Part shown: positions 1-45,546 of the stretch, in pieces | How the letters are laid out: each line of letters begins with the position of its first letter | Numbering within the stretch: the first letter of the stretch is position 1 | Position numbers and translations under genes: made by a program | Source: Campylobacterota bacterium | GTDB taxonomy: Bacteria; Campylobacterota; Campylobacteria; Campylobacterales; Sulfurovaceae | Length of the DNA stretch: 45,546 nucleotides | Reading direction: 5' to 3' | Assembly (NCBI GenBank): GCA_003252535.1 | Contig: QKDN01000075.1 | Coordinates: 1-45,546 of the forward strand | Notes under the pieces: generated by a model | What the model was told of the DNA's origin: nothing | Database searches by the model: none | What the model saw: the letters and a program-made list of their open reading frames with translations, nothing else

Positions 1-291
1 GGCAATCCTTGTATTAATATTATTTTAATAGTAGCATAAATAAGTTGAACAAAATTTGAATAAGATTTTATTATTTTATAAATTTTCAAACTTTTAAAGG
101 ATGGGAACAACGTTTTCATGGTCATTGGAACAACTATGGTCTGTATGACGTCGGACAGTACTGCACATTACTGCATTGACATAGCTTCAAAGCGATACAG
201 TTCGTTTTCAAAAGAACAAATAAACAATCATTAAACATTGTTTTAAAGTATAAAAATATATACTATGTAATTATTTAACAGGAGGAATATC
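1..291. other. AT-rich non-coding left edge
   Basis: No convincing reading frame is visible on either strand. The stretch is AT-rich apart from about 100-200. It contains a short direct repeat, TACTGCA twice with 3 bases between, near 159-175. The right end holds the promoter and Shine-Dalgarno sequence of the gene starting at 292. Nothing else is recognisable, and no partial gene runs in from the left edge. Confidence 0.6.
238..285 (+). promoter_or_regulatory. Promoter and strong RBS of the Hpt-like gene
   Basis: A TTGTTT box at 238-243 lies 17 bp before TACTAT at 261-266; an overlapping TATACT at 259-264 is an alternative -10. A full AGGAGG Shine-Dalgarno at 280-285 sits 6 bases before the ATG at 292. 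It is one of the strongest ribosome binding sites in the window and suggests a well expressed small protein. Confidence 0.5.
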
Positions 292-609
292 ATGAGTGTT
301 GATTTAGATGCAATCGCAGGCAACTTTAAGTGTTCAGTGGAGGATGTTAAAGTGATGCTGGGCGGTATTACTGCCGAGCTTCCGGACTATATCGCTATCG
401 TAGACGGAGCTGTAGGTTCGGCAGATTTCAGTACGATCATCATGGCGGTTGACATGATCAAAGGGAAGATCAATCACTTCAATCTTAGTGATATGGAAAA
501 TGCACTTGCATCACTCGAAGCGAGTGCGTCCGCATCGGACAAAGCAGGTTGTGAATCAGCATTCGCAGCGCTCAACGGCGCGATGGCAGAGCTCAGCGCA
601 AAACTGTAA
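292..609 (+). CDS. Small Hpt-like helical protein, probable phospho-site His replaced by Asp
   Basis: This 105-residue acidic, Ala-rich protein has no signal peptide or membrane segment and should be cytosolic. I do not recognise it by name. Its pattern resembles a histidine-phosphotransfer (Hpt) four-helix domain: a helix around 17-40, a short turn (VGSAD), a helix carrying a [A-x-D-M-I-K-G] stretch at about 52-58, then two more helices. Canonical Hpt domains have His-x-Leu-Lys-Gly there; here Asp54 takes the His position, so classical phosphotransfer looks impossible. The gene stands alone behind its own promoter and a strong RBS, and converges on clpB. The Hpt relation is inferred from pattern only; it could be an unrelated helical bundle. 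Confidence 0.55.
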   Translation: MSVDLDAIAGNFKCSVEDVKVMLGGITAELPDYIAIVDGAVGSADFSTIIMAVDMIKGKINHFNLSDMENALASLEASASASDKAGCESAFAALNGAMAELSAKL

Positions 610-616
610 ATAACGG

Positions 617-641
617 ATATACGGGTGGTTCGCCCGTATAT
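617..641. terminator. Shared hairpin between convergent genes
   Basis: A perfect 9-bp stem (ATATACGGG / CCCGTATAT) encloses a 7-base loop in the 33-bp gap between the small Hpt-like gene and clpB. There is no long T run on either side. Its position between convergent stops suggests a bidirectional terminator. Confidence 0.6.
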
Positions 642-642
642 A

Positions 643-3216
643 TCAATCGATCCCGACTGCAATCTCTCCGTCTTTTATATCAAATGTCACTTTTGATCCC
701 TCTGTCACTTTATCTTCGAGGATAAGCTCAGCAAGTCTGTCTTCAACAACATCATAGAGCGCCCTTTTGAGCGGTCTTGCCCCGTACACCGGATCGAATC
801 CAGCTTCTGCTATATATGCTTTGGCAGCAGGGGTGAGACTCACCTCGATATCTCTCTGGGCAAGTTTTGCCTCGATCCCTTTGAAGAGGATATCGACAAT
901 ATTGGTGATCGCTTCAAGATCGAGCGGGTTGAAGATCACGATATCGTCCAGACGGTTGAGGAACTCAGGCTTGAAGTACTTCTTGAGCTCGCCGTTGACC
1001 GCGCTCTCCCTTTCGTTCTTGTCGGCTATCGTCATGATCTTGTCCGAGGCGATATTGGAGGTCATGATGATGATGGTGTTCTTGAAATCCACCGTGACTC
1101 CTTTGTTGTCGGTCAGCCTTCCGTCATCGAGTACCTGTAACAGAGTGTTGAAGACATCCGGATGGGCCTTTTCGATCTCGTCGAAGAGGACGACCGAATA
1201 GGGCTTGCGTCTGACGGCTTCTGTCAGCTGACCCCCTTCCTCGTACCCGACATACCCCGGAGGTGCACCCACCAGGCGACTGGCGGCATGTTTCTCCATA
1301 TATTCGCTCATGTCGATACGGATCAGGGACTTTTCGGTATCGAAGAGGAATTTTGCCAGCGTCTTAGCCACCTGCGTCTTACCCACACCGGTAGGTCCAA
1401 GGAACATGAAACTTCCGATCGGGCGGTTGACATCACTGAGACCTGCTTTGTTACGCTTGATGGCTCTTGCTATCGCTTTGAGCGCTTCTTCCTGTCCCAC
1501 GACTTCCTCTTTGAGGATAGATTCGATGGCAAGGATCTTCTCTTTCTCACCCTGGAGCATTTTGGTCACAGAGATCCCTGTCCAGCGGCTGATGATGCTT
1601 GCGATCATCTCCTCATCTACAGAGTTCTTCAGGAGCGTTCCTTCCTCCATCATCCGTTCCCATTTGACCTCGAGCTCTTTAAGCCTGTTCTCTTCGGCAG
1701 GTATCTGACCATATTCTATTTCGGCTGCCTTGTTGAAGTTGCCTTCCCTTTTTTGCTGCTGTGCCTGCGTTTTGAGCGATTCGATATTGGACTTGATCTG
1801 GGCGATGGTATTGAACACCTCTTTTTCGTTCTCAAACTGGCTCTGCAATGCTAGTCTCTTCTCCTCGAGATCGGCAATCTCTTTGGCTATCTCGTCGAGC
1901 CTTGTGGTATTCTTGTCGCTTTTTTCCATCTTGAGAGCTTCTTTTTCTACCTGGAGGGTAGATATCTCTCTTTTGGTTTTGGCAAGATCGGTCGGTTCGC
2001 TCTCGATCTGCATCTTGAGCTCGGCTGCCGCTTCGTCTATCAGGTCGATAGCCTTGTCCGGGAGGAAGCGGTCCGTGATATATCTGTCCGAGAGCTTGGC
2101 TGCCGCTACGAGGGCACTGTCGGTGATGGCGACATTGTGGTGTGCTTCAAGACGACTCTTGAGACCTCTGAGTATCTGTAGGGCTTCGTTGATGCTCGGT
2201 TCGTCCACTTTGACCGGCTGGAACCTTCTCTGGAGCGCCGCGTCCTTCTCGAAGTACTTTCTGTACTCTTTGAGCGTCGTCGCACCGATGGTGTGGAGCT
2301 CTCCTCTGGCAAGGGCAGGCTTGAGGATATTGGCAGCATCCATGCTCCCTTCGCTGGCCCCGGCACCGACGATAGTATGGATCTCGTCGATGAAGAGGAT
2401 GATATTGGCGCTCTTTTTGACCTCGTCGATGATCGCCTTGAGCCTGTCCTCGAACTCGCCCCTGTACTTCGCTCCTGCGATCAGGCGAGACATATCGAGG
2501 GACATCACCCTCATGTTCTGGAGGCTCAGCGGTACCTCCTTGTTAACGATGCGCTGTGCAAGCCCCTCTACAATAGCGGTCTTACCGGTACCCGGTTCCC
2601 CGATCAGGATCGGGTTGTTCTTGGTCTTTCGTATGAGGATCTGCATGACGCGCTGCACCTCCTCATCCCTCCCGATCACAGGATCGAGAGTACCGTCGAT
2701 AGCTTTCTGGTTGAGATCGATGGCGTACTGTGCAAGCGCTTCGAGCGTCTCGTCACCGCTTTGCGAGTCGATATTCTTCCCTCCCCTTATCGCCTCAAGA
2801 GACTTTTTGAACTCGCTGATATCAAGATACTTCCCGAGAATATCCTTGATGAAACCCTCGGAAGTGTTTGCTGCAAGCCATGTGTCCACGGCAAGGTAGG
2901 CATCGCCGTAGCTTGCCATCAGCCCTTCGGCATTCTGAAGGCTCCGTATGGTCTTTTGTGAGAGTTTGATGCTCTCTTTTGTGACTGATGAGACAGATGG
3001 GAGCTTTTGTGCAGCGCTTTTGGCCTCAAGCTCGATGGCTGCCTTGTCGACGCTCATTTTATTGAGTGCCTGGTTGAGGATCGATCCACTGTTGGTCAGT
3101 AGTGCCCAGACAAGATGGACGGGATCAACCTCCTGGTTTTTATTGTGCAGTGCCAGCGATACGGCCGACTCTATGGTACTTGTCATTTGATTGGTCAGTT
3201 TTTCGAGAATGCTCAT
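643..3216 (-). CDS. clpB: ClpB disaggregase (Hsp100 AAA+ chaperone)
   Basis: ClpB works as an ATP-driven hexamer that threads aggregated proteins, together with DnaK, and protects against heat and oxidative stress. The 857-residue length is normal for ClpB. In order it shows an N-terminal Clp-N repeat region (1-145), a first AAA+ domain with Walker A GEPGTGKT near 205, a long coiled-coil middle domain (about 400-525, rich in Glu/Lys), and a second AAA+ domain with GPTGVGKT near 600 followed by the C-terminal D2-small domain. The middle domain separates it from ClpA and ClpC. The ATG at 3216 is preceded by AAGGA and a near-consensus sigma70 promoter. It is transcribed alone. Confidence 0.97.
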
Positions 3217-3460
3217 TTGAAATCCTTGTTAAATGCTATAGAGGGATTATATAACATTTAGTGACTTGTTGTCAAGTTTGTTTATAGATATTTTTAAACT
3301 ATAGATGTGGAAAGTTGCATTGATACTGTCAGTAAAAGATAGGGAATAATGAATCTAAAACAATAGTTTGAAAAAGCACAACTTATACACTCAATAGAGC
3401 TATTCTTAAGTACTTTTTAACTAAAATGCGTAGACTAAAACAATTTTAAACAGGACAATA
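3217..3460. other. Divergent intergenic region clpB/ctpA
   Basis: This 244-bp AT-rich gap separates two divergent genes. The left part holds the clpB promoter. On the plus strand a TAAAAT at 3422-3427 may be the -10 box of ctpA, without a clear -35 box, and AGGA lies before the ATG at 3461. No other structure is apparent. Confidence 0.5.
3246..3277 (-). promoter_or_regulatory. clpB promoter with overlapping inverted repeat
   Basis: On the minus strand TTGACA (3270-3275) and TATAAT (3246-3251) are both perfect, with an 18-bp spacer. The start site should be near 3239, giving a short leader before the ATG at 3216. An inverted repeat, ACTTG-4-CAAGT (3264-3277), overlaps the -35 box and could be a repressor site. 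HspR or HrcA control of chaperones is known in the lineage, but this repeat matches neither textbook operator spacing. Confidence 0.75.
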
Positions 3461-4801
3461 ATGATTCAAAAAAACGGAAAGATTATTCTACTCGGATTAC
3501 TCTCTACTGTCATGATGGTAATGCTGCTGGCGACTTCATCAGAAGCCAAAACAGACCCGTCTGATGATGAGAGAAGCAAACTCGAGTCATATATCAAATT
3601 TACAAAGATCGTCAACCTGATCAACTCCCAGTATGTGGACGAGGTCAATACGACAGACCTGATCGACAAAGCTCTCAAGGGTTTGCTCAACAATCTTGAT
3701 GCACACTCTTCGTTCCTCAACGAAAAGGATTTCAAAGAGTTGAATGAACAGACAAAGGGTGAGTTCGGCGGGCTTGGTATCAGCATAGGAATGAGAGACG
3801 GCGCTCTGACAGTCATAGCGCCGCTTCAGGGGACTCCTGCCGACAAGGCCGGGATGAAAGCCGGCGATATCGTGCTCAAGATCAATGATAAAGCTACCCT
3901 GAGCATGACACTGGATGAAGCTGTATCATTGATGAGAGGCAAGCCGAAGACTGATGTGACGCTGACTATCGTGAGAAAAGGTGAGAACAAACCTCTCGAT
4001 ATCAAAATAACAAGGGATATTATCAAGGTTCAATCTGTCTATGTCAAAAAGGTCGATAACGATATACTTTATCTTCATGTCAGTTCGTTTGACCAGAAAG
4101 TAGTGGACGATGTCAAGAAAGCGCTTAAAGATGAAGAGAACAGAACAGGTATCATCCTTGATCTTCGGAACAACCCTGGTGGTTTGCTCGATCAGGCTGT
4201 AGGACTTGTCGACCTTTTCGTGGATGAAGGGGTTATCGTTTCTCAGAAGAGCAGGGACAAAAACGAGAATATCGAGTTCAAAGCGAAAAAAGAAGATACA
4301 AATACAAAAACACCGATCGTCGTACTCGTCAATGGCGGCAGTGCAAGTGCAAGTGAGATCGTCAGCGGAGCACTCCAGGACAAAAAACGTGCGATCGTCG
4401 TAGGTGAAAAGACCTTCGGCAAAGGGAGTGTCCAGGTGGTCGTTCCGGTAGGTAGTAATGAAGCGCTCAGACTGACTGTAGCCAGGTATTATCTCCCGAG
4501 CGGCAGAACGATCCAGGCTGTAGGTGTCACCCCTGATGTCATCGTTTACCCGGGCAAGGCGACAAGAGAGAACAATGCCAGCTTCTCCATCAAAGAGTCA
4601 GAGCTGAAGAAACATCTTGAAAGTGAACTCGAGAAGATCGATGGCAAAGAGGAAACGGAGAAATCGACCATAGTCGATGAGGATGAGAACGGTACACTGG
4701 AAAACAATACCGTTGTTACCCAGGAGCAGATATATAATGACGCTCAGCTCAAAAGTGCCCTTGATATCCTCAAGGTCCTGATGATCACTGCAAAAAAATA
4801 A
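3461..4801 (+). CDS. ctpA: Carboxy-terminal processing protease, S41 family (CtpA)
   Basis: This periplasmic serine protease trims or degrades proteins from their C-termini. The 446-residue protein has an N-terminal signal peptide or anchor (about 7-28), a PDZ domain (about 95-180), and the S41 catalytic core. The catalytic dyad fits Ser296 in the SASASEI stretch and Lys321 in TFGKGSVQ, 25 residues apart as in E. coli Prc. A charged, low-complexity tail follows about residue 370. The substrate cannot be told from the sequence; in other bacteria such proteases act on peptidoglycan hydrolases and lipoproteins. It ends 12 bp before purC and probably shares that transcript. Confidence 0.94.
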   Translation: MIQKNGKIILLGLLSTVMMVMLLATSSEAKTDPSDDERSKLESYIKFTKIVNLINSQYVDEVNTTDLIDKALKGLLNNLDAHSSFLNEKDFKELNEQTKGEFGGLGISIGMRDGALTVIAPLQGTPADKAGMKAGDIVLKINDKATLSMTLDEAVSLMRGKPKTDVTLTIVRKGENKPLDIKITRDIIKVQSVYVKKVDNDILYLHVSSFDQKVVDDVKKALKDEENRTGIILDLRNNPGGLLDQAVGLVDLFVDEGVIVSQKSRDKNENIEFKAKKEDTNTKTPIVVLVNGGSASASEIVSGALQDKKRAIVVGEKTFGKGSVQVVVPVGSNEALRLTVARYYLPSGRTIQAVGVTPDVIVYPGKATRENNASFSIKESELKKHLESELEKIDGKEETEKSTIVDEDENGTLENNTVVTQEQIYNDAQLKSALDILKVLMITAKK

Positions 4802-4813
4802 AGAGAGGAAAAA

Positions 4814-5533
4814 ATGAATAAAGAGAGACTGGTTTACGAAGGAAAAGCAAAAAAGATTTGGTCTACATCCGATGAAAATTTGTATATTTCAGAGTTCAAA
4901 GATGACCTTACCGCTTTCAATGGAGTAAAAAAATCAACGGAAGAGGGGAAAGGGGCGCTCAATAACAAGATCTCAACACAGCTCTTTAAGTTCCTCAATG
5001 ACAAAGGGATACCGACACACTTTGTCGATATGATCGATGACAATCACATGCTTCACAAAAAAGCATCGGTGATCCTTATCGAAGTGATCGTACGCAATAT
5101 CGCTACCGGAAGTCTCAGCAGAAATCTCGGTATCAAAGACGGTAAAGAGCTTCCATTCACTCTTGTCGAATTCGATTACAAGAATGATGAACTGGGCGAT
5201 CCCAAACTCAATGATCAGCACTGCCTTATCCTCGAACTGGTGAAAGATGAGAGCGAGCTCGAGTACATCCGTTACATGGCACGCAAGATCAACAAACTCC
5301 TCAATGAGTTCTATGCCAAGCTTGGTCTCAAACTCGTCGATTTCAAACTCGAGTTCGGCCGTGATGCAAATGATAATATCATCCTTATCGATGAGCTCAG
5401 CCCTGACAACTTCAGACTCTGGGATGCAGAGAGCGGGGAAAAAATGGACAAAGACAGGTTCAGAGAAGGTCTCGGCGGACTGAAAGTGGCATACGAAGAG
5501 GTACTCAACAGAATATTAGGAGAAAACAGATGA
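4814..5533 (+). CDS. purC: SAICAR synthase, purine biosynthesis
   Basis: PurC joins aspartate to CAIR with ATP to give SAICAR in de novo purine synthesis in the cytosol. The 239-residue length is typical of the bacterial stand-alone enzyme. Recognisable parts are the N-terminal YEGKAKKI nucleotide-binding loop (about 8-15), the substrate segment around [11 protein letters not shown], and the [15 protein letters not shown] segment near residue 190. An AGAGAGG ribosome site precedes the ATG. Its stop overlaps the purS start by ATGA, so purC, purS and purQ are translationally coupled. purL is not in the window. Confidence 0.97.
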
Positions 5534-5772
5534 GAGCAATTGTAAACGTATATCTAAAAAACGGTGTACTTGACCCCCAGGGAAAGGCAACACACCACGC
5601 TTTGGAATCCCTGGAGTTCAAAGGGATCAAAGATGTAAGAATAGGTAAGCAGATTGTTTTGGAACTTGATCACAGCGACAGCGAGCAGGCAAGAAAAGAT
5701 GTTGAAGAGATGTGTGATTCACTCCTCGCCAATACAGTCATCGAAGATTATACAGTAGAGATTGTTGCATGA
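5530..5772 (+). CDS. purS: PurS subunit of FGAM synthetase
   Basis: PurS is the small structural subunit that bridges PurL and PurQ in the three-part formylglycinamidine ribonucleotide synthetase found in many bacteria. The 80-residue protein has the typical start of the family (valine-rich strand, then GVLDPQGKA) and a conserved [11 protein letters not shown] segment. Both ends overlap neighbours by ATGA (5530-5533 with purC, 5769-5772 with purQ). Its presence means the organism uses the split PurS/PurQ/PurL enzyme rather than the large fused PurL. Confidence 0.96.
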
Positions 5773-6440
5773 AAGTAGCAGTATTAAGATTTCCTGGGAC
5801 AAATTGTGAGTTTGACACACAATATGCTTTTGAGAAACTGGGATATGCTACCGAGCTCGTATGGCACAAGGAGACTACTCTCCCTTCGGATATCAATCTT
5901 GTCGTCATACCCGGAGGCTTCAGCTACGGTGACTATCTGAGATCAGGTTCGATCGCCCGTTTTTCACCGATTATGAGAGCTGTGGTCAACTTTGCCAACA
6001 AAGGCGGCAAGGTACTCGGTATCTGCAACGGTTTCCAGATCCTTACAGAAGTAGGCCTCCTGCCAGGCGCGCTCAAAAGAAACAGCAATCTCCACTTCAT
6101 CTCCAAGATGCAGCGAATCAGGGTAGAGAACAACGATAATGCGTTCCTCAACAGATGCGAAAAAGACGAAGTGCTTCAGATACCTATCGCCCACGCTGAT
6201 GGCAACTACTATATCGATCCGACCGGCCTCAGCGACCTGGAAGAGAACGGTCAGATTCTTGTACGTTACTGTGATGCCAACGGTAAAAGCATGGATGTGA
6301 ATGGCTCCATAGGCTCGATCGCAGGTATCTGTAACAAGGAAAAAAATGTCTTTGGACTGATGCCTCACCCTGAAAGAGCTCTTGACAAGATCCTCGGTTC
6401 TGATGACGGGATCAAAATGCTCAAGGGCTTTGACAGCTGA
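5769..6440 (+). CDS. purQ: PurQ glutaminase subunit of FGAM synthetase
   Basis: PurQ hydrolyses glutamine and channels ammonia to PurL. It is a class I glutamine amidotransferase of 223 residues. The nucleophile is Cys86 in the GICNGFQ elbow, and the His/Glu pair of the triad lies in MPHPERAL near residue 205. The oxyanion segment GGFSYGDYLR is at 49-58. The start overlaps purS by ATGA, and the stop overlaps the next gene's ATG by one base (TGATG at 6438-6442), which ties that membrane protein to the purine transcript. Confidence 0.96.
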   Translation: MKVAVLRFPGTNCEFDTQYAFEKLGYATELVWHKETTLPSDINLVVIPGGFSYGDYLRSGSIARFSPIMRAVVNFANKGGKVLGICNGFQILTEVGLLPGALKRNSNLHFISKMQRIRVENNDNAFLNRCEKDEVLQIPIAHADGNYYIDPTGLSDLEENGQILVRYCDANGKSMDVNGSIGSIAGICNKEKNVFGLMPHPERALDKILGSDDGIKMLKGFDS

Positions 6441-7471
6441 TGCTTCTTTTGCGAGCTCTCTTTTTTTGGATGCTGGCAGCGTGCCTTGCTGTCGCATCAT
6501 CCACATACCAGTACAGCTATGTACCGAAAAAACTCTATACGAACCAACTCTTTGCAGTAACTATCCTCGAAACGGATTCTCAGCCTCTTGTCGAACCTAA
6601 ATTCTATTTTGACGATACACAGGGGACAGAGCCGATCTCCAGGAAACCGCTTATAGTCAAAAATGGAAGCGACAGTTTCTATACCTTTTACTTCAAGGCA
6701 TCTACCGGGGATTTTCATCTACCTGCACTTGATATCCTGAGTCATGCCGGTAAAGTGAGTTTTGAGCCTGTGACGATACCTGTCGGGAAGCTCAAGCTGC
6801 GAAAAGATTTCTGCGGGGTCCTTGCAGCTGATATGAGTATCAAGACCTCTCAGGCATCAGCCTACGATGACCAGAACAATATCATCACTCTCTCTATAGA
6901 GGCCTACGAAGCCAATCTTGAGAATATGATGATAAACGGCTACAGTGACAATGGTGTGGAGAATATAGTAAGGAATTATGCCAAGGTGAGAGCAGAGTAC
7001 TATGTGATAGTCCCTATCGGTCAAACAGAGCTCAAATTTACCTATTTCAACACCATCAAAAAGCAGTATGTCTTTCTACAGACCCCAATAACAGTCAAAG
7101 ATTCGTCTGTGGCGACTCAATCGCAGCTCAATCCAAAGGATGACAGTTTCGAGAAGCTCAAAAAAGATACTTTTGTAGGCTTGAGTATTTTCTTCTTTTT
7201 GCTTTTTCTCATCAAGAGGGATTTTTTCTTCCTGATCCTTTCGGTGGTTTCGGTAACGACTCTTCTGACCTTCTACACGCCGAAGGAGAAGATATGCATC
7301 AATGAAGGTTCTTCTATCTATATCCTGCCGACATATACTAGCAGGATAAGCCAGAAGAGCGATGAGAGGTATGATACGTTCATATTGGGTACGAGGGCAG
7401 ACTATTACAAGATAGAATATAAAAACGGAGTGATCGGATGGGTGAAGAATGAAGATATTTGCAAAGATTAG
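6440..7471 (+). CDS. Membrane protein with BatD-like periplasmic part and C-terminal SH3-like domain
   Basis: I recognise the architecture but not a named function. The 343-residue protein starts with a signal peptide (about 1-20). A beta-rich periplasmic region of about 200 residues follows and recalls BatD/oxygen-tolerance proteins. A hydrophobic hairpin (about 243-285, very Phe-rich) is followed by a short bacterial SH3-like domain (about 290-343) ending in a GWVKNEDICKD stretch. With two membrane passes after the exported part, the SH3 domain should also be periplasmic, where such domains often bind peptidoglycan. It is coupled to purQ by a one-base overlap and its 3' end overlaps plsC by 23 bp, so the linkage is to envelope genes rather than purines. 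Confidence 0.75.
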   Translation: MLLLRALFFWMLAACLAVASSTYQYSYVPKKLYTNQLFAVTILETDSQPLVEPKFYFDDTQGTEPISRKPLIVKNGSDSFYTFYFKASTGDFHLPALDILSHAGKVSFEPVTIPVGKLKLRKDFCGVLAADMSIKTSQASAYDDQNNIITLSIEAYEANLENMMINGYSDNGVENIVRNYAKVRAEYYVIVPIGQTELKFTYFNTIKKQYVFLQTPITVKDSSVATQSQLNPKDDSFEKLKKDTFVGLSIFFFLLFLIKRDFFFLILSVVSVTTLLTFYTPKEKICINEGSSIYILPTYTSRISQKSDERYDTFILGTRADYYKIEYKNGVIGWVKNEDICKD

Positions 7472-8159
7472 ATTTTACTGGGGTGCATTCATTATCGCAT
7501 GTGTCGTTGCATTGCTGATGATACCGGCGACATATATCGCTCCACATAGGAAAGGTGAAATACTTCACTATTTCAACCGTCTGATCATATTCCTTCTCGG
7601 AGGCAAGCTTGAGCAGGTTGGTGCAGTCGACCCGGATGCCAATCTTTTTGTGATGAACCATCAGGGGATCATCGACATCGTAGGCCTTGAGGCGCTTCAG
7701 AGAGCGCACGTAAGCTGGGTGGCCAAAAAAGAGCTTTTTGAGTTACCACTATTTGGCAAGATCATGCACCGTACAGACCAGATATCTATCGACAGAGAAA
7801 ACAAAGCCGGTCTCATCAAGCTGATCAAGGATGTCAAAGAGTCGATCGAACACAAAGGGCGTCCCGTGGCTATCTTCCCGGAAGGGACGAGGACCAAAGG
7901 TCAGGAACTGCTCCACTTCAGGGCCGGTGCGAAATTCATCGCTTCCAAGCTGGCGATGAGGATACAGCCGATCGTCATCACAGGGAGCAAAGAATTGCTC
8001 GATGAACATGACCATACCGGGCATTCTGCGATAGTCCGCTATATCTACCTGGAGCCTTTCGATGTCAAGGAGGCCGGGGAGAACTGGTACGAAGAGATGC
8101 GAGAGAATATGCAGAAGGTGATCGATGCTGAACTGGCTGACCATAGCCGCAGTCGCTAG
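7449..8159 (+). CDS. plsC: 1-acyl-sn-glycerol-3-phosphate acyltransferase
   Basis: PlsC adds the second acyl chain to lysophosphatidic acid, making phosphatidic acid at the inner membrane. The 236-residue protein has an N-terminal hydrophobic segment (about 8-30), the HX4D catalytic motif (His71 to Asp76, NHQGIID) and the substrate-binding FPEGTRTKG motif near 141-149. Both are intact. The ATG lies inside the end of the upstream gene, and the last 35 bp overlap fluC, so expression is likely coupled through this run. plsC homologues with other acceptors exist, but the size and motifs fit the housekeeping enzyme. Confidence 0.93.
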   Translation: MKIFAKIRFYWGAFIIACVVALLMIPATYIAPHRKGEILHYFNRLIIFLLGGKLEQVGAVDPDANLFVMNHQGIIDIVGLEALQRAHVSWVAKKELFELPLFGKIMHRTDQISIDRENKAGLIKLIKDVKESIEHKGRPVAIFPEGTRTKGQELLHFRAGAKFIASKLAMRIQPIVITGSKELLDEHDHTGHSAIVRYIYLEPFDVKEAGENWYEEMRENMQKVIDAELADHSRSR

Positions 8160-8514
8160 CGGTGGTGCGATAGGGGCTGTTTCAAGGCTCCTCATCAATG
8201 GATATGTCAACAGGCATATCGAACATACCCTCCCATACGGCACTTTGCTGGTGAATCTCGTCGGAAGTCTGCTGATAGGTATGCTTTTTGCCTGGTTTCA
8301 CGTCCAGAGCTCGCTTTCACCATATATCAAAAGCTTCCTGGTTACCGGTCTGCTCGGAGCACTTACGACCTATTCTACATTTGCGATCGAGAGCTTCTTC
8401 CTGATCGAAGGTGGACACTGGTACTATGCTCTGGTCAACATGGCGCTCAATCTCTTCGGTACCATTGCCATGGCAGCGGTCGGCTATACAGTATTGCTCT
8501 ATCTGGCAAAATAA
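8125..8514 (+). CDS. fluC: Fluoride channel FluC (CrcB)
   Basis: This small membrane protein exports fluoride passively as an inverted dimer of four-helix subunits. The 129-residue length and four hydrophobic segments fit. Conserved motifs are the N-terminal GGAIGAVSRLL, the NLVGSLLIG helix with its key Asn, and GLLGALTTYSTFAIE, which holds the Phe/Thr/Ser residues lining the pore. The start at 8125 overlaps the end of plsC by 35 bp. No fluoride riboswitch is visible upstream, consistent with its position inside an operon. Confidence 0.94.
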   Translation: MLNWLTIAAVASGGAIGAVSRLLINGYVNRHIEHTLPYGTLLVNLVGSLLIGMLFAWFHVQSSLSPYIKSFLVTGLLGALTTYSTFAIESFFLIEGGHWYYALVNMALNLFGTIAMAAVGYTVLLYLAK

Positions 8515-8530
8515 ATACAAGGAAAAACAA

Positions 8531-8797
8531 TTGTCGACACTCAGCGATTATCTACAACAGAAAATAAACAGGTTCTACGGGACACTCAGGGACGAAGAGA
8601 CACTCCATGAGGTGTTCAGACGTAGACTGACAAAAAAAGAATATAAACTTCTCCAGTCACTTGCAAACGGTGAAGATATGGCAAAAACAGCCGCTTTATT
8701 AGGTATTGATGAAGCGAATTTTGGTGAATATGAGAGAAAACTGATCAAAAAGATCAATCAGTCCAAGATCAAAGAGGAGATCCTGGCCGAAGCGTAG
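8531..8797 (+). CDS. Small helix-turn-helix protein
   Basis: An 88-residue protein with a TTG start chosen because AAGGA (8519-8523) lies 7 bases upstream. The frame stays open back to 8411, but that would run through fluC. Residues about 33-80 (RLTKKEYKLLQSLANGE followed by AKTAALLGID) look like the helix-turn-helix of LuxR or sigma-70 region 4 proteins, with an N-terminal helical stretch that may dimerise. It has no receiver or other sensor domain. It is the last gene of the ctpA-to-fluC run and ends in a hairpin shared with the convergent lipoprotein gene. The DNA-binding role is inferred; targets are unknown. Confidence 0.72.
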   Translation: MSTLSDYLQQKINRFYGTLRDEETLHEVFRRRLTKKEYKLLQSLANGEDMAKTAALLGIDEANFGEYERKLIKKINQSKIKEEILAEA

Positions 8798-8815
8798 AGT
8801 ATGCTTTACTCTACG
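8793..8815. terminator. Compact bidirectional hairpin
   Basis: A perfect 9-bp stem, CGTAGAGTA / TACTCTACG, with a 5-base loop spans the stop codons of both convergent genes (8797 and 8806). No T run follows on either strand. Confidence 0.65.
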
Positions 8816-9048
8816 ACACCGTCTACGAGAGAGTCGATATCGACTTCTTCCACAGGTTTGGGAAGCGGCGGCACAGCTCTTTTCTTTCTTGGAGGCGGTG
8901 CAGCGATGTCAAGCATTTTGGGCTCTTCCTTGGTCGTATTGACCTCCTCTACTGCAACAGGTTCAGGCTCAGGCTGACCGAAAAGGCCGAATGTAGTACA
9001 ACCATTGAGCATCAACAGAGCTAGAGTTGAAAGGATTATCTTTTTCAT
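8806..9048 (-). CDS. Small proline-rich lipoprotein
   Basis: An 80-residue protein with a lipoprotein signal peptide and lipobox LNGC, so Cys17 should be lipidated. The mature part is about 64 residues, rich in Pro, Glu and Val, with a basic PPPRKKR patch in the middle and an acidic tail. It looks disordered and has no known domain. AGGAGA precedes the ATG. The size and composition recall small outer-membrane or periplasm-spanning tether lipoproteins, but that is only an analogy. It is divergent from the flavoprotein gene and transcribed alone. Confidence 0.75.
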   Translation of the reverse strand: MKKIILSTLALLMLNGCTTFGLFGQPEPEPVAVEEVNTTKEEPKMLDIAAPPPRKKRAVPPLPKPVEEVDIDSLVDGVVE

Positions 9049-9065
9049 TCTTTCTCCTAATTTTT

Positions 9066-9099
9066 AGGTAATGTTACCTTAATCTCTCTTAAATATTAT
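9066..9099. promoter_or_regulatory. Divergent promoter region with small palindrome
   Basis: Between the lipoprotein and flavoprotein genes is AGGTAA-2-TTACCT (9066-9079), a perfect 6-bp inverted repeat that could be an operator. TATTAT at 9094-9099 may be the -10 box for the plus-strand gene. It would place the start site only about 5 bases before the ATG at 9111, and no Shine-Dalgarno is present there. Confidence 0.4.
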
Positions 9100-9110
9100 A
9101 GGCTGCCTTC

Positions 9111-10259
9111 ATGAATAAAGATATAGACATTGCGATAATCGGAGCTGGAGCAAGCGGACTGATGACCGCTGCCAATCTTGGTAAATGCGATTACATGGTT
9201 TTCGACGGTAATCCGAAGATCGGAGCAAAGATCCTTATTTCTGGCGGTGGCAAATGCAATGTGACCAATGAGAATATGGACAGCAGCTATTTCCTGGGGG
9301 AGAGTAGCTTCGTCGATGCTATCCTGCGACGTTTTGATCAAAACGATCTTCTCCAATGGATTGGCCGTTACGGCGTGATCCCTTCGATCCGGACACGCGG
9401 GCAGTATTTCTGCAATACAAGTGCCAGAGAGATCGTGAGCATATTCAGCCGTGCTATCCCTTCACAAAAAATACTTACTTCCTGTAAAATTTCAGAGATC
9501 AAAAAAGTTGATGACCGTTTTGTCATCAAGTGTCACAACAAAATTTTCCGTGCATCCAGAGTTGTCCTTGCCACAGGAGGGATGAGCTATCCGCAGATCG
9601 GTTCCGATGGAAGTGGTCTGGAGTTCGCCCGGATGTTTGGACACACGATAGTCAAAACTGCTCCTGCACTTGTAGGGCTGACACTGCAAAAGGAACAGTT
9701 CTTCCTCAAGGAGCTCAGCGGCATCAGCATAGATGTGGAGATCAGGGTAGGGGAGCAGCTTTGTGACGGTGCTCTGCTCTTCGCACACAGGGGGATCAGC
9801 GGCCCTGTGATCCTCGATGTCTCCCTGTACTGGCAGAAGGGATCTATCTTTATAGATTTTCTGCCCGGTTTCGACCTTGCGTCAGTCCGGGATTCAAAAA
9901 AGCTTGTAAGCTCGGCTTTGCCGCTGCCAAAACGCCTTCTGAAGGCATTTCTTGCACACCTGGGTATCGAAGACAAGGCTGTCAACAAATGTACCATAGA
10001 TGAGTGGGAGAAACTCGTCTTTTTGAAGAACTATACTCTCTCACCTGCCGGGAACTTCGGATACCAAAAAGCCGAAGCGATGAGAGGTGGCGTCTCTACC
10101 GATGAGATTGATCCCAAAACCATGATGAGCAAAAAGGTCGACGGCCTCTACATCATCGGAGAACTGGCAGATGTCACCGGAAGACTCGGCGGATACAATC
10201 TCCAATGGGCATTCAGCAGTGGCTATGTGTGCGCGTATTCACTCAAAAAGGCAAAATGA
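9111..10259 (+). CDS. FAD-dependent oxidoreductase, HI0933/YhiN family
   Basis: A 382-residue flavoprotein of the family often labelled BaiN or YhiN; the true substrate of most members is unknown. The FAD-binding GAGASGLM motif lies at about 10-17, followed by the family's GGGKCNVTN motif near 45-53. The middle has GGMSYPQIGSDGSG, and the C-terminus has GGVSTDEIDP and ELADVTGRLGGYNLQWA, which complete the FAD site. There is no signal peptide, so it is cytosolic. The promoter appears to sit directly against the ATG with no ribosome site, which suggests near-leaderless translation. It is monocistronic. Confidence 0.9.
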   Translation: MNKDIDIAIIGAGASGLMTAANLGKCDYMVFDGNPKIGAKILISGGGKCNVTNENMDSSYFLGESSFVDAILRRFDQNDLLQWIGRYGVIPSIRTRGQYFCNTSAREIVSIFSRAIPSQKILTSCKISEIKKVDDRFVIKCHNKIFRASRVVLATGGMSYPQIGSDGSGLEFARMFGHTIVKTAPALVGLTLQKEQFFLKELSGISIDVEIRVGEQLCDGALLFAHRGISGPVILDVSLYWQKGSIFIDFLPGFDLASVRDSKKLVSSALPLPKRLLKAFLAHLGIEDKAVNKCTIDEWEKLVFLKNYTLSPAGNFGYQKAEAMRGGVSTDEIDPKTMMSKKVDGLYIIGELADVTGRLGGYNLQWAFSSGYVCAYSLKKAK

Positions 10260-10281
10260 CTCTCTTATGAGACCGGAAAAT

Positions 10282-10335
10282 TTGGCAATTTGAAAAAAAA
10301 TCTGATATACTGAATTCAGCGAGAGTTGAAAGGAG
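10282..10335 (+). promoter_or_regulatory. Promoter and RBS of Kelch lipoprotein gene
   Basis: TTGGCA at 10282-10287 and TATACT at 10306-10311 are spaced by 18 bp. AAAGGAG at 10329-10335 precedes the ATG at 10344 and decides that start over an in-frame ATG at 10326. Confidence 0.6.
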
Positions 10336-10343
10336 TATATACT

Positions 10344-12023
10344 ATGAAAAACTTAAGCAAATATCTTTTTATTTTTTTATCGGTGACGGCGCTTTTCTTT
10401 GTAAGCGGATGTGGTGGCGGCGGGGGTGGTACCGCTGATACTACTACAGATGGTACGACCACGGATACGACCGGAGGCAATACCACTACTGAACAGAGCG
10501 ATATGCTCAAACTCTCATTGAAAGGGGGTGATTTCTGGGAATACACTTGGACATACCATACTTCGAGCTATTCGCAGGATGGCAGTACCAGTTCGAGCAA
10601 TAAATACGGCAAGTTCAAACTGACACTGGGGACTCCCTACAGCTCGAACGGTCTTGAGGTATTTCCCCTTGTCAGAAGCGGAGAGTTCCCTGAATCACCG
10701 GTACTTCGCTGGACCCATCTCGCGATAGCTTCGGACGGATCCCTCCTTGGATCAAAGGACGGCAGTACGTTCAGTACGATCTATGAAGCGACGAAGAGTA
10801 GCTGGGAGGGCGGCGGTTTCTTCATCAGCTTCCCTGATGATGCGACGGTAAATGCCACGGCAGCAACATTCGAGGGGACCTACAACACTCTTGACGCAAT
10901 AAAGATCGGTTTTGCCGATTCTCAGGGTGGATGCGAGTATATCCTCGGTGAGACAATCTGTACAGGTGACAGTACATCTTCGGTCACCCTAAACGAGTAT
11001 CTCAAGGAAGGGGTTGGCGTACTTGGATATCAGGAAAACTCTACATATACTTTCAGCGGTGGCAACTACTATACATCCTATACGAAAAAAATCTATATTG
11101 AGCTGATAGACACATCATTGAGTCCAACGGACGGCTCGACATTCAACAAGCCGAAATGGGAAGAACTGACACCTATGCCAACCCCGAGAACCGATTTTGC
11201 GACTGCAGTTCTCAATGGCGAAATCTATGTGATCGGCGGTTATAGCAGTGAGCTTGCTGCTCAGGTCGATACGGTGGAAGTATATAACCCTGCGACAAAA
11301 GAGTGGAGAACCGAAGCAAATATGCCTGCTGCCAGAATGGTACGGAACAAGGCCAGGGTCATCGGCGATAAGATATATGTTTATGACTACAATTCAGCAA
11401 GCAATGATGCAGACTATATTTATGACACGGCGACCAAGACATGGAGTACCACTCTTTATACTGACAGTTCTTTTAGCATTATGATGACACCGTGGGATAG
11501 CAACGTGATCGCCTTACCATTCTATACGACGACACAGACAAATATCCCTGTCTATATACAGGACAGTGCCAGACAATGGTCTCTTTATAATGAGTCGATT
11601 ACCAATTACAACAAATGGAGCGGATTTGAAATGGCTGTCATAGATGATACGCTTTATCTGGTCGGTGGCTATTACCTGTCGAATTCTACATGGAACGAGT
11701 GGAGTACCTACACGAAAGCAATGAGCTATTCATTATTGAACGGTACATCGTATGAACTGACCTATACAGGTGAAACAGGGGAGATGAAAGATCCCAGAAG
11801 AGGTAGTCATATCGCTATCAATTACCAGAACAAACTCTTTGTTCTGGGTGGTTTGGATAAGAGCAAGATTCCACTGAGCAGTGTTGAGGTATATGATCCT
11901 GCAACCAACCAGTGGGAGGAAGGGGAAGCAATGTATACACCGGTCACTTCCGGAGGTGCAGCGGTGATCGATGGTAAACTTTATGTTGTCGGCAAAGATT
12001 CTCTTCAGGTATATAACCCATAA
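10344..12023 (+). CDS. Kelch-repeat beta-propeller lipoprotein
   Basis: A 559-residue lipoprotein with lipobox FVSGC (Cys23), followed by a Gly run and a Thr-rich linker that should hold it off the membrane. An N-terminal domain of about 200 residues (60-265) is not recognised. From about residue 275 there are Kelch-type repeats, each with a GG pair or equivalent (VIGGYS, LVGGYY, VLGGLD), a following Tyr, and a Trp about 6 residues after a VEVYNPAT-like strand. They probably form part of a beta-propeller for protein or glycan binding. ATG 10344 is chosen over 10326 because it has the RBS and starts the signal peptide. It is monocistronic with a strong hairpin downstream. No catalytic residues are evident. 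Confidence 0.85.
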   Translation: MKNLSKYLFIFLSVTALFFVSGCGGGGGGTADTTTDGTTTDTTGGNTTTEQSDMLKLSLKGGDFWEYTWTYHTSSYSQDGSTSSSNKYGKFKLTLGTPYSSNGLEVFPLVRSGEFPESPVLRWTHLAIASDGSLLGSKDGSTFSTIYEATKSSWEGGGFFISFPDDATVNATAATFEGTYNTLDAIKIGFADSQGGCEYILGETICTGDSTSSVTLNEYLKEGVGVLGYQENSTYTFSGGNYYTSYTKKIYIELIDTSLSPTDGSTFNKPKWEELTPMPTPRTDFATAVLNGEIYVIGGYSSELAAQVDTVEVYNPATKEWRTEANMPAARMVRNKARVIGDKIYVYDYNSASNDADYIYDTATKTWSTTLYTDSSFSIMMTPWDSNVIALPFYTTTQTNIPVYIQDSARQWSLYNESITNYNKWSGFEMAVIDDTLYLVGGYYLSNSTWNEWSTYTKAMSYSLLNGTSYELTYTGETGEMKDPRRGSHIAINYQNKLFVLGGLDKSKIPLSSVEVYDPATNQWEEGEAMYTPVTSGGAAVIDGKLYVVGKDSLQVYNP

Positions 12024-12025
12024 CT

Positions 12026-12053
12026 TTCGGGTACTGCCAATGCAGTACCCGGA
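12026..12053 (+). terminator. Strong hairpin after Kelch lipoprotein gene
   Basis: A perfect 10-bp stem, CGGGTACTGC / GCAGTACCCG, with the tetraloop CAAT lies just past the stop codon and can extend by two weaker pairs. No T run follows, so it may be a transcript-stabilising stem rather than a classical intrinsic terminator. Confidence 0.7.
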
Positions 12054-12117
12054 GTACAAACTTCAATAATCCATCATCAAACCCCAAAACAACATGAGAA
12101 CGTCGATTCTACCGATA

Positions 12118-12147
12118 TTGAAATATTCAGCATTCTATTGGTATGAT
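12118..12147 (+). promoter_or_regulatory. Promoter of the L,D-transpeptidase-like gene
   Basis: TTGAAA (12118-12123) and TATGAT (12142-12147) with an 18-bp spacer. The start site should be near 12154. AAGGAG follows before the ATG at 12175. Confidence 0.6.
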
Positions 12148-12174
12148 TCAAGGTATTAAGACAAGGAGATGTAA

Positions 12175-13014
12175 ATGAGATATGTATGGATCGCTTTTGC
12201 GATTTTTATTACAGCTGTCATTTTGGACCTGACACTACAGATCAGGGAAGAGGTGAAAAAGCATGAAAAAGTAGAAGTGACCAAGAGCGAAACAAATGAG
12301 CAGACAGCTCCTCCTGCTGAAACTGCCCCGCCTGCAACGGTCAAAAATACGCAGTCGCTTGAAGATATATCTCCGAAGATCAACACTGATGCAGCTTTGG
12401 GAGCATGTGATATGAACTTGAGTATAGACGAGTGTATAGAACAGATGGGTGCAAAACCGGGTGACAATATCTTTATCAGGATATTCAAGCTGACTGCGGA
12501 GCTCGAAGTGTGGATCAAAGTCGATGATTATTATCAGCTTCTCAAGATATATCCGATATGCAAACAATCGGGAACACTGGGGCCAAAAATGAAAGAGGGT
12601 GACAGACAGGGGCCGGAAGGCTTCTACAGTGTCACCAGACAAGATATGAACCCCAACAGCAAATACCATCTCTCGTTCAATCTCGGTTTTCCAAACGCCT
12701 ATGACCAGATACAGGGATACACTGGCTCTGCGCTTATGGTACACGGCGGATGTGTCTCTATCGGCTGTTTTGCGATGACCGACAGCAAGATAGACGAGAT
12801 ATACGGGCTTGTAGACGCGGCATTTGACGGCGGACAGCAGGAGATACCGGTCCATATCTTCCCGTTCCGTATGAACGACGAGATGATGCTCAAATACAGT
12901 GATAACGAATGGTACAATTTCTGGGGCAATCTCAAAGAGGGATATGACTATTTCGAAGAGAGCAGGATGCCTCCGACGGTAGCAGTGATCAACAGACGCT
13001 ATGTGTTCAAATAG
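12175..13014 (+). CDS. YafK-like L,D-transpeptidase family protein
   Basis: A 279-residue protein with an N-terminal membrane anchor or uncleaved signal (about 4-23), a Pro/Thr/Glu-rich linker, and a YkuD-type catalytic domain (about 95-230). The active-site motif is H190-G-G-C193 followed by C198, in HGGCVSIGCFAMTD. This form is typical of the E. coli YafK/DpaA branch, which cleaves peptidoglycan-protein links rather than making cross-links. YafK-like proteins in Campylobacterota are also known to shape peptidoglycan. Substrates here could be peptidoglycan peptides or a tethered lipoprotein. It has its own promoter. Confidence 0.87.
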   Translation: MRYVWIAFAIFITAVILDLTLQIREEVKKHEKVEVTKSETNEQTAPPAETAPPATVKNTQSLEDISPKINTDAALGACDMNLSIDECIEQMGAKPGDNIFIRIFKLTAELEVWIKVDDYYQLLKIYPICKQSGTLGPKMKEGDRQGPEGFYSVTRQDMNPNSKYHLSFNLGFPNAYDQIQGYTGSALMVHGGCVSIGCFAMTDSKIDEIYGLVDAAFDGGQQEIPVHIFPFRMNDEMMLKYSDNEWYNFWGNLKEGYDYFEESRMPPTVAVINRRYVFK

Positions 13015-13026
13015 TAATAAAACTTT

Positions 13027-13034
13027 GATATAAT
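13027..13034 (+). promoter_or_regulatory. Extended -10 promoter of the DUF945 gene
   Basis: TGATATAAT forms an extended -10 (TATAAT at 13029-13034) in the 47-bp gap after the transpeptidase gene. No -35 box is clear. AAAGGAG precedes the ATG at 13062. Confidence 0.55.
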
Positions 13035-13061
13035 AGACCAAACCATGACAAAGGAGAAACA

Positions 13062-14273
13062 ATGGTAAGAAGTATATTTGTAGCCAGTGCTTTATCGGTA
13101 TCGGCGATGGCATTGGGTGATGCCGGAGCAGTCAACACTGATGTAAAAAGTGAGATCAAGAAATTCCTTGATGAAGCAGCAAAAAGCGGTGAAACAGAAG
13201 GTGGCTGGATCGTCCAGGACAGAAAGAGTACTCCTGACAGCGAAAGTTTCATCCTCAAGTTCACCAAATACAAAGGTGACAGTAATGATACCGACGGCTA
13301 CAGCCAGGATGATGAAGACCTGATAGGACTTGCGATCCGTAACGATATCAAATACGATGGCGACAATATCCACGGAAACTCACTCCTCATTGCAGCCCCC
13401 GACTCTGTCAACAAAGAGAAACAGAAAAAAGAGGTTTTCGACAAACTCATCGAAAAGAAAAGTATAGAACTCATTACCGACTATAACACAAAAGATTATA
13501 CCTACAATGTTGCGTTCAAGGATATAGATGATCTTGTCGGCAAAGCAACATTGAAGGTCAAGAATGCGAAGATCAATGGCGTATACGATCCTAATGATGT
13601 GGTTAAACGTGCAGTAACGATCAGTGTGGACTCTGTCGATGCGACTCCTGTAGTCAAAGAACTTCTTGGAGAATATTTCAGGGTCAACAACTTCAAGATC
13701 GACGCAAGTACCAAAGCAAAAGACAAAATGATCGATCTTACGTATGCGATCACCCTTGATGGGCTTGATGCCAACGTAAGCAAAGAGACGATGGTAGCAA
13801 AAGGTTTCAATTTCTCTATTACTCTCGGTAATGTCGACAAAGCCAGTTATGAAGCGATTGAGAAGTTCGGCCAGGAGCATCCGAACCCAACGCCGGAAGA
13901 TCAGCAAAAGATTCTTGAACTCGCGACAAAACTGCTTACTTCCAAAGGACTTTTCGTAGAGATATCAAACCTTGGTATCGATTCACTGGTAGTCAAGGGT
14001 AAAGACATGGGCAATGCCAGGATCCATGCAAAAGCAAACCTTGAAGACAACCCGGAGGTACTCCAGATGATCGCGATCAGCCCAATGATGGCTATCTCTG
14101 CACTCGAAGTAGATGCAAAGATCGAACTATCCAAAGAGATGCTTGCCGCCCTCATGCAGGACCCAAGAGCTGCTATGCTCGGTATGCTTCCTCCCAAGGA
14201 AGAGAACGGCAAGGTCGTCTACGTGGTCAAGTTTGCCAAAGGCAAACTCAGTGTAAACGGTCAGAACTTCTAA
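13062..14273 (+). CDS. DUF945 (YdgA-like) exported protein
   Basis: A 403-residue protein with a signal peptide (about 1-19) and no other membrane segment, so it should be periplasmic. Alternating beta-strand segments (KATLKVKNAKINGVYD, TLGNVDKASYEAIEKF) and the ending GKVVYVVKFAKGKLSVNGQ fit the DUF945/YdgA family, whose biochemical role is not established. Some members affect cell envelope or motility. A helical stretch with SKEMLAALMQDPRAAMLG near 365-382 is characteristic of the family's C-terminus. It is followed after one base by the DUF4177 gene, so the three genes from here to 14708 are probably one transcript. Confidence 0.8.
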   Translation: MVRSIFVASALSVSAMALGDAGAVNTDVKSEIKKFLDEAAKSGETEGGWIVQDRKSTPDSESFILKFTKYKGDSNDTDGYSQDDEDLIGLAIRNDIKYDGDNIHGNSLLIAAPDSVNKEKQKKEVFDKLIEKKSIELITDYNTKDYTYNVAFKDIDDLVGKATLKVKNAKINGVYDPNDVVKRAVTISVDSVDATPVVKELLGEYFRVNNFKIDASTKAKDKMIDLTYAITLDGLDANVSKETMVAKGFNFSITLGNVDKASYEAIEKFGQEHPNPTPEDQQKILELATKLLTSKGLFVEISNLGIDSLVVKGKDMGNARIHAKANLEDNPEVLQMIAISPMMAISALEVDAKIELSKEMLAALMQDPRAAMLGMLPPKEENGKVVYVVKFAKGKLSVNGQNF

Positions 14274-14274
14274 G

Positions 14275-14490
14275 ATGTATGAATACAAGGCTGTGATCTA
14301 TCAGGAAGGGATGCTCGGTTCCCTCCTGCTGGGTCAGTCGAAGATCGATCCGGTCAGGTTCTCCGAGTTCTTGAACAAGAATGCAAGCGAGGGTTGGGAG
14401 GTCGTGACAATGGAGAAGGATATCAGGAGAATGCTCCTGTTTTTCAGCAGAGAAGCCTATGTAGTGATACTCAAAAGGGCAAAAAGATGA
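14275..14490 (+). CDS. DUF4177 small protein
   Basis: A 71-residue protein of the DUF4177 family, recognised by the pattern YEYKAV at the start, then LN(K)xASEGWEVV near 38-46 and a hydrophobic ending. The GW-E motif is conserved in the family; no reaction is known. It has no signal peptide; a short hydrophobic stretch around 54-58 is too weak for a confident membrane segment. It lies 1 base after the DUF945 stop, and its own stop overlaps the next gene by ATGA (14487-14490). Confidence 0.75.
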   Translation: MYEYKAVIYQEGMLGSLLLGQSKIDPVRFSEFLNKNASEGWEVVTMEKDIRRMLLFFSREAYVVILKRAKR

Positions 14491-14708
14491 ATGCTATGAA
14501 AGTAGCCAGTATTATCGTCGCTTTGGTACTGGTGGTCTATACCATACTGCTTCTCTCGCAGCTGTGGGGTGACATGCTCTCCGGAGTCGTTTTTATCAAG
14601 ATCACGATCACCGCTGCCGTGATCGTGGTCGTTACACTCGGTCTGGCGATGCTCTACAGAGAGTATATCGAAGAGAAAAGGATGAAGGACGACGGATATT
14701 TGGATTAA
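14487..14708 (+). CDS. Small two-TM membrane protein
   Basis: A 73-residue protein with two hydrophobic helices (about 4-24 and 35-56) and a charged cytoplasmic tail (REYIEEKRMKDDGYLD). The start at 14487 is chosen because its ATGA overlaps the upstream stop; the longer frame from 14394 would run inside the DUF4177 gene. I do not recognise the family. Co-translation with DUF4177 suggests the two small proteins act together, possibly at the membrane. Confidence 0.65.
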   Translation: MNAMKVASIIVALVLVVYTILLLSQLWGDMLSGVVFIKITITAAVIVVVTLGLAMLYREYIEEKRMKDDGYLD

Positions 14709-14717
14709 GTGGCGTTA

Positions 14718-14726
14718 TGGTAAAAT
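14718..14726 (+). promoter_or_regulatory. Promoter of the hydrolase-murF-pgsA run
   Basis: TGGTAAAAT forms an extended -10 (TAAAAT at 14721-14726). A weak -35 such as TTTGGA at 14699-14704 lies 16 bp upstream, inside the preceding gene. The start site should be near 14733, 24 bases before the ATG at 14757. Confidence 0.5.
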
Positions 14727-14756
14727 CTGGGCTATTTTGATCAGAGAACGGAAATA

Positions 14757-15488
14757 ATGGCATCTAAAGACATCCAATACAACAATCACAACTTCACCAT
14801 CTCCTACGAGATAATCAATCCAGTAAAAGAACCTGCATTACTGATCCTTCATGGCTGGGGAAGCAACAAAGAGATCATGAAACAGGCATTTGGCAACGTA
14901 CTGCCAGAGTACAAACATATCTATGTCGATATGCCCGGTTTTGGGAGAAGCAGCAACGATGTCGTACTGACGACACACGAGTACGGAGAGATCATCAGGC
15001 TCTTCAGTGCCCAGATCAATGCCGATGTGAGGATCGCTATGGGACATTCTTTCGGTGGCAAGGTCGCCACACTTCAAAATGCGCCGTGCCTGGTTCTTCT
15101 ATCCTCTTCCGGTATTTTGGTACCGAAACAGTTCAAAGTCAGACTAAAAATAGCACTTTTTAAATTTCTGAAACCATTGAAACTTGATCGTATTCATCAG
15201 TTATTTATTTCGGATGATGCCAAGGGAATGAGTAGAGAGATGTATGAGACATTCAAGAATGTAGTGAATGAGTGTTTCGAAAAAGAATTCCTTGCCTACC
15301 AGGGGAAGGCACTTCTTTTCTGGGGGAAAAACGATACGGCAACACCGTTGTGGAGTGCCAGGAAGATCGCGGCATTGATCGTAGGGAGCAGGCTTTTTCC
15401 CCTGAGTGGAGACCACTATTTCTTTCTCAATCATGCCGGACTTATCGCAGAAAAAATTAACGAGCTTTGCAAGGAGAAAACCCTATGA
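14757..15488 (+). CDS. Alpha/beta hydrolase next to murF
   Basis: A 243-residue cytosolic hydrolase. The oxyanion motif HGWG is at 32-35, the nucleophile Ser98 lies in GHSFGG, Asp193 in WGKNDTATP is the likely acid, and His220 in SGDHYFF the base. The triad is therefore complete. The substrate is unknown. In Helicobacter and Campylobacter a related hydrolase gene also sits beside murF (recalled from those genomes), which supports a role near cell-wall precursors and a lineage assignment. The stop overlaps the murF start by ATGA. Confidence 0.88.
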   Translation: MASKDIQYNNHNFTISYEIINPVKEPALLILHGWGSNKEIMKQAFGNVLPEYKHIYVDMPGFGRSSNDVVLTTHEYGEIIRLFSAQINADVRIAMGHSFGGKVATLQNAPCLVLLSSSGILVPKQFKVRLKIALFKFLKPLKLDRIHQLFISDDAKGMSREMYETFKNVVNECFEKEFLAYQGKALLFWGKNDTATPLWSARKIAALIVGSRLFPLSGDHYFFLNHAGLIAEKINELCKEKTL

Positions 15489-16900
15489 TGCTACTCAACA
15501 TGGCAGCCTATCTGCTTTTTATCGGGGTGATCGGATACTATTTTATCACCAATCTCCAGTGGTACAACTATATGCTTTCCCGTGTGATCTTCCACCATAC
15601 GAAGGTCTGGTGGCATTTCGTCTATTTCCTCGTTCCTTTTGTACTTTTTGAGTTCATCTCGGTTACGACCGACGGTACGTATGGGTTTATCGTAGTTGCA
15701 CTCTATCTGCCGCTATTCTTCTGGTGGTACCGCTCACTTGACAAAAAGCTCGTGTTTACCGGCAGAGTCAAGAGATTTTATGCTGTACTGTTTCTCTTTG
15801 CACTTTTCGGTGCACTTGCACTGAAATATTTTTCGGTGTTCATCCCGCTGATGATCGCCTATGGCGTATCGCTTTTCATAGAGAAGATACTCTTCGAGGG
15901 ATACAAACGAAAGGCAAAAGTGAGGCTCTACTCCATAGAGGGGCTAACGGTCGTAGGGATCACCGCCAGCTACGGCAAGACAAGTATCAAAAACTATGTA
16001 GAACACATACTCAAAGAGAGCTTCAGGACATACGCTACGCCGCGTTCGGTCAATACCCTCGGCGGTATCATCAAAGATATCAACGAAGATCTCCCCGCCG
16101 ATACGGAGGTCTATGTGGTCGAGATGGGTGCGCGGAACGAGGGTGACATCGCTGAGATAGCGACCTTCGTCAATCCGCAGTATGCGATCGTAGGGCGCAT
16201 CGGGCCGGCACATATCGAGTATTTCGGTACCCTTGAGAATATCCGCAATACCAAGATGGAGATCATCAGATCGAACCGGCTCAAAGAGGCATGGGTGCAT
16301 GAGAGTGCGACGATCAGGGGAACGGAAACGATCCACGAGTTCGGCAAAGAGATAGAAGATATCAGTGCTACCCTCGAAGGAACCGCATTCACGCTTGACG
16401 GTATGCGATACAATGTACCGGTGCTCGGCAGCTTCAATGCCATGAATATAGCCGCGGCGATCAAAGTGGCCAGGGCTCTTGGGATAGAAGAAGAGAAGAT
16501 CAAACAAGCCCTCTCTACACTCAAGAGCGTACCCCACAGACTCCAGCGTATCGATGCCGGGGGCAAAGTGATACTCGATGACAGCTTCAATGGCAATATC
16601 GACGGTATGCTGGCCTCATTCGAGCTTGCAGAGAGCTACCCTGGGCGCAAAGTGGTCATCACCCCGGGTCTGGTCGAGGTGGATGAAAGGCTCAACATTC
16701 TGGTAGCCAAAAAAGCCAACGAGGTGTTCGACATGGTCGTCGTTACGGGTGATCTCAATTACCCTATATTCAAAGAGTATATTGACGCAAGCAAACTGCA
16801 ACGCCTTGCGGACAAATCGGGTATGGTCGATATGCTTGCCGGGCAGACGAGGGCAGGGGACCTGATCCTTTTTGCCAATGATGCGCCAAGCTTCATATAA
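15485..16900 (+). CDS. murF: MurF with N-terminal membrane region
   Basis: MurF adds D-Ala-D-Ala to the UDP-MurNAc-tripeptide, the last cytosolic step of the stem peptide. The 471-residue protein begins with four or five hydrophobic segments (about 1-145), which most bacterial MurF proteins lack but Campylobacterota ones have. The Mur ligase ATP loop GITASYGKTS is at about 159-168, followed by VVEMGARNEGDIAE and GPAHIEYFGTLENI, typical of MurF. The ending AGQTRAGDLILFANDAPSF is also MurF-like. ATG 15485 is preferred because AAGGAG (15471-15476) precedes it and it overlaps the hydrolase stop by ATGA; an in-frame ATG at 15467 lacks this. ddl is not in this window. Confidence 0.9.
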   Translation: MMLLNMAAYLLFIGVIGYYFITNLQWYNYMLSRVIFHHTKVWWHFVYFLVPFVLFEFISVTTDGTYGFIVVALYLPLFFWWYRSLDKKLVFTGRVKRFYAVLFLFALFGALALKYFSVFIPLMIAYGVSLFIEKILFEGYKRKAKVRLYSIEGLTVVGITASYGKTSIKNYVEHILKESFRTYATPRSVNTLGGIIKDINEDLPADTEVYVVEMGARNEGDIAEIATFVNPQYAIVGRIGPAHIEYFGTLENIRNTKMEIIRSNRLKEAWVHESATIRGTETIHEFGKEIEDISATLEGTAFTLDGMRYNVPVLGSFNAMNIAAAIKVARALGIEEEKIKQALSTLKSVPHRLQRIDAGGKVILDDSFNGNIDGMLASFELAESYPGRKVVITPGLVEVDERLNILVAKKANEVFDMVVVTGDLNYPIFKEYIDASKLQRLADKSGMVDMLAGQTRAGDLILFANDAPSFI

Positions 16901-16909
16901 AGAACAACT

Positions 16910-17467
16910 ATGACAAAAGCCAAAGTACTCAATATCCCCAATATCCTCGCTTTCATCCGTCTGCTGATCGCTCCGCTGTTCTTCTTTTTGCTGGTCAACC
17001 GCGAGAATGCTCTTTTTGCCGGAGTGCACTACAGCTGGCTTGACTATACTGCGGCATTTTTGTTCGTTCTTGCAAGTGTTACCGATTTTTTTGATGGGTA
17101 TATCGCAAGGACCTTCGACCAGATCACCACACTGGGCAAAATACTTGATCCTCTTGCGGACAAGATGCTGACTCTCGCCGGATTTCTCGGCCTGATGATG
17201 CTTGAGCGTGCCGATGCCTGGGCGATATACCTGATCCTCACACGTGAGCTCTTCGTGACCGGTCTGAGGGTCTCGGCTGTGAGCGAAAACATCGATATCG
17301 CAGCTTCATGGATGGGAAAGGTCAAGACGGTCGTCCAGATGATCGCGATCGGTTTCCTGCTGATGGAATGGCCTGGAGGTGAAACGATACTTTGGATCGC
17401 TGTTGCCCTGACCCTTTACTCGGGGTATGAGTACACGAGGGACTTTTTCAAAAAAGTAGGGCTTTAG
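16910..17467 (+). CDS. pgsA: Phosphatidylglycerophosphate synthase
   Basis: PgsA transfers glycerol-3-phosphate onto CDP-diacylglycerol, the committed step to phosphatidylglycerol and cardiolipin. The 185-residue integral membrane protein carries the full CDP-alcohol phosphotransferase signature DG-x2-AR-x8-G-x3-D-x3-D at about 61-83. The remaining length is mostly hydrophobic segments, as expected. It begins 9 bp after murF and shares that transcript. The RELFVTGLR segment is characteristic of PgsA within the superfamily. Confidence 0.95.
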   Translation: MTKAKVLNIPNILAFIRLLIAPLFFFLLVNRENALFAGVHYSWLDYTAAFLFVLASVTDFFDGYIARTFDQITTLGKILDPLADKMLTLAGFLGLMMLERADAWAIYLILTRELFVTGLRVSAVSENIDIAASWMGKVKTVVQMIAIGFLLMEWPGGETILWIAVALTLYSGYEYTRDFFKKVGL

Positions 17468-17488
17468 TTTTTACATAAAGGATTGCCG

Positions 17489-18106
17489 ATGGATTCTGAA
17501 CAGCAAGAAGACAAGATCGAATACCTGATCAGGCAGATCAAAGAGTTCGAGAAAGAGCTGGAAGAGGAGCTCCAGAAAAGCGAAGAGCGTCTGAAATATA
17601 CCTATGAACACGGCAAGATCATATTTCGGGAAGAGATCATAGAGGAGGGGCGCTCGACGATCATCAGTTCTCTCCGCTATCTCTCTTCATTCCCTTTCCT
17701 CGCTGTTCTGACGATACCTATCATCTGGTCGATGATGATCCCGGCACTCATTTCCGATATCCTTGTAACGATCTACCAATATACCTGCTTTCCCATCTAC
17801 AGGATTCCCCTGGTCAAACGGAGCGACTACATCGTAATGGACCGTTACAATCTTTTTTATCTTGACAGAGTAGAAAAGTTCAACTGCTGGTATTGTGAAT
17901 ATTTCAACGGTGTCGTAGCCTATGTCAGGGAGGTTGCAGCGCGTACGGAGCAATTCTGGTGCCCTATCAAGCATGCGAAAGATATCAGGGATAAACACTC
18001 ACGATATGACCGGTTCTTTTCATACGGCGATTACAAGAGCTACCGGGAACAGTTGCAGAAAAGAAGAAGTGAGTTCGACGATATCAGTAGTCAAAAAGAT
18101 GATTAG
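17489..18106 (+). CDS. Membrane-associated protein with conserved Cys/His cluster
   Basis: A 205-residue protein of unknown function. It has a charged coiled-coil N-terminus (about 8-50), a hydrophobic stretch (about 68-100), and a conserved-looking segment DRYNLFYLDRVEK followed by Cys133-x2-Cys136, then Cys158 and His162 in WCPIKH. C-x2-C and C-x3-H could bind one metal ion. The tail is highly charged. I recall similar proteins in gammaproteobacteria but no function. ATG 17489 is chosen over the in-frame TTG at 17483 because AAAGGA ends at 17482, too close for the TTG. It lies 21 bp after pgsA and is the last gene of that run. Confidence 0.75.
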   Translation: MDSEQQEDKIEYLIRQIKEFEKELEEELQKSEERLKYTYEHGKIIFREEIIEEGRSTIISSLRYLSSFPFLAVLTIPIIWSMMIPALISDILVTIYQYTCFPIYRIPLVKRSDYIVMDRYNLFYLDRVEKFNCWYCEYFNGVVAYVREVAARTEQFWCPIKHAKDIRDKHSRYDRFFSYGDYKSYREQLQKRRSEFDDISSQKDD

Positions 18107-18230
18107 CTCTCTGTAGAGAGGTATCAGAGAGTTTGTTGCAGCGAGGCATGGATACCTCGAATCATGACCTCTCAGGTATGATCATACTCTGTACGATGAT
18201 CACCGGGTCTATCCATGGATCGCAACGGTC
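18107..18230. other. Convergent gap rich in inverted repeats
   Basis: This gap holds several perfect inverted repeats and no reading frame of note. GAGGTATC (18118-18125) pairs with GATACCTC (18151-18158). CGAGG (18142-18146) pairs with CCTCG (18155-18159), an alternative fold. CATGGATA (18147-18154) pairs with TATCCATG (18210-18217). TGATCAT (18179-18185) pairs with ATGATCA (18196-18202) around a 10-base loop. Several of these are mutually exclusive. It could be a structured 3' region, a small RNA, or a decayed repeat; it matches no RNA family I can name. Confidence 0.5.
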
Positions 18231-18274
18231 GAAGAAAAAGCCGGGCCCTCATAAGAGAGCGATGACTAACCGGC
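18231..18274 (-). terminator. Intrinsic terminator of the PAS gene
   Basis: On the minus strand GCCGG (18274-18270) pairs with CCGGC (18244-18240), enclosing a 6-bp stem GCTCTC / GAGGGC with a TTAT loop and a 9-base bulge. It is followed directly by TTTTTCTTC. This fits a Rho-independent terminator for the gene ending at 18298. Confidence 0.65.
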
Positions 18275-18297
18275 ACCTTGCATAGCAAAATACCCTA

Positions 18298-18855
18298 TCA
18301 ATCGAACATAGATTTCATTTTATTGAAGAACGCACCGACCAGACCTTTTGGTTTGGCGAGCTGTTCGATATACTGGTTGTAATTCACACCTTTTTCGGCA
18401 AGGAATGATTCAAGATACTCTATCGATGCATCCATACCGTGTTCTTTCTCGATATCGAGAAGGATCGTATAGAGATCTTCTATCTCCTTGACGACATTTT
18501 TCGGTGCAGCCTGTCTGAAAGCGATATAGCTCGTGATCTTCATATCACGGTCTCTTTTGATATCAAAATCGGTAACGACCCAGTAGTGATCACCGCTTCT
18601 TGCCATATTCTTGACCACAGCAGTGATGTTCTTGCCGTTCTTGATCGACTGCCACATAAGGTAGAAGATCGCTTTTGGCATATCCGGATGTCTGAGGATG
18701 TTATGAGGCGAACCTATCAACTCTGACTCTTTATAGCCTGATATTTTGACGAAATTGCTGTTACCGTAGGTAATGATACCTTTTGTGTCGGTTTTGCTGA
18801 CGATCATCATATCTGAGTCAAGCTTGATCTCTTTGCCTGTCGGTACGGGTCTCAT
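18298..18855 (-). CDS. Single PAS-domain sensor protein, Aer/CetB-like
   Basis: A 185-residue cytosolic protein with one PAS domain (about 15-115) and a helical C-terminus. The segment beginning HNILRHPDMPK with SGDHYWV after it is typical of the FAD-binding PAS of energy-taxis proteins such as E. coli Aer and Campylobacter CetB. There is no transmembrane, HAMP, kinase or methyl-accepting domain, so any signal must pass to a separate protein, as CetB does to CetA; no such partner lies nearby. The start at 18855 is preferred because AAAGGA precedes it and the longer frame from 18915 is low-complexity AT-rich sequence. FAD binding is inferred from the motif. Confidence 0.8.
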   Translation of the reverse strand: MRPVPTGKEIKLDSDMMIVSKTDTKGIITYGNSNFVKISGYKESELIGSPHNILRHPDMPKAIFYLMWQSIKNGKNITAVVKNMARSGDHYWVVTDFDIKRDRDMKITSYIAFRQAAPKNVVKEIEDLYTILLDIEKEHGMDASIEYLESFLAEKGVNYNQYIEQLAKPKGLVGAFFNKMKSMFD

Positions 18856-18886
18856 TAATGTCCTTTTAAAAATGATGTAAAAAATA

Positions 18887-18915
18887 AATTTAATTTTATC
18901 GTTAATTTGCTTCAA
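18887..18915 (-). promoter_or_regulatory. Likely promoter of the PAS gene
   Basis: On the minus strand TTGAAG (18915-18910) and TAAATT (18892-18887) are 17 bp apart, in very AT-rich sequence. A flagellar sigma28 pattern was looked for, because the gene looks taxis-related, but the match is poor. Confidence 0.35.
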
Positions 18916-19103
18916 TTAAAAATATTTTAACATAGTTTTAACACAAAATTGTTATATAAATACACTTTTTGTCTAAAAAATGTTCATTTTTATGAAAAAA
19001 CCTTCTGTATCTGATAAGAATATGCTATTTTAAACAGCTACATGATTATTATGCAATAAATGTTCCGTGATAACAGTATGAAAAAGAAATTGGATCGTTT
19101 GGA

Positions 19104-19129
19104 AAAGCTCCATTTAAGTATGGAGCTTT
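19104..19129 (-). terminator. Terminator of the DUF4178/DUF350 operon
   Basis: A perfect 10-bp stem, AAAGCTCCAT / ATGGAGCTTT, with a 6-base loop lies 10 bp past the DUF350 stop. On the minus strand the stem ends in TTTT, as in an intrinsic terminator. Confidence 0.8.
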
Positions 19130-19139
19130 GTAAGTGTGG

Positions 19140-19355
19140 TCAGTGAATCGCAGCCGAGATGATCATACCGAGCGATGCAATGATGGCAGCGAGTACGATA
19201 GCGACTGCGATATTGCCATCTTCTACCACCTGTTTCCTGATAGAAAAAGGTGTGATCACCTCGATGATATAGACGACGGTCACGAAAATAACCGTACCTA
19301 CTATCGCATAGAGCAGTGTCGAGCCCAATTGTGTGAAGATCGTTGTTTCATCCAT
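19140..19355 (-). CDS. DUF350 membrane protein, half-size
   Basis: A 71-residue inner-membrane protein with two hydrophobic helices (about 11-32 and 47-69) joined by a charged loop holding VVEDGNIAVAIVLAA. It belongs to DUF350, which in E. coli YjfL is present as two tandem copies in about 130 residues; here only one copy exists, so a dimer may form the functional unit. The function of DUF350 is not established. In other bacteria it is found with DUF4178 proteins and polyamine genes (recalled, not checked). AGAGGAG precedes the ATG. It is the last gene of the four-gene minus-strand unit. Confidence 0.82.
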   Translation of the reverse strand: MDETTIFTQLGSTLLYAIVGTVIFVTVVYIIEVITPFSIRKQVVEDGNIAVAIVLAAIIASLGMIISAAIH

Positions 19356-19375
19356 TTTATTCTCCTCTGTTGAAT

Positions 19376-19561
19376 TTATTTTCCTGAGCGGAACCCGCCG
19401 CTGCTTGTACCGGTCCAGCTGCTTGAACTGCTCGAACGATAGGAACGGCTGACCGATGTCGTATCCTCCGAACTGATCCCCTGCAACCCGATCCCCTTGT
19501 AGGTCATAAAACCGCTGGCTATCGTCAAGGCTCCAAAGAGTATCAGGATCATTTTTGTCAT
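19376..19561 (-). CDS. 61-residue membrane peptide with Ser/Gly tail
   Basis: A small protein with one hydrophobic helix (about 3-20) followed by a segment rich in Ser, Arg and Thr: a run of six Ser, then WTGTSSGGFRSGK at the C-terminus. I know no family for it. The low-complexity tail with terminal GGF/GSG-type residues resembles small proteins (such as DUF4247) that I recall beside DUF4178 and DUF350 elsewhere, but the likeness is only compositional. Its ATG overlaps the stop of the DUF4178 membrane protein gene by 4 nt, strong evidence that it is a real gene and part of the same unit. Confidence 0.68.
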   Translation of the reverse strand: MTKMILILFGALTIASGFMTYKGIGLQGISSEDTTSVSRSYRSSSSSSWTGTSSGGFRSGK

Positions 19562-20913
19562 TCGTCTTCCTCTTTATAAGAAGTAAAATTATCGATCATA
19601 GGCTGTATGAAGATATAGAGGACGATGACAAAGACCACGGCACCTACACCGAGCCAGTAGACTGCGCCAAGCCCTCCGATCGACCAGACTGTATATTTTT
19701 TCCAGCTTCCTCCTCCTGGAGAACCCATGAAAAAGAGGTAGAAGAGCGTTGCAAGGGTAAGAAGGAACAGCGGAAGGATATAGTTGAGTCGCGCGTACTT
19801 CTCTTTGACTGTTACTGTAACGATACCGGAGGTGCCTGTCATATTGGCCTTGGCTAAAGAAACAGAGTAATTTCCCTGCGGGAGTTTGATGTAGACATTG
19901 ACGAGATTCGAGCCCTGTTTCCATGTCTTTTTGAAGTAGTAGCTCTCGCTGACCGCCAATGCCTTGTCGATATGGAACACTCTCTTCCCGTTCTGGTGGA
20001 GCGAGAGAGTGTAGTTGTTGAGTATTGCCGCACTCGGTGCCCTGAGGGCGATCTGTGTCACATAGGCATCCGAAGTGATGTTCATCTCCTGCGTGAAAGG
20101 ATGATCCGTACTTTTGTAGAATACGGTCTTATCCGTATAGTAGGAGCCTATCAGCGACAGCAGCAGAACAGCCAGGATCACTCCGAGCCCCTTGAGCAGC
20201 GGTGATGCCGGGGACTGGATGGCATCTTCGTCTATAAGCTTCTCCCGGATGCTTTTTGTGGGACTGACCTGTTTGCTCTTGTCGACGCCAAAGCTCTTAT
20301 AGACACTCTCATTGTCAAGCTTCTCATTGAGATAGACCTCGTATTCGCTGTTACTTCGTTCTATCGAGAGGCTGCGCCCCTGGACACCGTTGTAGTCCCA
20401 GCACTCTATCCGGTCATTGGCTTTGGCTACCCAGCTCATCTCCCCTTCGACGAATCCTACATAGCAGTAGTAGGACTCTTCTGCGGCAAGATAGTGTCCT
20501 TTGCGGTAGAAGAGGGTGCGTGGATAGTTCTTCTCCCTCCATTCCCTGAGCTCGAAATCCCTTACCCTCTTGCTGAAAGAGAGCCGGCCTTTTTCATAGA
20601 CGAGCCATCCGTAGCCGTAAAGGGGCGAATAGAGAAAGAACTCGGTCCACTCCTCGGGATCATCGGTGCGGTAGGTGATCATCCCGATGATGGTCCATTC
20701 GACCCCTTTGATCGTCCCTTTCATACCCAGTGTGAAGGGGACGTCGGGACGCTCTTTGGCGTTGAATTTGGCCACTACTTTGTAGTTGTCATTGAGGTCG
20801 AGGATGCTGTTGCAGTAGCTGCATGTGACGGTGCTGACCCGTCCCCCTCCGATCAGGCTGAGCGGTGCGGCACAGTTGGTACACTTGATCGAATATTTTT
20901 GTGTATCACTCAT
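19558..20913 (-). CDS. Zinc-ribbon DUF4178 membrane protein
   Basis: A 451-residue protein. Residues 8-36 form a zinc ribbon with Cys11-x2-Cys14 and Cys31-x2-Cys34. A DUF4178 domain follows (about 60-200, with GMKGTIKGVEWTIIGMITYR and a WTEFFLYSPLYGYGWL strand). One hydrophobic segment lies near 236-258, a beta-rich, probably extracytoplasmic domain at about 260-375, and two or three more membrane segments at about 380-440. The start at 20913 is chosen because its ATGA overlaps the upstream gene's stop; the frame from 20949 would run into that gene. Function is unknown; its architecture suggests a membrane sensor or scaffold with a cytosolic zinc-ribbon/DUF4178 part. Confidence 0.8.
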   Translation of the reverse strand: MSDTQKYSIKCTNCAAPLSLIGGGRVSTVTCSYCNSILDLNDNYKVVAKFNAKERPDVPFTLGMKGTIKGVEWTIIGMITYRTDDPEEWTEFFLYSPLYGYGWLVYEKGRLSFSKRVRDFELREWREKNYPRTLFYRKGHYLAAEESYYCYVGFVEGEMSWVAKANDRIECWDYNGVQGRSLSIERSNSEYEVYLNEKLDNESVYKSFGVDKSKQVSPTKSIREKLIDEDAIQSPASPLLKGLGVILAVLLLSLIGSYYTDKTVFYKSTDHPFTQEMNITSDAYVTQIALRAPSAAILNNYTLSLHQNGKRVFHIDKALAVSESYYFKKTWKQGSNLVNVYIKLPQGNYSVSLAKANMTGTSGIVTVTVKEKYARLNYILPLFLLTLATLFYLFFMGSPGGGSWKKYTVWSIGGLGAVYWLGVGAVVFVIVLYIFIQPMIDNFTSYKEEDE

Positions 20914-21548
20914 AGGTATGACCCTTTGATCTCGAAGGGATCGATCCATTCCCCTTCAAATGTACTGATGGTCCGCTCACCCTGTGGGCTTGTATAGAGT
21001 TCCAGTGTTCTGAGCTTTGCTTTTTTGCCGGAGAGATGCACATAGCCGTGTTTGTCCCCTTTGGCGACAATCCTGGGGAGTGAACCGATGAAGCCTACAC
21101 ACTCCCCTTCACCTGTTTCGGTGACGATCCACTCTTTGTCTACGAAGGCTCCTTGTTTGAGTCCTCCGAAGAGCTCCGGTGTCATTGTGCTTTCTGTCTC
21201 CACTTCGAGTACCATGTCCCCCTCGTCGACACTCAGCCAGAGTTCACTACCCGATTCATCCCTGAGCCACCACTCTTCCCAGAAGCCCCTGCCGTACGAG
21301 TAGCGTATCATGCCGACCGGAAGGTAGCTTTTGTTCCTGTAGCTGAAGGTGGAGCCGAGTTTGATCAGGGAGAGTTCCGGGGCGAGTACCGAGGAGTCCC
21401 CTGCGAGCCGTGCCGCTTCGTCTTCGAGGAAGATCGTCGATCCGCACGAGCTGCATTGCGCTATCTTGGTATGGACAAAAAAGAGCGGCAGAGCAGCACC
21501 GCACTGTGGACAATTGAGGCTTTTGTATGGGGACTCTATCGTTTTCAT
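20910..21548 (-). CDS. Zinc-ribbon DUF4178 soluble protein
   Basis: A 212-residue cytosolic protein. It begins with a zinc ribbon (Cys13-x2-Cys16, Cys32-x2-Cys35), followed by a DUF4178-type domain: KLGSTFSYRNKSYLPVGMIRY, then a Trp-rich FWEEWWLRD strand and an ELWLSVDEGDMVL segment. It is a soluble paralogue of the larger protein encoded next, and the two overlap by ATGA. No Shine-Dalgarno precedes its ATG, and a TACAAT box ends 7 bases upstream, so the transcript may be leaderless. Function is unknown. It is the first gene of the four-gene unit. Confidence 0.8.
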   Translation of the reverse strand: MKTIESPYKSLNCPQCGAALPLFFVHTKIAQCSSCGSTIFLEDEAARLAGDSSVLAPELSLIKLGSTFSYRNKSYLPVGMIRYSYGRGFWEEWWLRDESGSELWLSVDEGDMVLEVETESTMTPELFGGLKQGAFVDKEWIVTETGEGECVGFIGSLPRIVAKGDKHGYVHLSGKKAKLRTLELYTSPQGERTISTFEGEWIDPFEIKGSYL

Positions 21549-21554
21549 GGTTTT

Positions 21555-21585
21555 ATTGTAACATTATTTTTTTAAACACACTCAA
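21555..21585 (-). promoter_or_regulatory. Probable leaderless promoter of the DUF4178 unit
   Basis: On the minus strand TTGAGT (21585-21580) and TACAAT (21560-21555) are spaced by 19 bp. The seventh base after the -10 box is the A of the ATG at 21548, so the transcript would start at the start codon. No ribosome site is present. Confidence 0.45.
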
Positions 21586-22388
21586 TAGAAAAGGGCACTC
21601 GTATACCCTACCACCCGCGAAGTATCACCTGCATAGTCTGCGCTCGTACGGTAGTCCAGTACTTTCGACGAAAGCCCGGCTTTTTTGGCAGCGAGGATCA
21701 TCGCCCTGACACCTCTCATCCCGCAGGCTTCGCAGCCGCTGGCAGCGATGGCGGGATCGAGATGCTGTATTGCATCGATGCAACGCTTATCCTTCGCATT
21801 GGCAGTATTCTGGTCATAAAAATGACTCAGGTCGGTACTGATGATGATACCGTTTTCAGGGTCCCTGAGAAGTGTGGAAATGATCTCCGAGAGCTCTGAA
21901 GCATCCATATCGCTGTAGATGAGCTCGATCACTGAGGATTTTGGCAGGTAGTTCCTGACGAAAGGCATCTGTACCTCCGTAGAGTGTTCCCTGGAGTGTG
22001 CTTCCGGGAGGAAACCGATAGGATGCTTTTTGGCCAGCTCTATCAGATAGCCGGTGTCGATGGGTAGATTGCCGCAGGGGGTCTCATACTCTTCGAAGTA
22101 ACTGCCGCTGACCCCGGCAAAAGCATAGTGATGGCTCGGACCTATTACGATCACTCTTCTGATACGGGTATTCTTCGCCAGGAGATTGTATGCTACCGAG
22201 GCGGTGAAACCGCTGTAGACGTACCCGGCATGGGGGACTATGATGGCATTCGTACCAAGCTTGAGATATTCGCTGAAAGCCTGTGAGCTTTTGAGCGCCT
22301 CGTCGAATCTGGCGAAGTATGCGCTCACCGCACTGCATTCTGCCGGGTAAAAGCTCCCTGCAACCGCTGCTTTTCTTCTCTCCTGCAT
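21582..22388 (-). CDS. amrB: MEMO-family protein, AmmeMemoRadiSam system protein B
   Basis: A 268-residue MEMO-family protein. The family belongs to the fold of class III non-haem iron dioxygenases and binds metal through His and Cys residues. Conserved elements seen here are HAGYVYSGFTA (His53), GPSHHY (His87, His88), STDLSHFYD near 187 and a Cys-rich GCEACGMRGV segment. The start at 22388 is chosen because AAAGGAG precedes it and the MQERRKAAVAGSFYP start fits the family; the frame upstream to 22610 overlaps amrA. In many prokaryotes MEMO, AMMECR1 and a radical SAM enzyme co-occur; the radical SAM partner is not in this window. The biochemical role is unresolved. Confidence 0.93.
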   Translation of the reverse strand: MQERRKAAVAGSFYPAECSAVSAYFARFDEALKSSQAFSEYLKLGTNAIIVPHAGYVYSGFTASVAYNLLAKNTRIRRVIVIGPSHHYAFAGVSGSYFEEYETPCGNLPIDTGYLIELAKKHPIGFLPEAHSREHSTEVQMPFVRNYLPKSSVIELIYSDMDASELSEIISTLLRDPENGIIISTDLSHFYDQNTANAKDKRCIDAIQHLDPAIAASGCEACGMRGVRAMILAAKKAGLSSKVLDYRTSADYAGDTSRVVGYTSALFY

Positions 22389-22398
22389 TGAGGCTCCT

Positions 22399-22947
22399 TT
22401 ATCTGTATTTGGTGACCTGGTAGATTTCGATATCAGGGTGTTTACCCAGGCACGATTGTCTGAGTCCGGCTTTCTGGCACAGTGAGGCGAAGAAGATATC
22501 AAAATTCGGCAGGTCTTCCCATACCTGCGGCAGATAGGTGGCACGGTGGCCGTGAAGCTTGAGTACCACACCGTCGATCCCCGGGCGTATCTTCGATCGG
22601 AGCTCATCAAGGGTACCGTAGCTGACAGGAGTGGGCGGGGTAAGGATAGAAACTTCGATATGGGTATAATCGAACTCTTCTGGAGCGAGAGGGTGGAAAC
22701 GCGGATCTCTCATAGCTGCGGAGCGGGCATTGGCGATGATATCCTTGTAGAGTGGCTGGTAGGCCTCAAGGGTGCCGATACAGCCACGCAGATCGTCATT
22801 GGCCCCCTGGGTCAGTGTGACGAATGCTGCACCGTTCTCCTTGAGCGCAGGATAATCATGCAGGGCTTTGTCGAGGTCGAAATCACTCTCTTTGCCAAGG
22901 GTGATGGCGATGGCCGCTTTGGCCAGGGCAAGGACTATCTCTTTCAT
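22399..22947 (-). CDS. amrA: AMMECR1-domain protein, AmmeMemoRadiSam system protein A
   Basis: A 182-residue soluble protein of the AMMECR1 family, the bacterial relative of a human gene linked to Alport-type syndrome. The family signature LRGCIGTL is at 53-60, and DPRFHPLAPEEF with IEVSILTPP follows around 80-105. No reaction is established. AAGGAG precedes the ATG. It lies 10 bp upstream of amrB and 14 bp after the COG3400 gene, so these three should be co-transcribed. Confidence 0.93.
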   Translation of the reverse strand: MKEIVLALAKAAIAITLGKESDFDLDKALHDYPALKENGAAFVTLTQGANDDLRGCIGTLEAYQPLYKDIIANARSAAMRDPRFHPLAPEEFDYTHIEVSILTPPTPVSYGTLDELRSKIRPGIDGVVLKLHGHRATYLPQVWEDLPNFDIFFASLCQKAGLRQSCLGKHPDIEIYQVTKYR

Positions 22948-22961
22948 GGGTTACTCCTTCA

Positions 22962-24386
22962 TTATGTCTCCGTTGTTTCGATCGGCACGAGCAGCTTGGG
23001 ATGTCTTCTGATCGTGAGCAGATAGTCCTGCACACGGGTGGAGAGTATCGTAAAGAAACTCTTCTTGCGCATCTTGAGATGGTACGGGACGATCTGGAGG
23101 ATATTCTCCATACCGTTGATGCGTCGTACAGGGTTGCTGATCTCGTGGGTGATGCTGATATCGTAGTTGAATATCTGCGAAAGGGTCTCGAAGTGCGCGA
23201 CGATCCTTTTTTTGTTCTCGAAATCCCCGTCGGGATCGAAATTATAGAGTTTGAGCTTGAACTTGAAACTCTCTGAAAAGTCGAATGCCGTGGCGGAGAT
23301 CGATTCCATCTCGTTCTCATTGGTCAGGAGGACCACACTGTCTGTAATACTGTTGAGTGATGTATCACCGAAGAGATAGACAAGCTTCTTGAGATTGTAG
23401 AACTGGTTCTTGAGACGATGGTCACTGAAAGTATCGGTAGAGCATAACGTCAGCCCTATATTGAAATTCTGAAGATCGTACTCGATAAGCTCGTTGATGT
23501 GGGTCTCGTCATAATAGAGATGAATGGTGATATTATCCCTCGTATCAGCCTTGAGCGCTTCTATATAGGAGAAGTGGGAGGGATTGATGATACGGACATA
23601 GAGGTGTTTCTTCTCGAGCTTTTCGAGCAGATAGATACTCTCATAGAAGTATTTGAGCGAGCTCTCCTGGTCATGTTTCATGTCGAGAAGGAGGTAGAGG
23701 TTCTTCCCGAACGGTTCGGGGAAAAGCCCCTGTCTGCGGTTGATGCTCTTGTAGACACCGTCGAGGACGAGGGGTTTGCCTATGGCCAGGAGGATATCGT
23801 TGGGGCGGATCATCGTCGCGCTTGTGGGGATGATCTGCTTCTTGTCACGGTAGATCGCAGCGATCTTCCATTTGCGCTGCGAGATCGAGCCTACATGGCG
23901 GTAGGCGTAGCTGCTCCCGAAAGGTACCATCATCTCCATGATTTCCCCCTCGCCAAGCCCTACGTTCTGGGCCATGACAGGGACATTGGGGAGGTGGTCG
24001 TAGAGGTGTGCCGCCATAAGCTGGTTCTGATCAAGGATCGTGATATTGTGCTTCTCCTCGAAATTGTTCCCCCAACGGTCAAGAACAACGACAAATACCT
24101 TCTGGTCGATCTTCCTGATATTTTGCAGGGCATAGACCATATCGTCCTTCTCATCGAGGACGATAAAGATCATCGAGAACTTGACCGAGGAGATAAGACG
24201 GAGGAGCTTGACATAGCTCGTAGGATCGCAGAAGTGTCCCGTGATGCTTCGATCGAGCTTTTCGGAGAGAAATTCCTGATGATAGAATGCCACATGGTAT
24301 TTGTTCTCGGATATACGCCGCTTGCCGATCCATTTGACAAAATGTTTGGCGATCGAGCCGTCGGCTAATATGAGTATATTCTTCAT
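22962..24386 (-). CDS. COG3400 RCK/TrkA-like protein
   Basis: A 474-residue soluble protein. The N-terminus (about 1-130) looks like a degenerate Rossmann/RCK-N fold starting MKNILILADGSIAKHFV. Residues about 140-225 form a TrkA-C-like domain with VPFGSSYAYRHVGSI and RPNDILLAIG. The rest (about 230-474) is a second, less recognisable nucleotide-binding-like module. Such proteins are annotated COG3400 in Campylobacterota and commonly lie next to tgt (recalled). RCK domains gate K+ channels or transporters on nucleotide or c-di-AMP binding, but no channel gene is nearby. The start at 24386 is preferred over 24428 because it begins the Rossmann strand. It leads the operon with amrA and amrB. Confidence 0.8.
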   Translation of the reverse strand: MKNILILADGSIAKHFVKWIGKRRISENKYHVAFYHQEFLSEKLDRSITGHFCDPTSYVKLLRLISSVKFSMIFIVLDEKDDMVYALQNIRKIDQKVFVVVLDRWGNNFEEKHNITILDQNQLMAAHLYDHLPNVPVMAQNVGLGEGEIMEMMVPFGSSYAYRHVGSISQRKWKIAAIYRDKKQIIPTSATMIRPNDILLAIGKPLVLDGVYKSINRRQGLFPEPFGKNLYLLLDMKHDQESSLKYFYESIYLLEKLEKKHLYVRIINPSHFSYIEALKADTRDNITIHLYYDETHINELIEYDLQNFNIGLTLCSTDTFSDHRLKNQFYNLKKLVYLFGDTSLNSITDSVVLLTNENEMESISATAFDFSESFKFKLKLYNFDPDGDFENKKRIVAHFETLSQIFNYDISITHEISNPVRRINGMENILQIVPYHLKMRKKSFFTILSTRVQDYLLTIRRHPKLLVPIETTET

Positions 24387-24388
24387 GA

Positions 24389-25579
<1,191 letters not shown>

Positions 25580-25580
25580 G

Positions 25581-25597
25581 GGGGAAAAGTAATCCCC
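25581..25597 (+). terminator. Weak hairpin after tgt
   Basis: GGGGA / TCCCC with a 7-base loop lies immediately past the tgt stop, in the convergent gap to the helix-hairpin-helix protein gene. The stem is only 5 bp with no T run, so the call is tentative. Confidence 0.35.
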
Positions 25598-25642
25598 ACT
25601 ACCCGGGATCAGGTTTGGGATAGCGGGATTTGTCCGATAGGA

Positions 25643-26416
25643 TTATTTGTGGCTGCTTGCCACTTCGCCTTTGGCGGCTCTTTTTGAAAACTCGGTCTGT
25701 TCGCCGGCAGCGAGCGCTTTGGCCTGCGCTATCCAGCCATCCCTTTGTATCCTTCCAGAGAATGAGAGAGTACTGTCGACCCATGCGATATCCTCATCGC
25801 TCCATGCAGCGATCTGGTCGAAATGGAAAATACCCAGACCGTTGAGCTTCTCTTCGAGCTTGATCCCCACACCTTTGATCAGCGTGAGGTTGTCCTTCTG
25901 CCCGTTTCTCGGAGCTTCGAGGATCACTCTGGTCGTGGCCGGGCTCTCTTCCTGATGTGCCGGTACTTCGGTCTCACCGGAGGGTGTCTGGTCCTCTTCG
26001 GATTCCGGCATAGAGTTATCGGCAGGAACTTCCTCCTCCGTCTCTGCAACACTTTCTTCATTTGCAGTTTCGGTACCTGACGTCTCATCAGCTACCGCTT
26101 CTTCGGCCGTCTCTTCCGCTTCTGCCGCCGTATCTCCGCCGGCAGCTATGTTCTCAGCTTCCGGTTCTTCTTCTGAAAGGGCTGAATCTTCAGAGTTTGG
26201 CTGTACAGCAGGTTCATCGGTGACAGACCCGTGAGAATCTTCTGTGGTCACTGCGGCCTCTTCATGCACATGTGAGTTCGCGGCATGTGTGTCATGGTCA
26301 TTGTGGTCGTCATGACCGTGTCCTTTTGTTTCGGGGGCATTGATCGTAGAGATGACGAATATACCCAAAGCTGTGAACAATACAATCAGTATAGCAATAT
26401 AGATCGTCGTAAGCAT
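25643..26416 (-). CDS. Membrane protein with His-rich and acidic regions and C-terminal helix-hairpin-helix
   Basis: A 257-residue protein. One TM helix (about 4-24) is followed by a His/Asp-rich segment (about 31-52) with seven His in about 20 residues, which could bind metal ions. A long, very acidic, low-complexity region of Glu, Ala, Ser and Thr follows (about 55-185). The C-terminus (about 190-245) has a helix-hairpin-helix-like fold: LTLIKGVGIKLEEKLNGLGI, then WSDEDIAWVDSTL and GWIAQAKALAAG. Similar C-terminal modules are found on ribosomal protein L21-like and NADH dehydrogenase subunit E-like fusions (recalled). The start at 26416 is chosen because GGAGA precedes it; upstream in-frame ATGs lack a site. 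The function is unknown. Confidence 0.75.
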   Translation of the reverse strand: MLTTIYIAILIVLFTALGIFVISTINAPETKGHGHDDHNDHDTHAANSHVHEEAAVTTEDSHGSVTDEPAVQPNSEDSALSEEEPEAENIAAGGDTAAEAEETAEEAVADETSGTETANEESVAETEEEVPADNSMPESEEDQTPSGETEVPAHQEESPATTRVILEAPRNGQKDNLTLIKGVGIKLEEKLNGLGIFHFDQIAAWSDEDIAWVDSTLSFSGRIQRDGWIAQAKALAAGEQTEFSKRAAKGEVASSHK

Positions 26417-26511
26417 TCTGCTCTCCTGCATTAGAAGTTTATCTGTTATCATTGTAGTCAAAAAAATTAAAAAGTTATTTATTTTTATCAATAATGCTTC
26501 TATTGGTTTCG

Positions 26512-26525
26512 ATATGTATACATAT
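26512..26525. repeat. Perfect 14-bp palindrome
   Basis: ATATGTATACATAT reads identically on both strands. It lies in the divergent gap between the helix-hairpin-helix gene and the Mla operon, about 120 bp before mlaE. It may be an operator. Confidence 0.45.
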
Positions 26526-26528
26526 AGG

Positions 26529-26581
26529 GGCATGATGGGATCGGATACGGGAGTGACTGGCGCGTAATGACCCACCATGCC
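26529..26581. repeat. Long imperfect hairpin in divergent gap
   Basis: GGCATGATGGG (26529-26539) pairs with CCCACCATGCC (26571-26581) with one mismatch around a 31-base loop. It is GC-rich in otherwise AT-rich sequence. Lying between divergent genes, it is not an ordinary gene-end terminator. Confidence 0.45.
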
Positions 26582-26633
26582 ATACTTTAGGCGGCAAACG
26601 ATCTCTGGGCATCGTGTATACAAATAATTTCGC

Positions 26634-26639
26634 TATAAT
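26634..26639 (+). promoter_or_regulatory. mlaE -10 box directly before ATG
   Basis: A perfect TATAAT ends 7 bases before the ATG at 26646. The expected start site is therefore the A of the ATG. No Shine-Dalgarno is present and the -35 is weak. Confidence 0.55.
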
Positions 26640-26645
26640 CGCTTT

Positions 26646-27755
26646 ATGGAAGAAAAATATCTGAGAGTTGAAAAGCATGAAGGGCAGACGGTGCTGTTCG
26701 GGATAGGGGACTGGAATCTCTATAACCAGCGCAGGATCGAGTCTGAGCTCGAACGCATCAGGCCTGTGACACCGCTCATCTGGGACATGAGCGGTATCGA
26801 AGAGTTCGACAGCGCTGGGGTATTGCTCTTTATCAACTACTTCGAGAAGTTCAAAAAACTCACCAACGTAGAGGTAAGAGGCTACACACCGCAGCAGGAG
26901 CGACTCTACCGGCTTCTTGCAGAACACCAGAACGATGAAATCTCCCTGGAGAGGAAATCCGAAGGCTCACTTGCCAGCGTCGGCAAAGGGGTCATTGATG
27001 CCTACAGGGAGTTTGTCTCCTTCCTGGAGTTCGTCGGCTACAATACGGCAGGGTTCTTCCGCTACTTCGTAAACATTCGTAATTTTCGCTACAAAGAGAT
27101 GTTCTACCATATCGAGAAATCGGGGATGGATGCTATCTGGATCATCGCGCTGACTTCATTCCTCGTGGGGCTGGTGATATCCTACCAGAGTGCGGTGCAG
27201 TTGACCAAGTTCGGTGCGGATATCTTCATCGTCGATATGGCGAGCATCTCCATCACACGTGAGCTGGGGCCTCTCATCACGGCTATCGTCGTCGCCGGAA
27301 GGAGCGGGTCAGCCTACACCGCACAGATCGGCGCGATGAAGATCACCGAGGAGATATCGGCCATGCGGACGATGGGGTTCGATCCCTACTATTTCCTCAT
27401 CCTGCCGCGCATCTTTGCCCTGATGATATCACTCCCGCTGCTTGTGTTCTTTGCAGATGTCATAGGGATATTCGGCAGCATGTTCGCTGCCAAAATGGAA
27501 CTGGGGATATCGTATACCCAGTTCATCAACAGACTTCAGGATGTGCTCAATACCAAACACTTCTGGATCGGTATCATCAAAGCCCCTTTCTTTGCTGTAC
27601 TGATAGCTTCGATCGGCTGCTACAGGGGGCTGATCGTCTCCAATGATACCGAGAGCATCGGGCAGCAGACGACGGCAAGCGTGGTGAACTCTATATTTTT
27701 CGTGATCGCCTGCGATGCGCTCTTCTCCGTACTTCTGACACAATGGCATATATGA
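26646..27755 (+). CDS. mlaE: STAS-MlaE fusion, phospholipid ABC transporter permease
   Basis: A 369-residue fusion. The N-terminal 100 residues form a STAS/MlaB-like domain (ending strand LIWDMSGIEEFDSAGVLLF). The MlaE permease domain follows (about 110-365), with ITRELGPLITAIVVAGRSGSAY, the family hallmark, and five or six membrane helices. MlaE with MlaF and MlaD moves phospholipids between the inner and outer membranes. Fusing the STAS regulator to the permease replaces the separate MlaB of E. coli. The gene leads the operon, its promoter seems leaderless, and its stop overlaps mlaF. Confidence 0.9.
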   Translation: MEEKYLRVEKHEGQTVLFGIGDWNLYNQRRIESELERIRPVTPLIWDMSGIEEFDSAGVLLFINYFEKFKKLTNVEVRGYTPQQERLYRLLAEHQNDEISLERKSEGSLASVGKGVIDAYREFVSFLEFVGYNTAGFFRYFVNIRNFRYKEMFYHIEKSGMDAIWIIALTSFLVGLVISYQSAVQLTKFGADIFIVDMASISITRELGPLITAIVVAGRSGSAYTAQIGAMKITEEISAMRTMGFDPYYFLILPRIFALMISLPLLVFFADVIGIFGSMFAAKMELGISYTQFINRLQDVLNTKHFWIGIIKAPFFAVLIASIGCYRGLIVSNDTESIGQQTTASVVNSIFFVIACDALFSVLLTQWHI

Positions 27756-28537
27756 TGGAGAGACGTGTCATAGAAGCCAGGGATATCGTCACCAGTTTCG
27801 GCGAGACGGTGATCCATGACAAGATCAGCCTCCATATCGATGCGGGGGAGATATACGGGATACTTGGCGAGAGCGGGGCGGGCAAATCATTGCTGCTCAA
27901 AGAGATGATCATGCTCCTGCGTCCCACTTCCGGCACGATGAAGGTGCTCGGGCACGATGTGGTCAATATCGGGTTCAAAGAGGCCCAGCAGCTGCGCCAG
28001 AGATGGGGAGTGCTCTTCCAGTTCGGAGCGCTCTTCTCGTCGTTGACTGTGGCGGAGAATATCGCCCTGCAGCTCAAAGAGTACACCGATATGGACAAAA
28101 ATACTGTCGACAGGCTTGTCGCTACAAAGATCAGTATGGTGGGACTCCCACAGAGAGCCGGTGGACTCTACCCCTCCGAACTGAGCGGCGGGATGATCAA
28201 GAGAGCCGCCCTGGCCCGTGCGCTGGCGATGGATCCCAAGCTCCTCTTCCTCGACGAGCCCACTTCGGGGCTCGATCCCATCGGTGCGAGGAATTTTGAC
28301 CGTCTTATCATGGAGCTCAGGGAGTTGCTGGGGATCACGGTGGTGATGATCACACATGATCTTGAATCTATCCATGATATAATAGACAGGTTTTCGGTAC
28401 TCGCAGACCGTCATGTGGTAGCGGAGGGGAGTCTGGACGATGTCCTCAGGTCGGATCATCCGTTCATCGAGAGGTTCTTCAAGAACGAATATGTCAACAA
28501 AAAATTCCCGCGGGGACAAAAGTGTGAGGGAGAGTGA
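27752..28537 (+). CDS. mlaF: MlaF-type ABC ATPase
   Basis: The 261-residue ATPase powers MlaE. It has Walker A GESGAGKS (about 41-48), the signature LSGGMIKR near 148 and Walker B with LLFLDEPTSGLD near 170. LSGGM with a following lysine is typical of the MlaF group rather than the common LSGGQ. The start is taken as 27752 because it forms the ATGA overlap with mlaE; ATG 27743 (two codons plus one earlier) and ATG 27755 are alternatives. Its stop overlaps mlaD by one base. Confidence 0.92.
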   Translation: MMERRVIEARDIVTSFGETVIHDKISLHIDAGEIYGILGESGAGKSLLLKEMIMLLRPTSGTMKVLGHDVVNIGFKEAQQLRQRWGVLFQFGALFSSLTVAENIALQLKEYTDMDKNTVDRLVATKISMVGLPQRAGGLYPSELSGGMIKRAALARALAMDPKLLFLDEPTSGLDPIGARNFDRLIMELRELLGITVVMITHDLESIHDIIDRFSVLADRHVVAEGSLDDVLRSDHPFIERFFKNEYVNKKFPRGQKCEGE

Positions 28538-29460
28538 TGTATAGCAAGGTCAATTATACGCTGATAGGTTTTTTTGTACTCCTCTTTGTAGGGGGGATCA
28601 TCGGGTTCGCTTTCTGGCTCGGTGACAGGGGTGACCAGAACGACTACCGCGTCTATATTCTCCGTACCAAAGAATCGGTGACCGGTCTTTCACCCGATTC
28701 CGGGGTCAAGATGAAAGGGGTCGACGTAGGTCATATCAAGACGATCGAGATCAACCCGAAGAACATCGAGGAGGTCAACATCGTTCTCAATATCTACAAG
28801 AGGATACCTATCAAGGAGGATATGTACGGTCTGGTAAAGATGTACGGTCTCACAGGGCTCTCCTATATCGAGATATCGGGAGGGAGCAATATTGCGGCAG
28901 ACCTGACGACGGATGACGGCACACCCCCCGTCATCCCTGCCGGGGTATCGTTCTACGGACGTGTCGAAGAGAATATAGGTAATATCTCAATGAAACTCGA
29001 GAGGGCACTGGACAAGATCGACAAGGTATTGACACAGGAGAATATCCAAAAATTCGATGCCATCATGAGCAATACCGAGAAGGTCACCGGAGATACGATA
29101 GCTCTTGGAAAAAATGCGGTCGATACACTGGAGAGGGCGCGTGTCGCCCTTGACGATTTCAACCGTACCTTCAACAGTATCGGAAACGATTTCCATGATG
29201 TCTCGAAGAGTCTCGACGGAAATGTCGAGCCGACACTCGAGAAGTTTGCCAAAATGTCCCAGGATATCAGCCAGCTGGCAAAGAACATCGAAAGGACTAT
29301 CAACAGAGGAGACTACAATCTCAAAAAGATACTCAACCCGATGATCATAGATATCAGGGAGCTTTCACGCGAGCTTGAGATGATGAGTACCCATCTTGAC
29401 AGGAGCCCGAGCGATATCTTCTTCAAATCCAAAAAAAGTGCAAAGGGGCCGGGAGAATGA
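28537..29460 (+). CDS. mlaD: MlaD-type MCE protein
   Basis: MCE proteins form hexameric rings that carry phospholipids across the periplasm. The 307-residue protein has one N-terminal membrane helix (about 7-30) and an MCE domain (about 38-115, with SVTGLSPDSGVKMKGVDVGHI). The rest is a long, predicted helical region (about 140-280) that may form a needle or tether, as in larger MCE proteins. The ATG at 28537 overlaps the mlaF stop (TGATG); a GTG at 28534 is less likely because the GA-rich site is too close. It is longer than E. coli MlaD (about 183 residues). Confidence 0.9.
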   Translation: MYSKVNYTLIGFFVLLFVGGIIGFAFWLGDRGDQNDYRVYILRTKESVTGLSPDSGVKMKGVDVGHIKTIEINPKNIEEVNIVLNIYKRIPIKEDMYGLVKMYGLTGLSYIEISGGSNIAADLTTDDGTPPVIPAGVSFYGRVEENIGNISMKLERALDKIDKVLTQENIQKFDAIMSNTEKVTGDTIALGKNAVDTLERARVALDDFNRTFNSIGNDFHDVSKSLDGNVEPTLEKFAKMSQDISQLAKNIERTINRGDYNLKKILNPMIIDIRELSRELEMMSTHLDRSPSDIFFKSKKSAKGPGE

Positions 29461-30029
29461 AAAAATATCTGTTATTGCTTTTAGCACCACTTATCTTTGT
29501 CGGGTGCGGCGGGAGTCTGAAGCTCTATACGCTCGATATTCGCAGTGAGATACCCCGTCAGGCTTCGGCTTATGCACACAAAAGTCTCAGGATAGAGTAC
29601 CCGGAGCTTATGGATTCCGGTAACAGCAAGGAGATGCTCTATGCCTACGGCCCGAACGAGAGGGGAGTCTACCAGAATGCCCAGTGGAACGACAACAAAG
29701 GGCGAATGCTGATGCACTCTTTCTGGAAAGGGATCGAGAATGGAAAGGTATTCGGCAGGGTGACCGGGTATGATGGGGATGGAAAAACCGATTACGCGCT
29801 GAGCACCTATGTCTATGAGTTCTACCACAAGGCATACCGTGACGAGTCGGTTTCTGTCGTCTCGATCCGTTTTGATCTTGCCGACTCATCCACAGGCGCT
29901 ATCGTCAAAAGCAGGAAGTTCCGCTACGAGGTGCCAACGCAGAGCTTCGATGCGCATGGATATGCCGCGGCTACGCAGCATGCTCTTGAAATGTTGTCGA
30001 ATGATTTGAACAGATGGCTTGCCAGGTGA
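29457..30029 (+). CDS. ABC-transport auxiliary lipoprotein (LbcC/PqiC type)
   Basis: A 190-residue lipoprotein with lipobox FVGC (Cys17), then the family beginning YTLDIRSEIP and mostly beta-strand/helix pattern. It should sit in the outer-membrane inner leaflet and dock the MCE ring, as PqiC/LbcC proteins do. The ATG overlaps the mlaD stop by ATGA (29457-29460). No mlaA or mlaC homologue is in the window, so the system is closer to PqiABC/LetB-like or PQI arrangements than E. coli Mla on that point. Confidence 0.83.
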   Translation: MKKYLLLLLAPLIFVGCGGSLKLYTLDIRSEIPRQASAYAHKSLRIEYPELMDSGNSKEMLYAYGPNERGVYQNAQWNDNKGRMLMHSFWKGIENGKVFGRVTGYDGDGKTDYALSTYVYEFYHKAYRDESVSVVSIRFDLADSSTGAIVKSRKFRYEVPTQSFDAHGYAAATQHALEMLSNDLNRWLAR

Positions 30030-30115
30030 TATAGTCCCTGATTAAGATTCGACTTAAGGTGCTTTGCTGTACTATTATTTGTAATGAATATTAATATAAA
30101 TAACAAAGGTTATTG

Positions 30116-32443
30116 ATGGCAGAGCAAAAGGTCGATATCGAAGCTTTGATCAAAGGTGATGAGTCCGAAGAGATAGATATCCGGGGTATATTTGAGTTTC
30201 TCCACAGATACAGGAGAACGATCACCCTTATTACGTTACTGTTCACCCTTATCGCGTCGGTATATGCCTATCTCTCACCGAGTGTCTACCAGTCACAGAC
30301 ACTCATCAAAATACCTGCTGAAAAATACAAAGGTTCGCTGGATGACTTCATGACCCTTGCCCTCGGGCAGGAGGGGAGCAATATCGAAGACGAGCTGATC
30401 GTCCTGGAGACCCACAATATCGTCCAGAAAGCACTCGGAAGTCTTAATATAGGGACGCGCTACTACGCGATCTCGAAGTTCAAACAGATAGAGCTTTACA
30501 AGGACTCACCTTTCCTGGTGATAGAGAATGAGAGCAATCCAAAAGCATACGGGCTTACCTTCAGACTGGAACCTGTCGATGACAGAAGCTTCCGGCTCAA
30601 GATCGAACAACCATGGAATGAAAGTATCAAGGATTTCTTCCTTGATTTTATCCCATTCGTCGAACCTGGGGGAACGAACGTCTATTATGACAAGATCCAT
30701 AGCTACAACAGCCTGATTGAGACCCCATGGTTTTCGTTCACGATACAGAAGATCAAAGAGTTCAGATACCAGTGTTATTCGTTTACCATTACGCCCAACG
30801 ACTCGATGTCGGGTTTTATCCGTTCAAGGCTCTCTGCAAGCGGCTATGTCAAAAAAGGGAATATCATTTCACTGACCTACAACGACAATGTTCCGCTCCG
30901 TGCGATGGAAGTGCTCGATGCGGTAGCCAAGGCATACCTCGAAGAAACTTCCAATATCAAATCTGAAGGCTCCAAGAAAAAGCTTTACAATATCGACCTC
31001 CAGCTGGAGACGGTAAGTGGTATGCTTGAGAACTCCTCGAAATTGCTCCAGGAATACAAGATAAGCAATACCATAGCCAATCTCAGTACCGAAACCAACA
31101 CCATGATCCAAAAGCTGAGCGAGATCGAAAAAGAGAACTACAAGGTCAAAGTACGCATCGATACCCTCAACGAAGCACTCTCCTTTATCAGGGAGAATAA
31201 GAATGTCTCGGCCATAGCGATCGAAGGGGTAGGGAGTGAGGACAGCTCCTACCAGTTCCTTATCAACCAGATACAGCAAAGCGCAGCAGAATACAAAGCT
31301 CTCTCCGTCGACAACAGGCCCAATCATCCGAAGGCTGTCGCAGCCAGAGTCAAGCTGGATTCTCTCAAGAGATCGCTTGAGAATATGATCAAAACGTCTC
31401 TGGTAAGCCTGAAAAAACAAAAAGAATCCCTCGATGGGGTCATCGAGAGCTATCGGGCGACCTTGCAGAACATCCCCCGCAAAGAACAGAAACTTGAGCA
31501 GCTCAAGAGAAACTTCATGATCAACGAGAACATATACTCCTACCTGCTCAAGAAAAAAGCTGAGACGGTCATATCGGAATCTTCGGCGGTCTCAGGTACC
31601 CGTATTCTCGAAAACGCTTCCCTCCCGGCATCCTCGATCAAGCCGAACCGCAAAGGGATCATCCTCAAAGGGCTTTTGCTCGGCTTTCTTGTCGGTATCG
31701 TCATGGCAGTGATCATGAGCCTTTTTGACAATCGTATCAAAACTATCTATGACCTTGAAAAACTTACCAAACTTGCTATCTATGGGACGATTCCCCATCA
31801 AGGGAGCACCGGTGACACTTCTGTCTATGATGAAGCAATGAGGACACTCTGGACCAACATCGAGTTCGCATCGCATACGAAGCGCTCGAAACTGATCGTT
31901 TTTACCTCCTCTTTGCCCGGGGAGGGGAAAAGTATGTCCGTATCGCGTCTCGGTGAGATCATCGCACAGAGCAACAAATCGGTAGTGATCGTCGATTTCG
32001 ATATGCGCCGTGCTTCATTGCACGAGATATTCAAACTCCCCAACAAATCTGGTACAAGTGCGCTCCTTTCAAGAATAGATGATATTGAGGGTGTCCTTCA
32101 GGATACCCATGTTGAGAAGCTCAAGGTGATCACAGCGGGGGCCCGGCCGCCCAATCCTACGGCACTTATCATGTCCGACCATACAGAGGAACTGCTCAAC
32201 CAGCTGAAAAAACGCTTCGATTATGTACTGCTCGATACGCCGCCTGCCGGGCTGGTCTCCGATGCAAAGAAGCTGATGCATATGGCTGATCTGAGCCTGA
32301 TCGTGGTCAGGATGGAGCATTCGTCAAAAGACTTCTTCAAAAAGATCGACCGAAGCGTCCGCCCGATGCAGGAAAAAACAGGGATCGTAGTCAACGATAT
32401 GCAGATAAAAAGCGGACGGAAATACAATGATTACTATTATTGA
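30116..32443 (+). CDS. Wzc-like BY-kinase / polysaccharide co-polymerase
   Basis: A 775-residue inner-membrane protein. A Wzz domain with TM1 (about 37-56) spans the periplasm, with a long coiled-coil (about 285-475) before TM2 (about 515-535). The cytosolic kinase has Walker A LPGEGKS near 598-606, A' VVIVDFDMRR near 625 and Walker B VLLDTPPAG near 705. The last residues are a tyrosine cluster (Tyr770, Tyr773-775) for autophosphorylation. Such proteins set polysaccharide chain length and export. No glycosyltransferase, Wza-like or Wzy gene is nearby, so the polymer is unknown. The ATG at 30116 is taken over TTG 30113. Confidence 0.92.
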   Translation: MAEQKVDIEALIKGDESEEIDIRGIFEFLHRYRRTITLITLLFTLIASVYAYLSPSVYQSQTLIKIPAEKYKGSLDDFMTLALGQEGSNIEDELIVLETHNIVQKALGSLNIGTRYYAISKFKQIELYKDSPFLVIENESNPKAYGLTFRLEPVDDRSFRLKIEQPWNESIKDFFLDFIPFVEPGGTNVYYDKIHSYNSLIETPWFSFTIQKIKEFRYQCYSFTITPNDSMSGFIRSRLSASGYVKKGNIISLTYNDNVPLRAMEVLDAVAKAYLEETSNIKSEGSKKKLYNIDLQLETVSGMLENSSKLLQEYKISNTIANLSTETNTMIQKLSEIEKENYKVKVRIDTLNEALSFIRENKNVSAIAIEGVGSEDSSYQFLINQIQQSAAEYKALSVDNRPNHPKAVAARVKLDSLKRSLENMIKTSLVSLKKQKESLDGVIESYRATLQNIPRKEQKLEQLKRNFMINENIYSYLLKKKAETVISESSAVSGTRILENASLPASSIKPNRKGIILKGLLLGFLVGIVMAVIMSLFDNRIKTIYDLEKLTKLAIYGTIPHQGSTGDTSVYDEAMRTLWTNIEFASHTKRSKLIVFTSSLPGEGKSMSVSRLGEIIAQSNKSVVIVDFDMRRASLHEIFKLPNKSGTSALLSRIDDIEGVLQDTHVEKLKVITAGARPPNPTALIMSDHTEELLNQLKKRFDYVLLDTPPAGLVSDAKKLMHMADLSLIVVRMEHSSKDFFKKIDRSVRPMQEKTGIVVNDMQIKSGRKYNDYYY

Positions 32444-32518
32444 AAAGTCATAAATTAAACTTCCCTTGAAGAGGATAAGAATATACTTCAATGAAATATC
32501 ACGATCAAGGAGTGTTCG

Positions 32519-33340
32519 ATGAAAGCGGCAGAAGTCAAGGTAATTCAGAAATTTTTGACAAGTGAGAAGCTCTACAACGGCAAGATCGACGGTGACAGGG
32601 GTCCGAAGACCAACAAAGCGATCGCAGTGGCGATAGAGAAACACAAAAAAGACTTTCCTGCTGCCTATAAGAGCTGGTCGGATACAAGACAGGCGATCGC
32701 CCTCCTACAGTGGCTTTGCCTCAAAAAAGGGATCGATGCAGGGATCATCGACGGCAGATACGGCCCCTCGACGATGGTCGCATCAGAGCAGCTCGTCGCC
32801 CTGGAAAACACCGGTGTGCTCCCGAGAAGCTTTGATGATATCGCAAGGATCGATACCAACCCGCACAGCTACCCGATGGAGAACTTTGCGTCACTGACCG
32901 CCTATTACGGTGCGCCGTGCAAAAGCAAGATCGTCAGGGTCCCTTCCCCCTGGAAACTGAGACTTGACTGGGAACTCAGCTCGACCGTCTCGCATATCGC
33001 CATCCATGAAAAACTCGCAGACAGTCTCAGTGACATCCTTGAGAAAGTTCACAAGGAATACGGACTCGCAGGGATCAGGAAGTACGGACTGGACAGATTC
33101 GGAGGCAGTTACAACTGCCGCAAAAAGCGTGGATCGACAACTGCATGGTCGACCCATGCCTGGGGCATAGCAATCGACTGGTACCCGTCGAAAAACGGCC
33201 TCCGTTCCAATGAAAGCACCGCAAGCCTCGCCAAACCGGAGCTTGACGCATGGTGGGAAATATGGGAGAAAGAGGGCTGGCTGAGCCTGGGACGCAAAGA
33301 GAACCGTGACTGGATGCATGTACAGGCAGCAAGAAGGTAG
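32519..33340 (+). CDS. M15 peptidase with peptidoglycan-binding repeats
   Basis: A 273-residue protein. Two PG-binding-like repeats (about 1-50 and 55-100; each with KIDGDRGPKT or IIDGRYGPST) precede an M15 peptidase domain. The zinc ligands fit STHAWGIAID (near 211-220; His-x6-Asp) and DWMHVQ near 264. M15 enzymes cleave D-Ala-D-Ala or stem-peptide bonds. No signal peptide is visible: the start, with AAGGAG before it, begins directly with the repeat. It could be a phage-type endolysin or be exported by a non-standard route. It lies 75 bp after the BY-kinase gene and 12 bp before the ABC transporter. Confidence 0.85.
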   Translation: MKAAEVKVIQKFLTSEKLYNGKIDGDRGPKTNKAIAVAIEKHKKDFPAAYKSWSDTRQAIALLQWLCLKKGIDAGIIDGRYGPSTMVASEQLVALENTGVLPRSFDDIARIDTNPHSYPMENFASLTAYYGAPCKSKIVRVPSPWKLRLDWELSSTVSHIAIHEKLADSLSDILEKVHKEYGLAGIRKYGLDRFGGSYNCRKKRGSTTAWSTHAWGIAIDWYPSKNGLRSNESTASLAKPELDAWWEIWEKEGWLSLGRKENRDWMHVQAARR

Positions 33341-33352
33341 GGGACCGGGCGC

Positions 33353-35113
33353 TTGGCGATCTGTAGTATAGGAAATATTCTCAGGGAAGCATCCGGATAC
33401 AGACGGCTGTTGCTCAAAGGTAACATTATAGCGGTACTCTCGACGATAGCGACCGTACTGATACCGCTTTTTATACCGGTTCTCGTAGATGAGCTTCTTT
33501 TGCACAAAAGTGATACGATGACCGGATGGGTCGGACAACACATCTACGAGTTCTCGCTCGGCGGTTTCGTGATCTTCTTCCTGATGGTGACACTTGTGAT
33601 GCGTGGAGCCGGGTTTTGGCTCAGTGTCATCGGTGTGAAGACCTTTCTGGAGATATCCAAGGATATATCCTACAAGCTTCGACTCAAAGCTATCACCCAT
33701 CTGCGAACCGTTACGCTCAAAGAGTACGAGATGGTCTCCCCCGGTGCGATATCTTCGAAACTTGTCACTGATATCACTACTATCGACAGTTTTATCGGTA
33801 CAACGGTCAGCAAGTTCATCGTATCGCTCCTGACACTCCTCTTTACAGCCGTAGTGCTGCTACTGATCCACTGGGAGCTGGCTATCTTCATCCTCCTGAC
33901 CAACCCTGTAGTGGTCTTCTTCACTGCAAAGCTTGCCCGAAATGTCGGGAGACTGAAACGCGAGGAGAACCGCTCTATCGAAATTTTCCAGTCTACCCTT
34001 GCCGAAACACTGGAGCTCTTCCACCAGATCAAAGCGTCGAACAAGGAGAACTTCTTTTTCGACAGGATCGAGACACAGGCAAAAAACGTCAGGGATACCT
34101 CGATAGCTTTTGATTACAAAAGCGACAGGGCCATGCGCTTTTCGTTCCTGATCTTTCTCAGCGGCTATGAGCTCTTCCGGGCGGTAAGCATCCTGGCAGT
34201 CGCTTACAGCGACCTGAGCGTGGGATTGATGCTGGCGATATTCGGATACCTCTGGATCATTATGACCCCTACGCAGGATATCATCAATTTCCAGTATGCC
34301 CTTGCCAATGCCCGGGCAGCATGTGAACGGATCAATACGATATTCGATATGAAACAGGAGCGCAGTATCGCACCCGGCAACGATCCTTTTGCAGATAATT
34401 ATTCTATATCCATAGATATCAGGAACATCAGTTTCAGCTATATGGCAGACAAACCGATCATCAGACACCTCTCTATGAGTATACCCAGAGGCTCCAAAGT
34501 GGCTATCGTAGGGGCAAGCGGCAGCGGCAAGACTACTCTGGCCAATATCCTTGTAGGCTTCTACCCGGTAGAAAGCGGAGAGATTTATTATGGCAATACC
34601 AGGCATTCCGACCTCCCGATGGCTGTGATCAGGGAAAATATCCATCTTATCTTACAGCATCCTAAACTCTTTAATGATACAATGCGTTTCAATTTGACGC
34701 TGGGCAAAGAGTACAGTACACACGAAATAATCAATGCTCTGCATATTGCACAGCTTGATGAAGTGGTGTCCAATATGCCGCAGGGATTGGAAACTGTTGT
34801 CGGCAAGGACGGCATCAAACTCAGCGGGGGACAGCGTCAAAGGGTTGCGATCGCAAGAATGGTTCTTGCCAATCCCAAGGTAGTGATATTCGATGAATCG
34901 ACCTCTGCACTCGACGTGCATACCGAAGAACAGCTCTTCCATGACCTTGGGGAATTCCTGCGGCCGAAAACTGTCATCACGATCGCCCACAGGCTCAGTA
35001 CGATCAAAAGTGCCGAGCTGGTCTTCGTCCTTGAGAACGGTGTGCTCGTCGACAGCGGTACACCTTATGAACTGATGCACAAAGACGGCAGCTATTTTAG
35101 TACTATGATCTAG
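33353..35113 (+). CDS. Exporter-type ABC transporter, TM and ATPase fused
   Basis: A 586-residue half-transporter of the MsbA/lipid-exporter type. About six TM helices occupy 1-330. The ATPase has Walker A GASGSGKT near 386, signature LSGGQRQR near 489, Walker B VVIFDES near 510 and the switch His in TIAHRLS near 545. It should work as a homodimer, exporting a lipid, glycolipid or peptide. The start is TTG at 33353, the only reasonable in-frame start before the first helix; AGGGGA lies 8 bases upstream. Its place between an M15 peptidase and uppP hints at a lipid-linked envelope substrate, but specificity cannot be read from the sequence. Confidence 0.88.
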
Positions 35114-35144
35114 GATCATGGTTATTTTGAATATTGAGGGATCA

Positions 35145-35909
35145 ATGGATATTTTTTCTGCAATTATTATCGGTATTATCGAAGGTTTTACCGAATTTCT
35201 ACCTATATCTTCTACCGGGCATATGATCGTTGCAAGCAGGTTTCTCGGCGTTGAAGAGAGCGAACTCAACAAAGCCTATGAAGTGATCATACAGTTTGCC
35301 GCCATTATCGCGGTCATGCTGGCATACCGCAGCAAACTGAGTCTCAAGAAGATCGAACTCTGGAAGAAAGTGATGGTAGCATTTTTTCCGCTGCTTGTCG
35401 TTGGTTTTATCTTCAAAGACCAGATCAAAATGCTCTTCAGTGTCGAGGTTGTAGCAACGATGTTCATAGTAGGCGGGGTGCTTTTTCTGATCGTCGAGCG
35501 GTTTTACAAGGAGAGTCATATCAGAGTACATGATATAGAATCGGTCAGCTTCAGGCAGACTCTCTGGATAGGCATTGCACAGGTTTTCTCTCTCGTACCC
35601 GGCACCAGCAGGGCAGGTGCGACGATCATCGGGGGAATGCTTACCGGACTCGATCGCAAAAGCAGTGCGGAGTTTTCGTTCCTGCTTGCCATCCCGGTGA
35701 TGGGAGCAGTGAGCGGATATGACCTGCTCAAACACTACCATGAGTTTGCCAATGCAGACTATACGGGATTTGCCGTCGGATTTGTGGTGGCATTTGTCGT
35801 AGCCTATCTGACGATCAAGCTTTTTATGGCCTTTCTGGAGCGTTTTACTTTTGTGGCATTCGGTATCTACCGTATAATTTTCGGCCTGCTGCTGCTCTGG
35901 CTTTATTAG
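35145..35909 (+). CDS. uppP: Undecaprenyl-diphosphate phosphatase
   Basis: UppP (BacA) recycles the lipid carrier undecaprenyl pyrophosphate for cell-wall and polysaccharide synthesis. The 254-residue membrane protein has both hallmark motifs: [15 protein letters not shown] near 12-26 and [13 protein letters not shown] near 157-169. The start at 35145 is chosen because GAGGGA precedes it and [10 protein letters not shown] matches the family; an ATG at 35118 is in frame but lacks a ribosome site. A strong hairpin follows the gene. Confidence 0.95.
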
Positions 35910-35927
35910 CCATAGATATGGATTTAG

Positions 35928-35949
35928 AGAGTTTCCCACGGGAGACTCT
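35928..35949 (+). terminator. Hairpin after uppP
   Basis: AGAGTTTCCC and GGGAGACTCT can pair over 10 bp (one G-T pair) around a two-base loop, less tightly with a larger loop. It lies 19 bp past the uppP stop. No T run follows. Confidence 0.6.
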
Positions 35950-36009
35950 GATAAGTTCAAAATCGATTTTTGGACATACGCGAACAAGGATTCGCATGAA
36001 AGGTTAAGA

Positions 36010-37395
36010 ATGACATTTAATGAGTTTGACTTTCACCCCGCATTAAGAAAAGGGGTGAAGATAGCAGGTTTCAAAGAGCCCAGTCCGATCCAGGTACAGG
36101 CAATCCCGATCATCGAAAACGGCAGCGATATGATCGGCCAGGCACATACGGGGACTGGCAAAACAGCAGCATTCGGTCTCCCTATCCTCGACAAGATCGC
36201 CAAAGGGGAGATAGAGAGAGCGCTTGTGATCACTCCGACCAGGGAGCTTGCCACCCAGGTGAGCGACGAGCTCTATCATCTTGGCAGATTTGCCGGTATC
36301 AAAACGCTTACGGTCTATGGCGGCGTGGGATACGGCAGACAGATCGCACTGATCCATAAAGGCGTGCAGATAGTCGTAGCGACACCGGGCAGGCTCAAGG
36401 ACCTTTACCGTAAAGGGAAGATCGATACGTTCAACCCAGAGATAGTAGTCCTTGACGAAGCCGACGAGATGCTTGATATGGGATTTCTCGAAGAGATCAA
36501 GGATATATTCGAATATATCCCCCAGAACAGACAGACGCTGCTCTTCTCTGCTACCATGCCCGAACCCATCAAAGAGCTTGCGGACAATATCCTCTACAAC
36601 CCCGAATATATTTCAGTCGTGAGTGCCGATGAGGCAACCACCAACAATGTCATCGAGCAGAGATACTATGTGATCAACGAACACGAAAGGGATGAGGCGA
36701 TCGTCCGTCTTCTCGAGACCGAGGATACACAGAAATGTATCGTATTCTGCCGTATGAAGCGCGAGGTAGACAGACTGAGTGAACACCTCATGGCACTGGG
36801 TTTCAATGCCAGGGGACTCCACGGTGACCTTGAACAAACGGAACGCGATGAGATCATCAGAGGCTACAGGAAGGGTGAGATCAAGATCATGATTGCTACG
36901 GATGTAGCCTCAAGGGGGCTTGACGTCAAGAACGTATCGCATGTATTCAACTACCATATCCCTTTTGATCCCCAAAGCTACGTCCACAGGATAGGGAGAA
37001 CGGGAAGAGCAGGTAAAAGCGGTCAGGCGATCACACTGGTATCTACCGAAGAGTTCAGAGAGCTTCAGCGTATCCAGAAAGAGGTCGGGGCAAATATGAA
37101 ACTGGCCACAATTAGCGGAAGCAGCGATATAGACAACTCTTTCATAGATCATCTCAGTGACAAAATCAGGGACTATGAGACACATCCGGAAGTTGAGAAA
37201 ATATTGGAACGGCTTGGAGAGATGGATCACCTGACACTGCTCAGAAAAACCCTCTCCATGATTATCGATGCAGAGCCGGAAACGATATCTGACGGGATAG
37301 GATTCAGACAGGATATGGTCGATGAGATGATACACGCATTCGAGAATGAAAACAAAGTTTCGAAGAGTAGCAATCGCAAAAGAAAGCGTCGATAA
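36010..37395 (+). CDS. DEAD-box RNA helicase
   Basis: A 461-residue cytosolic RNA helicase. Motifs in order: the Q motif (about 8-32, PSPIQ), AHTGTGKT (45-52), PTREL (76-80), TPGR (125-128), DEAD (149-152), SAT (180-182), and in the second RecA domain the RGLDV and HRIGRTGRAG segments near 325. A basic tail (RKRKRR) may bind RNA. It fits the RhlE/CsdA-like helicases used in ribosome assembly, RNA decay or cold adaptation; Helicobacter has one such enzyme, RhpA. Which it serves cannot be told. It has its own leader after the uppP hairpin. Confidence 0.94.
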   Translation: MTFNEFDFHPALRKGVKIAGFKEPSPIQVQAIPIIENGSDMIGQAHTGTGKTAAFGLPILDKIAKGEIERALVITPTRELATQVSDELYHLGRFAGIKTLTVYGGVGYGRQIALIHKGVQIVVATPGRLKDLYRKGKIDTFNPEIVVLDEADEMLDMGFLEEIKDIFEYIPQNRQTLLFSATMPEPIKELADNILYNPEYISVVSADEATTNNVIEQRYYVINEHERDEAIVRLLETEDTQKCIVFCRMKREVDRLSEHLMALGFNARGLHGDLEQTERDEIIRGYRKGEIKIMIATDVASRGLDVKNVSHVFNYHIPFDPQSYVHRIGRTGRAGKSGQAITLVSTEEFRELQRIQKEVGANMKLATISGSSDIDNSFIDHLSDKIRDYETHPEVEKILERLGEMDHLTLLRKTLSMIIDAEPETISDGIGFRQDMVDEMIHAFENENKVSKSSNRKRKRR

Positions 37396-37506
37396 AACGG
37401 AATGAAACAACTCTTATAACTATTATTGCTTTTTCGATGTTCTTCAAGTGATAGCAAGGAAAGTTGTTTTAAAATTAAATTACAAAACTATTACAAGGTA
37501 GCCTGA

Positions 37507-37767
37507 ATGCAAGAAATTCACATCGTAGGTGAAAGTATCAAGTTTATGATCCTGGGGATGATAGTTGTTTATATCTTCCTCGTCGTGCTGATACAGTTGA
37601 TGAAACTGCAAGCAAAGATCATAGCGAAATATTTTCCTGAAAAAGTTATTGTCTCCCCTCCAAAACAGCAGCCCGCTGTACAAAGTGATGATGATGCGGC
37701 CAGAACAGCTGCTATTATCGCTGCGATCGCTGACTACAAAAAATCCAATCATAACAAGAAGGTATAA
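37507..37767 (+). CDS. oadG: Oxaloacetate decarboxylase gamma subunit
   Basis: An 86-residue membrane protein with one helix (about 12-34) and a charged, Ala-rich tail; this is the size and layout of OadG. OadG anchors OadA to OadB and helps assemble the Na+-pumping decarboxylase. It directly precedes oadA by two bases, the standard order. AAGGT precedes the ATG. Confidence 0.82.
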   Translation: MQEIHIVGESIKFMILGMIVVYIFLVVLIQLMKLQAKIIAKYFPEKVIVSPPKQQPAVQSDDDAARTAAIIAAIADYKKSNHNKKV

Positions 37768-37769
37768 AT

Positions 37770-39590
37770 ATGGCAAAAAAGTATATTGATGTAATGGATA
37801 CTACCTTCAGAGACGGTTTCCAATCCGTTTTTGGCGGTCGTGTTCTTATGAATGATTTTTTTCCTGCGGTCTATGCAGCGAAAGAAGCGGGGATAAAACA
37901 CTTTGAATTCGGCGGCGGTGCAAGATTCCAGAGCCTCTATTTCTATCTTCAGGAAGATGCGTTCAAAATGATGGACAAGTTCAGGGAGATCGTCGGACCT
38001 GAAGCCAACCTTCAGATCCTCTCGCGCGGTATCAATACTGTGATGCTCGATACAGGAAGCAGAGAGATGATTGACCTGTTTGCAAAACTGTTCGCAAAAC
38101 ACGGCACAACAACTGTACGTAACTTTGATGCTCTCAACGATGTCAACAACCTCATGTACTCTTCACAATGTATCAAAAAGCATGGTATGAAGCATGAAGT
38201 CGTTGTCACAATGATGGATCTTCCTCCAGGATGTGAAGGTGCACACGATATGCCATTCTATGAGAAGACACTCAGAAATATTCTCGACAGCGGTATCGAA
38301 TTCGACAGCGTTTGTTTCAAAGATGCCAGCGGTACGTCAAACCCGCACAAAGTATTCGAAACGATCCAGATGGCAAGAAAGCTTCTCGGTGATGATGTAC
38401 ATCTCAGACTACACACACATGAAACGGCAGGCGTGAGCGTGGCATGCTACATCGCTGCACTTGAAGCTGGTGCAGATGGTATCGATATGGCAGCAGCTCC
38501 TGTGAGCGGCGGTACAAGCCAACCGGACATCCTTACAATGCTTCATGCTACAAAAGGGACAAACTACAACCTTGGAGATCTTGAACTGCCCAAGATCCTC
38601 AAATATGAAGAAGAGCTTGCCAGATGCCTCAAAGATTATATGATCCCGCCTGAGGCTACACAGGTATCACCGATCATTCCGTTCTCACCGATGCCTGGCG
38701 GTGCGCTGACTGCCAATACACAGATGATGAGAGACAACGGCAACCTTGACAGATACGATGAAGTTATCCTCGCTATGAAAGAGGTTGTGGAAAGAGGCGG
38801 TTACGGCACATCGGTAACACCTGTAAGCCAGTTCTACTGGCAACAGGCTTATGCCAACGTAATGTTCGGCCCTTGGAAACAGGTCGCACCGGGATACGGA
38901 AGAATGGTACTCGGCTATTTCGGCAAAACTCCTGTCGAGCCTGATCCTAAACTCGTAAAACTTGCCAGCGAAAAACTCGAACTCGAACCAACTACAGAAA
39001 ATCCACTTGATATCGCTGACAGAGATTCTGGCAAATCTATCGCACACTGGACGAAAGTACTCGAAGATGAGGGACTTGAAGTGAACGATGAAAATATTTT
39101 CATCGCTGCTTCGTGCGACAAGAAAGGTATTGCATTCCTCAAGGGCGAGAGCCCATTGATGGTGAGAAAAAAAGGTCTAGAACCAGAAGAAACAACAAAT
39201 AACAACGGAGAGGTCAACATGGCAGGAAATTATACAGTAGTAGTAGATGGCAAGAAGTACAGCGTACAGGTAGCTGAAGGAAATGCAGACATTCAGATCA
39301 CTGAAGCTCCGGCAGCAGCTGCTGCACCGGTACAGGCAGCAACACCTGTAGCTACAGCTACACCGACAGGTGCAGGAAATGTAGAGATCAATTCACAGAC
39401 ACCGGGTAACGTATGGAAGATCCTTCTCAATCCAGGCGACAGTGTCAAAGAAGGTGACAAGATCATGATCCTTGAAGCGATGAAGATGGAGATCGATATC
39501 GCTGCTCCTCAGGACGGTGTGATCAAATCGATCAATGTAAGCGTAAATGACGCAGTGAGCGACGGACAGCTTCTGGCTACAATGGAGTAG
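37770..39590 (+). CDS. oadA: Oxaloacetate decarboxylase alpha subunit / pyruvate carboxylase B
   Basis: A 606-residue biotin-dependent carboxyltransferase. The TIM-barrel carboxyltransferase domain occupies about 1-300, opening with [11 protein letters not shown]; the conserved barrel domain follows to about 460. An Ala/Pro/Thr-rich hinge (about 505-535) leads to a biotinyl domain with the biotin lysine Lys572 in EAMKMEI. In many Campylobacterota the same subunit serves as PycB of pyruvate carboxylase; with oadG and oadB here, the Na+-pumping decarboxylase is the better reading. An in-frame GGAGAGG-5-ATG inside the gene (39207-39221) could make a free biotin carrier. Confidence 0.93.
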
Positions 39591-39592
39591 TG

Positions 39593-40927
39593 ATGAGAGT
39601 AAAAAAACTACTATTGACTCTTCTGCTGGCCTTTGCAGCACTTGGCAGCGTTGCACTGGCAGAAGAGCATAAAGCGACTCCGGCTCACGAAACGGCTGCA
39701 AGCGAAGAAGCAGCATACGAATCTAAGAGTCTATGGAAGATGATGACCAGTTTTTATGATACTACAGGTCTGAAGGCTATTATCGAGCCTCAGGACGGTG
39801 TCAAGAACGGTCTTGGTCAGGATATGAGCAAATTCTCACAGAGTTGGGGAAGAGTGATCATGTTTGCGATCATCTTCTTCCTCTTCTATCTTGCGATCGC
39901 AAGAGGCTTTGAGCCGCTACTGCTCCTTCCGATTGCGTTCGGTGGATTGCTGGCCAATATCCCCATAGCAAATATGACAGGTGAGCACGGAATGCTCGGT
40001 ATTATCTATAATATGGGTATTTCGAATGAATTCTTCCCGCTTCTGATCTTTATGGGTGTCGGTGCGATGACAGATTTCGGTCCGCTCCTTTCACGTCCCA
40101 AAACCGCTTTGCTCGGTGGTGCAGCTCAGTTTGGTATCTTCGGTTCACTTGTCGGTGCTGCGATGCTCTCACAGTATTCCGGTTTTGTAGACTTCAGCCT
40201 CAAGCAGTGTTCAGCTATCAGTATCATCGGAGGTGCGGATGGTCCGACATCGATCTTCATCGCTTCTGCGCTTGCCCCTGAACTTCTCGGTGCTATTGCC
40301 GTTGCTGCTTATTCGTATATGGCGCTTGTACCGGTTATCCAACCGCCGATCATGAAGGCACTCACGACTGTTGAGGAGAGAAGGATCGTTATGAAAACAG
40401 CAAGAAAAGTGCATAAGCTCGAGAAGCTTGTATTCCCTCTTCTTGTTATCATGATGACTGCGCTGGTGCTCCCGGATGCTGCGCCGCTTATCGGTGCATT
40501 TGCGTTGGGTAACTTTGCCAAAGAATCAGGTGTTGTCGACAGACTTTCAAACGAAATGCAAAACTCTCTTATCAACATCGTAACGATCTTCCTCGGTCTC
40601 GGTGTAGGTTCGAAACTTGCAGCAGAGCAGTTCCTCGTCGCAGAGACAATGGGTATTATGATCATCGGTCTCCTCGCATTTGCAGCAGGTACTGCCGCAG
40701 GTGTTCTGATGGCAAAACTTATGAATAAATTCTCCGATGAACCTATCAACCCACTGATCGGTGCTGCCGGTGTTTCAGCAGTACCAATGGCTGCAAGGGT
40801 TGCGAGCAAGGTTGGTTCGGAAGCAAGACCGGGCAATATCCTGCTCATGCATGCAATGGGTCCAAACGTGGCAGGTGTCATCGGTTCAGCTGTGGCAGCA
40901 GGTGTGTTGCTCTCGATATTTAAATAA
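39593..40927 (+). CDS. oadB: Na+-pumping oxaloacetate decarboxylase beta subunit
   Basis: OadB decarboxylates the carboxybiotin of OadA and pumps Na+ out. The 444-residue protein has about nine to ten hydrophobic helices and the conserved [10 protein letters not shown] motif near 213-222, whose Asp binds Na+. It begins with a signal-like hydrophobic stretch (about 5-23) and a charged spacer ([11 protein letters not shown]...) not present in short OadB proteins. The ATG at 39593 is preceded by GGAG; GTG 39590 is less likely. It ends 11 bp before pckA. Confidence 0.93.
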
Positions 40928-40938
40928 AAGAGGAAACT

Positions 40939-42531
40939 ATGACAACAAGATTACCCAAAGGGCTTGATGCACTAGGACTTAAAGATATTGGAAGTGTATA
41001 TCATAATCTCAGCTATGACCAGCTCATAGCTCACGAGATCAACAAAGGTGAAGCAAAGCTTTCAACGAGCGGTGCCACCATGTGTGATACAGGAATATTT
41101 ACAGGTAGAAGTCCTAAAGACAAATATTTTGTTGATCAGGAACCTTCGAACAAAAATATTGCCTGGGGTGATGTAAACAAACCGATAAGCAAAGAGGTCT
41201 ATGAAGAGCTTTTGGAGTTAGTCAAAGATCAACTATCGTATAAAGACATTTATGTTGTAGATGTTTATGCCGGTTCAAGCAAAGCGAGTCGAAGAAAAAT
41301 CAGATTTGTTACAGAAGTAGCATGGCAGGCTCACTTCGTGACCAATATGTTCATCATGCCTTCAAAAGAAGAACTTGAAGACTTCGAGCCTGATTTCATC
41401 GTATATAACGGATGCAAGGTAAAAAACCACAAGTTCGAACACCATGGTCTCAACTCTGAAGTCTTTGTTGTCTTCAATATCGAAGATAATATTTCGATCA
41501 TCGGCGGTACCTGGTATGGCGGTGAAATGAAAAAAGGTATCTTCACAATGATGAACTACTGGCTGCCGCTTGAGAACAATCTCTCTATGCACTGCTCAGC
41601 CAACGTAGGAAAAGAGGGTGATGTATGCCTCTTCTTCGGACTTTCAGGTACTGGTAAAACAACCCTCTCCACCGACCCACACCGTGCATTGATCGGTGAT
41701 GACGAGCATGGATGGGATGAAAACGGTGTCTTCAATTTCGAAGGCGGCTGTTATGCCAAAGTCATCAACCTCGATCCGAAGAGTGAACCGGAGATTTTCG
41801 GCGCGATCAGAAAAGGTGCACTCCTTGAGAACGTTGTCCATGATCAAAACGGTGAGGTAGACTACAGCGACGGTGCGAAAACAGAGAATACAAGAGTATC
41901 CTATCCTATCAATCACATTGAAAATCACAAAAGTGACCTGATGGCCGGACATCCTAAAAACATCATCTTCCTTACCGCAGATGCATTCGGTGTACTTCCT
42001 CCTGTCAGTAAACTGACAAAAGAGCAGGCGATGTATTATTTCCTCAGTGGCTATACTGCGAAAGTTGCAGGTACAGAGCGTGGTGTTACTGAGCCGATTG
42101 CGACATTCTCCGCATGTTTCGGTGAAGCGTTCCTTCCGCTTCACCCGACAAGATACGCCAAACTTCTCGGTGAGAAGATCGACGAGCACGGTGCGAACGT
42201 CTATCTGGTCAACACTGGCTGGACCGGTGGCGAGTACGGCACAGGTAAAAGAATGAGCATTAAAGACACCAGAGCATGTATCGACGGTATTCTCAGCGGT
42301 TCTATCAATAATGCCCAATTCGAGACACTGGAAGTATTCAACCTTTCAGTACCAAAGACACTCGAAGGTGTCAAGGACAACAGTATCCTGTATCCAAAGA
42401 ATACCTGGTCAGATAAAGAAGCGTATGATGTCACACTCAAAAAACTTGCATCTATGTTTGTAGAAAATTTCAGCCGTTATGACGGACAGGGTGACGAATT
42501 CGACTTTACTTCCGCCGGACCGCAACTCTGA
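40939..42531 (+). CDS. pckA: ATP-dependent PEP carboxykinase
   Basis: PckA converts oxaloacetate and ATP to PEP and CO2. The 530-residue protein carries the kinase-1a motif [11 protein letters not shown] near 234-244 and kinase-2 [22 protein letters not shown] just after. This ATP-type signature distinguishes it from the GTP enzymes. With oadGAB it forms a local module joining pyruvate, oxaloacetate and PEP, useful for gluconeogenesis in an autotroph; physiological direction is inferred. GAGGAAA precedes the ATG. Confidence 0.97.
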
Positions 42532-42543
42532 TCCAATTTCGAA

Positions 42544-42558
42544 CCCCTTTATGAGGGG
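42544..42558 (+). terminator. Terminator after pckA
   Basis: CCCCT / AGGGG around a 5-base loop lies 13 bp past the pckA stop, with T-rich sequence (TTATTTTCCTTTTT) beginning about 11 bases later. Closing the oadGAB-pckA transcript is the likely role. Confidence 0.5.
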
Positions 42559-42651
42559 ATCGATCCTACTTATTTTCCTTTTTATTTCTTTCTCACTGTT
42601 CAATATACCAGTATCTTATCAAATGTTTTTTGCTTCTGTTATAAATTAGGT

Positions 42652-42657
42652 TATAAT
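42652..42657 (+). promoter_or_regulatory. -10 box of the VIT-domain gene
   Basis: TATAAT at 42652-42657 is perfect. A poor -35 (TTTGCT, 42629-42634) lies 17 bp upstream. The start site near 42664 leaves a 22-base leader with AAGGA before the ATG at 42686. Confidence 0.5.
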
Positions 42658-42685
42658 AATCCTATCAACTTACAAGGATTTGAAG

Positions 42686-45517
42686 ATGCAAAAGTTTAAA
42701 ACTGTGCTCCCCTTGATGTTTTTTTTGGGTCAAATGCTCCTTGCTCTTGACGCTCCAGGTGTAAAACTGCATGATCCAAAACTCAAACCTCTCAAACTCT
42801 CTACGATGAAGATAGATGCCACCATATTATCTGATATCGCTACTTCAACATATGAATTGATCTTTTACAATCCAAATGACCGTATTATTGAGGGTGAACT
42901 GGTATTCTCACTGCTTGATGGTCAAAGCGTGGTTGATTATGCTCTGGAGATAGACGGAAAATATCGTTCTGCTTCTGTAGTCCCAAAAGCAAAAGCCAAG
43001 GAAGCTTATGAAGATATGGTACGTCAAAATATCGACCCTGGTATGATAGAAAAGAGCATTGGCAACAACTTCAAAACCAGGCTCTATCCCATCCCTGCCA
43101 AAGGGTATAAAAAGATCAAAATAACGATCCGGGAAACCTTATCGGCTGACAAAGGGATTGTACGTTATCATGTACCTTTTTTATGCAAGGAAAGCCTCGA
43201 CAACTTTGTACTCAATATCGATGTACTCTCTATGAAAAAGAGCAAGATCAAGGTCGATGGTATAGAGTTCGACGAAAGCCGTGAGGGGAACAGATATACT
43301 CTCAAGAAAAGTAATTTTGTACTCATGAAACCGATTACTATGGAGTTTGACAGATCGGGTTATGAGGAGAAGTTTGTACAACAAAAAGGTGGTAAATATT
43401 TCTTCTACGCAACAATGAATTATCAGCCAGAGGTTACTGCCAGGAGACTGCCACGCAGAACAGCCATCCTGTACGACACTTCACTCTCGAACAGGGAGAG
43501 AGACAGTGTGAAAGAGTTTGAGTTTCTCAGGAAATATATCTCACAGAGTGGCAGCAAAGAGAACGAGGTGATATTCTTTGACAATGCTATCGGCAAAAAG
43601 ATACGATTTACCACTGTTGAAGAATTAGAAAAGCTGCTTCAGGATGTCCATTACAATGGTACCAATGATTTTGGCAGAATCGATATTTCAAAGATAGACG
43701 CAGATGTCATACTGCTCTTTTCCAATGGAATGAAGACGATTCATCAAGGGGATCCGATAGAGATCGACAAACCACTGATAGCGGTCAACGCATCCCTCAG
43801 AAGTGATAGTGGAGTCCTCAGAAAATATGCCGGTATATCAGGAGGTGCCTATATCGATCTGATACAGAAAAACACCGACGAAGCGATGCAGTTGCTGAAC
43901 GAAAGTATACCGATCATCAGCATCACCGCAACCGGTGGGATCAAACCGGAAGAGACAGTGACAGCATATGCAAATGGCAGGATCACCATCTTCGCATCTT
44001 CCAACACACCTAAAGCCTCACTGCAACTCGAGATCAGGGATGGGGAGAAGAGCATCACCAGATCGATCGACTTCAGCGATGCGATGGTGCTCCAGGATCA
44101 TATAGCATCGATCTGGGCATCGCATTATATCGATCAGCTGAGCTATGAATACGACAGCAACAGTGAAAAGATCAATGCACTTGCAAAAGAGTACAAGATC
44201 CTTACCCGTGATATGTCTATGATCGTACTGGATCGTGTAGAGGACTATGTCAAACATGAGATAACCCCGCCGGATGAATTGAGTGAAGAGTACGGGAAAC
44301 TCCTTGCAGAAAAGAAGAACGAGAAGCTTTATGAAAAAGAGCAGGCACTCATAGAGGCTATCGAATTGATAGAAGAGCAGAAACAATGGTATAACAAAAA
44401 GTTTCCAAAAACAAAAAAAATCATAGAGAAAGATGATAATACAAATGAAGCGGATGGAGAAGGCGGTGACATAGCACCTGTCGTCGAAGCACCGATGATG
44501 GATGCAGCGCCATCACCCTCTATGGAAGAGAGAAGCAGGAGCAGAGCGGAAGACAGGGAAGTGGAAACACTCAAAAAGAAAGCTGTCAACAGTGAGAGCA
44601 CCGGAGAGACCAAAGAACTGGGTATAAAACTCAAGGAGTTCGATCCTGACACTCCCTATCTCAAAACACTCAGATCAGTCTCTGCACCGAAGCTGATGGA
44701 GCGCTATTATGCCCTGCAGCAGGAGTATATCGAACAGCCGATGTTCTATGTGGACAGTGCATCCCATCTCTATAAGAACGGTCTGAAGGTCGAAGCGATG
44801 AGGATACTTGAGAATCTGCTTGAACTCGACCTTGACAACAGTGAATTCTTGAGAATATTTGCATTCAAGGCGATGGAATTTGGAGAATACGACAGTGCTG
44901 TCAAAGCGCTCGAACGGGTCAAAAAGCTTCGCCCTTTCGAACCCCAGAGCTTCAGAGACCTGGCGCTTGGCTATTCCAAAGCCGGGGAATATCAAAAAGC
45001 ACTGGATAACCTTTACCATATCGTAATCCATACTTGGGACGGCAGGTTCAACGGTATCAAGATCGTTGTGCTCAATGAGCTCAACAACATCATATCCCGT
45101 CAGAAGGTTGACAGTAACAGTATCGATAAACGTCTCATCGCATCTATGCCCGTAGATCTGAGGGTGGTCATCAACTGGAGCGGCAATGACAGCGATATGG
45201 ATCTCTGGGTCACTGACCCGTATGGTGAGAAGACCTACTACAGCAACAAGCTTTCCCATATAGGCGGCAAGATATCCAACGATATCACAGGTGGCTACGG
45301 ACCAGAGGAATTCATGATACGGGACGCTGTCAAAGGAAGCTATATCATAGAAGTCAACTACTTCGGCAGTTCGGAACAAAAACCGACCATACCCGTGACC
45401 ATCAGGGGAGAGATCTATACCCACTACGGTAAAAAAGAGCAAAAGAGCCGTGAGATAGTCGTAAGGGTCGGCAACCAGAGCAGGGTCGAAAAAATCGGAG
45501 AGTTCATATATGAGTAA
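42686..45517 (+). CDS. Large exported VIT/VWA/TPR/DUF2135 protein
   Basis: A 943-residue exported protein. A signal peptide (about 1-20) is followed by a VIT domain (about 30-150, with Y-D-M motif in KAYEDMVRQN) as in inter-alpha-trypsin-inhibitor-like proteins. A VWA-like domain (about 255-400) keeps the DxSxS of the metal site (Asp264-Ser268, DTSLS), but the later SDG is SNG, so the MIDAS may be partial. A charged helical linker (about 520-640) leads to TPR-like repeats (about 665-780) and a C-terminal DUF2135 domain (about 815-943). It probably binds other envelope proteins. ATG 42686 is preferred over TTG 42680 by AAGGA spacing. It lies alone with its own promoter. Confidence 0.83.
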   Translation: MQKFKTVLPLMFFLGQMLLALDAPGVKLHDPKLKPLKLSTMKIDATILSDIATSTYELIFYNPNDRIIEGELVFSLLDGQSVVDYALEIDGKYRSASVVPKAKAKEAYEDMVRQNIDPGMIEKSIGNNFKTRLYPIPAKGYKKIKITIRETLSADKGIVRYHVPFLCKESLDNFVLNIDVLSMKKSKIKVDGIEFDESREGNRYTLKKSNFVLMKPITMEFDRSGYEEKFVQQKGGKYFFYATMNYQPEVTARRLPRRTAILYDTSLSNRERDSVKEFEFLRKYISQSGSKENEVIFFDNAIGKKIRFTTVEELEKLLQDVHYNGTNDFGRIDISKIDADVILLFSNGMKTIHQGDPIEIDKPLIAVNASLRSDSGVLRKYAGISGGAYIDLIQKNTDEAMQLLNESIPIISITATGGIKPEETVTAYANGRITIFASSNTPKASLQLEIRDGEKSITRSIDFSDAMVLQDHIASIWASHYIDQLSYEYDSNSEKINALAKEYKILTRDMSMIVLDRVEDYVKHEITPPDELSEEYGKLLAEKKNEKLYEKEQALIEAIELIEEQKQWYNKKFPKTKKIIEKDDNTNEADGEGGDIAPVVEAPMMDAAPSPSMEERSRSRAEDREVETLKKKAVNSESTGETKELGIKLKEFDPDTPYLKTLRSVSAPKLMERYYALQQEYIEQPMFYVDSASHLYKNGLKVEAMRILENLLELDLDNSEFLRIFAFKAMEFGEYDSAVKALERVKKLRPFEPQSFRDLALGYSKAGEYQKALDNLYHIVIHTWDGRFNGIKIVVLNELNNIISRQKVDSNSIDKRLIASMPVDLRVVINWSGNDSDMDLWVTDPYGEKTYYSNKLSHIGGKISNDITGGYGPEEFMIRDAVKGSYIIEVNYFGSSEQKPTIPVTIRGEIYTHYGKKEQKSREIVVRVGNQSRVEKIGEFIYE

Positions 45518-45546
45518 TCATTGTGTAGGATTGTTACATAGTATAT

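Follow-up and report, generated by a model that had tools for sequence, protein, structure and literature searches.

The four-gene unit and its surroundings

The locus analysed here raises the question of whether four closely packed genes, which encode two DUF4178 proteins, a small peptide and a short DUF350 protein, form a membrane system of their own or act together with other genes. A preliminary description of the window (the whole 45,546-nt stretch of DNA under analysis) had proposed the former. The four minus-strand reading frames it had listed were all found in place (Table 1), joined by ATGA overlaps of 4 nt between DUF4178sol and DUF4178tm (20913-20910) and between DUF4178tm and the 61-aa peptide (19561-19558), and by a gap of 20 bp between the peptide and DUF350. 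These are not chance ORFs, as they are conserved across 26 genomes of the family and in several phyla.

Table 1. Features of the four-gene unit, in coordinates of the window.
Feature	Position	Strand	Evidence
DUF4178sol: soluble DUF4178 protein, 212 aa, N-terminal zinc ribbon (four Cys)	20910..21548	-	Pfam DUF4178, 5e-12
DUF4178tm: membrane DUF4178 protein, 451 aa, zinc ribbon and DUF4178 domain	19558..20913	-	Pfam, 7e-17
61-aa single-TM peptide, Ser/Gly-rich tail, end ...GGFRSGK; candidate modification substrate	19376..19561	-	
C-terminal Lys codon of the 61-aa peptide	19379..19381	-	Lys invariant among orthologs
DUF350 protein of half size, 71 aa with 2 TM; corresponds to one repeat in the Pfam model	19140..19355	-	Pfam DUF350, 1.6e-12
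Terminator-like hairpin 3' of DUF350	19104..19129	-	-13.5 kcal/mol; z = -6.2 vs shuffles

One promoter and one terminator had also been claimed. A terminator-like hairpin, well above chance but with a short T run, does follow DUF350; the promoter was not supported, as no sigma-70-like site was seen in 21450-21800, ahead of the unit. The genes of AMMECR1 and MEMO (21582-22947), which are proteins A and B of the AmmeMemoRadiSam system, precede the unit on its own strand at a distance of 33 bp, and co-transcription of the unit with them is therefore possible. A conserved functional link to these two genes was rejected, the upstream neighbours being different in every relative. Scans for Rfam families and tRNA genes found nothing in the window, and PHROGs gave no real match that would point to a phage origin.

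Both DUF4178 proteins, one soluble and one membrane-bound, were confirmed by their Pfam matches, and the four cysteines of their zinc ribbons are invariant in 36 homologs of DUF4178sol and 40 of DUF4178tm. Along DUF4178tm, a TM segment (238-258) is followed by a beta-sandwich ectodomain (262-373), two more TM segments (376-396 and 414-447) and an acidic C-terminus; the last 16 residues usually are acidic, with 3.5 D/E per sequence. In a fold search with its AlphaFold model (pLDDT 84.8) the ectodomain resembled PPC/GOLD domains, while the search with the whole protein turned up no convincing match for the fold of its DUF4178 domain, the useful matches being those of the ectodomain. The protein is predicted from the model to consist of a cytosolic domain, a TM segment, a PPC/GOLD-like ectodomain and two further TM segments. 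A PDB sequence search with DUF4178sol matched only chance zinc ribbons and was disregarded. The DUF350 protein is indeed half-size, as had been described; its match spans only positions 2-65 of the 133 in the profile, and a form of 65-75 aa is found in nearly all homologous operons. Proteins of ~300 aa with at least two DUF350 matches were seen in one other family of the order (G211, G223, G235 and G199), away from any fused SpdSyn.

The unit is accompanied by a fused aminopropyltransferase

The distribution of DUF4178 was compared in 150 family genomes with that of SpdSyn, a fusion of a 7-TM domain and an aminopropyltransferase (PRK03612). Each was found in 27 genomes, 26 of which had both; one genome had DUF4178 alone, one SpdSyn alone and 122 neither (Fisher p 8e-27, uncorrected for relatedness). 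Both single-member genomes are 74% complete. Relatives keeping single members, named in the preliminary description as grounds for rejecting the unit, were thus mostly not seen, and its proposal of a conserved, co-inherited membrane unit is borne out by a nearly perfect co-occurrence.

Two other claims of that description did not survive. Polyamine-type genes, said to be absent, are present in the window's own genome, where SpdSyn and the decarboxylase paralog NspC2 (identities of 66% and 43%, respectively) occupy another contig (C14:26095-28654); this SpdSyn scores 645.7 bits, above the curated PRK03612/NF002956 cut-off of 472. Nor does the four-gene system stand alone. In many relatives a 506-aa protein matching PRK03612 follows DUF350 at a distance of 0 to -1 bp, and after it comes a decarboxylase of ~355 aa which is most like NspC and falls under the NspC cut-off. 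Three layouts were observed: all genes together; the DUF4178 genes and peptide in one group with DUF350, SpdSyn and NspC2 in another; and that of the window, four genes in one place and SpdSyn with NspC2 in another. Since SpdSyn co-occurs with the unit, is present on C14 and shares its operon in relatives, the four-gene unit is, as judged from gene content and order, one half of a split, conserved envelope system. A second explanation, involving a soluble SpeE-type enzyme, was set aside; outside the family, the order has only soluble SpeE-like matches and no fused form. In the window's genome a 677-aa leucine-rich-repeat-like protein (L118:9681-11714) ends 13 bp ahead of SpdSyn; it was not found beside SpdSyn in the relatives examined.

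A wider genome scan for SpdSyn yielded 80 loci from Campylobacterota, Thiotrichales, Rhodobacterales and other Alphaproteobacteria, Riflebacteria-like bacteria and Chloroflexota. The order DUF4178sol-DUF4178tm-peptide-DUF350-SpdSyn is kept in most of them, and was present in Campylobacterota, Gamma- and Alphaproteobacteria and Riflebacteria, with variants of the operon in Chloroflexota, Gemmatimonadota and Betaproteobacteria. All eight genomes tested in which SpdSyn has no adjoining DUF4178 carry DUF4178 elsewhere; of five Chloroflexota tested for it four were positive, the genome of L198 being negative. In Novosphingobium, SpdSyn and speD are separated by the gene of an FAD-dependent oxidoreductase (L257:7442-9058), in an operon that starts with an SPFH protein. 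By eye, DUF350-SpdSyn was also seen in some Thiotrichales (L159, L160, L163) after genes that include one for a DsrC/TusE-like protein with the end RKGGY, in place of DUF4178.

The small peptide ends in lysine

The preliminary description had treated the 61-aa peptide as filler. The data indicate otherwise: in 58/58 loci DUF4178tm is followed by a single-TM peptide of 48-76 aa, and in 58/58 its last residue is lysine, within the dipeptides GK (27), VK (22) or IK (9). In the family loci the peptide ends in GK in 26/26; these partly overlap in genomes with the set of 58, and both counts concern sequences related by descent and are not independent events. For comparison, a C-terminal lysine is found in 16% of the larger ORFs of the family loci. 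The tail ahead of the lysine is variable, around S-(V/I)-R-x-G-S-x-G-G. The lysine also ends the peptides of Ensifer, Novosphingobium, Burkholderia, Gemmatirosa and Chloroflexota, with tails such as ...GPESGK (L260), ...RFRHGK (L259), ...YGSHK (L258), ...GPSHK (L257), ...GGSGGK (L266) and ...RFGGK (L267). In an Alteromonas operon of the PspA type (L256) it is a 510-aa lipoprotein that ends in ...RGPSSGK, and DUF4178-TM itself carries the tail as a direct fusion in Beggiatoa (L177) and Chloroflexota (L268/L271). In a single exception, G385, SpdSyn and the two DUF4178 genes are present and no Lys-tail peptide is recognisable; G415 was left out of the tally, as its contig ends there. Judged from these alignments, the terminal lysine is almost always present, in at least six phyla and on non-orthologous partners as well, a spread over phyla and partner types which descent alone would hardly produce. 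The codon of this lysine is AAA in 54/58 loci (L132-L211), many of whose hosts are probably GC-rich Alphaproteobacteria; the bias may be an ordinary last-codon bias or a signal at the nucleotide level.

Because of its near-universal terminal lysine, the 61-aa peptide looks like the most informative part of the unit, and it is a good candidate for what SpdSyn modifies. The lysine could instead serve binding or protection from proteases: it might, for instance, pair with the acidic end of DUF4178tm or keep periplasmic proteases off the tail, with SpdSyn making or exporting an ordinary polyamine. The usually acidic end of DUF4178tm and the general frequency of lysine as the last codon agree with such a role. 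It is unusual, however, for charge pairing to depend so strictly on the final residue, in several phyla and with several types of partner, and the fused SpdSyn tested by Li and colleagues in 2019 reportedly had no spermidine synthase activity. We regard a mere binding or stability element as improbable.

Predicted sidedness of the aminopropyltransferase

The catalytic motifs DLPDP and GGGDG of SpdSyn are invariant, and the aminopropyltransferase fold appears in full in its predicted structure. In 39 SpdSyn sequences lysine and arginine alternate between loops, with averages of 1.6 in the N-terminus, 0.0 in L1-2, 2.0 in L2-3, 0.05 in L3-4, 2.8 in L4-5, 0.05 in L5-6 and 2.5 in L6-7. Based on this positive-inside pattern, the protein is predicted to have its N-terminus inside, seven TM segments and its catalytic domain on the periplasmic side. 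The Lys tails are probably outside too, as suggested by the lipoprotein signal of L256 and by the topology of the DUF4178-TM-tail fusions.

SpdSyn shares with the MprF-type lipid aminoacyl transferases/flippases a layout in which a transferase is joined to a polytopic domain and would add to the positive charge of the envelope; the folds are unrelated, and the two differ in the chemistry of donor and acceptor. SpdSyn might accordingly be imagined as MprF-like, acting on a membrane lipid or an envelope glycan with the Lys-tail protein as an accessory subunit only. The fusion of a TM domain to the transferase is in line with this, as are the link of related operons to PspA and envelope stress (PMC11237479) and the presence of PspA in L267. 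It leaves unexplained why a near-invariant C-terminal lysine should be found on non-orthologous proteins, and we consider a lipid or glycan acceptor unlikely.

A decarboxylase paralog in the place of AdoMetDC

The usual source of the aminopropyl donor is AdoMet decarboxylase (AdoMetDC). It was found in 44 of the 46 non-Campylobacterota genomes that carry the system, in some of whose loci it lies inside the annotated operon; in 9/53 non-Campylobacterota loci it abuts SpdSyn, as recognised by a class-1b motif. In the family, a search with PF02675 was negative in all 150 genomes, with working controls; PF01536 was negative in 27 of 27, in a search that gave no control match either.

NspC2, a paralog of carboxynorspermidine decarboxylase, is found beside or near SpdSyn in 20/27 Campylobacterota loci and in 0/53 others. 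It forms its own clade (100/100), apart from the housekeeping NspC and the solved CANSDCs. The fold family and the catalytic residues (PLP-Lys, Cys349, Glu303 and Asp308) are shared with NspC (3n29, 36gy; TIGR01047), whereas conserved residues of the distal pocket and the C-terminal tail are lost or changed. The NspC2 proteins of two relatives score 298.4 and 307.5 bits, below the TIGR01047 cut-off of 409, and that of the window's genome groups with them. By its position, NspC2 takes the gene slot of AdoMetDC in the Campylobacterota family, and its functional replacement of AdoMetDC is the best model that these comparisons suggest. Decarboxylation of AdoMet by NspC2 would be a chemically short step, because in AdoMet as in carboxyspermidine a cation bears a 3-amino-3-carboxypropyl group; to our knowledge, all known AdoMet decarboxylases use pyruvoyl. 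The proposed replacement is weakened by the seven of 27 Campylobacterota loci with no NspC2 beside SpdSyn. NspC2 is also absent from genomes close to completeness, G010 and G029 among them, in which its work would fall to the housekeeping NspC.

The absence of AdoMetDC and the position of NspC2 beside SpdSyn would also fit an additional scenario, in which AdoMet itself is the donor: SpdSyn would move its 3-amino-3-carboxypropyl group, the product would be decarboxylated by NspC2 or NspC, and decarboxylated AdoMet would play no part in the family. The product would bear the head group of carboxyspermidine, and the sufficiency of the housekeeping NspC after loss of NspC2 would be accounted for, the specificity of CASDC being reported as relaxed (PMC11999265). 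Against this, a periplasmic product could not meet a cytosolic NspC2, and no pocket residue sets these SpdSyn apart from those of genomes with AdoMetDC: of 16 specificity-determining sites between AdoMetDC-lacking and AdoMetDC-having clades, 12 fall within the membrane domain or ahead of it, and none of the remaining four was placed in the catalytic pocket. The comparison did not favour this scenario; it gives no pointer to the acceptor and no support for a different donor. Transfer of the carboxylated group is, in our estimation, distinctly unlikely.

A model for the system

Our preferred reading is that SpdSyn aminopropylates the C-terminal lysine of the membrane-anchored peptide. The four genes would supply the sensor, anchor and substrate, and 7TM-SpdSyn and NspC2 the enzymes. 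Decarboxylated AdoMet would be formed by a cytosolic decarboxylase, AdoMetDC in other phyla and here the NspC-like PLP enzyme NspC2, and would be carried across the membrane by the 7-TM part of SpdSyn, perhaps together with DUF350. The periplasmic domain of SpdSyn would then transfer aminopropyl groups onto the lysine, whose (CH2)4-NH2 arm resembles putrescine, and aminopropyl-lysine would make the envelope more positively charged. DUF350 and the two zinc-ribbon DUF4178 proteins may scaffold or control the transfer. The need for donor export, which follows from a periplasmic SpdSyn, counts against this model, and as a whole we hold it tentatively, with belief and doubt nearly in balance and doubt slightly ahead. 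The broader proposition, of a widespread post-translational modification in which a membrane-fused enzyme aminopropylates, on the extracytoplasmic side, an obligatory C-terminal lysine of small membrane peptides or lipoproteins, together with a PLP-dependent AdoMetDC derived from carboxynorspermidine decarboxylase in Sulfurovum relatives, is a speculative one that we consider fairly unlikely.

Relation to known systems and significance

An AdoMetDC found with an MFS-SpdSyn fusion was reportedly assigned a 'polyamine-independent role' by Li and colleagues. The fused type of aminopropyltransferase is common to that system and ours, and the two differ in that AdoMetDC is missing throughout the sampled family, an NspC-like decarboxylase being in its place. 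The system had been presented in the preliminary description as undescribed; the operon type is in fact already known (Ravi et al. 2024, PMC11237479; Li 2019). The former source reports a polyamine operon linked to PspA/CesT, with 7TM-SpdSyn, an 8TM DUF350, the lipoprotein Ctha_1186 and DUF4178. Here, too, DUF4178 is present, and 7TM-SpdSyn is found in the same genome, unlinked on C14 and linked in relatives; the Alteromonas example (L256), which is on a plasmid, has a lipoprotein with an ...SSGK end. In contrast to that operon, the window has two DUF4178 proteins, a half-size DUF350 of 71 aa and a 61-aa TM peptide in place of the lipoprotein, with only the GK-type end in common; its enzyme genes are unlinked, AdoMet decarboxylase is missing, and no ORF of the PspA-CesT dyad was seen beside the four-gene unit. 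A literature search with most subscription journals outside its reach gave no mention of the Lys tail, the split layout or the NspC2 swap, and one for aminopropylation combined with a C-terminal lysine found none. These three features appear to be what is new beside the known class of operon.

Many bacteria have AdoMetDC and a membrane-fused SpdSyn, and the small Lys-ended protein of the operon offers a concrete, testable candidate acceptor. Should the predicted topology hold, there would be an extracytoplasmic transfer of the polyamine type, which would bear on both the charge of the envelope and envelope stress. The Sulfurovum family represents a natural replacement experiment, in which AdoMetDC is gone and an NspC paralog is found in its slot.
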